Part shown: one piece after another, positions 1 to 39,695 of the stretch
Position numbering within the stretch: the first letter of the stretch is position 1
How the letters are laid out: every line of letters starts with the position of its first letter
Virus record (IMG/VR): IMGVR_UViG_3300011445_000012
Location: 1 to 39,695 of that record
Direction: 5' to 3' (one strand)
DNA length: 39,695 nucleotides
DNA from: a virus
Notes under the pieces: generated by a model
Told to the model about the DNA's origin: nothing
Databases searched by the model: none
The model's input: only the letters and a program-made list of their open reading frames with translations
Position numbers and translations under genes: made by a program

Positions 1-123
1 CGCCGCGAGCAGATCCTGGCCCGTGGTCATGTGGCGCTTGCGCACGCTCTTCGTCGCCTTGCTGCCGTAGTACAGCCAGCCGTCGCGCGGCGTCGTCGAG
101 TCGGGCAGGTAGTACAGCCCCTC
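1..123. repeat. Terminal direct repeat, left copy
   Basis: These 123 bases are identical to 39573-39695. A reading frame on the minus strand passes through both copies in the same phase. This is best explained as the overlap of a circular or circularly permuted genome assembled as a linear contig. A true short direct terminal repeat is possible, but the P22-type packaging genes favour headful packaging. Confidence 0.95.
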
Positions 124-1785
124 TGGCAGCGTCGCGCCGAACTGCTCAACCACTACGCCGGCCATGTCGACGACGACGATGCGGTTCTCCTGGCGCACGC
201 TGATCGCGAGCAACTGCGACTCGAAGCCGAGCTCCACCACGTCCCAGCACTCGCGGCCGAGGAAAAACTCGGTCACGATCGGCGGGACAAGGTGCGAGTC
301 CTTGTCGAACTTGAGCTTCGCGACCCGGTCGTTGAGCGAGTCCGCCAGGAACGCTTCGACGCCGGTTATGTGCGGCTGCAGGTTGCGTTCCGCCGGGTTC
401 GGCGGCGCCGTCGTGTCAGTGCGGAACGTGAACGAATTCCACGTCATGCCCCACAACTTCTTGAAGTAGTGCGGGCGGTTGGCCGGCATCTGCGACCAGT
501 CGCCGACCAAGTCAACGTTCTGGACCGCATCGTCCCAGTACGACGGCGGCGCACGGTGCCGCTCGCCGGCCAGCGTCACCACTTCACCGCTCGCGCGAAT
601 CTTGCCGAACCGCCGCGGCTCGCAGAAGTACACGTTGCCGACGAAGCCCATGCCCGGCGGCGTCGCGCCACCCACCTCCATGTGCGTCGGGCAGACCACT
701 GTGCCACGCCCGCGCGGGCCGTCGAGCATCTGGAAGCGCGGACGCGGCTCGCTCATGTCGCTGTAGAAGTAGTCCTGGCGGTTCGCCGTATTGAGCAGCG
801 TCCCGCCCTTCGTCACCGTCCGGTACTTGTCGTCCTGCCGGCAGATGGCCAGCTGCGTCTGCACCAGCTGATCGCGGCGCGGTTCGGTCGCGAACTCCGG
901 GCACTCGCGCAGCGCGATCGGCTGCGTCACCGGGCTGTACACGGCCGGGACCATCGCGCTCATGTGGCGCGGCGTGGGGCTCTCCGTGCTCGAGGCCTTG
1001 TACGGGTGCAGCAGACCGTAGGATCCGATCACCACCGGCATGTGCGTCGGCTGCACGCCGCTGCCGTCGTCGATGAAGATCGCGTAGTCGTACACGCTCC
1101 AGCCCGCCGGGGCGCCCGTCACCCCCGTGCGGTACCAGCCGCGCTTGCCGGCGAGCGGCACGCTGAAAGTGACGCTGTTCGACGTTGGCACGGTCATCGC
1201 CGTGGCCACCGCCACGCCGTCGAAGGTGAGCGCCAGCTGCAACGCGAAGCCGAGCGGGATCGAACTGCCGCCAGAGTTGAAGTTGCACGACTTGACGACC
1301 AGCGCCGCCGTGTCCCCGCTCGCCGTGCGCACGGTCTGGAAGCGATCGTAGCGGCCAGGCTCGCAGAACCCAGGCGCGAGCAGCACGCGATCGGTGCCCA
1401 CCGTCTTGATGGTGACCGTTGGCAAGGGCGCGGGCGGCGCATCGGCCACGTCGACCGATAGCGTCACCGGCGGCGCCGATCCGCCAGGCCCGGTCGCGGC
1501 CAGCGTCAGGTCGGTGTCGAGCGTCACCGTGAAGGGTGTCGGCAGCGTGACCACGGCGCCGTTGAGCGTCACCGTGTCGGCGTTCTGCACGTCCGCACTG
1601 ACCGTCACCGTTCCGCCACCGAAGGGCAGCGTCGCGGGCACTACCGTCGCGTTGCTGATCGTCGGCGCCGGGATGTCGCTCGGCAGCGCGTTGGCCTCGT
1701 CGAGCGTCAGCCGGGCCGCCGTGGTCGCGTCGATCGCGGCGACGAGCCCCGCCTGGGCGGCTGCAACGACTGTTGCCTTGCTCAT
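1..1785 (-). CDS. Virion surface/tail-associated protein, N-terminal 595 residues (gene continues at 39572)
   Basis: The ATG at 1785 has a good ribosome site (GGAGGA, about 6 nt upstream) and its ATGA overlaps the stop of the gene before it. The frame is open to base 1 and continues in phase at 39572, ending at 39087, for 756 residues in all. Residues about 40-115 look like an Ig-like beta-sandwich (ATVVPATLPFGGGTVTV followed by repeated beta strands and a Ser/Pro linker). The rest is a large domain rich in Gly, Trp and Tyr that I do not recognise. It lies between the portal gene and a run of capsid/tail surface genes, so a structural, surface-exposed role is inferred. It could be a tailspike or decoration protein. 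No catalytic motif was seen. Confidence 0.85.
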   Translation of the reverse strand, partial: MSKATVVAAAQAGLVAAIDATTAARLTLDEANALPSDIPAPTISNATVVPATLPFGGGTVTVSADVQNADTVTLNGAVVTLPTPFTVTLDTDLTLAATGPGGSAPPVTLSVDVADAPPAPLPTVTIKTVGTDRVLLAPGFCEPGRYDRFQTVRTASGDTAALVVKSCNFNSGGSSIPLGFALQLALTFDGVAVATAMTVPTSNSVTFSVPLAGKRGWYRTGVTGAPAGWSVYDYAIFIDDGSGVQPTHMPVVIGSYGLLHPYKASSTESPTPRHMSAMVPAVYSPVTQPIALRECPEFATEPRRDQLVQTQLAICRQDDKYRTVTKGGTLLNTANRQDYFYSDMSEPRPRFQMLDGPRGRGTVVCPTHMEVGGATPPGMGFVGNVYFCEPRRFGKIRASGEVVTLAGERHRAPPSYWDDAVQNVDLVGDWSQMPANRPHYFKKLWGMTWNSFTFRTDTTAPPNPAERNLQPHITGVEAFLADSLNDRVAKLKFDKDSHLVPPIVTEFFLGRECWDVVELGFESQLLAISVRQENRIVVVDMAGVVVEQFGATLPEGLYYLPDSTTPRDGWLYYGSKATKSVRKRHMTTGQDLLAA

Positions 1786-1925
1786 CCGAACATCCTCCAC
1801 ACGCCAAACGCCAGGAGCATCGCCGCCACGACCATCACCAGCCACACGACCACGCCCATCCCATCGGTTTCGCGCGTGTAGAAGCCGTCGTCGTCGTAGT
1901 CGAGCGGCCCGCGGCCATCGTTCAC
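1782..1925 (-). CDS. Small single-span membrane protein (47 aa)
   Basis: The GTG start at 1925 overlaps the portal stop codon, and the stop overlaps the ATG of the next gene, so it is tightly coupled to both. The first 23 residues are acidic and polar with a run of Asp. They are followed by one strong hydrophobic helix (about residues 25-44, VVVWLVMVVAAMLLAFGVW) and a short basic end, consistent with a single-pass membrane protein. Function is unknown. The coupling and clean hydrophobic profile support a real gene. Confidence 0.7.
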   Translation of the reverse strand: MNDGRGPLDYDDDGFYTRETDGMGVVVWLVMVVAAMLLAFGVWRMFG

Positions 1926-4330
1926 TGCAGTGCTCCGGTCACCGGCACGCTCACGCCGCCGATCACGTTGCCCATGCTATCGGTCTGCACGTCGAGCTTG
2001 CGCGGGGCCACCAGGGCCATCGCGATCGCACTGCCGACACGCTCGGCGATCGCCGCGATCCCCTCCAGCATCAGGATGGTGTCAGGCGCCGGCTCGCGCG
2101 CGGCCAGCGTCGGCGCCGGCATCGGCGTGCCGTCTTCCATCGACGAGCGCACCTGCTCGGTCGTCCCGCGCACGCCCTCGATCACCGTTCCCAGGTCGGT
2201 CTGGGCCGGCGCCGGGGCGCCTACGGCCTCCGCCTTCGCGCGCAGCCCAAGGTGCTCGGCGTACAGTTCGCCCGCGACACCGATCAGCGTCGTCTCGACC
2301 TTCGTGCGCGCGTCCAGCTGCGCCTTGGCAATCGCCGCCTGCGCGTCGGCCTGGATCTTCTGCTGGTTCGCGGCAGCGCCGGCCTGCACGTCGGCCATCT
2401 TCACTTCTTGGCCCTGCTTCAGCTGCGCGTTCTCCTGCTGCATCTGCTGCATCGCCTGCTGCATCTGCTGCAACTGGCCCTGCGCCTGCTGCAGTTGCTG
2501 GACCATCTGCGGGTCCGGCGGACGCTGGCCCTGCGCCTTCGCCGCCTCCATCGCCTGGATCTGCGGCGGCAGCAGCACCTTGAAGCGTTCCGCGGCCTCC
2601 TTCGCGTCGGGCATGTCGACCACCGCCAGGAGCTTGTCGCCGAGGATCTGCGCAGCCGGCGGGAAGGCCTGGAATAGCTCCACCATCGTCTCGCGCGTCG
2701 CCTCCCGCTTGGTGCTATCGGACGGCCCAGACTCGACGGTCGCCGCGTACTCGCCCCGCGTCAGGTCGTTGTCAGGATTGGTCGCGTACTTGACCGCACC
2801 GTCGCCGCCGGCCGGGTCCACCACCGGCACCTGCTGGTTGACCTCGCCCATGCGCTGCGCGCCGTCGCGGTCGATCAGCGGCACCATCCGCTGCGTGTCG
2901 TAGTAGTACGGGATCAGGTCGTCGAGCACCGTCCCCGTGTGCTTGATCGCGCGCGACAGGTTGTCCAGGTAGTGGAAGGTCGCGTTGTCGCCCTGCGCCT
3001 CACGCGCGAGGATCGCCTTGCCGCTGGTCTCCTGCGCCCGCATCCCGAGGTTGTTCTCGTACATGCCGATGGTCGAGCGAATCTGCGACTGCATCGTCTG
3101 CACCCAGTTCGCCCAGCCCACGTCGAGGTCGCTGCCAGGCTGGCGCGTGGGCTGCGGAATCGCGTTGCCGGCCGCGTCGACGTGGTTGAACGGCAGGACG
3201 GCGTACTCTTCCTCGTTGCTCGACTCGTAGAGCGTCTCGAAGCCCTTGATTGCCGCCTTCGCCGCGACCCACGGCGCCTTCGGCGTCTGGCTCAATCTGA
3301 TGGCCATCTGCGTCATGCCGTAGTTGAGCAGCTGCTGCGGCTCGCGCGCAGGCCGGATCAGGCCCTGGTAGATGCGCTCGCCATCGATCACCACCTCGTC
3401 GCCAATGCAGGCCACGATCGGCACGTACGCGCCCTTCCACGGGTGCCGCTCCAGCACCCGCTCGCCGCCCCCCAGCGTGTACCAGTCGCAGCGCGTACGC
3501 GTTGCCTTGCGCGTCTTCGTCACCCGCGCCTTGGGGTCCACCTTGCCGGCCTTCTGGTCGCGCACGAGTTCATCGGCCCAGAGCACCGCGCCGTCGTCGA
3601 GCAGCACGAGCTCGTCCTCGGACTCGACGATCTCATAGTAGTCGGCGATGAAGACGACCTGCTTATTGCTCGTCGGGTACCAGAGCGCGGTCTCTTCCGT
3701 CGTCGCCCACGAGAGCGGCGCGCCCTTGAAGCGGCGCTCGTAGTCCGACTTGCGAATCTTCTCGGTGACGAAGCCCCACTTGATGTCGGACGCGTCCGGC
3801 TCCTGGTAGTCAGGGTCGATGCGCACCGCTTGCGGGTCCGTCAGCACGTCGATCTTCAGGCACTGGTTGAAGCTCTTCTTCGACTCGTAGTCGGAGCGGA
3901 TCCGCCAGTACCCGCGGCCACCGACAACAGCGTGCAGGAAGCCCGTGTCGTACGCGGCCTCGGCCTTGCTCTTCACCTCCACGCCGCGCACAAGCTCCTG
4001 CTTCAGCTGCGCGACCTTCTCGCTCGCGTCACCACCGGCCGGCGAGAATTTGATGCCTGGGCGTCCCTGGCGCTGGTCGTTCACGACCTGGCTGACGAAC
4101 TGCTTCAGCTGGTTGAACTCCAGGCTCGGCAGGCGCCACTTCTTGCGCTTGGCGCGCGTGTCCTGGTCCCACTGCTCGCCACGCTTGTACACGAAGCGCG
4201 TGTCGTCGAGCGCCGCCTTGCGGTTGTCGCCGTCGGCCTCCTCGGCGTACGCGAACCGCTCATTGGCACGGGCGAGCACCTCGTCGTCCCCCGGTTCGCT
4301 TGTCTTCGTGTCGGGGGACTCGTCGGCCAT
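1922..4330 (-). CDS. Portal protein, P22 gp1-like (802 aa)
   Basis: This is the portal ring subunit at the packaging vertex, which binds terminase and passes DNA. The length and overall pattern match the P22-like portal family: an N-terminal segment with ERFAYAEEADGDNRKAAL, a central DNA-channel region, and a conserved stretch around GMRAQETSGKAILAREAQGD. The C-terminal part (roughly residues 600-645) is a Gln/Met-rich coiled coil, as expected for a long barrel domain. The frame is open upstream, but ATG 4330 gives the natural N-terminus (MADESPDTK) and lies 13 nt after the terL stop. The surrounding order terS-terL-portal is the usual packaging module. Confidence 0.93.
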   Translation of the reverse strand: MADESPDTKTSEPGDDEVLARANERFAYAEEADGDNRKAALDDTRFVYKRGEQWDQDTRAKRKKWRLPSLEFNQLKQFVSQVVNDQRQGRPGIKFSPAGGDASEKVAQLKQELVRGVEVKSKAEAAYDTGFLHAVVGGRGYWRIRSDYESKKSFNQCLKIDVLTDPQAVRIDPDYQEPDASDIKWGFVTEKIRKSDYERRFKGAPLSWATTEETALWYPTSNKQVVFIADYYEIVESEDELVLLDDGAVLWADELVRDQKAGKVDPKARVTKTRKATRTRCDWYTLGGGERVLERHPWKGAYVPIVACIGDEVVIDGERIYQGLIRPAREPQQLLNYGMTQMAIRLSQTPKAPWVAAKAAIKGFETLYESSNEEEYAVLPFNHVDAAGNAIPQPTRQPGSDLDVGWANWVQTMQSQIRSTIGMYENNLGMRAQETSGKAILAREAQGDNATFHYLDNLSRAIKHTGTVLDDLIPYYYDTQRMVPLIDRDGAQRMGEVNQQVPVVDPAGGDGAVKYATNPDNDLTRGEYAATVESGPSDSTKREATRETMVELFQAFPPAAQILGDKLLAVVDMPDAKEAAERFKVLLPPQIQAMEAAKAQGQRPPDPQMVQQLQQAQGQLQQMQQAMQQMQQENAQLKQGQEVKMADVQAGAAANQQKIQADAQAAIAKAQLDARTKVETTLIGVAGELYAEHLGLRAKAEAVGAPAPAQTDLGTVIEGVRGTTEQVRSSMEDGTPMPAPTLAAREPAPDTILMLEGIAAIAERVGSAIAMALVAPRKLDVQTDSMGNVIGGVSVPVTGALQ

Positions 4331-4343
4331 TGGTCCTGTCGTC

Positions 4344-5693
4344 CTACCTGCCCATGGGGAACAGCGTGCCGCCTGATGGCGGACGCCCGAATACGTAGTC
4401 CTTCTCGGTGCTGGACACCATGCCGGGGAATAGCTCCGAGAAGGCCCAGACCATCGCATCGGCCCGGTTCGGCGACCGTTCGCCGACATAGCCGCTCGTG
4501 GTGAAGCCCGCAAGCTCCTCCTCGAGGTCGCGGAAGTAGCCAACCAAGCGCACCTTGCCCAGTTCGCACAAGCTCGAGATCGGCTCCGCACGCACGACCT
4601 TGCCGCGGCTCGCGGTCACCATGCGGAACGGCGTGTTCTGCCGCGCGGTCTGGATCACGTGCTTGACCATCGCGCCGCCGTAGTTCACCTCGCCCACGAT
4701 CACGTCGGCGCGGTGCCGGTCGTACGCATTCGTGGCCACCTTGCCCCAGCTTGCCGGGCCCGCGCGCAGCGTCAGGTCCTCGAGCAGGTAGCCGTTGCCA
4801 TCAGTGCCGAGCCCCGCGACGACGAGCCCAATGGCGTCGTTCTCGGCGTTGTCGACATCGTCCGCACCGGACGGGTCGACGGCCACGACGATGCGCTGCA
4901 TGTCTGGCAAGGGCGAGTCGATGACACGCCAGCGGTCCAGGTGCTCCTCGGGGAACAACGCACCCGGCGTTGCCTCGCGGAACTCGCCGTCGAGGAAGCG
5001 CCGCCGCATCCGCGCCGACATGCCCTCCAGCGTCGCGATGTAGCCCTCGGGCAGGTTGTCGAGGTTGTCCCTCGGGTTCATCTGGATCGCCCGGTAGTCG
5101 AAGCGATTGCGCAGTGGCTCGCGCGACTCGGGGTCGATCCCTTGCACGAACGCGCGATAGGTCCAGTGCGCGCGGTCAGGCGGGTTGCAGTCGTAGTACA
5201 TCTTCAGCGCGAGCGGCTTGGTCACTTCGCCGACGATCGCCGTCGCGCGCTGCGCCAGGCGGGTGAGCGCCAGGTTGCGGCTCGCCCACGGGATCTGGCT
5301 GCACTCGTTGAGGAAGATCGTCGCGTACTCGTTGCCGAGCACCTTCTCGGTCCGCTCCTTCTCGTCGAGCCCACCGAACCAGACTTCGCTATCGTTCTGC
5401 GTACGCGCGAACCACTGCGAGCGGTTGATCTGGTAGTCGACCTCGGGGTAGCAAAGCTCCATCACCCGTGGGAACGTGTCCATCACGATCGCCGACACGA
5501 TCGAGTTGAACCGGAAGCGCATCATCGCGTGCCTCGAGCGGCGCGCCTTCACCGCGCGCATCACGACGGCGCGCACGGCGAGGAACGTCTTGCCCGAGCG
5601 GCTGCCGCCGAACATCATGCAGTGCGTCGCCGGGCCGGCGAGCAGTGCGTTTGCGGCCGTCTGCTTTTCGGTGAGCTTAAAGCTCGGCATCAA
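4344..5693 (-). CDS. Terminase large subunit (449 aa)
   Basis: This is the ATP-driven packaging motor and genome-cutting nuclease. Walker A GGSRSGKT is at residues 29-36 and a Walker B-like TIFLNE at 125-130, with E130 the likely catalytic glutamate. The C-terminal RNase H-like nuclease has D273 (VVAVDPSGADD), E335 (VIVGEVNYGG) and D412 (NRADAMVWA). The length is normal for the family. The start at 5693 overlaps the small-subunit gene by 17 nt, suggesting translational coupling. The set is intact and no key residue is missing. With a P22-type portal this suggests headful packaging, which is an inference. Confidence 0.95.
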   Translation of the reverse strand: MMPSFKLTEKQTAANALLAGPATHCMMFGGSRSGKTFLAVRAVVMRAVKARRSRHAMMRFRFNSIVSAIVMDTFPRVMELCYPEVDYQINRSQWFARTQNDSEVWFGGLDEKERTEKVLGNEYATIFLNECSQIPWASRNLALTRLAQRATAIVGEVTKPLALKMYYDCNPPDRAHWTYRAFVQGIDPESREPLRNRFDYRAIQMNPRDNLDNLPEGYIATLEGMSARMRRRFLDGEFREATPGALFPEEHLDRWRVIDSPLPDMQRIVVAVDPSGADDVDNAENDAIGLVVAGLGTDGNGYLLEDLTLRAGPASWGKVATNAYDRHRADVIVGEVNYGGAMVKHVIQTARQNTPFRMVTASRGKVVRAEPISSLCELGKVRLVGYFRDLEEELAGFTTSGYVGERSPNRADAMVWAFSELFPGMVSSTEKDYVFGRPPSGGTLFPMGR

Positions 5694-5970
5694 CCGCGCT
5701 TACCTGCAGCACGATTGGGCCACCGCCCTCACCCGTCAGCGGTTGCGTAGGCTTTCCGTCGAGACGGTCGCCAAGCTCCTTCAGCGCGCCCATGTCGCCC
5801 TCGTGGCAGCGGTCGAGCAGCTTGCCGGCGAGCTCGTCGAGCGCGGCGATGCGCCCGTGCGCGCTGCGCTTCTCCAGTGCCCGCTCGATCGCGCTGCGCC
5901 AAACGCGCTCCTTTGCGGCGTACTGGTTGCCGATTGCGGCGGCCAAGTTACTTGCCCATCTCGCTGACAC
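5677..5970 (-). CDS. Terminase small subunit (97 aa)
   Basis: This short helical protein lies directly before the large terminase gene and overlaps it. It carries a central ALKELGDRLDGKPTQPL segment that is common in small terminase or packaging-recognition proteins. The C-terminus is the flexible Gly/Val-rich tail often seen there. The start is uncertain: GTG 5970 gives 97 residues but has only a GGA directly in front of it, immediately after an intrinsic terminator. A TTG ahead of LAAAIGNQYA is an alternative. An ATG at 5959 is in another frame and closes after three codons. The role is assigned from position and the C-terminal motif. Confidence 0.8.
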   Translation of the reverse strand: MSARWASNLAAAIGNQYAAKERVWRSAIERALEKRSAHGRIAALDELAGKLLDRCHEGDMGALKELGDRLDGKPTQPLTGEGGGPIVLQVSAVDAEL

Positions 5971-5972
5971 TC

Positions 5973-6003
5973 CAAAGAAAAAGCCCAGTGTTTAGCTGGG
6001 CTT
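5973..6003 (-). terminator. Intrinsic terminator in the late leader, before terS
   Basis: There is a perfect 8-bp stem (5981-5988 with 5996-6003, AAGCCCAG) around a 7-nt loop. On the minus strand it is followed by TTTTTCTTT (5982-5974). It lies about 75-100 nt downstream of a strong promoter and directly in front of the first late gene, as lambda tR' does after PR'. Confidence 0.88.
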
Positions 6004-6075
6004 ATGTGTTTCCGGCGCCGACGCGCAGCCCTCCAAGAATGGCTGCACGCGCGGCGAATGCCGGGGGGCGAATTG

Positions 6076-6111
6076 TGGGGGGATTATGGGATCGTCAGTC
6101 GACGGCGTCAA
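6076..6111 (-). promoter_or_regulatory. Putative late promoter (PR'-like)
   Basis: On the minus strand there is TTGACG (6111-6106), a 17-nt spacer and CATAAT (6088-6083), close to the sigma-70 consensus. The -35 box lies inside the last codons of the 155-aa gene, and the predicted start is near 6076. The leader to the terminator is short and has no gene. It also contains a second stem (6025-6030 with 6041-6046). Promoter, short leader, terminator and late genes in this order match the Q-controlled late switch of lambdoid phages. Confidence 0.65.
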
Positions 6112-6562
6112 TAGCCCCGAGGATGGCGTGGTTGACGATCGCGCGGGCCCGTTGCTTGCGGATGACATCGGGGAGTAGGAGCGCGGCGGCCAGGAGCTTG
6201 TAGGCCAGGTCGAGGGAGGCGTCGAAGCCCCGGATGGTGCCGCGGCGCTCGCCGGCAGCCTTGGCGGCGACCCGGAGGCAGGCGCCCGGATCCCAGCGGT
6301 GGACGTGCCAGAGCCTCAACAGCGCGTGCGGATAGAGCGGGAGGGTGCATACCCCATCCTCCACCCGTTGCGCGTCGTGTAGGTCGAATTTGGGCCGATT
6401 GCGGGGCGGTGCGAGGGTCTCCCAGTCCACCTCGGCGCCGCGCGGGGCGCGAAACCAGCCTTCGACGGACACGGCGTGGCCTGGCAGCCGGCGCCAGCGG
6501 ACCACGTCGCCCCAGTTGTCGCACCGCTCGACGAGGGCGGGGTCAGGAGTGGTCGAACTCAT
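6095..6562 (-). CDS. Putative late-gene regulator, possible Q-type antiterminator (155 aa)
   Basis: This is the last gene of the leftward early operon, ending exactly where the putative late promoter begins. The ATG at 6562 (MSSTTPDPALVERC) overlaps the previous gene by 20 nt. Visible patterns are NWGDVVRWRRLPG near the N-terminus, then AEVDWETLAPPRNRP, then DAQRVEDGVCTLPLYPHA. A helix-turn-helix-like, sigma-region-like stretch follows (LLRLWHVHRWDPGACLRVA). I recall similar layouts in small phage proteins found at the antiterminator position, but I cannot prove homology. The Q-like role is therefore inferred from position and from the adjacent promoter-terminator pair. It could instead be an unrelated DNA-binding protein. 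Confidence 0.6.
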   Translation of the reverse strand: MSSTTPDPALVERCDNWGDVVRWRRLPGHAVSVEGWFRAPRGAEVDWETLAPPRNRPKFDLHDAQRVEDGVCTLPLYPHALLRLWHVHRWDPGACLRVAAKAAGERRGTIRGFDASLDLAYKLLAAALLLPDVIRKQRARAIVNHAILGAIDAVD

Positions 6563-6722
6563 GCTTCGGGGGCGTGAGCCGGCACGTCTGGTGCTCGCCC
6601 ATAGGCGGGAGAGCGCGGTCCCAGCGGCAGCGGACAACGTGGGCGGGCTTGTGGGCTTTGGCGGTTTCGTGGTCGACGGGGAGTGCATGGCGGCAGTTTC
6701 CGCAGGTGCGCTTAGAGATCAC
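6543..6722 (-). CDS. Small Cys/His-rich putative zinc-binding protein (59 aa)
   Basis: GTG 6722 gives MISKRTCGNCRHALPVDH with a CxxC pair, followed by RCRW and TCRL cysteines and several histidines, which suggests one zinc-ribbon-like site. The frame is also open to 6788, which would give 81 residues but overlap the previous gene by 77 nt. I prefer the shorter form, which overlaps by 11 nt. The 3' end overlaps the next gene by 20 nt. Function is unknown. Confidence 0.6.
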   Translation of the reverse strand: MISKRTCGNCRHALPVDHETAKAHKPAHVVRCRWDRALPPMGEHQTCRLTPPKHEFDHS

Positions 6723-6936
6723 GGCCGGGGAACCCCAGGTCGCCGCCGGGTGCTGACGTGTCGGGCACGCCAGGAACGGGGGGTACACGGCGATCGGGGA
6801 CGGGTCTGCCAGCGTGCACGGTCTCTCCAGTGGTGAGGTTGGTGGTCATGCGGTAAGCGCCCATGCCCAGGGCGCGGAGGTCGTCGACAAACTGGTCGAT
6901 CGAAAAAGTCTCGAGTTTTCTTGACAGGTCACGCAT
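6712..6936 (-). CDS. Hypothetical protein (74 aa)
   Basis: ATG 6936 overlaps the helicase stop by 8 nt, so the gene is probably coupled. The N-terminal half is a short helical segment (LETFSIDQFVDDLRALGMG). The C-terminal half is rich in Pro, Gly and Val and looks unstructured. No family is recognised. Its position directly after the helicase suggests an accessory of replication, but this is only context. Confidence 0.6.
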   Translation of the reverse strand: MRDLSRKLETFSIDQFVDDLRALGMGAYRMTTNLTTGETVHAGRPVPDRRVPPVPGVPDTSAPGGDLGFPGRDL

Positions 6937-7819
6937 AGCGTTCGGCCTTGCCGGTCATCACGTCGCGGATGTAGGGCACGTCGACGTAGGTGCCGGTGGT
7001 CTTGCGGTAGCGCAGGGTCGCGAGCCCGAGGTGCCCGTTCGCTTTGTGGCGCACCTTCTGGACGTGGATCTGCACCTCGTCCGAGTCTGGGTCGGTCTGG
7101 TCGCGGTGCACGGTGATGATGTTGTCCGATTTGTTGTACCAGTGCGCGGATCCGCTGATGTCGTACGGTCGCGGGACCGGGATCGAGCCGTCCTTGTTCT
7201 TGAAAATCTTCGCCGGGTGTACGACGAGCCAGCAGTGGACGTGGAACTCGCGCACCATGCGCACGACGTGGCCGAGCATCCACGAGATGTAGTCGGTCTC
7301 GGTCATCCCGTGGCGGTCGTGGTCCATGGTGTTCCATGGGTCGAGCACGACGCCGAACGGCACGCCGATCCTGCGATGCGCGACGGCGGTCGCCATCAGG
7401 TTCTCTGGCGAGAAGTCCTGGCTCTTCGGGTGCAGGAAGCGGATCCGCTCGCAGACCCAGGCGGCGCCTGCGTCGTACTCGGCGACGGTCATGCGTGGCG
7501 TGGGGCCTGGACCGAACGGCTTGCCGACACGCTTCTCGACGAGCTTGACCAGGTGCGTCTCCGTCGGGTGGTTCTCGGGCGAGAAGACGGTGAAATGCCA
7601 GCCACTGTCGGCGGCCAGGTTGATCAGCATCGCGTCGACGAACTCTGACTTGCCCGACTGCGGCATCCCGGTGACCACGGTCCACTGGCCTGGCGAGACG
7701 GTGTAGAGCTCGTCGACGCAGCGCCAGCCGGTGCTCGATCCGCGCGGCAGGCCGCCGGACAGGTAAAGCTCGCGGCCGGCGTTGATGATCCAGGCCGGGT
7801 CGATGAAGTGCTGGCTCAT
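6929..7819 (-). CDS. Replicative DNA helicase, DnaB/Twinkle-like (296 aa)
   Basis: This is a RecA-fold hexameric helicase that would unwind DNA at the phage fork. Walker A GMPQSGKS is at residues 51-58, Walker B FGVVLDPWN ends near D160-N163, and a conserved VVHPAK is at about 199-204. The segment ISGSAHWYNKSDNIITVHRD (221-240) matches the H3/H4 region of DnaB/Twinkle proteins. At 296 residues it has the helicase domain but no room for a primase or long N-terminal domain. ATG 7819 overlaps the stop of the putative initiator gene, so the two are likely made together. No phage polymerase was found, so it probably works with host replication proteins. Confidence 0.9.
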   Translation of the reverse strand: MSQHFIDPAWIINAGRELYLSGGLPRGSSTGWRCVDELYTVSPGQWTVVTGMPQSGKSEFVDAMLINLAADSGWHFTVFSPENHPTETHLVKLVEKRVGKPFGPGPTPRMTVAEYDAGAAWVCERIRFLHPKSQDFSPENLMATAVAHRRIGVPFGVVLDPWNTMDHDRHGMTETDYISWMLGHVVRMVREFHVHCWLVVHPAKIFKNKDGSIPVPRPYDISGSAHWYNKSDNIITVHRDQTDPDSDEVQIHVQKVRHKANGHLGLATLRYRKTTGTYVDVPYIRDVMTGKAERYA

Positions 7820-8529
7820 AGCGCCACCCGGTTGGGCTTACCCGCGCCGGCAAGGCCGGCCCAGTCTTTGCGGATGGCGTTCATGAAGGCCTCGTCCCAG
7901 TCGACGTAGGTGTAGCCCTTCGCTCGTGCCTGGCTGACGAAGTGCTCGAGGCGCTGGTCGAGCAGGAAGTGGCCCTTCGCTGCCGCCCACGCCCGGACCC
8001 GGTCAGAGATTCCAAAACCTACGGGAATGGGGACGCGCGGAGCGCGTCGTGTTTCCCTTGCATCCCTTCTCTTCACTTCACTTCTCTTCACTTCACTTCT
8101 GTCGACTGCAGTCTGACTGTAGACTGTCACTGGTCCGACCTTAGTCGGTCCGTGTGCCGACTTTTCGCGGACAAGCTCCTTGATTTCCTTGCACTCGACC
8201 GGGTCGGGTGGGCGCGGGTGTTTGCCGTTTATGTAGCGCAACCGCTGCCTGAACTTCGGCACGTGCGCGTACCGCTTGTTGTCAACGTCGTACATGCGCA
8301 CGAGGTCGGCGTCGCACAACGCGGACATGATCTCGGCGACCTGGGCGCGGTCGGTCAGCGTCAGCCAGTCACGCCACAAGCGCCACAGAGCGCCCGGCCC
8401 GGCCTCGAAGTTGCCGAGGTCGTCAGCCTCCAGCACGCAGGCGATGAACGCCAAGCGGTGCGTGTTGCGTTTCAGCCCGAGCAGCGCGTCAGACTTCAGC
8501 GCCTCGTCGCGAATAATTCGGTCTGGCAT
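7816..8529 (-). CDS. Putative replication initiation protein (237 aa)
   Basis: This gene sits directly before the helicase and overlaps it by 4 nt, the normal place for a lambda O/P- or DnaT-like initiator or helicase loader. The N-terminal 115 residues look like a winged-helix domain (FIACVLEADDLGNFEAGP, then ADLVRMYDVDNKRYAHVPKF). They are followed by a charged low-complexity linker containing a doubled SEVKR. The last 80 residues end in YVDWDEAFMNAIRKDW, a pattern common at the C-terminus of phage replication proteins. The assignment rests on domain layout and context; the exact loading or origin-binding function is inferred. Confidence 0.7.
   Translation of the reverse strand: MPDRIIRDEALKSDALLGLKRNTHRLAFIACVLEADDLGNFEAGPGALWRLWRDWLTLTDRAQVAEIMSALCDADLVRMYDVDNKRYAHVPKFRQRLRYINGKHPRPPDPVECKEIKELVREKSAHGPTKVGPVTVYSQTAVDRSEVKRSEVKRRDARETRRAPRVPIPVGFGISDRVRAWAAAKGHFLLDQRLEHFVSQARAKGYTYVDWDEAFMNAIRKDWAGLAGAGKPNRVAL
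8067..8096. repeat. In-frame 15-bp tandem duplication in the initiator gene
   Basis: The unit TTCTCTTCACTTCAC occurs twice in direct succession (8067-8081 and 8082-8096) and is followed by a partial third start. On the coding strand it encodes SEVKR twice within the linker of the initiator, so it changes linker length without changing frame. Confidence 0.9.
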
Positions 8530-8538
8530 GGTTCCCTC

Positions 8539-8742
8539 TCACCCGTTCCCTCGATAAGGGGCCGGCGGCAACGCGGGGAGGGCTCCCACGCTTTCGGTGA
8601 TCACCCTAGCCGCCGGCTTTCCTTTGTTCACTTCGATCGTGAACCAGTAGCAGTACGCCGAGCAGAGCGCGTTGACGCAGCGCACAATCGGCAGGCGCCG
8701 GTGCTGCACGCGGGGCTCGCCGCAGACGTGGCAGTCAGTCAT
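8539..8742 (-). CDS. Small zinc-ribbon-like protein (67 aa)
   Basis: Two Cys clusters, CHVCGEP at residues 4-10 and CVNALCSAYCYW at about 22-33, are spaced as in one-zinc ribbon proteins. The rest is a short beta-like segment (FTIEVNKGKPAARVI). ATG 8742 overlaps the stop of the gene before it. It might be a DNA-binding regulator of the Ogr/Delta kind, but the similarity is limited to the cysteine pattern, so this is only a possibility. Confidence 0.65.
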   Translation of the reverse strand: MTDCHVCGEPRVQHRRLPIVRCVNALCSAYCYWFTIEVNKGKPAARVITESVGALPALPPAPYRGNG

Positions 8743-8932
8743 AGGGGTAGCGGAGCAGGCGCCGCTGGGTTAGAGGCCTTGGTCTAACCCACCGGAACTT
8801 CTGGCCCAGGGAGCGGTGCACGAATTCGAGATGGGCCGCGGCGCGCACGGTCTCGCGCCAAGCCTTCGCGTCGACGTTGGCGGAGACGCGCACCAGCGCC
8901 CAGGCGAGCTGCCGGTAGATGTTGTCTGTCAC
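8735..8932 (-). CDS. Hypothetical helical protein (65 aa)
   Basis: The GTG start at 8932 overlaps the nuclease stop as GTGA, and the end overlaps the next gene by 8 nt. The protein is helical with alternating hydrophobic and basic residues (QLAWALVRVSANVDAKAW), and its last 20 residues are strongly basic. No family is recognised. Nucleic-acid binding is possible from its charge but not shown. Confidence 0.6.
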   Translation of the reverse strand: MTDNIYRQLAWALVRVSANVDAKAWRETVRAAAHLEFVHRSLGQKFRWVRPRPLTQRRLLRYPYD

Positions 8933-9198
8933 GCGTACGCCTTGAGCACGGCCAGCGCCTCGTCGAACGAGCGCACGACGTGCGAGCGCCCCTTCCAGTC
9001 GCGGTGCCAGGGCTTCTGCACGGCGTTGAGCTTCTCGCCGGGCATCTTCACCTCCATCACGACGTTGTGCCCGCGCCAGCCGACCAACAGGTCAGGGCAG
9101 CCGTTGCCGACACGGGCCAGCGACTGCACCGAGGCGCCGATCGCGAGCAGCGGCTCGACGATGTCGCCCTGGTTGGCGTCGACCTTGGCGGCCCTCAT
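8929..9198 (-). CDS. VRR-NUC-type nuclease (89 aa)
   Basis: This is a compact PD-(D/E)xK nuclease domain. The N-terminal DANQGDIVEPLLAIGASV helix is followed by GNGCPDLLVGWRG, with the catalytic Asp in PDLL, then VVMEVKMPGEKLN with the Glu-x-Lys pair, and then an alpha helix containing KPWHRDW. These features and the 89-residue length match phage stand-alone VRR-NUC proteins, thought to cut branched or flapped DNA. ATG 9198 overlaps the stop of the membrane peptide gene (ATGA). Longer forms of this frame run into neighbouring genes and were rejected. Confidence 0.85.
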   Translation of the reverse strand: MRAAKVDANQGDIVEPLLAIGASVQSLARVGNGCPDLLVGWRGHNVVMEVKMPGEKLNAVQKPWHRDWKGRSHVVRSFDEALAVLKAYA

Positions 9199-9353
9199 AG
9201 CCCGGCGTCCTCGAACATCAGGATGAGCCCGTAGACGACCACGAGCACGATGATCGTGGCGAGCAGCGGCGCGTGGATGGCGACGACGACCAGGCCCCAG
9301 AAGAAGACCGCCAGCGTGACCAGGGCCCACGCCCAGAAGTGGCCGCGGCTCAC
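9195..9353 (-). CDS. Two-span membrane peptide (52 aa)
   Basis: The GTG start at 9353 overlaps the stop of the HTH gene. The protein is almost entirely two hydrophobic helices (about residues 5-25 and 30-46) separated by a short His-Ala-Pro turn, ending in an acidic tail. It is in the early operon, far from the lysis genes, so a holin role is unlikely. Possible roles are superinfection exclusion or membrane anchoring of replication, both unproven. Confidence 0.65.
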   Translation of the reverse strand: MSRGHFWAWALVTLAVFFWGLVVVAIHAPLLATIIVLVVVYGLILMFEDAGL

Positions 9354-9544
9354 GCCTGCCCCCGCGTCCGCTTGCGGGGGGGCCGCATCTCCACCCCGTG
9401 CTGGCCGAGCTTCGACCAGACCGCGCTGCTGGTCCGCCCGAGCCACTCGGCGATCTCGCGCAGGGTGCTCCCCGCCCGGTACATGGCGACGGCCTCCACC
9501 TCGTCCTCGGGGATCCAGTCGCGCCGAGCGCGTCGCGCCGCCAC
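9350..9544 (-). CDS. Small helix-turn-helix DNA-binding protein (64 aa)
   Basis: GTG 9544 lies 2 nt after the stop of the Cro-like gene. Residues about 10-50 form a homeodomain-like or resolvase-like HTH (AMYRAGSTLREIAEWLGRT followed by SSAVWSKLGQHGVEMR), and the C-terminal tail is basic. It probably binds DNA as a second early regulator. Recombinase domains are absent, so it is not a complete site-specific recombinase. Confidence 0.75.
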   Translation of the reverse strand: MAARRARRDWIPEDEVEAVAMYRAGSTLREIAEWLGRTSSAVWSKLGQHGVEMRPPRKRTRGQA

Positions 9545-9546
9545 GA

Positions 9547-9750
9547 CTACCGTCCGTCGGTCTGGGCCGGCCGCTTGTCGGCACGGTCAGCGCGTAGCCG
9601 GCCACGAGTGAGCACCTCGGCCTGGTACTGCCGGCCGACCGGCACGCGCCCGTTCGACTTCCACTCGCTGACGCTGGGGGGGCTGATGCCGAAAGCCTCG
9701 GCCGTCGCGGAGACGCCGTGGAAGTAGGCGATCAGGTCTTCTGGAGTCAT
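9547..9750 (-). CDS. Cro-like transcriptional regulator (67 aa)
   Basis: This small HTH protein is the first gene of the leftward operon. The segment YFHGVSATAEAFGISPPSVS is a typical Cro/YdaS-type helix-turn-helix, followed by EWKSNGRVPVGRQYQAEVL as in phage Cro proteins. The length is normal for the family. It faces a divergent promoter region with three symmetric sites that it probably binds. No Shine-Dalgarno sequence precedes ATG 9750, and the predicted transcription start falls at about the same base, so the message may be leaderless. No second CI-like repressor was found. Confidence 0.85.
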   Translation of the reverse strand: MTPEDLIAYFHGVSATAEAFGISPPSVSEWKSNGRVPVGRQYQAEVLTRGRLRADRADKRPAQTDGR

Positions 9751-9757
9751 ACCGCGC

Positions 9758-9787
9758 AGTGTAGGTGAACCTTCTGTGACGAGTCAA
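9758..9787 (-). promoter_or_regulatory. Leftward early promoter for the Cro-like operon
   Basis: On the minus strand there is TTGACT (9787-9782), an 18-nt spacer and TACACT (9763-9758). The expected start is near 9751, adjacent to the ATG at 9750. An operator (9762-9773) covers the spacer and touches the -10 box, so binding there should repress this promoter. Confidence 0.7.
9762..9773. promoter_or_regulatory. Operator site 3 (TAGG-N4-CCTT)
   Basis: The sequence TAGGTGAACCTT is a near-perfect inverted repeat. It overlaps the leftward early promoter between its -35 and -10 boxes. The centre is 46 bp from operator 1. It is a likely site for the adjacent Cro-like protein, which would mean autorepression. 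Confidence 0.65.
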
Positions 9788-9807
9788 CCACACGGGCAAA
9801 AATAAAT

Positions 9808-9819
9808 TAGGCGAACCTA
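9808..9819. promoter_or_regulatory. Operator site 1 (TAGG-N4-CCTA)
   Basis: TAGGCGAACCTA has perfect TAGG/CCTA half-sites in an AT-rich setting. It directly abuts the -35 box of the rightward promoter. Its centre is 24 bp from that of site 2, roughly two helical turns, so dimers could bind on nearly the same face. Confidence 0.7.
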
Positions 9820-9848
9820 TTGACACCGAATTAGGCGGGCCTTATATT
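9820..9848 (+). promoter_or_regulatory. Rightward early promoter
   Basis: A consensus TTGACA (9820-9825), a 17-nt spacer and TATATT (9843-9848) make this the best sigma-70 match seen in the window. The expected start is near 9855, about 23 nt before the first gene. Operators flank or overlap both boxes, so it should be strong and repressible. Confidence 0.85.
9832..9843. promoter_or_regulatory. Operator site 2 (TAGG-N4-CCTT)
   Basis: TAGGCGGGCCTT lies in the spacer of the rightward promoter and reaches the first base of its -10 box. It shares the same half-sites as the other two copies. Confidence 0.65.
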
Positions 9849-9877
9849 CGGGCTGTAACGAAACCAAGGGAATCCAG

Positions 9878-10078
9878 ATGAACCTCACCAAGAAGCAACT
9901 CGCCAAGATGGCCCGCGAAGCTGGCGCAGCGGAAGCCCGCGTCATGGCCGACGGTTCGATCGCGTTCTCCGGTCGCAGCGGTCCGCTCGCCGAGCCGATC
10001 AGCTTCGACGACGACGGCGAGGACCAGTACATCGCCGACTTGCCCGGCTTCCAAGACTTCGCCCCCCAGTACCGCTAG
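9878..10078 (+). CDS. First gene of rightward early operon, hypothetical (66 aa)
   Basis: The ATG is preceded by AAGGGAA at good spacing and lies about 23 nt after the predicted start of the strong early promoter, so it should be expressed first and at a high level. The N-terminal helix is basic (NLTKKQLAKMAREAGAAEA) and the C-terminal half is very acidic (SFDDDGEDQYIADLPGF). No family is recognised. The place just after the promoter is where phages often put host-takeover or antitermination functions, but nothing in the sequence shows this. Confidence 0.75.
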   Translation: MNLTKKQLAKMAREAGAAEARVMADGSIAFSGRSGPLAEPISFDDDGEDQYIADLPGFQDFAPQYR

Positions 10079-10086
10079 GAGCAACC

Positions 10087-10296
10087 GTGATCGCCTCCAC
10101 CCCTGTCTACGGCACCCGCCTCCTCGCCGCCCGCGGCAACCTGTCGTGGGAGCGCCGCACGCAAACCACTGACCTCGGCTACACCGACGCCGGGTACTGC
10201 ATCGACGCGCCGTCGTACCTGCCGGTGGGCGGCGCGCACAACAGTGGCTACGGTTTCCCGCTCGTGTCGGTCGAGCGCCGCGAGGAGCGGTCATGA
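10087..10296 (+). CDS. Hypothetical protein (69 aa)
   Basis: The GTG start has AGGAG 6 nt upstream, overlapping the previous stop. The protein is rich in Tyr, Gly and Ser (TDLGYTDAGYCIDAPSYL) with probable beta structure and a basic end. The stop lies in an ATGA overlap with the next gene. Not recognised. Confidence 0.65.
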   Translation: MIASTPVYGTRLLAARGNLSWERRTQTTDLGYTDAGYCIDAPSYLPVGGAHNSGYGFPLVSVERREERS

Positions 10297-10574
10297 TCGC
10301 CGCCGTCTTTGAAGGCTTCGAGATCCACCTGAACCCGCGCGAGGCGCGCTCCGCCACGCATCAGGGCCAGTGCGACGCCGATGTCGCCGCGCTGCTCGCC
10401 AAGCCCTCGATCGCGCGCCAGTTCGACGCCATCAGCCCCGACGCGATCCGCCGCGAACTCGCCGGCTACGGGGCGTGGGACGACAAGGACTTGCTCGACG
10501 ACGCCGCCAACCGCGCACGCATTCTGTGGCTCGCCGCCCACGACATCGTCGACGCGATCGGCCACCAAGACTAG
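10293..10574 (+). CDS. Hypothetical protein (93 aa)
   Basis: ATG overlaps the previous stop, with GAGGAG upstream. The N-terminus is a short beta segment (AAVFEGFEIHLNPREA). The rest is helical, with the acidic stretch GYGAWDDKDLLDDAANRARI and a hydrophobic helix ending in IVDAIGH. The codon pattern favours this frame. Not recognised; possibly an accessory early protein. Confidence 0.7.
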   Translation: MIAAVFEGFEIHLNPREARSATHQGQCDADVAALLAKPSIARQFDAISPDAIRRELAGYGAWDDKDLLDDAANRARILWLAAHDIVDAIGHQD

Positions 10575-10584
10575 GGGACAGACG

Positions 10585-10893
10585 ATGACCAAGCACACGC
10601 CCGACTTCGTTTACATCTACGTCAGCGAAACCATGAACAACGAGTACACGACGCGGGGCGTCTTCTGCGGCGATGAGTTCCCGGACGGGCCCGGACGCCT
10701 CCAGATCAAGCTCCCCGTCGTGTTCGCCATGCGCCGCGACGCCGCGTACTTCGTGGACCCGGACGGCCCGGACGAACTCCCGTACAGCATAAAGCGCGCC
10801 TACGCGGCTCTCATCGTGCAAATCGATGCCGCTCTGGAGCGGCACATGCGCGCCCACCTCGCCCGCGCTGCGCTCGCCAAGGTGGAGGGATAA
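10585..10893 (+). CDS. Hypothetical protein (102 aa)
   Basis: ATG 10585 follows AGGGGA. The upstream part of the same open frame is out-of-frame shadow of the previous gene and was excluded. The sequence begins with MTKHTPDFVYIYVSETM and has a beta-rich core (RLQIKLPVVFAMRRDAAYF). The last 40 residues form a long helix (LIVQIDAALERHMRAHL). Not recognised. The alpha/beta composition suggests a folded enzyme-like or binding domain. Confidence 0.7.
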   Translation: MTKHTPDFVYIYVSETMNNEYTTRGVFCGDEFPDGPGRLQIKLPVVFAMRRDAAYFVDPDGPDELPYSIKRAYAALIVQIDAALERHMRAHLARAALAKVEG

Positions 10894-10896
10894 ACC

Positions 10897-11145
10897 ATGA
10901 AGCCACGCACGATCCACTCGCACCGCGCCGAGCAGATGCTTCGGCACTACGCCGGCAAGGGGTGTTTCGTCCCCAGCGACGAAGCGATCCAGGCCCTCGC
11001 GTACGACCTCTGGGGAGTCCAGCAAGAGGAGTGCGTCATGGTCGACGAAGCCGCCAGCATCCTCCTCGCCCGCATCGGCGGCTACACGAACCTGGGCGCG
11101 TACATGGCCAGCCTCCTCGCGCGTCGGCGCCGGGTGACGTCATGA
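10897..11145 (+). CDS. Hypothetical protein (82 aa)
   Basis: The ATG has a strong GGAGGG site that lies in the end of the previous gene. The protein is mainly helical, with AIQALAYDLWGVQQEE and ASILLARIGGYTNLGAYMAS, and a basic tail (RRRRVTS). Not recognised. Confidence 0.65.
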   Translation: MKPRTIHSHRAEQMLRHYAGKGCFVPSDEAIQALAYDLWGVQQEECVMVDEAASILLARIGGYTNLGAYMASLLARRRRVTS

Positions 11146-11288
11146 GCAACATCCGGCGCCGCATCATCCGCGACCTGATCAACGCCGCCGTGCTCGAGAT
11201 GCGCGGCGACTACCGGCTGGCCATGGCAGCCCGCGCACGCGCCGCTGCCGGTCGCGCCCGTCTCACCATCATGAGGGCCGCAGCATGA
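11142..11288 (+). CDS. Small basic helical peptide (48 aa)
   Basis: ATG 11142 overlaps the previous stop (ATGA) and the end overlaps the next ATG in the same way. It is very basic (NIRRRIIRDLINAAVLEMRG, then Ala/Arg-rich), with the look of one or two amphipathic helices. It may bind nucleic acid, by composition only. Its short length makes it less certain than its neighbours. Confidence 0.55.
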   Translation: MSNIRRRIIRDLINAAVLEMRGDYRLAMAARARAAAGRARLTIMRAAA

Positions 11289-11515
11289 ACCGCAGCTACG
11301 TGATCGAAAAGCGCCAGCCCGACGGGTCGCTCGACTTCTCGCACCCGCAGCCGGAAGACGTGTTCGGGCTCCCCGCGATCGTCGGCATTTCGGAGCAAGC
11401 GATTGCGCGTACCGTCTTCGCCCGTCAGCCCGATGCGGTCTTGACCGGCGACAGTATCAGCCGCTGGCCGTCACTCATCGACCCGCGCTTCGTCGCGCGC
11501 GTCAAGTACTGGTAG
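11285..11515 (+). CDS. Hypothetical protein (76 aa)
   Basis: Coupled to the gene before by ATGA. It begins with NRSYVIEKRQPDGSLDFSHP and ends in a basic WPSLIDPRFVARVKYW. Probably a small mixed alpha/beta protein. Not recognised. Confidence 0.65.
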   Translation: MNRSYVIEKRQPDGSLDFSHPQPEDVFGLPAIVGISEQAIARTVFARQPDAVLTGDSISRWPSLIDPRFVARVKYW

Positions 11516-11527
11516 GAGGCTCACGCC

Positions 11528-11713
11528 ATGAACCGCACGAAGCCCGTCCCCCTCGCCAGGTTGCGCGAAATCGCGCGCTATCTGCGCGACCCGGAGAACT
11601 TTGGCGCCGTCGGCCCGTGGCGGTGCGTGGAGTGCGGCGTGCCCGTCGTGCCTGGCCGGCGCACCCCTTGCAAGTGCCTCCCCCATCTTAACGACACCAG
11701 GCTCACGCCATGA
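11528..11713 (+). CDS. Small putative zinc-binding protein (61 aa)
   Basis: The start has an AGGAGG site 9 nt upstream. Residues about 33-50 hold CVECGVPV and CKC, a four-cysteine zinc-knuckle pattern. The N-terminus is a basic helix (LARLREIARYLRDPENFGAV). It could bind DNA, RNA or a host protein; nothing more can be said. Confidence 0.6.
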   Translation: MNRTKPVPLARLREIARYLRDPENFGAVGPWRCVECGVPVVPGRRTPCKCLPHLNDTRLTP

Positions 11714-11901
11714 ACCTCAACGGTTTCATCATCGTCTCGCACGGCACCCTCGTCGGCTTCCAGCCGCTCACCGCAGAAGCCCGCAGCTGGTGGGACGAGA
11801 ACGTGCAGGACGGGCCCGCACTGGGCGACACCCGCTACGTCGAGCACCGCTACGCGTGGCAGATCATCGACGCCATCAACCATCTGGGAGACGCAGAATG
11901 A
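11710..11901 (+). CDS. Hypothetical protein (63 aa)
   Basis: ATGA overlaps join it to both neighbours. The sequence NLNGFIIVSHGTLVGFQPL looks like a beta hairpin. It is followed by SWWDENVQDGP and a terminal helix (YAWQIIDAINHLGD). Not recognised. The acidic, Trp-rich composition fits a small binding protein. Confidence 0.65.
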   Translation: MNLNGFIIVSHGTLVGFQPLTAEARSWWDENVQDGPALGDTRYVEHRYAWQIIDAINHLGDAE

Positions 11902-12107
11902 ACTGGGACGACTACAGGGAACGCGCCTACGCGCGCGACCTCACCGCATTCGCTTGCACGGGCGCCCTGCACGCGCTCGTGTGGTGCGGCGATGTCACCA
12001 CGCCGACCGCGCAGCGTTGCGTACGCGACTTCGACCACGCCGACTTCATGCTCTCTGTCGAGGCCGGCGTGTACGACATCGAAACCGGCCGCCTCATCGA
12101 GGAGTGA
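11898..12107 (+). CDS. Hypothetical protein (69 aa)
   Basis: ATG 11898 overlaps the previous stop. The sequence starts NWDDYRERAYARDLTAFACT and includes ALHALVWCGDVTTPTAQRCV, with four cysteines in total, and ends in an acidic region. A longer form of the open frame is shadow. Not recognised. Confidence 0.65.
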   Translation: MNWDDYRERAYARDLTAFACTGALHALVWCGDVTTPTAQRCVRDFDHADFMLSVEAGVYDIETGRLIEE

Positions 12108-12109
12108 CC

Positions 12110-12319
12110 ATGAACCCGTACCAAAGCGCCTACCAGGCCTTCGCCGGCAAGCCGCCCCTCGTGACGTGCCGCCGCTGCGCCGGCTACTACACCGTCACCA
12201 AGTGCCTGCAGGGCAGCGACATCGAGTACCCGTGCCCCGCGTGCGATGGCGAGGGCGTCGTCGAAGCCAACCACGAGTGGGCCACCGGCAACCGCCCAGG
12301 AGACCGCCGCTATGAGTGA
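12110..12319 (+). CDS. DnaJ-type zinc-ribbon peptide (69 aa)
   Basis: It carries CRRCAGYYTV and, about 20 residues on, CPACDGEGVV, matching the paired CxxCxGxG zinc motifs of DnaJ-like proteins, but no J-domain is present. The ATG at 12110 lies just after the previous stop, with GAGGAG ahead. It directly precedes the ERF gene and overlaps it by 8 nt. It may be a small accessory zinc protein. Confidence 0.7.
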   Translation: MNPYQSAYQAFAGKPPLVTCRRCAGYYTVTKCLQGSDIEYPCPACDGEGVVEANHEWATGNRPGDRRYE

Positions 12320-12962
12320 CCACGACGGCCTGCCATCCCGCTCCGGGCTCGTGTACGCCGCCATCCTCACCGTCGCCACGCGCATGGCGCGCGAGGGCGT
12401 GGCGAAGGATCGCGTCAACGCCCAGCAGGACTACCGCTTCCGCGGCATCGACGACTTCTACAACGCTCTCGCGCCGGCCCTCGTCGCCGCGCGGCTGTTC
12501 ATCGTCCCGCAGTGCCTGGAGCGCGAAGTGGTCGAGCGCAAGAGCGGCACCGGCAAGGCGCTGTTCTACGTGACCGTCAAGATGGTCTTCGACCTCACGT
12601 CCGCCGACGACGGCAGCGCGCTCCGTGTCGGGCCGATATACGGGGAGGCGATGGACTCCGCCGACAAGGCCACCAACAAGGCGATGTCGGCCGCGTACAA
12701 GTACGCCGTGATGCAGGCCTTCGCCATCCCCGTCGCCGGGCAGACGCTCGACGGCGAAGCGGACGACGAGACGGACCTGGTCCCGGCGACCTTCACCGCC
12801 GAGCAGCAGGCGGCCCTGGAGCAGCTGCGCGACGTGGCCAAGCAAGGCCTCGACGCGCTACGCGAAGCGTGGGAGCAGCAGGACAAGCACACGCGCATCG
12901 CGCTGGCCGGCGAACTCGTGGCGCTGAAGAAGACCGCCGACGGAGTGAGCAATGTCGCCTGA
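12312..12962 (+). CDS. ERF-family single-strand annealing protein (216 aa)
   Basis: This protein would anneal complementary single strands during phage recombination. ATG 12312 follows GGAGACC. The N-terminal 130 residues match the ERF pattern: AREGVAKDRVNAQQDYRFRG, then DDFYNALAPALVAARLFIVP, then the ATNKAMSAAYKYAVMQAFAI region shared by ERF proteins. The C-terminal third is a helical, charged tail, as is common. It overlaps the exonuclease gene by 11 nt, and such annealing/exonuclease pairs usually work together on DNA ends, concatemers and host-independent repair. Confidence 0.9.
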   Translation: MSDHDGLPSRSGLVYAAILTVATRMAREGVAKDRVNAQQDYRFRGIDDFYNALAPALVAARLFIVPQCLEREVVERKSGTGKALFYVTVKMVFDLTSADDGSALRVGPIYGEAMDSADKATNKAMSAAYKYAVMQAFAIPVAGQTLDGEADDETDLVPATFTAEQQAALEQLRDVAKQGLDALREAWEQQDKHTRIALAGELVALKKTADGVSNVA

Positions 12963-13593
12963 AGAACGCGACGATGCCATCGCCGCCTGGCTCCTTGAGC
13001 GGGCCGGCAAGTTCAACGCGTCGTGCGCGCCGCGCGCGCTCACCCGCCTGAAGAAAGGCGGATGGTCGACCGACCGCGGCAAGTACGCGCAGGAGATCAT
13101 CGCCGAGCGCCTCACGGGCGACAGTGTGAAGCACTACGTCAACGACGCCATGCGCTGGGGCATCGAGCAGCAGGCGCCCGCCATCGCCGCCTACGAGGCC
13201 TACACGGGGCAGCTGGTCAAAGCACTGGAGTACGTGTCGATCCCGCACCCGCGCATCGAGAACCTCTCCTCCAGCCCAGACGGGCTCGTCGGCAGCGACG
13301 GGCTGATCGAGGTCAAGTGCCCGACGACGCCGGTCTTCATCGCCTGGAAGATGGATCCGGGCATCCCCGAGGATCACCTGCAGCAGATCCTCCTCCAGAT
13401 CGCCGTCACCGGCCGCAAGTGGTGCGACTTCTGCGCGTACGACCCGCGCATCCGCGGCGGACCCGACCAGCAGCTGATCATTCGCCGCTTCATCCCGACA
13501 CCCCAGGCGATCGCCGACATCGAAAAGGATGCCGAGGAGTTTCTCGCCGAGGTCGACGCGATGTTCGACGCGTTCGTCGGAGCGCCCGCGTGA
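12952..13593 (+). CDS. YqaJ-type (lambda-exonuclease-like) recombination nuclease (213 aa)
   Basis: This is a 5'-3' exonuclease that makes the single strands used by the ERF protein. Catalytic residues of the lambda-exonuclease/YqaJ fold are visible: E72 in RWGIEQQAPAI, D110 in SSSPDGLV, and E120 and K122 in GLIEVKCP. The Gln-rich helix HLQQILLQIAVTG and the following YDPR are also typical. Its length of 213 residues fits the family. It overlaps both the ERF gene and the next gene, confirming operon structure. Confidence 0.9.
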   Translation: MSPEERDDAIAAWLLERAGKFNASCAPRALTRLKKGGWSTDRGKYAQEIIAERLTGDSVKHYVNDAMRWGIEQQAPAIAAYEAYTGQLVKALEYVSIPHPRIENLSSSPDGLVGSDGLIEVKCPTTPVFIAWKMDPGIPEDHLQQILLQIAVTGRKWCDFCAYDPRIRGGPDQQLIIRRFIPTPQAIADIEKDAEEFLAEVDAMFDAFVGAPA

Positions 13594-13880
13594 TGGCCGG
13601 CAAAGCGAAAGACCGCACCGGGCAACGCTACGGGCGGCTGGTCGTCCTCTCACTGGCGCCGGCCGTCCTGAAGGGGGCCCGGTGGCGGTGCGTGTGCGAC
13701 TGCGGCACGTTGTGCGTCGTCCGCGCGCAATTCCTGCAGGCCGGGTGGACGCAGTCGTGCGGCTGCCTGCGCCGCGAGAACGCGCGAGCGCGCGCCGCAG
13801 AAGCCCGCGGCAAGCCCAGGACGAAGCGCGTCGACGCCATCCTCAATTCGTTCGCTGCCCTCGCGGAGTGTATGCCATGA
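13593..13880 (+). CDS. Zn-binding phage domain protein, HNH/AP2-associated type, without nuclease (95 aa)
   Basis: ATG 13593 overlaps the exonuclease stop (TGATG). The segment DRTGQRYGRLVVLSLAP, then WRCVCDCGTLCVV and QSCGCLRR, is the small zinc-binding domain commonly found at the front of phage HNH or AP2-domain proteins. The His-Asn-His nuclease and AP2 parts are absent; the protein ends in a basic helical tail. It is thus likely a DNA-binding remnant or a stand-alone adaptor rather than an active nuclease. Confidence 0.7.
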   Translation: MAGKAKDRTGQRYGRLVVLSLAPAVLKGARWRCVCDCGTLCVVRAQFLQAGWTQSCGCLRRENARARAAEARGKPRTKRVDAILNSFAALAECMP

Positions 13881-14329
13881 CCTGTACGCACGACCTCGCC
13901 GAACAAGAGACGGCCTGCGCGGACGGCAAGTGCCCGCTATGCCTTGCCGCCGCGCTGGCGATCACCGCCGATGCACTCCAGTGGACTGGCCAGCCAGTGC
14001 CAGCATCGGAATGGCAAAAGTTGGTGGCCGAGCGCGACCTTCTACGCAAGCGGCTGGCGTGGTGCACCTGCGGGGTCAGGGACGCCGCCGCGCTCGCGGC
14101 CACGGAATCATCATTCGACCCCAGAGCGGCGGCCGAGAAGTTGCGCTCCGCCATCGTCGACGAAGCGCCGCGCTTGTACGCGGACAACCAGCTGCTCCGC
14201 AGCCACGTCCTTGAACTCCTCGCAGCGATTGATGGCTTGGAGGGCCACCCGGTCATGTACTCCATCGCGCTGCGACTGTCTGCCGCAGCGAAAGCCGCGA
14301 AGGCATTCCTCGTGAATGGTGCGCCATGA
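13877..14329 (+). CDS. Hypothetical Cys-containing helical protein (150 aa)
   Basis: ATG 13877 overlaps the previous stop. The N-terminal segment TCTHDLAEQETACADGKCPL has Cys/His residues spaced like a zinc site and is followed by CLAAALA. The middle has WCTCGVRDAAAL. The rest is predicted coiled-coil or helical (AAEKLRSAIVDEAPRLYA). A longer frame reading back to 13529 is shadow of the nuclease gene. Similar long-helix accessory proteins occur in early phage operons, but the family is not recognised. Confidence 0.65.
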   Translation: MTCTHDLAEQETACADGKCPLCLAAALAITADALQWTGQPVPASEWQKLVAERDLLRKRLAWCTCGVRDAAALAATESSFDPRAAAEKLRSAIVDEAPRLYADNQLLRSHVLELLAAIDGLEGHPVMYSIALRLSAAAKAAKAFLVNGAP

Positions 14330-14520
14330 CCGACGACGATCTGCGATACCTGGCGAAACGTATCGCGCACGCCAAGGAGAACAAGGAGTACCGCTTCGGT
14401 GACTCCTTGCCGATCCTCCTGCACGAGGCGGAGGAACTGCTCGCCGACGCTCGCAAGTGGCGCCACTACATGATCACCGGAGACGACAACATGCCGACCA
14501 ACGAAGGAGAGAAGCGATGA
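14326..14520 (+). CDS. Hypothetical protein (64 aa)
   Basis: Coupled by ATGA to the gene before and after. Acidic and helical: DDDLRYLAKRIAHAKENKEY and HEAEELLADARKWRHYMITG. The composition suggests a two-helix protein. Not recognised. Confidence 0.65.
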   Translation: MTDDDLRYLAKRIAHAKENKEYRFGDSLPILLHEAEELLADARKWRHYMITGDDNMPTNEGEKR

Positions 14521-14714
14521 ACGAAGACGACGGGCGGCGCGACATGTTCGCCGCCGCTGCACTGATCGGCATCCTCGCGCACGAGGGGTGCATTGACCCG
14601 ACCCTCGACTCGATTGGTGTCGGCGACTTGGCCGTGCAGGACTTTGCCGTGAACGACGCGCGGCGCGCCTACATTTACGCGGACGCCATGCTCCGCCGGG
14701 GAGCCAAGCGATGA
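14517..14714 (+). CDS. Hypothetical protein (65 aa)
   Basis: ATG at 14517 overlaps the previous stop (ATGA), with GAAGGAGAG shortly upstream. Helical and acidic (MFAAAALIGILAHEGCIDPT), ending in YIYADAMLRRGAKR. Not recognised. Confidence 0.65.
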   Translation: MNEDDGRRDMFAAAALIGILAHEGCIDPTLDSIGVGDLAVQDFAVNDARRAYIYADAMLRRGAKR

Positions 14715-14917
14715 ACGACGACTACCGCGCATCGATCGCCATCGGCTGGGCCGCATCGCAAGCCCTGCCGCGCGCCATCTACCCGGCCGTGCCCCTTCAC
14801 AAGGGGCGCGAGTACCACAACGCCGCTAGCCACGGCGACCCTGACGCGTTCCGTGCACGGCAAAAAGCCCGCGCCGTGCTCGCGAACGCCGCCGCAACTA
14901 CCGGAGACAAGCCATGA
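14711..14917 (+). CDS. Hypothetical protein (68 aa)
   Basis: Joined by ATGA to both neighbours. Contains NDDYRASIAIGWAASQALPR and a basic C-terminal half (FRARQKARAVLANAA). Short and not recognised. The coupling suggests it is translated together with the ParB-like gene that follows. Confidence 0.65.
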   Translation: MNDDYRASIAIGWAASQALPRAIYPAVPLHKGREYHNAASHGDPDAFRARQKARAVLANAAATTGDKP

Positions 14918-15696
14918 CCGTCGAAGTGTCAGTCGAGAAGATCACCCCGAAGAAGGCCGCGTCGATGCTCAACGCGAACCACAACAACCGCCGGCTACGC
15001 GAGGGCGTCGCCGAGCAGTACGCGGCCGACATGCGTGCAGGGAAGTGGACCGTGTGCACCGCCCCGATCGCGTTCTACGACGACGGCGACCTGGCCGACG
15101 GCCAGCACCGTCTGTGGGCCATCGTCGAGTCCGACTTCTCCACGACGTTCACGATCATGCGCGGCCTCCCCCGCCAGGCCGGGCTCAACATCGACACGGG
15201 AGCGCCACGCACGCTGGTCGACAACGCCAAGATCAGCGGCATGAACGACGACCTGTCGAACGAGTTGCTCGGCGTCGTCCGCGCGTTCGCCACGGGCGAC
15301 CGCACCACCGGCCGGCTCTCTAACTCGCAGCGCCTCGATCTCATCGCGAAGCACGGGGACGAGGCCCGCTGGGCGATCGCGCACGGCACTCGCGGGCGCA
15401 ACCTGCACAACGTCTGCGTCACCGCCGCCATCGCCCGCGCCTACGTGTACGAGGGCAACCACGAGCGGCTCGCCGAGTTCGGCCAGGTACTCTCCACCGG
15501 GTACGGGAACGGCGAGGGCGACACGGCGGCGATCACGCTGCGCAACAAGCTGATCGAGACCAGCGGTGTCCCGACGAAAGCGTGGCGCGAGACCTTCCTC
15601 AAGGTGCAGAATTGCATCTACTACTTCATGCGCCACCGCAAGCTCACCGTGCTCAAGAGCGTTAAGGATGAGCAGTATCCGCTGAAGCAGAAATGA
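14914..15696 (+). CDS. ParB-like protein (260 aa)
   Basis: It has the N-terminal signature of phage ParB/sulfiredoxin-fold proteins: NNRRLREGVAEQYAADMRAG, then IAFYDDGDLADGQHRLWAIV with DGQHR at residues 62-66, a conserved catalytic or nucleotide-binding loop of the superfamily. The C-terminal 150 residues are helical and likely bind DNA or a partner. ATG 14914 follows GGAGAC. No ParA partner or parS array was seen, so plasmid-like partition is unlikely. An early regulatory or DNA-modifying role is more plausible but unproven. Confidence 0.8.
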   Translation: MTVEVSVEKITPKKAASMLNANHNNRRLREGVAEQYAADMRAGKWTVCTAPIAFYDDGDLADGQHRLWAIVESDFSTTFTIMRGLPRQAGLNIDTGAPRTLVDNAKISGMNDDLSNELLGVVRAFATGDRTTGRLSNSQRLDLIAKHGDEARWAIAHGTRGRNLHNVCVTAAIARAYVYEGNHERLAEFGQVLSTGYGNGEGDTAAITLRNKLIETSGVPTKAWRETFLKVQNCIYYFMRHRKLTVLKSVKDEQYPLKQK

Positions 15697-16115
15697 TGAC
15701 TGACGACCTGATCGCGCGGCTACGAGACGCGGCGAACCGGGGCTCACTGCTCAACGTAGAGGCTGCGTTATTTCGCGAAGCCGCCGCCGCGCTGCGGGAG
15801 CGGGATGAATTTAACGCGACTTATCGCAAAGCGTGCGACGGCGAAGTGATGCGCCAAACGCACCGCGCCGAGCGCGCAGAGGCCGAGCGCGACGCTGCAC
15901 GCGAGCAGCTTCGGCAGATGGTCGAGAAGGCTGCGGCGCAATCGCTTGACGGTTATCGCGAACTAGGTGCGCGCGCTGCGGCTGCTGAGAACGACCGCGA
16001 CCGTCTGCTGGCGCTGCTGCGGGATTGCAGCCACTACATGAGAGGCGGCATCGGACGGCATAGCGCGGACATACTGGCGGACGTAGACGCCGCGCTAGAG
16101 GATCGTCATGACTGA
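15693..16115 (+). CDS. Coiled-coil accessory protein (140 aa)
   Basis: The ATG overlaps the ParB-like stop. The start TDDLIARLRDAANRGSLLNV is followed by a long charged helix (RAEAERDAAREQLRQMVEKA) and a C-terminal RDRLLALLRDCSHYMRGG. Such Ead/Ea22-like proteins are common in early phage regions; the resemblance is in layout, not proven. Function is unknown. Confidence 0.7.
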   Translation: MMTDDLIARLRDAANRGSLLNVEAALFREAAAALRERDEFNATYRKACDGEVMRQTHRAERAEAERDAAREQLRQMVEKAAAQSLDGYRELGARAAAAENDRDRLLALLRDCSHYMRGGIGRHSADILADVDAALEDRHD

Positions 16116-16335
16116 CGCAGAGATTGTGCAAGCGGAGATTGATGATGCCCGTTGGGACGCTTCGCGGTCGTGGATGTTGCCAATGGATGCGGAGAAGATT
16201 ACGGCCCGCGCTGCCGCGCTGGAGTCGGTGCTGCGCGATGCGGAGCGGTGGCGACAGTGGGCGCGCGAAAACGGTCACGACGAACTTCTGGCGCGATACC
16301 ACGCGGACGCCGCCCGCGCGGCGCAGGGGGAGTGA
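16108..16335 (+). CDS. Hypothetical helical protein (75 aa)
   Basis: The start overlaps the previous gene by 8 nt and the stop overlaps the next ATG. Strongly helical with Trp/Ala/Arg patterns (ESVLRDAERWRQWARENGHD), related in style to the preceding gene. Not recognised. Confidence 0.65.
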   Translation: MTDAEIVQAEIDDARWDASRSWMLPMDAEKITARAAALESVLRDAERWRQWARENGHDELLARYHADAARAAQGE

Positions 16336-16583
16336 TGCGGCGAAGCATACCGCCACCGCTAGAAACAGGTGGGCGAAGGTATCTGACGTACACCTACCCG
16401 CTCGGCAAGTTTTCCGTCGAATTGCTGCTGCCCCGCGACTTGACCGAGCAGGAAGCTACGCGGCTGTCGGAGTTTCTACACAGCCTCGCGCTACCGGCGG
16501 TTGATGACGGCCCCTGCCAGCGTTGCGGCGGGAAAGGCTGTGTCGCATGTGACGCCCGCGCGGCGCAGGGGGAGGGGGAGTAG
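16335..16583 (+). CDS. Hypothetical protein with C-terminal zinc-ribbon-like motif (82 aa)
   Basis: ATG 16335 overlaps the previous stop. Residues 15-40 form a beta-like segment (YLTYTYPLGKFSVELLLPRD), followed by a helix. Near the end CQRCGGKGCVACD is a compact four-cysteine zinc site like that of DnaJ repeats. Its tail, AAQGEGE, is acidic. Not recognised as a family. Confidence 0.65.
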   Translation: MRRSIPPPLETGGRRYLTYTYPLGKFSVELLLPRDLTEQEATRLSEFLHSLALPAVDDGPCQRCGGKGCVACDARAAQGEGE

Positions 16584-16618
16584 AGTAGTGATGCAGCACC
16601 AACCAAAGGAGATTCGAC

Positions 16619-16705
16619 ATGCTGACCAAGCTGTTCGTTGCTGCACTGCCGATGCTGCCGTGGATGTTCGATTGGGTTTGGCTCATCCTCCAGTGGGGGC
16701 GCTAA
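16619..16705 (+). CDS. Very short hydrophobic peptide (28 aa)
   Basis: The ATG has AAAGGAG 7 nt upstream, one of the best ribosome sites on this strand, and there is a 35-nt gap ahead of it. The peptide is one hydrophobic, Trp-rich span (LFVAALPMLPWMFDWVW) with a basic start and end. Its stop overlaps the next ATG (TAATG). It may be a real membrane peptide or a leader whose translation drives the next gene. Confidence 0.55.
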   Translation: MLTKLFVAALPMLPWMFDWVWLILQWGR

Positions 16706-16860
16706 TGCGCTCGCCTGCGTGGGTGTTGCAACTGCAGCGCACGGCGCGTGCCTGGGGGCACCGCGACTTCTCGTGGACGGAAACGCCCGACGAGTACGCC
16801 GAATCACTGGCGGATCACATTGCGCGTGTCGAAGTGCGCGAGGCGTACGGGGGCGCGTGA
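16705..16860 (+). CDS. Hypothetical protein (51 aa)
   Basis: Starts in a TAATG overlap with the hydrophobic peptide gene. Helical and charged (SPAWVLQLQRTARAWGHRDF, then an acidic DEYAESLADHIARVE). Not recognised. Confidence 0.6.
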   Translation: MRSPAWVLQLQRTARAWGHRDFSWTETPDEYAESLADHIARVEVREAYGGA

Positions 16861-17040
16861 GTGCTCGCCGGCCACCTGCACCCGCTCGCCATCAAGGCGA
16901 AGTGGCTCCGCCAGAGGGCCGAGGAAGCGCGTCGCGCTAAAGCGCGGGAGTTCATGCTCGAACTATTCGCGGAGGAACTCCCGCGCACCGCCGAGGAGAC
17001 CGAGCCCGGCAGCACTGCCGCCGCCGAGGATGGCAAGTAG
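16861..17040 (+). CDS. Hypothetical helical protein, overlaps opposing late gene (59 aa)
   Basis: GTG 16861 follows the previous TGA directly. Residues 10-45 form a charged helix (AIKAKWLRQRAEEARRAKAR), ending in an acidic, Thr/Pro-rich tail. Its last 78 nt overlap the end of the leftward 688-aa gene on the opposite strand. No terminator was found between the operons. Coding is supported by charge pattern and spacing, not by homology. Confidence 0.55.
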   Translation: MLAGHLHPLAIKAKWLRQRAEEARRAKAREFMLELFAEELPRTAEETEPGSTAAAEDGK

Positions 17041-19029
17041 CTCGGGGTCGATCTTGCCGAGGTAGTCCTTGCCGAGAATGTGATTCACCAGCGCCTCTTC
17101 TGGCGTCACGCCCTGGCGCTTTGCCGCAGCCTGCGCGCGCCTCGCGACCAGTTCCAGGTAGGGCGCGCCGATCTTCGTCTTCACGCCCGTGTACGGGGCC
17201 GCGGCGTTCCAGATGAGCGCCTGCGCGGGCGACCCCATCATGCCCTCTGCTTCCGCGGCGGAGTTGAAGAATCGCGCCGCCGGCTCGTACTCTGTCGCCC
17301 CGACGCTTGAGCGGTCTGGCCCCGACTTCCCCTTCACCGACTTGTGCGGGCGCACCTTGTCGATGCCCATCGCGCGCACCCAGTGGGCGTCCCCGGTCGG
17401 CCAGAAGAAGTTGGCCATATCGCTCGGCAGGCGGGACTCGTTGTAGATGCGCGTTTTTACTGCGTCGTCGAGGTCGGGCGAGAAAACGTCGCCCTTCTCC
17501 AGGTACCGCTGCAGCCCGCGCGAATGCGCCGACGTATGGGCAATGTGCCCGGTGCCCGCCGGCAGATTCTTCGGATCGAAGAAGTCCGGCAGGCGCCCCT
17601 GCTTGTCCATCATGGCCGCGATCGACGAGCGCGTGATCTCGGGCTCGACGGCGGACATCGGGGACAACGCGGAACCGAACTGGTTGTCGATCAGGTAGCG
17701 ACGCAGCCCCTCCTCGTCGCCGAGGATCTCTTGGTACTTTCGCACGTAGGGGTCGACGTGGTACCAGCCATAGCTACCGGCGAGCTTGTCACTCTCGCCA
17801 GCGCGGCCGAGCACTTCGCGCAGCCATGCCTTGTTGGTCGGCGTCATCACGCCTTCAAGGTAGGACGGCGGGCGCGTCGGGCTGTACACGTCGATCGCGT
17901 TGTCGCCGCGCTGCGCCTGGTGCGTGAGCGTGTCGAGGTCTTGCCGATCGACGCCGAATAGCTCCTTGAGCAGCGGGCTCTCGGGCGCCACCTGCTGCTC
18001 CGCTTTCGCCACGAGTTCGTCGGGGCGCGGCTTCCCGCGCGCGGCGCTCTTCACGCGCACTGCCGGCGCTTTTGTTTGCGGCGGCGGATCCTGCAGCGTG
18101 GCCAGCTTGCGCAGCGCACGATCGGAGTCGAACGTCGGGAACGGCTCGCTGACGTAGGGCGCGGTGACGAAATTCTCGCCCGACATGCGCGGGTGAGACG
18201 TGGTGTTGAATGCCGCCCGCTCGCCGCGATTGATCGTCGCGTTGGCGGCACCGAGCCGCTCGGGCTGCACCTCGCTGACATCGAGGTACCACTTGCCGTC
18301 GTCCTTCCACGCGCCCAGCTTCGCGCCGGGTTGTTCAAGGGCCTCGCGGTTGCGGCGGACGAATTCGTCGACGCGCTTGGCGTCAAGGTCTGGCGCCACG
18401 TCCTCGAACTTCTTCTTCGTCGGCGCGGGGCCGCGGCGCGCCACGGCGTAGCCGGGCTCTTGGGTCTCTCCGAGGGTGAGCCCCTTGCCCGTCTCCATGT
18501 CGACCGTGGCACCGTCGGACGCCTTCGCCCGCCTGACGAACTTCTGCGACTCCTTCGGGCCCCACGGGATCGCCTGCGCCATCCCGGTGAAGTCTGGGTG
18601 CAGCGTGGTGCCCTCCAGGGCCCCTAGAACGCGCTCCAGCGGTTTCTCCAGCGCCTTGCCTAGTGCACGTCCGCCGACGTTGCGCGCGGCCCCTGCGCCC
18701 GTCAGGAGGCCCAGCACGTCGGGGATCCGCGGGTCCACCTTGGCGCCGGCCAGCATCCCGAGCGGGCCCTGGTTGCCCTCCGCCAGGCGCACCGGCCCGA
18801 ACCCGTACGACCAGTCCTCGAGCGCCCCGCCAGGGTCGCCCAGCAAGTCAGCCGGCGACGCACCGCGCAGGAACTCGGGCACGTCCATGTACCCGACCCC
18901 GTGCACGTACTCGCGGTCGCCGAGCTTGGTGCGCTCGCGCACCCAGTCCTGCACCTGCTTGAGCGTCGTGCCCAGGCCTCCGTAGGCCTGCTGGGTGAGC
19001 GAGCGGGGGATGTTGCGAGCTTCGGCCAC
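16963..19029 (-). CDS. Large late protein of unknown function, probably virion-associated (688 aa)
   Basis: This is the last leftward late gene. GTG 19029 has a perfect TAGGAGG site 5 nt away, so it should be well translated. Visible segments are LGAWKDDGKWYLDVSEVQ at about residues 240-257, AANATINRGERAAFNTT, and near the C-terminus AAARFFNSAAEAEGMMG followed by AQALIWNAAAPYTGVKTK. I recall similar patterns in large injected phage proteins with little known function, but the family is not established. No transmembrane segment except a weak Gly-rich one at the end. It follows the lysis genes, where some phages put non-core virion or effector genes. It could act in the cell after ejection; this is inference. 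Confidence 0.7.
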   Translation of the reverse strand: MAEARNIPRSLTQQAYGGLGTTLKQVQDWVRERTKLGDREYVHGVGYMDVPEFLRGASPADLLGDPGGALEDWSYGFGPVRLAEGNQGPLGMLAGAKVDPRIPDVLGLLTGAGAARNVGGRALGKALEKPLERVLGALEGTTLHPDFTGMAQAIPWGPKESQKFVRRAKASDGATVDMETGKGLTLGETQEPGYAVARRGPAPTKKKFEDVAPDLDAKRVDEFVRRNREALEQPGAKLGAWKDDGKWYLDVSEVQPERLGAANATINRGERAAFNTTSHPRMSGENFVTAPYVSEPFPTFDSDRALRKLATLQDPPPQTKAPAVRVKSAARGKPRPDELVAKAEQQVAPESPLLKELFGVDRQDLDTLTHQAQRGDNAIDVYSPTRPPSYLEGVMTPTNKAWLREVLGRAGESDKLAGSYGWYHVDPYVRKYQEILGDEEGLRRYLIDNQFGSALSPMSAVEPEITRSSIAAMMDKQGRLPDFFDPKNLPAGTGHIAHTSAHSRGLQRYLEKGDVFSPDLDDAVKTRIYNESRLPSDMANFFWPTGDAHWVRAMGIDKVRPHKSVKGKSGPDRSSVGATEYEPAARFFNSAAEAEGMMGSPAQALIWNAAAPYTGVKTKIGAPYLELVARRAQAAAKRQGVTPEEALVNHILGKDYLGKIDPELLAILGGGSAAGLGLLGGAREFLRE

Positions 19030-19038
19030 GCGCGCCTC

Positions 19039-19260
19039 CTATTGCTGCCGCTTGAGCCACTCGGCGTACGGCAGCGGGTCGCGGCCCTCGTTCGCTTCCG
19101 CTTCCGCGTACATGGTCCACCGCTGGCGGTTGGTGCCGCTGACGAGTTGCGCCGTGCTCGGCTGCCGTTGAGGCTGCGGTTGCTGCGGTTGCGGCTCGCC
19201 CTGGGCGGGCTTGCGCTTGGCCGCGCCGACGATGCGCGACACCATCTCCATCAGGTCCAT
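19039..19260 (-). CDS. Hypothetical protein, Gln/Pro-rich (73 aa)
   Basis: ATG 19260 overlaps the previous stop (TGATG). A short helix (DLMEMVSRIVGAAKRKP) is followed by a low-complexity QPQQPQPQRQP linker and a helical end (AEWLKRQQ). A longer frame to 19617 overlaps the preceding gene and has shadow-like Arg-rich sequence, so it was excluded. Function is unknown; the linker suggests two binding parts. Confidence 0.65.
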   Translation of the reverse strand: MDLMEMVSRIVGAAKRKPAQGEPQPQQPQPQRQPSTAQLVSGTNRQRWTMYAEAEANEGRDPLPYAEWLKRQQ

Positions 19261-19727
19261 CAGTCGTCTCCGGGTTCGGTAAGCCACAGTTCGGGGTACT
19301 GCGAGAAGCGCGTGTTGTCGATCGCGTAGGTCCAACCATCGGGTGCCGGGTTGTAGAAGGCGTCGTTCTTGTTCCGGTTGATGTCGACGTTCAATCCGCT
19401 GCAGGCGACGTACCAGATCGAGTCGCCTTTCTGCATGGAGAGTTGCCGCAAGTGCCACCCCTCCTCCTGGGTGATCGACGTGGCGGGGAAGTAGCCGTGG
19501 TGCACTTCCTCGTCGTACGCCTTCTGCCACGCCGCGAGGTTCTCGTCGCGCCGCTTGTTGCGCCGCTTGTAGACCTCGATCTCGTCCTCGTCGGCGAACG
19601 TCTGGCCCTCGAACCACAGGCGCGGCGGGCCCGCGGGCTTGCCGTCACCGCCGATCGGGTAGAACAGCGGGTAGCCGCTGTACGACGTGTCGGGATAGCC
19701 TGCCGGTGCGTTGGAGTACTGGTTCAT
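19260..19727 (-). CDS. Hypothetical late protein (155 aa)
   Basis: ATG 19727 overlaps the endolysin stop by 4 nt. The N-terminal 40 residues are rich in Tyr, Gly and Pro (PDTSYSGYPLFYPIGGDG). A basic helix (YKRRNKRRDENLAAWQKAYD) follows, then an aromatic C-terminal part (NDAFYNPAPDGWTYAIDN). The codon pattern supports coding. Not recognised. It may be a virion or lysis-related accessory protein. Confidence 0.7.
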   Translation of the reverse strand: MNQYSNAPAGYPDTSYSGYPLFYPIGGDGKPAGPPRLWFEGQTFADEDEIEVYKRRNKRRDENLAAWQKAYDEEVHHGYFPATSITQEEGWHLRQLSMQKGDSIWYVACSGLNVDINRNKNDAFYNPAPDGWTYAIDNTRFSQYPELWLTEPGDD

Positions 19728-20998
19728 GGTTTCTGCCTCTGTGAGAGTTCAGCGATGGCGAAGTCCTTCGTCTGCGACGTGCGCGACGACCCGTAGCGGT
19801 AGCTCACGATCGTCACCCACACGCCGGTCCCGAAGCCTATCAGCCCAGCGATCTGCGCCCAGACCTCGGTCGTCGGCGAGCCGTGCTTGAATACCTGCCA
19901 GGCGGCGATGCCACAAGCGAACACGACCAGCAGCGCCACGAGCGCGGCACTGATCGCCATGATGGGCTGCCCGATCGTGTCCGGCTCCGACCTGGCGCGC
20001 GCCGCCGCGCGGTCCATCGACTCCTCGCTCGCCGCCCACGAGCCCTGCTCGAGCCTCTCCAGCTGCGCGAGCATCGGCGCGATCTTGTCGATGTAGTCCG
20101 ACATCGCCGACTCGGCCTGGGCGATCAGCGCGGGCGAAGCCTTCACCGTCGCAGTCGCCACCAGCGGATCGGTCGCCGCAGCGACCGCAGCGCGCGGCTC
20201 GACGCCGGCCGCCGTCGTCGCCTGCCCGGCGATGGTCTTCACGATGCCCATCAGGTTGTCGGCGACCGCACCCGACGACGTAGCGTCGACGCCTTGCTTG
20301 TCGAGCGCCTTCTGCACTTTCGCGCGCACGAGCGGCGAGAAGGCCTCGAACAGAGACTGCAACAGCGGGACGATGAATAGCAGTGGTGCGGCCACGGGCT
20401 CCCCTTCTGGTTTGTTGATCCGGTCGATGTCTTCCTGGCGCGCCTGCGTGCTGCGCTCTTCGACCGGCGCCGAGCTCGAGATCACCGCCGGCACGCCGCC
20501 ACCGTAGCGGACCCACACTGCGTGCGCGCGCTCGTAGTCGACCTTGCTGCCACCGTCTTCGAGCGGTGAGTCAGGTAGGCTCGCCCACTGGGTGCCGCAC
20601 TTGTCCAGCGCGTCGTCGAAGCGCCCGTCGATCACGTCGTCGAGCGCACCGACATCGAAGATCAGCGCAACAGCGTGACAGTCCTGCGAGTAACCGCCGA
20701 TGTCGTCGGCGAGGTCGTACTTCTGGTTGACGCGATCCCACGTCGTGGCGGTGAACTGGTACGCGCCGAACGCCGACGAGCGCCGCCCGCTGCCGTCGGG
20801 CAGCGATTCAAATGCGCGCGGGTGCGGCCCCTCCAGCGGCCCCGTCCAGAACCGGCGCTCGCGCGGGTGATACATGGCCCGGTAGCCGGACTCCGGGCCG
20901 TCGTCGTCCTGGTTGCTCTCGCCCTCGCGAATGACGCGCAGGAACGCGCGGACATTGTTCGACGACAGGAGCGACGGGTACTTGAGCGCCGACTGCAC
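19724..20998 (-). CDS. Lambda-R-type endolysin fused to a membrane domain (424 aa)
   Basis: Residues 15-165 match the lambda R (GH104) lytic transglycosylase. E25 in VIREGE is the likely catalytic acid, RSSAFGAYQF lies at about 73-82, and ALDKCGTQWASLPDS at about 130-144. After a linker there is a hydrophobic stretch (203-222), a long helical region, and two strong transmembrane segments (about 346-367 and 381-402; the second ends near SYRYGSSRTS). That end resembles small phage holin-like proteins with a conserved YGSS. GTG 20998 follows the preceding stop directly. The fusion would tether the enzyme to the inner membrane, or form a holin-endolysin hybrid. One uninterrupted frame covers both parts. 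Confidence 0.88.
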   Translation of the reverse strand: MQSALKYPSLLSSNNVRAFLRVIREGESNQDDDGPESGYRAMYHPRERRFWTGPLEGPHPRAFESLPDGSGRRSSAFGAYQFTATTWDRVNQKYDLADDIGGYSQDCHAVALIFDVGALDDVIDGRFDDALDKCGTQWASLPDSPLEDGGSKVDYERAHAVWVRYGGGVPAVISSSAPVEERSTQARQEDIDRINKPEGEPVAAPLLFIVPLLQSLFEAFSPLVRAKVQKALDKQGVDATSSGAVADNLMGIVKTIAGQATTAAGVEPRAAVAAATDPLVATATVKASPALIAQAESAMSDYIDKIAPMLAQLERLEQGSWAASEESMDRAAARARSEPDTIGQPIMAISAALVALLVVFACGIAAWQVFKHGSPTTEVWAQIAGLIGFGTGVWVTIVSYRYGSSRTSQTKDFAIAELSQRQKP

Positions 20999-21178
20999 CT
21001 AACCTCGCAGGCGCCAGTGGGTGACGCCGAACAGCTGCAGGACCAGGATCAGCAGGATGACGACGAACACGACCGATAGGATCGTATGGCCGGGCGCCGG
21101 CATCGGCACGAAGGTTGTCACCAGATACCAGACCAGACCCAGCACTGCGACGGCGATGACGAATTCGAGTAAGCCCAT
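20999..21178 (-). CDS. Probable class II holin (59 aa)
   Basis: ATG 21178 has GAGGAGA 5-8 nt upstream. The protein has two hydrophobic helices (about residues 3-24, LLEFVIAVAVLGLVWYLVTT, and 33-53, ILSVVFVVILLILVLQLFGV) joined by a short Pro-rich turn. The C-terminus is short and basic. Placement directly before the endolysin supports holin function. It lies in the gap between two lysis genes and would be missed by size filters. Confidence 0.8.
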   Translation of the reverse strand: MGLLEFVIAVAVLGLVWYLVTTFVPMPAPGHTILSVVFVVILLILVLQLFGVTHWRLRG

Positions 21179-21195
21179 GACATCTCCTCGTTCAG

Positions 21196-21507
21196 TTAAT
21201 CACCAGTATCCTGGTCGTCATAGCGACGCATCATCGGCAGCCCGCTATGCTCTTCGAGACGACCGATCCGCGTCTCGTGGTGCCACAACTTCGAGCGCAC
21301 CTTGTGGACCTCGTCCTTCAACAGCGCCCGGATCGACGACAAGATCTCGCGCTGCGCCGCCTGCTCCTGGTCCTGCGTATTGAGCCTCCCTATCACGTCC
21401 TCGCGGAACTGTGATGCGAGGTTGACTGCCTTGTTGACGATCCAGACGATGAGAGCGGCCGCAACCCCCCCCAGCACCGTGACGCCGACCACCAGGGCTG
21501 GAATCAT
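21196..21507 (-). CDS. Membrane-anchored coiled-coil protein, possible i-spanin-like lysis protein (103 aa)
   Basis: I chose ATG 21507, which has AGGGAG 9 nt upstream. GTG 21543 would add 12 residues without a ribosome site. The N-terminal 30 residues hold one transmembrane helix (LVVGVTVLGGVAAALIVWIV), followed by a long charged coiled coil (about 35-75, including REDVIGRLNTQDQEQAAQRE). This is the shape of Rz-type inner-membrane spanins or a holin-like DUF. No partner o-spanin with a lipobox was found. It starts the lysis cassette. Confidence 0.65.
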   Translation of the reverse strand: MIPALVVGVTVLGGVAAALIVWIVNKAVNLASQFREDVIGRLNTQDQEQAAQREILSSIRALLKDEVHKVRSKLWHHETRIGRLEEHSGLPMMRRYDDQDTGD

Positions 21508-21565
21508 CCACGACGACTCCCTGACGACTGTTTGAGGGTCCACGATGTCGGTGTAGAGTCTGGTG

Positions 21566-21760
21566 ATGGACGATGCATTCCTCCGGGGAATGTTGCGCCC
21601 CTTGGGTTTGCTGATGGTTTGGGGCGTGGCGGCTACTGTCTCGGTTCTATTGCAGCGAGCGGTGCGCCGGACCCTACTTGCCGAATCAGTGCGAGCACGG
21701 CTTCCTCGGTTCTGGTCAGCGGTAGACGCTGCGCTAGCTTTCTTGACACGGCCGCGTTGA
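21566..21760 (+). CDS. Possible antisense small membrane protein (64 aa)
   Basis: This plus-strand frame starts in the 125-nt gap upstream of the lysis genes and runs 128 nt into the end of the gene opposite. It begins MDDAFLRGMLRPLG, has one hydrophobic helix (LLMVWGVAATVSVLL) and a basic tail, and looks like a real small phage protein. There is no convincing Shine-Dalgarno site. A weak promoter-like TTGAGG/TAGAGT pair lies just upstream. It may be coding or coincidental. Confidence 0.3.
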   Translation: MDDAFLRGMLRPLGLLMVWGVAATVSVLLQRAVRRTLLAESVRARLPRFWSAVDAALAFLTRPR

Positions 21761-23471
21761 ACACCTCGGGGTTGCGCAGCGCGTCGGACATCGCCGCCTG
21801 CACCGACTTGTCGAGCGGCGCTACCAGCCGGCGCAGCAGGGCCATCGTGGCCGGCGCCACCGAGTCGGCCGCCGCGGACGCCGCGACTCCGACCGCATCC
21901 ATCGCCGTGTTGCTGCCGCCCCCGCTCGTGCCGGTGCCGCGCATCAGCTTCATCAGCCCCTCGGACATGTCGAGGTTCTCGCGCAGTTCGTCGATGCGGC
22001 CACGCGCCGGCCCGAGCTTGTCCCCGTACGCGTTCTCGCCGTGCTTCTCGACGGCCTTGCCGAGCCGGAACCCGGTGACGTCAGGCACGCCGCCCGTGGC
22101 CGATGCGCCCTCGCGGTCGAACGTGTTGCGGATGAGCTTCTGCGCCGTCGCGCTATCGACCTCGCCCGACTTGCTGGCGTACTTCTGCAGGTAGGGCGTC
22201 CACTTCCCTCCGGTCGCGCCGTCGAGCGCCTCGTCGATCGATTGCACCAGGGCCATCGTCTCGCGCCGCGCGGTCTTCGTCGCCGCCGCCAGATCGTCGC
22301 CGAGCTTCGTCGGTCCGTTGAGCCCCTTGAGCAACACCTTGCGCACCTCGTAGAGCCGCTCGGGCGACATGTTCTTGTTGCCGAGTTCGCCCTGGACGTA
22401 GGAGGTGATCGACTTGACTGCCGGGTTCGCGCCCCCCGTGCCCTCGCGCATCCAGGTCACCGCGGCCTCGACCGGCGTCGTGTAGTCGGCGCCCTCCGCC
22501 GCGCGCAGCGCCTCGTCTCGCAACGGGTCCGCCGCCGCATCGCGCGCCGCCTTCGCGGGGCCCACGTTCGGCGCATCCGCGGTCGCCTTCTGCAGCGCCG
22601 CGTACTGCTCGTCGTGCTTGACCTTGCGCCACGGCGCCCAGTCCTCGGTGAACCGGGTGCGGGCGGCGATCGCCTGGCGGGCCAGCGCCGGATCCTGGGT
22701 GATCTCGGCCACGTCCATCGGGATGTCGCGCGTCACCGCGCCGGGCGCGTAGGAGCGCAGCTTGGCGAGCACCTGCTCGGCCTTCTCGGGCCCGCCCACG
22801 GCAGCCACCAGGCGCTCCGCGGCCTTGCTCATCGCGCCGCTCTTGGTCAGCAGTTCGCGCACCGATTCCTTGGCCGCGATCAGCCCCGGCAGGACACCGC
22901 CGCCGACCGCGCCGGCCACGGTGTTGAACAGCCGCGACTCCTCGTCCGTCGTCGCCTGCGCCGCACCCATCACGCCGCCGCCTATGGCCGCGTCAGCGAT
23001 CGCAGCGCGCCCGCCGAGGCGGAGAGCCGTCGGCGCCGCCTGCGCGCCCCTGGCGAGGTTTACGGCCCCCTGCGCGCCCTTCACGAAGGCGCCGCCGGGG
23101 ATGGCCAGGCCGGGCGCCATCTCGCCACCGAACTGCACCGCGGCGCCGAGCGGCGTGCTCTCGGCCAGCGCCGCGTCGCGCTGCCGCTTGATCTTCAGGT
23201 CGTCACTCGACGGGCCGCCGCCGAACAGCGACTTGGCGCCCTGCCATGCGGTGTCGATCCCCGCGCCCAGGTTGGCGATCAGGCGCTCGTCAGGGCCCAC
23301 CCCCTCGAGCGCATCGCGCGACGCCTGCGCCGGGTCCACCGGCGACGCACCGACCAGCGGCTTGTTCTTCTTGGGCAGGATCTCGGTCTCGATCGCCTTC
23401 TGGATCTCGGCGGGCGACATCGTGTCGGGGAAGGCGACGACGCCGACCCCTTCGATCTGAACCTTGGGCAT
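21633..23471 (-). CDS. Putative internal/ejection virion protein (612 aa)
   Basis: The N-terminus VQIEGVGVVAFPDTMSPAEI is a pattern seen at the start of phage structural or ejection proteins. A Gly/Ala-rich hydrophobic part (about residues 115-200, with IADAAIGGGVMGAAQA) could cross membranes. The remainder is helical with many Ala, Glu and Lys. It lies in a run of four or five such proteins upstream of the lysis genes, the position of P22-like DNA-transfer proteins. Function is inferred from composition and position. ATG 23471 overlaps the stop of the gene before it by 1 nt. Confidence 0.75.
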   Translation of the reverse strand: MPKVQIEGVGVVAFPDTMSPAEIQKAIETEILPKKNKPLVGASPVDPAQASRDALEGVGPDERLIANLGAGIDTAWQGAKSLFGGGPSSDDLKIKRQRDAALAESTPLGAAVQFGGEMAPGLAIPGGAFVKGAQGAVNLARGAQAAPTALRLGGRAAIADAAIGGGVMGAAQATTDEESRLFNTVAGAVGGGVLPGLIAAKESVRELLTKSGAMSKAAERLVAAVGGPEKAEQVLAKLRSYAPGAVTRDIPMDVAEITQDPALARQAIAARTRFTEDWAPWRKVKHDEQYAALQKATADAPNVGPAKAARDAAADPLRDEALRAAEGADYTTPVEAAVTWMREGTGGANPAVKSITSYVQGELGNKNMSPERLYEVRKVLLKGLNGPTKLGDDLAAATKTARRETMALVQSIDEALDGATGGKWTPYLQKYASKSGEVDSATAQKLIRNTFDREGASATGGVPDVTGFRLGKAVEKHGENAYGDKLGPARGRIDELRENLDMSEGLMKLMRGTGTSGGGSNTAMDAVGVAASAAADSVAPATMALLRRLVAPLDKSVQAAMSDALRNPEVFNAAVSRKLAQRLPLTRTEEAVLALIRQVGSGAPLAAIEPRQ

Positions 23472-24712
23472 TACTTGCTCGGCGTGTAGACGAAGTCGAC
23501 GCCGGCCCCCTGCGGGGCCCTCTGCAGTCCGCCGCCGGCCGCCTTGCCGCCGCCGCCCTGGCCCATGTCGATGATGACGCGCGAGGGGTCCGCGCCGTAG
23601 TCCTTTGCCCGCTTGGCGTATGCCGCGTCGATCTGCTGCTGGGTGGCCGCCGCCTCGTCGTACAGCGCCTTGGCCGCTTCGCCCAGGTTCTTCACCTGCA
23701 GAGGCGTCATGATCCCGCCGTACTGCACCTTCGCGCCCCAGTTGCGCGCGCGGTCGATCCAGCCCGATGCGTTGAGCGCCATGCCGAGCTCGGACTCGCG
23801 CACGACGCTGCCCGGATCGAGGAGCTTCATGAACGCCGTGCCGGCGGCGAGCGCCGACCCCGCGTTGGTCGTGGCCGTCTTCAGCGCCGCGTTGATCTTC
23901 TTGATCGACCCGGCCGTCTCCTGCCAGCCCTTGCTCTGCGTGCGGTAGTCGTCGGCGAGCTTCAGTTCGACGTCGGTCGTGCGCTTGCCGACGAGCGCGC
24001 CGGCCTGCGCGTCGCCCGCGGCACGCGTGGCCGAAGCCTGCGCGCGCGCCGCCGCGGCCATCTCTCGTGCACGAGCGTCGGTCATGTCCTGGCCGCGCAC
24101 CGTGTTGCCCTCCATCGCCTGGTTGTGGCGTCCGGTCTCCGCGCGAGAAGCACCCTGGTCGGCCACGTGCATCTGCTGGGCACGCGTCATCGCACCGTCG
24201 GCCAGTTGCTTGTAGCCTTGCATGGGGTCGACGCCCTCGGGGAGGTCGAGCACCGTCGGGTCGATGCGCAGCCGCTGCAGCGTCGCCTTGGCCGCCATCA
24301 CCGCTTCGCGCGTCGGTTGCTGCGCCAGCGTGCCGGCGATGCTGCCCACCAGCGCGAACTGCTTCGCCACGCCCTCCTGGCTCTTCGACGCTGCCTCGGC
24401 GCGGTCCTTGCCCTCGATCGCCATCTTGCCGCGCTGCTCCTGGATGAACTTCACCGCCAGCGGGCGCACCTGCGGCGGCATCCGCCCGAGCGCGTCGCGC
24501 ACCTGGTTGTCGTCCATCAGGTTGATGTTGCCGAGCGCACCGCCGAGCGCCTCCTGCGCCTGCAGGTCGCGGCGCTCCTCGTCCATCTTCATCTGCTGCA
24601 GCTGGCCCGCGCGCGCGAGGTTCTGGAGCACCATTCCGCGGTTCGCATCGCCCAGCAGATCCGGCCCCTCGACTCCCCGGCCGGCGAGGAGAATGCGCGC
24701 GTCGACTGCCAT
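23471..24712 (-). CDS. Putative internal/ejection virion protein (413 aa)
   Basis: Mostly helical and rich in Ala, Gln and Arg, with DEERRDLQAQEALGGALGNI early and NAALKTATTNAGSALAAGTA late. These features fit phage DNA-ejection proteins carried inside the head. It has no recognised enzyme motif. It lies directly after the repeat-rich gene (1 nt apart) and overlaps the next, so all are likely made in similar amounts. The assignment is by context. Confidence 0.7.
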   Translation of the reverse strand: MAVDARILLAGRGVEGPDLLGDANRGMVLQNLARAGQLQQMKMDEERRDLQAQEALGGALGNINLMDDNQVRDALGRMPPQVRPLAVKFIQEQRGKMAIEGKDRAEAASKSQEGVAKQFALVGSIAGTLAQQPTREAVMAAKATLQRLRIDPTVLDLPEGVDPMQGYKQLADGAMTRAQQMHVADQGASRAETGRHNQAMEGNTVRGQDMTDARAREMAAAARAQASATRAAGDAQAGALVGKRTTDVELKLADDYRTQSKGWQETAGSIKKINAALKTATTNAGSALAAGTAFMKLLDPGSVVRESELGMALNASGWIDRARNWGAKVQYGGIMTPLQVKNLGEAAKALYDEAAATQQQIDAAYAKRAKDYGADPSRVIIDMGQGGGGKAAGGGLQRAPQGAGVDFVYTPSK

Positions 24713-24713
24713 G

Positions 24714-26351
24714 CTAGCCGCCTCCCATCCATTGGCCCTGCGACAGTTGCTTGAGCAACTGCGTGATCATGTCGTTCATCGCGTTGGCGCCACCGATCGC
24801 CCCCGCACCGCCCGCGTTGCCGCCCCCGATGATGTTCGAGTTGAGCAGTCGCGCGAGTTCTTGCTGCAGCATCGCCTGGCGATCAGCGCCCTGCATCCCC
24901 CACCCGGTGAGGTCGCGCTCGCGCTGGTAGTTGAAGTCGCGGTCGCCGCGCGCGGCGTCATAGCCGAACTGGCGATCACCAACATCGCGCCGGTAGTTGA
25001 AGTCGCGGTCATCGCGCCGAGCGTTGTAGTCGAAGCCCTGATCGTAGCGCCGCGAACTCTCGTTGAAGTCGCGGTCGTCGACCCCTGCGCGGTAGCCGAA
25101 GTCGCGATCGTCGCGGTTCACCCCGTAGTTGAAGTTGCGCGAATCGCGCGCCGTGTCGGTCCGATAGCCGCGGTCCTGCATCGCGCGGTTGATCGCGTTG
25201 CTGTACTCCTGCGAGGCGATGTTCTGCGAGTAGTCCTGCACGCCCTTCAACGTCGCACCGGAGAGCAGGCCGCCGCGCGCAGCCGCCGACGACTCGAGCG
25301 CGTTGGTGCCCTGCTGGATGCGGAAATTCATCGACGGGTCGAGGAACTTGTTCACGTCGAGGTCCGTGGCCTGCACGGGCTGGAAGTCACCGCCGCCACC
25401 GATCGACTGCGCGGGCGTCTGCGACTGCGCGCCACCGCCGCCGGCCTCGCCCATCCCCGGCATCGTCGTCGGCGACTGCGGCAGCCCCGTCACGTTCGGC
25501 ACGTAGGGGTTGGGCTCTGCGCCGCCGGTCTGCTGTTGCTGGGCCATGTTGCCGGTAACGCCGAGCGGGTTATTCGGATCGACGCCGCCGCTCACCCCCT
25601 TCTGATACCCGCCGCCCATGCTGCCGAGCCAGCCGGGGGCCGCAGCCGGCGCGCCAGGCATCCCCCTATTGCCGTCCATGCGGCTACCGTAGTCATAGCC
25701 GCGCCCGCCCTGGTTCATCCCAACATCCCGGCCAGTGTCGCCGCGGTCGATCCGCGATGCGTTGTCCACTTGGCCGGCGTTGCTGCCGTAACCGCCCCAT
25801 CCTGGGTTGCGGGTCCACGCATTGCCGCCGCCGCCCCAATTGTCGAACTGCACGCTGCCAGGGCCACCGATCTGCGCATCGCCCATGCCGCCGCCGTACC
25901 ACGCATCGTCGCGGTTGGGCTGCGACATCGCCTGCCGCAGCGTCGCCCACGGGTCACGCGAGCCGCCGATGCTCGCGCCCGCGCCGCCGCCCTGCGGAGT
26001 AGCCCCCGGAGCGCCCGCCATCCCGCCGAGCATCATCCGGTCCTGGTCCGATAGCGTGTTGTTCCCGCCGCCCCACGCGTTGACCCACTGGTTCCGGTCA
26101 GTCTCGTTGCCCCTGAACTGGTCGCGCAGAATGTTGTTCTGGTTCTGCTGGTACCACTGCGACGCAGACGGGTCCGCGTTCGTGTAGCCGTACGCGAGCC
26201 GCGGGTCTTGCTGATACAGGCGCGAGAAGTTCGCCCCGTGATCGACGCCGCCAGGCGCAGCTCCGCCGGCCCCCGGCATCGCACCGCGCTGCTGCCCCGG
26301 CACGTAGCGGTGATTCCGCAGTTGGCCGAGTTGGCCCAGAGTGGTCGCCAT
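24714..26351 (-). CDS. Repeat-rich virion protein, putative DNA-ejection component (545 aa)
   Basis: The first 320 residues are low in complexity and rich in Gly, Asn, Gln and Pro. Around 345-375 lies TNALESSAAARGGLLSGATL followed by DYSQNIASQEYSNAINRAM, a block I associate with phage tail/ejection proteins. Residues about 405-480 contain seven degenerate copies of a 10-11 residue unit with consensus D-D-R-D-F-N/G-Y. The C-terminus is Gly/Ala-rich. ATG 26351 overlaps the previous stop (TAATG). Likely packaged with the DNA and released on infection. Confidence 0.75.
   Translation of the reverse strand: MATTLGQLGQLRNHRYVPGQQRGAMPGAGGAAPGGVDHGANFSRLYQQDPRLAYGYTNADPSASQWYQQNQNNILRDQFRGNETDRNQWVNAWGGGNNTLSDQDRMMLGGMAGAPGATPQGGGAGASIGGSRDPWATLRQAMSQPNRDDAWYGGGMGDAQIGGPGSVQFDNWGGGGNAWTRNPGWGGYGSNAGQVDNASRIDRGDTGRDVGMNQGGRGYDYGSRMDGNRGMPGAPAAAPGWLGSMGGGYQKGVSGGVDPNNPLGVTGNMAQQQQTGGAEPNPYVPNVTGLPQSPTTMPGMGEAGGGGAQSQTPAQSIGGGGDFQPVQATDLDVNKFLDPSMNFRIQQGTNALESSAAARGGLLSGATLKGVQDYSQNIASQEYSNAINRAMQDRGYRTDTARDSRNFNYGVNRDDRDFGYRAGVDDRDFNESSRRYDQGFDYNARRDDRDFNYRRDVGDRQFGYDAARGDRDFNYQRERDLTGWGMQGADRQAMLQQELARLLNSNIIGGGNAGGAGAIGGANAMNDMITQLLKQLSQGQWMGGG
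24912..25139. repeat. Degenerate tandem repeat coding for DDRDFNY-type units
   Basis: Within the 545-aa gene there are about seven tandem units of 30-36 nt on the minus strand. The protein shows RDFGY, RDFNE, GFDY, RDFNY, RQFGY and RDFNY, each preceded by acidic residues. The DNA has diverged more than the protein motif, suggesting selection on the units. Confidence 0.8.
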
Positions 26352-26983
26352 TACCTGATCCCCCTTCCGCTGCCGATCGGACGGAACCGCCCGGCGATGT
26401 TCGACTGCTGGCCTGGCCGCGCCATGCTGGCAAGGTTCGATTGCTGCCCGGTCGCGCCGAATTGGCCGGCCAGGTTCGACGGTTGCATCGCGGCGATGCG
26501 CGCGAGCGCCGACTGCCCGGCCTCCTGGTAGGGCTTGTACGCGTCACCCGCACCGCCGAGGATGCTGCGCGTCGAGTCGTTGGCCTCGGACACGGCCTTC
26601 TCCATGCGCGCCTGCGCTTCCTCGGTCGCGTTCTTGCTGTTGATGCCGCCGTAGATGGTGCCGCCGAGCCCGAGCAGCCCGGTGATGCCACCCAGGCTTT
26701 GCAGCAGCCCATCGAGCCCGCCGCCGCCACCGCCGCCACCGCCGAACAACTTGCCGAGCCCGCTGATGTACTTTCCGTAGTCGAGCCCGTTCGCGCCGCC
26801 GAAGAGGCTCGACAAGTCCTCGGGCGACAGGCCTTGGAAAGGGTCAGCAGGTGCCGCGCCCTGGATCTTGTCGAGCTCGGGGAACTGCGAGAAGTCGATC
26901 TCGGGGAATAGTTCGCTGAGATCGAAGTCGCCGAAGCTGCCCTGCCCCCAGTCGATGAGGTCGAACTCGTCGCCCATTGCCAT
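26351..26983 (-). CDS. Gly-rich late protein, putative virion protein (210 aa)
   Basis: It has an acidic N-terminus (EFDLIDWGQGSFGDFDLSEL), then a run of nine glycines at about residues 81-89, then a hydrophobic Gly-rich helix (LQSLGGITGLLGLGGTIYGG). The C-terminal half ends in a repeat with GQQSNLA and GQQSNIAGRF. A Gly-rich hydrophobic segment in a head/ejection gene group suggests a pore-forming or ejection role. It was assigned by position, with no family match. ATG 26983 is 3 nt after the previous gene. Confidence 0.7.
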   Translation of the reverse strand: MAMGDEFDLIDWGQGSFGDFDLSELFPEIDFSQFPELDKIQGAAPADPFQGLSPEDLSSLFGGANGLDYGKYISGLGKLFGGGGGGGGGLDGLLQSLGGITGLLGLGGTIYGGINSKNATEEAQARMEKAVSEANDSTRSILGGAGDAYKPYQEAGQSALARIAAMQPSNLAGQFGATGQQSNLASMARPGQQSNIAGRFRPIGSGRGIR

Positions 26984-26985
26984 AG

Positions 26986-27654
26986 CTATCCCTTCCGTCT
27001 ACCGAACTGCAAACCGAGCTTCGCGAGCGATGTCGCCCACGCTGGAATTCCGGCCATGCCGCCGAGCGCACCGAGCGCGCCGAGCTTGTTGCCGCTGCCG
27101 AGCGCGCGCAGGCCTTGGATGCCACTCATCGCGCCCTTGAAACTGTTCGCCGCCGCAGCACCGCCGGCAGCACCCACCAGCGACCCCGCGCCCATGCTCA
27201 ACGCCGCCATCAGCGCAGGACCAACCCACTCCTGCTCCGACTTGACGTTGCCGCGGTGCGTGATCTTTCCGTACACCGGGTCGTCGTACACGAAGCGCGG
27301 ATCGATCACGCCCGTGCGATCGTCCACCGCTGCAGTCTTGTCGACGCTACCGAAGCGCGTCTGCGGCAGCTTCGCCATGTCCCAGCCCAGCTGCGCGCCG
27401 GTCTGCCCGCCCTGGTTCTGCATCGTCGCAGCGCCCGCGTACTGCTTGTTCAGGTTGCCCAGGAAGCCATCGTCGCGGATCGACCACTGCGGCAGTCCGT
27501 TGTCGCCGGTCGTGCGCGCGAAGGCGGAGTGCGCGCCATCAGCCCAATCGACCGGGCCGGCCGACTGTAGTCGCGGGTCGTTCCACGGCGTGTCGTTCGC
27601 CTGCCCGCCGGTATGACCCGAGAAGTACTTGTAGATGTCGCGCAGGTTGGCCAT
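26986..27654 (-). CDS. Putative virion protein (222 aa)
   Basis: The N-terminal two-thirds are polar (NLRDIYKYFSGHTGGQANDT, later DPRFVYDDPVYGKITHRGN). The C-terminal third is a Gly/Ala-rich hydrophobic stretch (LMAALSMGAGSLVGAAGGAA) with a basic end (FGRRKG). This resembles small ejection proteins that carry a membrane-inserting end. It lies at the boundary between the tail-type genes and the ejection group. Function is inferred from context. Confidence 0.65.
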   Translation of the reverse strand: MANLRDIYKYFSGHTGGQANDTPWNDPRLQSAGPVDWADGAHSAFARTTGDNGLPQWSIRDDGFLGNLNKQYAGAATMQNQGGQTGAQLGWDMAKLPQTRFGSVDKTAAVDDRTGVIDPRFVYDDPVYGKITHRGNVKSEQEWVGPALMAALSMGAGSLVGAAGGAAAANSFKGAMSGIQGLRALGSGNKLGALGALGGMAGIPAWATSLAKLGLQFGRRKG

Positions 27655-27661
27655 GGATTGG

Positions 27662-28030
27662 TCAGTGCATTCCTATATACCCGACTTCGATTTCGTAGAT
27701 CTCGATGTCCACGCTCATGTCGAAGATGAGAGTGATGTCGCTGGTGCCAAGCGGATCTAGTCGCAGCACAACCATTTGGTCCTGCTGGCCGGAAAGCACG
27801 TAGACGTTGTACAAATCTGTGCCAACGAATCTCTGGATAATCTTGACGCCAACACTAGCGGCTCCGAAGAGCTTGAATCGTAGCCGCATCTCGGCAAAGT
27901 CCATGTCCATCGCGCCTGTCGGCTCAAGCGTGAACTCCGACCCAGGCCCCGACCACATGCCGCTTCCCCAGGCCAGCGTAGGACTCGTCCAGTACGCGTC
28001 GCTAAGTCTGTTTTGGTAGCCCGTCGGCAT
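27662..28030 (-). CDS. Beta-rich hypothetical protein, possible tail component (122 aa)
   Basis: ATG 28030 overlaps the stop of the gene before it by 1 nt. Rich in Phe, Val, Ile and Tyr, with alternating beta patterns (MRLRFKLFGAASVGVKIIQR, ending DIEIYEIEVGYIGMH). There is no recognised domain. The local DNA is visibly richer in A+T than the genome, so it may have been gained with the preceding gene. It could be a receptor-binding or chaperone-like tail protein. Confidence 0.65.
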   Translation of the reverse strand: MPTGYQNRLSDAYWTSPTLAWGSGMWSGPGSEFTLEPTGAMDMDFAEMRLRFKLFGAASVGVKIIQRFVGTDLYNVYVLSGQQDQMVVLRLDPLGTSDITLIFDMSVDIEIYEIEVGYIGMH

Positions 28031-29052
28031 TAGTAATACTCAAGGAACGTCTTCGACGTGTCCCCCGAATCTGTGAAGAATTTCACATTTGTGGCAGGGT
28101 CCGTGACGATGTAGTCATCGCCAACGAGTACGGGCACCGCTTGAATAGCCGTGACGGATGCGACGGCTGTGCCAAAAAATCCCGTATTGGCGCCAGCCTT
28201 TAGCTCCACCGGAAACACAAAGCGCGCGGTGCTGTTGTCGGTGATGGTCGCGCCCGAGAACTTGAACTCCAGCGTGTGGCGATCACCGCCGACGGTCAGC
28301 GTCAGGCTTCCGGCGTTGTGCACGGCGCACGCAGGGGTGCCACCGACAAACGAAATGTCGTACTCGTCGTCCTGGATGTCGTCAGGGTCTACCGCTGCTG
28401 GCGTAGCAATCTGAATGCTTGTGCCAATACCGTCAGCATCTATTTCCGTGATCGTGCTGCCCGACCTGTTGATGACGGAAATCAGCAAGTGCCCGTAGGT
28501 GATGCCTGACGTGATTTGATTGTCCCCGAGCAAGAACGCCGCCGCGAAGTAGACAATGTTCGCGCCACCATAGTCGTCGTACTCGAACCAACCTTGTATG
28601 GTGGTCGGGTACCAGTGGAACTCTGAAAGCGTCCCAGGAACCGCGACCGTCAGGCCGTACACTTCCGACGGGTTCGCCGTGTAGTCAATCGCTGCACCCG
28701 TTCCCAACGCGGGGGCCACCTGTTGCGTACTGTCGTAAAAATAGATGCTCGGCCCAACGTCGTCGTACGAGGCGCCGAAATTCGCGGGGTAGAGAAGGTC
28801 GTGGATCGTGTTGTTGCCCGTTGTGAACGGCAACAGCACGCTGCTGACGTACGTGGCCGCCTCGTCGCCGTAGACCGTGACCTCTTGCGCTACGGCCTCG
28901 TCCCACCACACGGGCGTGTTGGCGGTATCCTCCTCCAAAAATTCCGGGATAAAGGATGGCGCCGTCCCAGAGAACACCCCGCCGGGATAGGTGAAAAAGT
29001 ACTCCTGCTCGCCGCCGCGCGAACTCCAGAACGGTGGCGCGGAGAAAAACAC
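28030..29052 (-). CDS. Putative tail/receptor-binding protein (340 aa)
   Basis: It directly follows the fibre gene, with stop and start sharing one base. The N-terminus is aromatic (FFSAPPFWSSRGGEQEYFFT). The rest is beta-rich, Thr/Asp/Tyr-rich and repetitive, typical of surface binding proteins. Base composition is less GC-rich than the rest, suggesting exchange between phages. The family is not recognised. It may determine host range; this is inference. Confidence 0.7.
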   Translation of the reverse strand: MFFSAPPFWSSRGGEQEYFFTYPGGVFSGTAPSFIPEFLEEDTANTPVWWDEAVAQEVTVYGDEAATYVSSVLLPFTTGNNTIHDLLYPANFGASYDDVGPSIYFYDSTQQVAPALGTGAAIDYTANPSEVYGLTVAVPGTLSEFHWYPTTIQGWFEYDDYGGANIVYFAAAFLLGDNQITSGITYGHLLISVINRSGSTITEIDADGIGTSIQIATPAAVDPDDIQDDEYDISFVGGTPACAVHNAGSLTLTVGGDRHTLEFKFSGATITDNSTARFVFPVELKAGANTGFFGTAVASVTAIQAVPVLVGDDYIVTDPATNVKFFTDSGDTSKTFLEYY

Positions 29053-29933
29053 TAGACGAAGTCCTTGTTGATCACGCAGATCAGAATGTCACCCGCCGCG
29101 TCGTAGTACGCCGACATGAAGTCGATGTCGTTCGCCCCGCTGGATAACGTCGGCGTCAGATCGGAGGGGAACTTGTACTTCGATCCCCAGGTGATCACGC
29201 GGCTACCCGTGCCGTCCTGCTTCAGCACGAAGCACAAGATCATCCCGTCGGAGAGGTTCGTCGGGTTGGCCAGCGTACGGTTGCCGCCGAGCGTCACATA
29301 GAAGTTGTTCGACAGTGACGCATCCACGGAGATCGTCGCCCCGTCGGAAAGCGCCACGGGCGTCGTGCGCTGGTTCTTGGTGAAGGCCTGCTGGATGTTC
29401 AGGCCCGCGACGATGATGTCGTAGTCCTGGATCGTCAGCACGCGCGTCGTCGCCGTCGTCAGCCCGTCGACCTCGAAGCGCATCAGCTTCGTCGCATCGG
29501 ACGACCCCTTCACGATGTTCGTCGTGTCGACCACGGGCAGCGATGACGCTGTGATCGTGACTGTCGCGTCGGCACCTGACCCGGTCGCGGTGACGGCAGA
29601 CCCTACGAAATCTATCGTCGTGATCCCGCCCGGAGTACCAACCGCCGCCCCCTCCTCTTCGATGGTAAGGCTGCCGCTGCCGCCGCCGCTGATGGTCACC
29701 GTCGCATCAGCGCCAGACCCGGTCGCGGTCACCCCCGCACCGACGAAGTCGATCGTCGTGATGCCGCCCGCCGTGCCGACCGGCGTGCCCTCGTCCTCGA
29801 TCGTGAGTGTGCCCGCCCCGCCGGTCACGTCCGCCAGTGCTCGCGTGATGAGTTGCATCCACGTGCGCATGGCCGGCGTGATCTGCTCGCCGCTCATCAT
29901 GATCTGGTCAGGCACCGCGAGGTTAAGCGTCAC
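29052..29933 (-). CDS. Tail fibre protein with internal duplication (293 aa)
   Basis: Residues 1-40 form a helical anchoring part (IMMSGEQITPAMRTWMQLIT). Residues 41-82 and 87-128 are near-copies of a 46-residue unit (GGITTIDFVG, then VTATGSGADATVTI), then a beta-rich C-terminal region with GNRTLANPTNLSDGMILCFV, which is a typical phage fibre sequence. ATG 29933 overlaps the gp10-like gene by 4 nt. The duplicated beta unit probably lengthens a shaft or adds a binding module. Confidence 0.8.
   Translation of the reverse strand: MTLNLAVPDQIMMSGEQITPAMRTWMQLITRALADVTGGAGTLTIEDEGTPVGTAGGITTIDFVGAGVTATGSGADATVTISGGGSGSLTIEEEGAAVGTPGGITTIDFVGSAVTATGSGADATVTITASSLPVVDTTNIVKGSSDATKLMRFEVDGLTTATTRVLTIQDYDIIVAGLNIQQAFTKNQRTTPVALSDGATISVDASLSNNFYVTLGGNRTLANPTNLSDGMILCFVLKQDGTGSRVITWGSKYKFPSDLTPTLSSGANDIDFMSAYYDAAGDILICVINKDFV
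29550..29813. repeat. Tandem duplication of a 46-residue unit in the fibre gene
   Basis: Two units, 29688-29813 and 29550-29675, have a 138-bp period on the minus strand. Their proteins are alike over 42 residues, including identical GGITTIDFVG and ATGSGADATVTI blocks. The DNA copies have drifted mostly at third positions, so the duplication is not recent. Confidence 0.88.
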
Positions 29934-31336
29934 AACTCAACCTCTGCCGCGGCGCCGGTGATGTTCACCTGCATGTACACGGGGCTGATGGCGAACTTGA
30001 ACACCCACTCTCGCGCTCGACCCAGGCGCCGCCAGATGACCCGCGTCGCGTAGTCGCCCAGCAGGCCGGTCGCTGCGGTGATCGCACTGGAGAACGACTT
30101 GCCGCCGTCCTTGCTGACGTACAGCGACACCAGTTCGACGTTGTTGTCGAGCGCGACGCCGGTCTCCATGTGCAGGACCAGGCGCCAGATGGTGATCGGG
30201 TTGCCGTCGGAGAAGATGCGCCGCGAGACGATCTCGCGCGCGATCGTCGTGCCGGCGTCACTGAGCGAATCCTTGTCGATCTGGTACAGCGTCCCGCCCG
30301 TGTAACTGAACACCAGCGGGATCTGCGACAGGGCCACGCGGATGTTGGCCAGGTGCCGCGCGCCGCTCGTCGTCGCGAAGCTCCACCCGATCGTGTCGTA
30401 CACCAGCGAGATGCTGCCGACGTTCAGCTGGTAGAACGACTGCCCGTCCATCACGTAGCTGAAGCCCGTCGCCGACGAGATCGACGACTGCTCGTTGATC
30501 TGGTAGGCCACCTCGGGGTCGTCCACCGGCACCGCGGTGTAGCCGTTGAGCTTGATCACCCGGTACTCGCCGAGCTTGTTGCGCGCCAGGAAGATCAGCC
30601 CGGTATCGAATGGCGCTACCGCTTGCGCGGAGGAGCACCCCCACTCGATGCCGGCGCCGCCGATGCGCACGTACGCGTCCGCCGAGCTCGCCGCGTTCGG
30701 GTTCGGCGCCCAGAACTCCACGGTCATGTCGCCCATCAGCACCAGCGAGCCGTGGTCGCTGAAGACCGCTACGAGGTTGTCGGTCTCACTTTCCGCGGTG
30801 GCGAAGTCGAGCGCATCCCATGCCTGCCCATCCAGCAGCGCGGACCAATAGAACTGGCCCGAATTCGCCTTGTTGACGATGAACCGCCCCGCCAGGTAGC
30901 AGATCGTTGCCGGCGTGGCTGGGAACTGCGCATCGGTGATCTCCGTGAGCGTTGTCGACGCTGGCGTGTAGGTCCAGCCGTCGGTCCCATCGACGATGCC
31001 AATCTGCGTGCCGTTCCATGCCATGCTCACCGGGCCGCTCGACGTGTTGAGCGTGCCGCGGCTGGTCACCGAGTAAGCCGCCGTCGTGCTGTAGAGCGTG
31101 TTGCCGTGCACCGAGTAGGTGACGTTGTTGACCGAGATCGCGCCGCGGCACACGGCGCTGCCGTAGCTTCCCGACGACACGCGCGACGTGAGCCCCGGCC
31201 GCGGGGCCAGCCAGAACGGACCCTTCTCGGGATCCTTCGACTGCGCCAGGAACATGTTCGTGCGCTTCTGCGCGGACACGAACGGCACCTTGTTCGGCGC
31301 CCCAGTCCCGAACAGCTGGATGGTACTTAGGGCCAT
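29930..31336 (-). CDS. Head-completion protein, P22 gp10-like (packaged DNA stabilisation, 468 aa)
   Basis: This protein seals the portal vertex after packaging and forms part of the tail hub. It matches the gp10-like family in the N-terminus (KVPFVSAQKRTNMFLAQSKD), in PFDTGLIFLARNKLGEYRVI in the middle, and in its beta-propeller-like pattern with many Gly/Trp/Ser strands and WDALDFATAESETDNLVAVF. It directly follows the gp4-like adaptor, overlapping by 10 nt, and this order occurs in P22-type phages. Confidence 0.9.
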   Translation of the reverse strand: MALSTIQLFGTGAPNKVPFVSAQKRTNMFLAQSKDPEKGPFWLAPRPGLTSRVSSGSYGSAVCRGAISVNNVTYSVHGNTLYSTTAAYSVTSRGTLNTSSGPVSMAWNGTQIGIVDGTDGWTYTPASTTLTEITDAQFPATPATICYLAGRFIVNKANSGQFYWSALLDGQAWDALDFATAESETDNLVAVFSDHGSLVLMGDMTVEFWAPNPNAASSADAYVRIGGAGIEWGCSSAQAVAPFDTGLIFLARNKLGEYRVIKLNGYTAVPVDDPEVAYQINEQSSISSATGFSYVMDGQSFYQLNVGSISLVYDTIGWSFATTSGARHLANIRVALSQIPLVFSYTGGTLYQIDKDSLSDAGTTIAREIVSRRIFSDGNPITIWRLVLHMETGVALDNNVELVSLYVSKDGGKSFSSAITAATGLLGDYATRVIWRRLGRAREWVFKFAISPVYMQVNITGAAAEVEL

Positions 31337-32016
31337 GCGCGGATGTCGTAGTCGCTATCGCCCGACATGATCGTGTCCATGATCAGCGGGCGGTAGTTCA
31401 TGTTCTCTAGCAGCATCTTGCTCTCGCGCGCGGCCAGCACCAGCGACTGCGTCGGTTGCGCACCGAAGCCACCGAAGCCGAGCTCCACCGCCAGGTTGGT
31501 GACGATCGCCTTGTCGTAGCCGGGCGGCGTCGCCACCGACGTGCCGCCCGATAGCGTGCCGGTGAGCGCGCGCTGGCAGTTGAGATACGCGACCATCGCC
31601 TCCGACGGCACCGGGTAGAACTCGAACGTGCCCGCCGTCATCGCCGGCTCGTAGAGGAAGACCTCGGGGATGCCCTGCGTCGTCTTCGTGCCGATCGTGT
31701 TCCACTGCGAGCGGGTGATCCGCCGCAGCGGGTAGTCGACGCCGCTGGTCATGCGCACGAAGCCGTCGCTCCTCACGTCCATCGGACGGGTCGCGGTCGA
31801 CAGGTTGGCCGTCGTGTAGCTGCCGTCCGCCGCCGTCAGCGTGATGGTCTCCTCGGTCAGCGCGTACACCATCAGGCCGTCGACCGACCACGAGTCGAGC
31901 ATCCGCTGGAGGATGCCCAGGGCGAGGGCCGAGTCGGCCGTCGTCAGCGCCGCGTCGGCCTGGCCGAGGATGCCGGCAGCGTACGCGGCGGCATTGATCA
32001 ATTCCTGCGCGGTCAT
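31327..32016 (-). CDS. Head-tail adaptor, P22 gp4-like (229 aa)
   Basis: This protein joins the portal to the rest of the neck. It begins with TAQELINAAAYAAGILGQAD, continues with LALGILQRMLDSWSVDGLMV and YPLRRITRSQWNTIGTKTTQ, and has a C-terminal helix. These are recognisable features of the P22 gp4-like adaptor family. Its length is slightly greater than the P22 protein. P22 gp4 also has muramidase activity, but I see no catalytic motif to claim this here. The ATG at 32016 overlaps the glycosyltransferase gene by 4 nt. Confidence 0.88.
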   Translation of the reverse strand: MTAQELINAAAYAAGILGQADAALTTADSALALGILQRMLDSWSVDGLMVYALTEETITLTAADGSYTTANLSTATRPMDVRSDGFVRMTSGVDYPLRRITRSQWNTIGTKTTQGIPEVFLYEPAMTAGTFEFYPVPSEAMVAYLNCQRALTGTLSGGTSVATPPGYDKAIVTNLAVELGFGGFGAQPTQSLVLAARESKMLLENMNYRPLIMDTIMSGDSDYDIRAWP

Positions 32017-32720
32017 GGCTTCCTCGGGTTATCGCTGGCACTGCCGCCGGGCTGGCGCAGCAGGAACTTGTGCAGGTTGCCGCGGTACACCTTGTCCTTG
32101 GTGTTGTGGTCCAGGCCGAGGTTCGGCACCGTCCAGATCTCGCCACACTTCTCGCGCCAGCGGCGCGCGAACGAGTAGTCCTCGCCCCACCATATGCGCT
32201 CGTGCACGCCGTGGTTGAACAGGTCCACCGACGGGTTGTAGCTCGGCCCGTAGCAAAGCTCCGGGTAGTGGTACATGAACGCGTCGACGGCTTCCTTGGT
32301 GAGCTTGAGAAAGCCCGCCGGGATCAGCTTCGAGCGGATCGCGCCGTCGCTCTTGCGCGTGTCGGCAACGTGCGCTGCGTTCGTCTCCAGCGTACCCATG
32401 TAGATTTCTTCGTCGACCTTCGCCCGGTAGGTGCCGGCGACCACGTCGCCCTCGGTTTCGATCAGCGTGAGCAGATCGCGCGGGTCGTCCCACGACACGT
32501 CGTAGTCGATGAAGACGATCACGTCCGCCTTCGCGTCGAGTGCTGCACGCAGCATCGTCGAGCGCGCCGACGAGATGTACGGGTAGCCGAGGATCTGCGC
32601 GTAGCCCTCTTCCCACCCGGCCGCGGTGATCAGCGGCAAGGATGCCTCCAGGGACCGAATGTAGGGCGCCGTCGGGCCTGACAGTGACGGAGTACAGAAG
32701 ACAACCTTGCCTTTGCTCAC
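32013..32720 (-). CDS. Glycosyltransferase, GT-A type (235 aa)
   Basis: A putative nucleotide-sugar transferase. Residues 66-77 contain DVIVFIDYDVSW, the DxD metal-binding motif (D72, D74) of GT-A enzymes. A later EDYSFARRWREKCGEIW contains the pattern typical of phage glycosyltransferases. No membrane segment was seen. It sits in the head-gene block with a methyltransferase, with 4-nt overlaps on both sides, so it is likely made late and may modify virion or cell-surface sugars. The substrate is unknown. Confidence 0.85.
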   Translation of the reverse strand: MSKGKVVFCTPSLSGPTAPYIRSLEASLPLITAAGWEEGYAQILGYPYISSARSTMLRAALDAKADVIVFIDYDVSWDDPRDLLTLIETEGDVVAGTYRAKVDEEIYMGTLETNAAHVADTRKSDGAIRSKLIPAGFLKLTKEAVDAFMYHYPELCYGPSYNPSVDLFNHGVHERIWWGEDYSFARRWREKCGEIWTVPNLGLDHNTKDKVYRGNLHKFLLRQPGGSASDNPRKP

Positions 32721-33256
32721 TTGAGTCCCGTTGCCATCAGGTTGTAGTAGCTCATCCGCTTGGTGTCGACGGCGAACCCCGCCGCCTCCATCGCCGCGCG
32801 CAGCGTGCGCTCGACGAAGCCACTGTGATGGGCCATATGCGGGTGATCCGGGATCAGCCGCGCGTCGCCGTAGTACAGGTGCAGCCCAGTCAGCGACGAC
32901 CCAGGCAACACCTCATCGGTCGCCGGCACGCCCTCCAGATCGGGCACCAGCACGACCGCCATGCCGCCACGTCGCAGCACCCGGTGGAACTCCGCCAGCG
33001 CCACCGGCACCTCGTGCGGGTACAGGTGCTCCAGCGCGTGCGTGGAGTACACAACGTCGAACGGGCCAACGTCGCCCATGTCGGTCATGCTCGCGACGAT
33101 GTCGGGCTTGACGCCAGGGTCGATGTCGAGCCTCACCACGCGATAACCCTGCGCGGCCCACTGCTCGCCCTCGTCAGGTCCACTGCCTGCTACCAAAACG
33201 GAACGGGGCGACCCGAAGGCCGCCCCGCATTGCGGTGCTACGCTGCGCCCTTCCAC
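32717..33256 (-). CDS. Class I SAM-dependent methyltransferase (179 aa, start uncertain)
   Basis: Motif I is VLVAGSGPDEG. The acidic residue of motif II is in VVRLDIDPGVKPD, and FDVVYSTHALEHLYP with VLRRGGMAVVLVPD completes the core of a small methyltransferase. From GTG 33256 the first 20 residues would be encoded inside the preceding gene's end and a terminator hairpin. A TTG at 33196 gives 159 residues starting just before motif I, which may be correct. Its neighbour is a glycosyltransferase, so it could methylate a sugar or a lipid/protein. The target is unknown. Confidence 0.82.
   Translation of the reverse strand: MEGRSVAPQCGAAFGSPRSVLVAGSGPDEGEQWAAQGYRVVRLDIDPGVKPDIVASMTDMGDVGPFDVVYSTHALEHLYPHEVPVALAEFHRVLRRGGMAVVLVPDLEGVPATDEVLPGSSLTGLHLYYGDARLIPDHPHMAHHSGFVERTLRAAMEAAGFAVDTKRMSYYNLMATGLK
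33195..33226 (-). terminator. Intrinsic terminator after the capsid genes
   Basis: A 9-bp stem (33205-33213 with 33218-33226, one G-U pair) has a very stable UUCG-type loop on the minus strand, followed by GTTCCGTTTT. It falls in the beginning of the methyltransferase frame. Late transcripts must read through it, which fits processive antitermination, or it may process or stabilise the abundant coat message. Confidence 0.85.
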
Positions 33257-33477
33257 AGGCCCAGCCCGGTCAACGTCGCGGTGACTTCGACGATCCAGGC
33301 CGTCAAGCTGGCCGCGACCGTGATGTTGGAAGCCACAGAGACCACCGACGCGCCCTGGATTGCCGCCGCGCGTTGCGTCACGGGCGTCACCCCGTAGAAC
33401 GAGATCTCGGCCGACACGTCCTTACCGAACGTGGTGCCGTCCTCGTGACCGATGTCGAGAACTGCTGCGAATGCCAT
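33238..33477 (-). CDS. Small capsid-associated protein, decoration/head-fibre-like (79 aa)
   Basis: It lies 15 nt after the coat gene and has a strong AGGAG site. The segment AEISFYGVTPVTQRAAAIQG, followed by a helical/hydrophobic tail ending in LTGLGLWKG, is a pattern I recognise from small proteins that follow phage coat genes. Such proteins often form head spikes or decoration. The precise function is inferred. It ends just before a terminator. Confidence 0.72.
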   Translation of the reverse strand: MAFAAVLDIGHEDGTTFGKDVSAEISFYGVTPVTQRAAAIQGASVVSVASNITVAASLTAWIVEVTATLTGLGLWKGAA

Positions 33478-33492
33478 GATTGGCTCTCCTGT

Positions 33493-34698
33493 TTAGCCGT
33501 CGTTGTGGATGCGGGCGGCGAGTTGCGGACGGATCGCCTTGTAGCCGTACAGCACGTCCAGCCGGCACGGGAAGCTGCGATCGCTGATCTGGAAGTCGCG
33601 GACCAGCGAGATGCTGATGCCGTCCACCACTTCACGCTTCGCCCAGTCCACGCCATCGGGCAGCGGCAGATCGGCAGTGACGAAGGCGAACGCGTCCTTG
33701 TGGAACGCGAGCGACTGCGTCAGCGTCTCCGACGCGCCAGCGCCGACCTTCGTGATCGCCTTGCTTGCGCCGGCCGACACGATGGTCACGTTCTGACGCG
33801 CACCCGACGTGGTCGGGGCCGGGCTGACCGACAGGGAGGTCGCCGACGTACCACTGTCGGCCGTGACCACGAACTGCTGCGCCACGCCCGTCGACACCTT
33901 CGTCTCCGGGTGCACCCTGTTCACCCCGGCGATGGTGACAACGTCGCCGATGAGGAACGAGGTGGTACCCGTCGCGATGACCAGCGTCCCCGAGCCCGAC
34001 GTGATGCCGGTCGACGTGTTCATGTCGTAGCCGGTCGTCTTCGCCGCCGTGCCCGTGGTATGCGGGACCAGCAGCGTGTTCTCGTAGATGCCGTCGAAGC
34101 CCGCCGTCTTGCCGATCTTACCCTCGCGGTACTGCGCGCTGATCTTCTCGGACTCGTGGAACAGGCCCTTGGTGTCGATCATGAACTTCGTCGCGTGCCC
34201 CGTGTTCATCGTCATCGTGCGGGGCGAAAGCGGCGCCAGGTTGTCCGTCAGCAACTGCCTGGCGGTCGACACCGACGTGAACGAGAACGCCGCAGCGTCG
34301 CCGTCGTACAGGTTGTACACCTGCTTGTACATGTTCAGCGCGTCGGCCTCGATGTTGGCCGCCAGAACCGACACCGCCGGCTCGATGATGCGCGTGCTGA
34401 AGTCGTCCAGGCTGAGTGCCAGTTCGAGCGACGTGAAGTTCATGTCCACGCCCTTGACCGTCGACATGACGAGGTCCACCGACGTTTCCGTCGTGTTCTG
34501 CGCGGCCATGTTGATGCCGGTGCGAACCGTGTACTCGTTGGGCAGGCGGACCTTGAGCGTGTCGCCGATCTTGGCGCCGGTCTTGGCGTAGGAGTCGTCG
34601 TACTGCCGGTCGACCCGACCGATGAAGTTGAGCTTCTGGTGCAGGATGCGCGCGACCTCTCGCGTCACCTGCGTGGGGGTGAGAATGGTGTTGGCCAC
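33493..34698 (-). CDS. Major capsid (coat) protein, P22 gp5-like (401 aa)
   Basis: This is the main shell subunit, with an HK97-type fold expected. It matches the P22-like coat family: ILTPTQVTREVARILHQKLN at the N-terminus, then YDDSYAKTGAKIGDTLKVRL, NMAAQNTTETSVDLVM and a C-terminal WAKREVVDGISISLVRDFQI. The inserted region around residues 220-300 corresponds to the variable I-domain area. The GTG start at 34698 has an AGGAGT site. It is preceded by scaffold and followed by a small head protein, the usual order. Confidence 0.93.
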   Translation of the reverse strand: MANTILTPTQVTREVARILHQKLNFIGRVDRQYDDSYAKTGAKIGDTLKVRLPNEYTVRTGINMAAQNTTETSVDLVMSTVKGVDMNFTSLELALSLDDFSTRIIEPAVSVLAANIEADALNMYKQVYNLYDGDAAAFSFTSVSTARQLLTDNLAPLSPRTMTMNTGHATKFMIDTKGLFHESEKISAQYREGKIGKTAGFDGIYENTLLVPHTTGTAAKTTGYDMNTSTGITSGSGTLVIATGTTSFLIGDVVTIAGVNRVHPETKVSTGVAQQFVVTADSGTSATSLSVSPAPTTSGARQNVTIVSAGASKAITKVGAGASETLTQSLAFHKDAFAFVTADLPLPDGVDWAKREVVDGISISLVRDFQISDRSFPCRLDVLYGYKAIRPQLAARIHNDG

Positions 34699-34715
34699 TG
34701 TCTACTCCTGAGGGT

Positions 34716-35582
34716 TCAGCCGCCCCTCTTCGAGATCTCGGCGTTGCGCTTGCGCATCCAGTCGTCCACCGAATCGTTGTCCGATGGCGTGGTACTGGAT
34801 CCGCCGCCACGCGCCGAGACTGGTTTCCCAGGGGGCGGTGCGTTGGACACCTGCGGAGCCGGGCGCATCTTCACTTGCGCCACGATGCTGGCGATGACTG
34901 CCGCTTGCTCGAACGGATCCCGGTTCCAGAGGTACTGGGCCAGGTCTGGGTTCTTCGCGATCGCGTACGCGGCAAGGTGGCCGTCGGGCACTCGCACGAA
35001 AACAGACTCGATCCCATCAGGCAGTTCCGCAGTGCTGTTCTCCAGCGCCTCGTAGTAGTCGGGCGTGGTCTTGGCGAATGCTTCCTGCTTGTGCGCGAAC
35101 GACGCGACCTTCTCGTGCGCCGCTCGCTCCTGCTGGGCATGGGTCTGCTGCCGGTGCATCTGCTCCCGTTCAGCCTGCATCTCTTGCTTGGCGACTTGGC
35201 GTGCCTCCCAGCGCGTTACTCGCCGCTGGTAGTCTTCCCACGCCTCGTCGGCGCCGCGCTGCGGCTCCGCGTCCTGGGGCGCCGACTGCTGGCCACCTCC
35301 GGGTTGCGGCATCACGCGCTGCACCACACTGAGCAACTGGTCGATTTGCCGGTCGCGTTGAGCCAGCTGGCCAGTGAGTTCGCCGAAGCGTCTCTGCAGG
35401 CGATTGTTTCGCCGTGCGGCCTTGCGCTGCTCTTCCGCGGCCCGCTCCTCTGGAGTTGGCTCGCTTGGCTCCGCTGCCTCCGTCGTGCCCGCGTCGACGG
35501 TGTCCGGTGACTGCTCCGGTTCGGGCGTGTCAACTACGTTTTGGTCAGGGGTAGCGCCCTGCGTGTCTTGGTCCTGCGACAT
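34716..35582 (-). CDS. Scaffolding protein (288 aa)
   Basis: Directly before the coat gene. It has the usual makeup: an acidic, disordered N-terminus (DTPEPEQSPDTVDAGTTEAA), long helical/coiled-coil segments rich in Gln, Arg and Glu (residues about 70-160), and a short basic C-terminus (DDWMRKRNAEISKRGG), the type of end that binds coat protein in P22. Scaffold directs prohead assembly and then exits. The family varies in sequence, so assignment is by position and composition. Confidence 0.87.
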   Translation of the reverse strand: MSQDQDTQGATPDQNVVDTPEPEQSPDTVDAGTTEAAEPSEPTPEERAAEEQRKAARRNNRLQRRFGELTGQLAQRDRQIDQLLSVVQRVMPQPGGGQQSAPQDAEPQRGADEAWEDYQRRVTRWEARQVAKQEMQAEREQMHRQQTHAQQERAAHEKVASFAHKQEAFAKTTPDYYEALENSTAELPDGIESVFVRVPDGHLAAYAIAKNPDLAQYLWNRDPFEQAAVIASIVAQVKMRPAPQVSNAPPPGKPVSARGGGSSTTPSDNDSVDDWMRKRNAEISKRGG

Positions 35583-35599
35583 GGAAATGCGTCTCCACG

Positions 35600-35628
35600 A
35601 AAAGCGAAAGGCCGCTCGCGCGGCCCTT
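35600..35628 (-). terminator. Intrinsic terminator before the scaffold/coat genes
   Basis: A 9-bp stem (35607-35615 with 35620-35628, one G-U pair) surrounds a 4-nt loop. On the minus strand it is followed by a T-rich tract that includes TTTT at 35603-35600. It lies between the small late gene and the scaffold, inside the late unit. Confidence 0.83.
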
Positions 35629-35658
35629 CGGCACCCTGTCTTGCCCGGCAGGTAGGGG

Positions 35659-35832
35659 TTAGTGCGTCATCCTGTTTGCGTCCACTTCGCTGCGCGTCAT
35701 GCGGATCTCGTGTCCGCCGCGCGCCAGCGTGTAAACCTCGACTTGCGCCGCGACCGTTGTCACCAGGCCGCGCGCTGTAATTGTCCAGGCGCCGTCGTTC
35801 ATCGGCACCTGCATTCCGATCGGGTACATCAT
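35659..35832 (-). CDS. Hypothetical late protein (57 aa)
   Basis: ATG 35832 forms an ATGA overlap with the gene before it. The protein begins MMYPIGMQVPMNDGAWTITA and ends in a charged RGGHEIRMTRSEVDANRMTH; it is mainly beta-like. It is followed by a terminator. Function is unknown; a minor structural role is possible. Confidence 0.65.
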   Translation of the reverse strand: MMYPIGMQVPMNDGAWTITARGLVTTVAAQVEVYTLARGGHEIRMTRSEVDANRMTH

Positions 35833-36380
35833 TGCAGCATCATCAGCAGGAGCACCCGCCTCGCGTTCTCGTTGTTGCGGGCCACTCGGGCCGCTTCGAC
35901 TGCCTGCAGCGCCGCCTCACGTTCGGCCGCCCGCTGCGCCAGGATGCCGGCGATCACCATCCGCAGTAGCTCGGCGTACTGCGCCTTCCAGGCGATCTCG
36001 CGCAGGCGCAGGGCCGCCATCAGCGCGTCCAGGGCCCCCTCGGCGACTGCCAGGTACTCCTGCTCGGCCTGCGCCTCGCCTACGGCCTTCTGGGCCCACT
36101 CCTGACGGTCGGCCTGTTCGAGCGCGACCTCTTCGAGCACCTCGCGCACCCGCCGCGGCACCCGCCGCTGGCGGAGCACCTCGCCCCAGCCACCGGACGG
36201 ATCGGTCGGCGTGACCGGCGGCTCGGGGGGCGTCGTCGTGCACGTCGACGTGTCGCCCCACGAATCGCCCCAGCTGCGCGCCCACGTGCACAACCACGGA
36301 CGGGGCGACGGGGCGACGGCGGCGCGGTCCCAGCTGGCGCCCCAACTGGTGCCCCAACTGGTACTCCACCGCGAGGCCAC
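35829..36380 (-). CDS. Late protein with SWG repeats and long helix (183 aa)
   Basis: GTG 36380 follows the stop of the upstream gene. The first 45 residues contain repeated Trp-Gly units (TSWGTSWGASW, SWGDSWGDTS) separated by a basic/Pro-rich stretch. The last 120 residues form a long alanine- and arginine-rich helix (EVLEEVALEQADRQEW, then AQRAAEREAALQAVEAA). Not recognised. Such a Trp-rich, helical protein may be a head or tail tape/scaffold-like component. Confidence 0.68.
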   Translation of the reverse strand: MASRWSTSWGTSWGASWDRAAVAPSPRPWLCTWARSWGDSWGDTSTCTTTPPEPPVTPTDPSGGWGEVLRQRRVPRRVREVLEEVALEQADRQEWAQKAVGEAQAEQEYLAVAEGALDALMAALRLREIAWKAQYAELLRMVIAGILAQRAAEREAALQAVEAARVARNNENARRVLLLMMLQ

Positions 36381-37277
36381 CTACGGCCCCCATTCGTCGC
36401 CCAGGGCGCCCGTCCCGGTTACCAGCACGTCGTTGACGTACTGGATGTTGGCGTCGACCTGACCCGCCACCGTGAACGTCAGCGAGTCGGTCTTCGCCTT
36501 GATCGCCGCGATCTCGGTGTCGAGGAAGTCATCGATCACGACAATGGCCGGGAGAATGGCTCCCGTGTCGCTTAGATAGCGGCCCGCCGAGTCGGCCACC
36601 GAGTGGGTGGTCAGGTCTTCATCCCAGACCGCGTCCGTAACTTCGGCGGCCGTCGGCAGATCGCCCAGCTGCGTGTCCAGGTTCGCCGACGCCAGCCCAA
36701 CCGCCGCGCGAATAGTCGCGTCGAGATCGAGCGTCGTGGTGTCCTCATCGATCGCCGTGAGCGTGCGCGTGGCGCTGATCCACACTGCGGTAGCGATCTC
36801 GGTGCTGACATCGCCCGCGATCACCGCTGCGTTGATCACGTCGGCGCCCGCCGAGCCCAGGTACGAATCCATCCGCCCGCCCTGCAGCGCCGCCGGCAGC
36901 CGGGTCTGGATGTCGTTGGTATCAGACTGCACCGCCGCGATGTCAGCCGACACCGAGGCACCGGCCGGCGCCCCGAGCCGCGCGAAGTTGTCGCCGGTCT
37001 GCGGGAACGACGGGTAGATCTGCACCGTCGCATTGACCGCGCTCGTATTCACGAACGTGAACGCGACGTGGTCGTAGTTCGTCTCCGCCTGCGCGGGCGT
37101 GTAGGTCCAGAAGCCCTGGCCCTCGTGCGTGCACGCGCCCGACCCCACCGACCCCGCCGCCTGCGTGCCACCGTCGCCGGTCACGTAAGCGGTCGTCGTG
37201 CCCGTGGTCACCGCCGACCCGTCGGTCTTGCTGTTCATCTGCGCGCCGACGATCTGCGACGCTACGTTCTTACGCAT
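36381..37277 (-). CDS. Putative tail/virion surface protein (298 aa)
   Basis: The first 110 residues form a beta-rich Thr/Gly domain. Then DIAAVQSDTNDIQTRLPAAL and similar helical repeats (DVINAAVIAGDVSTEIATAV) follow, common in phage surface and fibre proteins. The end is a long helix plus VTGTGALGDEWGP. ATG 37277 overlaps the previous gene by 8 nt. A fibre or neck role is inferred. Confidence 0.72.
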   Translation of the reverse strand: MRKNVASQIVGAQMNSKTDGSAVTTGTTTAYVTGDGGTQAAGSVGSGACTHEGQGFWTYTPAQAETNYDHVAFTFVNTSAVNATVQIYPSFPQTGDNFARLGAPAGASVSADIAAVQSDTNDIQTRLPAALQGGRMDSYLGSAGADVINAAVIAGDVSTEIATAVWISATRTLTAIDEDTTTLDLDATIRAAVGLASANLDTQLGDLPTAAEVTDAVWDEDLTTHSVADSAGRYLSDTGAILPAIVVIDDFLDTEIAAIKAKTDSLTFTVAGQVDANIQYVNDVLVTGTGALGDEWGP

Positions 37278-38082
37278 TGGTTGTCCCCGGCTGGATCACG
37301 CTGTTGCCCATCGCCCAGGCGGCGTTGAAGGTTGCCGCGGCGCCCGCGACACCGAACGCGTAGCGCCGAAGCCTTGGCTGAAATATGCGCCAGGGGTTTT
37401 TCGTCAGCGCATGGGCTTCTGCGTCGGTCATCCCGCGCGAATTCCAGTGCGCTCGCAGCGCGCACGTGCCCTTGCTTGCAAAGGATGCCGAAGCGGTGCG
37501 CTCACCAAACACGACGACACGGCAACCCGTAACGGCCGCGCCAGTGCCGGCAGCCGATAGAAACTTGGCGCCATTCACCCAAACGGAAGAGCCCCAATGA
37601 GTGCTAGACGTTAGCAGCACGCAAACAGGGCGCGCCGCGTTGAGGACGGGATCAGTCGCCGAACTTGCCCCTACGCCGCCGGACACGTACAGGTTCCACT
37701 CGGTGTTAGTGCCATTGCGCTGAAACGAGTTGCTGTTATTCGCCCCAGTCGCGTCCGCCATCGTAAGAAAACCAGCGAAGTTACCCGAATAAGCCGTCAC
37801 CGTGCCGTAGAACAGCAGCGACTGCGTCGCGTTGGCATTGACTGTCGGAGTCGGCGAGTAATAGACGCCACCGAACGCCGCCCTGGCGTCCAGTTGCCTC
37901 CCGGATGGGCCGAAATTTTCCGGCGGCGCGGTGCCGAAGGTCGTCCATGTAGGCCCTCCAGGCTTGATGCTGCGCGTCAAAATCGCGCAGTCGTTCATCC
38001 CGACCCCCCAGTACCCGTCGATGAGTTCCGTTGCCCCATACGGCTGGAAAGCGTGGGGCTGACCGAGAATGATCTGCGGCAT
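37270..38082 (-). CDS. Lectin-like (concanavalin A-like) virion protein (270 aa)
   Basis: The sequence is a beta-sandwich type with Gly/Ser/Thr/Asn bias and evenly spaced aromatics (RSIKPGGPTWTTFGTAPPEN, later SSTHWGSSVWVNGAKFLS). Near the end ALTKNPWRIFQP is a short motif common in phage LamG/concanavalin-like surface proteins. It probably binds a carbohydrate on the host or decorates the virion. This is an inference from fold-like pattern. It overlaps the gene before it by 1 nt. Confidence 0.72.
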   Translation of the reverse strand: MPQIILGQPHAFQPYGATELIDGYWGVGMNDCAILTRSIKPGGPTWTTFGTAPPENFGPSGRQLDARAAFGGVYYSPTPTVNANATQSLLFYGTVTAYSGNFAGFLTMADATGANNSNSFQRNGTNTEWNLYVSGGVGASSATDPVLNAARPVCVLLTSSTHWGSSVWVNGAKFLSAAGTGAAVTGCRVVVFGERTASASFASKGTCALRAHWNSRGMTDAEAHALTKNPWRIFQPRLRRYAFGVAGAAATFNAAWAMGNSVIQPGTTNA

Positions 38083-38609
38083 CAGGTGTACTGGGCGACG
38101 ACCGGCGTGTAGTAGATCGCGCTGCCGCTCGATGCCAGGCCCGCCGTCGTCGTCGTGGCAGCATTCTGCGAGACGTATATCGCCCAGTGCGTCGGCACGA
38201 TGCCGCCGAACAGGTTAGCGATCCCGGTCGGCGGGAACGCAACAATGGAGCTTGCGGTGTTGTCCACCGTGATCGATGTCAGCAGGCGCACCAGACTGTC
38301 ACGCTCCTCCGCATCGGTCCACGACAACGCGCCCTCGGTGCCGATCGTCCCGCTCGCCGTCGCCGTCCACGTCGGCGTGTCCTTCAGCGCCGCCACGATG
38401 AAGACGTTGATGCTGCCCGCCTGGCGGTTGCTCGCGTGGGTCGTGAACGTGCCCGACACCATGTAGTCGAGGTAGACGTTCGACGTGTTGTCGACGCTCG
38501 CGCTCGACCACCCGGTGAGCCAGTCCTGCGACGACGCGAGCGAGTGCAGGTTCGTCACCGTCATCGTCGTCGATGCGGCGGCGTACTTCAGCTTGATGTC
38601 GCCGGCCAT
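38082..38609 (-). CDS. Phage structural protein (175 aa)
   Basis: A beta-rich Thr/Ser/Ala protein beginning AGDIKLKYAAASTTMTVTNL, with an NVFIVAALKDTPTWTATASG segment and FPPTGIANLFGGIVPTHWAI later. I recall similar proteins near the head-tail genes of phages, usually followed by the lectin-like gene as here. ATG 38609 overlaps the next stop by 1 nt. The exact role is unknown. Confidence 0.75.
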   Translation of the reverse strand: MAGDIKLKYAAASTTMTVTNLHSLASSQDWLTGWSSASVDNTSNVYLDYMVSGTFTTHASNRQAGSINVFIVAALKDTPTWTATASGTIGTEGALSWTDAEERDSLVRLLTSITVDNTASSIVAFPPTGIANLFGGIVPTHWAIYVSQNAATTTTAGLASSGSAIYYTPVVAQYT

Positions 38610-39100
38610 TACGGAAGCTCCCTCGCCTGCTGCACGTCATCGACGGACAAGATGCCCTCGAATGCCATCGTCCCCGGCGCCGCATCGGTGCCGGTCCCGG
38701 TCGCGAACAACCGCTCGGCGCGCGTCGCCAGCCGCTTGCAAACCACGTACACGGCCGCGCGCACCGCCAGGTCCGCCTGCGTGCCGACCCAGGTCGCGTC
38801 GATGCCGGCGCGGATGTTCGACTGCGAAGCGTCGAGCGCCCCCAGCAGAGAGAGCCAGTCCCAGATGCGCGCCTTGCCGACCGACAGGTTGTCCACGCGC
38901 GTCCAGTCCATGCCATTGCTGCGCATCACCTCGTCGAGCGGCACCGTCGTGCGCCAGACCGTGTACGACGGCGATGCCGTGAGGTTGTACGCATCGGCGA
39001 TCGGCAGCGCACCGCTGGCCGTGTCCGGCAGATCGTCGAACGCCGGGTCGGCCGCGATGTCGGCCTTGAGCGTTGCTAGTTGTGCACTATCCAGGGACAT
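38609..39100 (-). CDS. Phage structural protein (163 aa)
   Basis: ATG 39100 follows GGGAAC; a TTG 12 nt earlier is possible but less likely. It begins SLDSAQLATLKADIAADPAF and continues SPSYTVWRTTVPLDEVMRSN, ending CKRLATRAERLFATGTGTDA and MAFEGILSVDDVQQ, a pattern shared with minor structural proteins in tailed phages. It overlaps the end of the 756-aa surface protein gene by 14 nt. Function is unknown. Confidence 0.8.
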   Translation of the reverse strand: MSLDSAQLATLKADIAADPAFDDLPDTASGALPIADAYNLTASPSYTVWRTTVPLDEVMRSNGMDWTRVDNLSVGKARIWDWLSLLGALDASQSNIRAGIDATWVGTQADLAVRAAVYVVCKRLATRAERLFATGTGTDAAPGTMAFEGILSVDDVQQARELP

Positions 39101-39695
39101 GCCCGTTCCCAATCAAGAATGCGTCGATGGGATTGCTCACGCCCCACGGTTGCGGCAGCCCGTACTGGCCGAAGCCGCGGTGCCCGTGGGTCAGTTGGTA
39201 GCCGCGGTCGTACCACTCGCGCTGGCCGGTGAAGTACATCGCGCTCATCGGCGCATCGGTCGGCAGCGCCTTGCTTAGTTGGATGGCGCCCTCGTGCACG
39301 GTGCCGAAGACCATCCGCCCGAAGCCGAACCCGATCGCGCTCGTGTAGCCCGGCGGCGGATCGGCACTGCCCACCCACTGCCGACCAGGACGCGCCGTGC
39401 CGGCCCACAACCAGCCGTCGATCTCGCTCCCGTTCGCCCTGTAGAGCGCCGGATAGCCGTACCTATTGTTGCTCCACGTGACGACACCGATCATGCCGCG
39501 CGGACCGAACGTGCCATCGGACACCGCGATCTTCACGTACATGGAGTTCGTGTCGATCGCCGTCGTCAGGTTCGCCGCGAGCAGATCCTGGCCCGTGGTC
39601 ATGTGGCGCTTGCGCACGCTCTTCGTCGCCTTGCTGCCGTAGTACAGCCAGCCGTCGCGCGGCGTCGTCGAGTCGGGCAGGTAGTACAGCCCCTC
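39087..39695 (-). CDS. Virion surface/tail-associated protein, C-terminal part (gene begins at 1785)
   Basis: The frame is open from the window edge to 39087 and continues the partial gene at 1-1785 in the same phase; the last 162 codons from 39572 include the stop. The C-terminal 160 residues are Gly-, Tyr- and Trp-rich with AGTARPGRQWVGSADPPPGY and YFTGQREWYDRGYQLTHGHR. No known domain was identified. A GTG at 39617 could be taken as a start, but this is a window-edge artefact; the real start is the ATG at 1785. Confidence 0.88.
   Translation of the reverse strand, partial: EGLYYLPDSTTPRDGWLYYGSKATKSVRKRHMTTGQDLLAANLTTAIDTNSMYVKIAVSDGTFGPRGMIGVVTWSNNRYGYPALYRANGSEIDGWLWAGTARPGRQWVGSADPPPGYTSAIGFGFGRMVFGTVHEGAIQLSKALPTDAPMSAMYFTGQREWYDRGYQLTHGHRGFGQYGLPQPWGVSNPIDAFLIGNGHVPG
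39573..39695. repeat. Terminal direct repeat, right copy
   Basis: Identical to 1-123 over all 123 bases. The repeat codes for part of the same long minus-strand gene. Removing one copy gives a closed sequence of 39,572 bp with no interrupted gene. Confidence 0.95.

Follow-up and report, generated by a model that had tools for sequence, protein, structure and literature searches.

The type of late-gene switch considered here is already known from several systems. In phage P22, the annotation gives the order regulator gene (gp23, of the lambda Q kind), late promoter PR', terminator tR' and late genes. The Q protein of phage 21 (Q21, PF06530) is a small protein encoded just ahead of its late promoter; its binding site in promoter DNA adjoins a sigma-dependent pause, and the protein makes a ring within the RNA exit channel that admits single-stranded RNA only (PMC6606751). 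AlpA of Pseudomonas aeruginosa also works with a promoter and an intrinsic terminator and requires A+1 and T+5 of the motif CACGAT at -1 to +5 (PMC9371919), although it controls a host cell-death operon. In HK022, the put RNA forms two stem-loops soon after the promoter and ahead of the terminators, at early promoters and with no dedicated protein (PMC9378689). The nearest precedent found is VG_p50, a 134-aa protein of the KS9-related Variovorax phage VarioGold, which was assigned to PF06530 by HHpred (PMC9658991).

Here we focus on a locus in a 39,695-bp viral record (IMGVR_UViG_3300011445_000012; GC 66.9%), which was analyzed over its full length and is called the window below. We consider it highly probable that the locus is a Q-type late-gene switch of a P22-type phage and that the 155-aa protein encoded there is a Q antiterminator of the phage 21 kind. 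The protein belongs to the family phrog_19609, which is newly assigned to such a switch; the literature covered was that under open licence, and an earlier naming elsewhere is possible.

Organization of the Locus

A P22-like portal protein (PF16510), together with scaffold and major head protein families, places the window among the P22-type phages. Its leftward early operon, which comprises the genes listed in Table 1 and two further short frames, ends with the 155-aa gene, whose frame stays open upstream of the ATG at 6562 as far as an ATG at 6688. The late genes follow on the same strand with terS first, in contrast to P22, in which the lysis genes are the first after tR'. At the other contig end, again on this strand, scaffold, coat, head-closure and endolysin genes are found from 35.6 to 19.7 kb. 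Such a split of the late genes over both contig ends would be expected of a permuted genome.

Two observations concern the early regions. The palindrome-like sequence TAGGYGRRCCTW is present in three perfect copies at 9762-9773, 9808-9819 and 9832-9843, and its near-matches total five, a number reached in none of 100 shuffles. The copies surround the divergent promoter-like sites at 9787 (minus) and 9820 (plus), with the HTH regulator gene (9547-9750) adjoining, and the cluster is likely a lambda-type operator region. In the rightward early operon (12246-13593, plus strand), an Erf-like annealing protein is followed by a RecE-like exonuclease, forming a recombination pair.

Table 1. Positions of the genes and of the observed or predicted regulatory elements of the switch in the window.
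Feature	Position	Strand	Remarks
HTH regulator	9547-9750	-	phrog_409; leftward early gene
Replication-initiator-like protein	7816-8529	-	leftward early gene
DnaB-like helicase	6929-7819	-	leftward early gene
Gene of the 155-aa Q-like putative antiterminator	6095-6562	-	phrog_19609; start ATG 6562, stop codon 6097-6095
Late promoter PR', TTGACG-17-CATAAT	6083-6111 (read 6111-6083)	-	sigma-70-type; 10/12 consensus matches
Promoter spacer CCGTCGACTGACGATCC	6089-6105	-	candidate place of a Q binding element, by analogy with Q21 and AlpA
CACAAT	6072-6077	-	candidate -10-like sigma-dependent pause element; -1 to +5 if the start is A6076
Small leader hairpin H1, CGGC-attc-GCCG	6052-6063	-	+14 to +25; position as in relatives
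Long GC-rich leader hairpin	6012-6064	-	predicted to supersede H1 once transcribed; inner stem H2 at ~6050-6021
Intrinsic terminator tR'	5981-6003 (read 6003-5981)	-	8-bp perfect stem, loop of 7, -11.8 kcal/mol
U-rich tract of tR'	~5980-5972	-	directly after the terminator stem
terS-like gene, 97 aa	5677-5970	-	first late gene; homologues directly upstream of terL in relatives
Terminase large subunit (terL)	4344-5693	-	follows terS
P22-like portal protein	1922-4591	-	PF16510, E 9.2e-146

Family and Predicted Fold of the 155-aa Protein

On its own, the 155-aa protein matches only phrog_19609, a family listed with function unknown (E 9.2e-5, residues 12-128). Pfam (at E up to 10) and NCBIfam return no match, and neither does a search of viral contigs and phage records with this protein alone. 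Conversely, an independent profile, built without the window protein, recovers it with an E of 9e-8 among 10,889 frames. The route to the family led through the records of terminase relatives, which were searched for phrog_19609 and gave the loci L078 and L046 first; widening the family scan to the complete alignment, which includes the window protein, yielded no new relatives. Members of phrog_19609 were found in 63 of the 398 Burkholderiaceae genomes sampled (~16%) and at over 100 loci from viral contigs. They include proteins of the Burkholderia phages KS9 (gp47), BgVeeders33 and Magia, whose GenBank records annotate the gene as hypothetical and from which the window protein has diverged far (about 20-27% identity). 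Because a recognisable phrog_19609 gene was absent from 41 of the 44 terminase-relative records searched, the switch is not shared by the whole of this phage group.

The initial annotation had found the protein to be of no clearly named Q family and allowed that it might represent a new one. In an alignment of 47 family members (A5), all 47 match phrog_19609 and four match phrog_79, 'anti-termination protein Q-like', and the PF06530 HMM matches neither the window protein nor any of the 47 relatives. Compared profile to profile by hhalign with A11, a collection of PF06530-type Q proteins, A5 gave an E of 1.6e-6 to 7.6e-6 over ~113 columns at a probability of 84-90%, against at most 2.7% in 40 column-shuffled controls. 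The P22 gp23/lambda Q family (PF03589, which gp23 itself matches) was rejected as kin, since hhalign against A5 reached a probability of 1.1% over 12 columns.

AlphaFold2 modeling of the window protein and a relative (mean pLDDT 83 and 86, respectively) points in the same direction. With the relative's model, Q21 chains occupy the first 11 places among the PDB matches (Foldseek E 0.007-0.07, probability 0.99-1.00); the VIA Z of these is 9.6-7.7 over 108-123 residues, and sigma region 4 comes next with a Z of 6.4. The window model ranks Q21 first as well, albeit more weakly: Foldseek gives an E of 0.11, and the leading Q21 entries have a VIA Z of 8.1-6.6 vs. 5.9 for sigma. The predicted fold agrees with Q21 over the whole length, with about 15-18% identity in the structural alignment. 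A VIA Z near 8 in a helical protein can reflect a common helical arrangement, and therefore the argument rests jointly on the fold ranking and the profile match. Sequence profiles run against PDB chains found sigma region 4 and not Q21. The fold match to AlpA is weak: the window model reaches a VIA Z of 4.3 (7xya) and the relative's model one of 5.3 (7xyb), both under sigma region 4. The profile comparison with Q families and the structure prediction, which had been put forward as a check, favor PF06530 and the Q21 fold, and the profile comparison disfavors PF03589. Together, sequence profiles and models support the view that the window protein is a distant relative of the phage 21 Q kind which the PF06530 HMM misses.

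The predicted fold also contains a sigma-region-4-like HTH, a trait in common with Q21, and this feature is at the root of the main rival explanation, namely that the protein is an initiation activator at PR' resembling sigma region 4, with the terminator only ending early transcripts or attenuating weakly. Initiation activation is the presumed role of the ArpU/RinA-type late activators in Gram-positive phages, and single family members have hits to phrog_248 'transcriptional activator' (E 4.2e-5) and to phrog_36 'transcriptional regulator'. However, Q21 outranks every sigma region 4 in the structural comparison and aligns over the full length, including an N-terminal part that is absent from sigma region 4. 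Moreover, the terminator stands between the promoter and all of the late genes, and PR' is already so close to consensus that it should need no activator. We therefore regard initiation activation as improbable, and retain Q-type antitermination as the reading of the locus.

Promoter and Terminator in the Window and in Relatives

From the letters alone, a leftward promoter had been seen to begin in the last codons of the final early gene, followed by a leader of roughly 100 nt, a perfect terminator and then terS, and this description is confirmed. The -35 element of PR' lies within the last codons of the 155-aa frame, a start at A6076 is predicted to leave 73 nt (6076-6004) ahead of the terminator stem and to give a terminated RNA of ~100 nt, and the terS-like gene begins at 5970. 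A sigma-70 promoter and then an intrinsic terminator thus precede the late genes, as in a Q-type switch. A scan of the whole window found no further promoter-like site on the late strand downstream of PR', and no strong intrinsic terminator besides tR' on either strand (one strong perfect-stem terminator vs. 0.02 expected). In the promoter spacer, no repeat resembling the two TGAGCA subsites that form the direct-repeat site of Q21 was recognised by eye.

The same elements are found behind the gene in relatives. A terminator hairpin (-13 kcal/mol or better, a threshold that replaced a perfect-stem count found to be too strict) lies within 250 nt downstream in 88 of 138 non-redundant members, compared with 24 of 276 random same-strand stretches; upstream of the members it is found in 2 of 138. 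For 42 of the 138 relatives, there is no terminator within 250 nt downstream. In L078 and L046, both from P22-type phages with related terminases, the phrog_19609 gene is situated just upstream of the terminase genes and is followed by promoter, leader and terminator. KS9 and BgVeeders33 carry these elements directly 3' of the gene. The promoter and first transcribed bases are common to many relatives, for example as ACAATTTGATTCCGG or AGATTACCGATTCCG.

With regard to the -35 region, many diverged relatives (L131, L147, L169, L194, L224 and others) have TTGTAAAC, which is two bases off consensus. It is kept also where the -35 falls outside the coding frame (L194), and may belong to a site bound by Q.

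These data bear on a second alternative, in which the terminator just ends the early operon, the promoter is there by chance, late expression comes from an unrecognised promoter or from read-through of early transcription, and the protein has another role. About three promoter-like sites are expected in the window, and the three seen (9820 plus, 9787 minus and 6111 minus, vs. 3.2 expected) are no enrichment, which leaves room for a chance promoter. However, a promoter with a strong perfect-stem terminator at most 160 nt downstream is seen a single time in the window and never in 150 random Markov windows, and the order promoter, leader, terminator recurs behind a homologous gene in many diverged relatives. 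Finally, CACAAT has three copies in the whole window, counting both strands, and the exact placement of one of them at -1 to +5 of PR' would be a coincidence. We consider this alternative very improbable in comparison with a Q-type switch.

Leader RNA

The leader of the window is strongly structured: together with the terminator it folds with a z of -4.45, and 0 of 200 shuffles are equally stable. In the computed folding of the growing transcript, H1 forms first and is then displaced by the longer hairpin. In relatives, a small hairpin H1 is found at about +12 to +15, after the conserved start bases. In 11 length-matched leaders it is paired in 95.5% of cells, with two-sided changes in 6 cells, which 0 of 500 shuffles reach; this count leans towards structure, because the hairpin guided both the choice and the trimming of the leaders. 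RNAalifold on the plain MAFFT leader alignment predicted no pairs, as the H1 arms are slipped by a base there. Over 49 leaders, the median folding z is -2.2 vs. -2.1 for reversed sequences, and is therefore no evidence for strand-specific structure.

The window transcript would begin with ACAATT and carry H1 from +14, in agreement with the relatives in position and pattern, which is suggestive only. A covariance model built from relatives without the window did not recover the window leader; it gave H1 alone at 5.9 bits (E 6.8), a score no better than at other places in the window, and for this reason leader homology is not claimed. An Rfam search of 5800-6700 yielded no match above chance. 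Likewise, the window leader is not recognisably homologous to those of KS9, BgVeeders33 and Magia, although the proteins share phrog_19609, and leader hairpins of the window kind are not described for Q21 in PMC6606751.

Elsewhere in the family, the element is placed differently. A shorter Burkholderiaceae subfamily (L132, L134, L135, L136, L143, L148, L151, L161 and L178) has the promoter and start ACAATCTGATCCGGTCAACGTGC-n3-GCACGACCG, which includes a perfect, longer H1, about 210-225 nt downstream of the gene. Weak matches to the leader element are also found farther away, separated from the Q-like gene by other genes and roughly 600-1200 nt downstream of it (L186:3014-3051, E 0.08; L280:3655-3730, E 0.04).

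That the leader RNA itself antiterminates, with the protein absent from the process or a helper only, is hardly credible: the strong structure of the leader, the covariation of H1 in relatives and the two stem-loops just past the promoter in HK022 put RNA (PMC9378689) would suit it, but the element is associated with a Q-like gene, put works at early promoters without a dedicated protein (PMC9378689), and the covariance model does not recognise the element in the window. A contribution of the RNA to Q-type antitermination is a separate matter. Nascent H1, fixed in position and covarying in relatives, might help to load or stabilise the Q-like protein, so that leader RNA would be used besides promoter DNA and pause, but we think this doubtful.

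Proposed Mechanism

For the late-switch reading, the analysis establishes the DNA elements and the order of the genes, the protein's family and predicted fold, and the conserved context; we infer the start site, the pause, DNA binding, the exit-channel ring and read-through. RNA polymerase would initiate at PR' near A6076, and sigma-70 would hold the -10-like CACAAT just past the start, causing the polymerase to pause. Without the phage protein, the polymerase would go on for ~100 nt and stop at the terminator (6003-5981). The 155-aa Q, if present, would bind promoter DNA and load onto the sigma-paused polymerase, and would prevent terminator hairpins from forming by making the RNA exit channel narrower. 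Transcription would then run through terS, terL and portal and continue, beyond the permuted end of the contig, into the genes for head, tail and lysis, opening a late operon of ~28 kb on one strand. Q-type antitermination is preferred because of the exit-channel ring of Q21 and because CACAAT in the window matches the register of CACGAT in AlpA, both at -1 to +5. The initial annotation had taken the 155-aa protein for the antiterminator, and its position, family and predicted fold, as well as the recurrent promoter, leader and terminator, support this; by profile comparison, the protein is not of the P22 gp23/lambda Q kind (PF03589).

Significance

The proposed switch explains how a single promoter could govern the whole structural gene set of the phage. 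In addition, phrog_19609, listed until now as function unknown, gains a testable function in late-gene antitermination, and its distribution suggests that 21-type Q proteins extend far beyond enterobacterial phages. How Q is loaded could be studied on the numerous natural templates of promoter, leader and terminator in the relatives, whose conserved hairpin still calls for an explanation.
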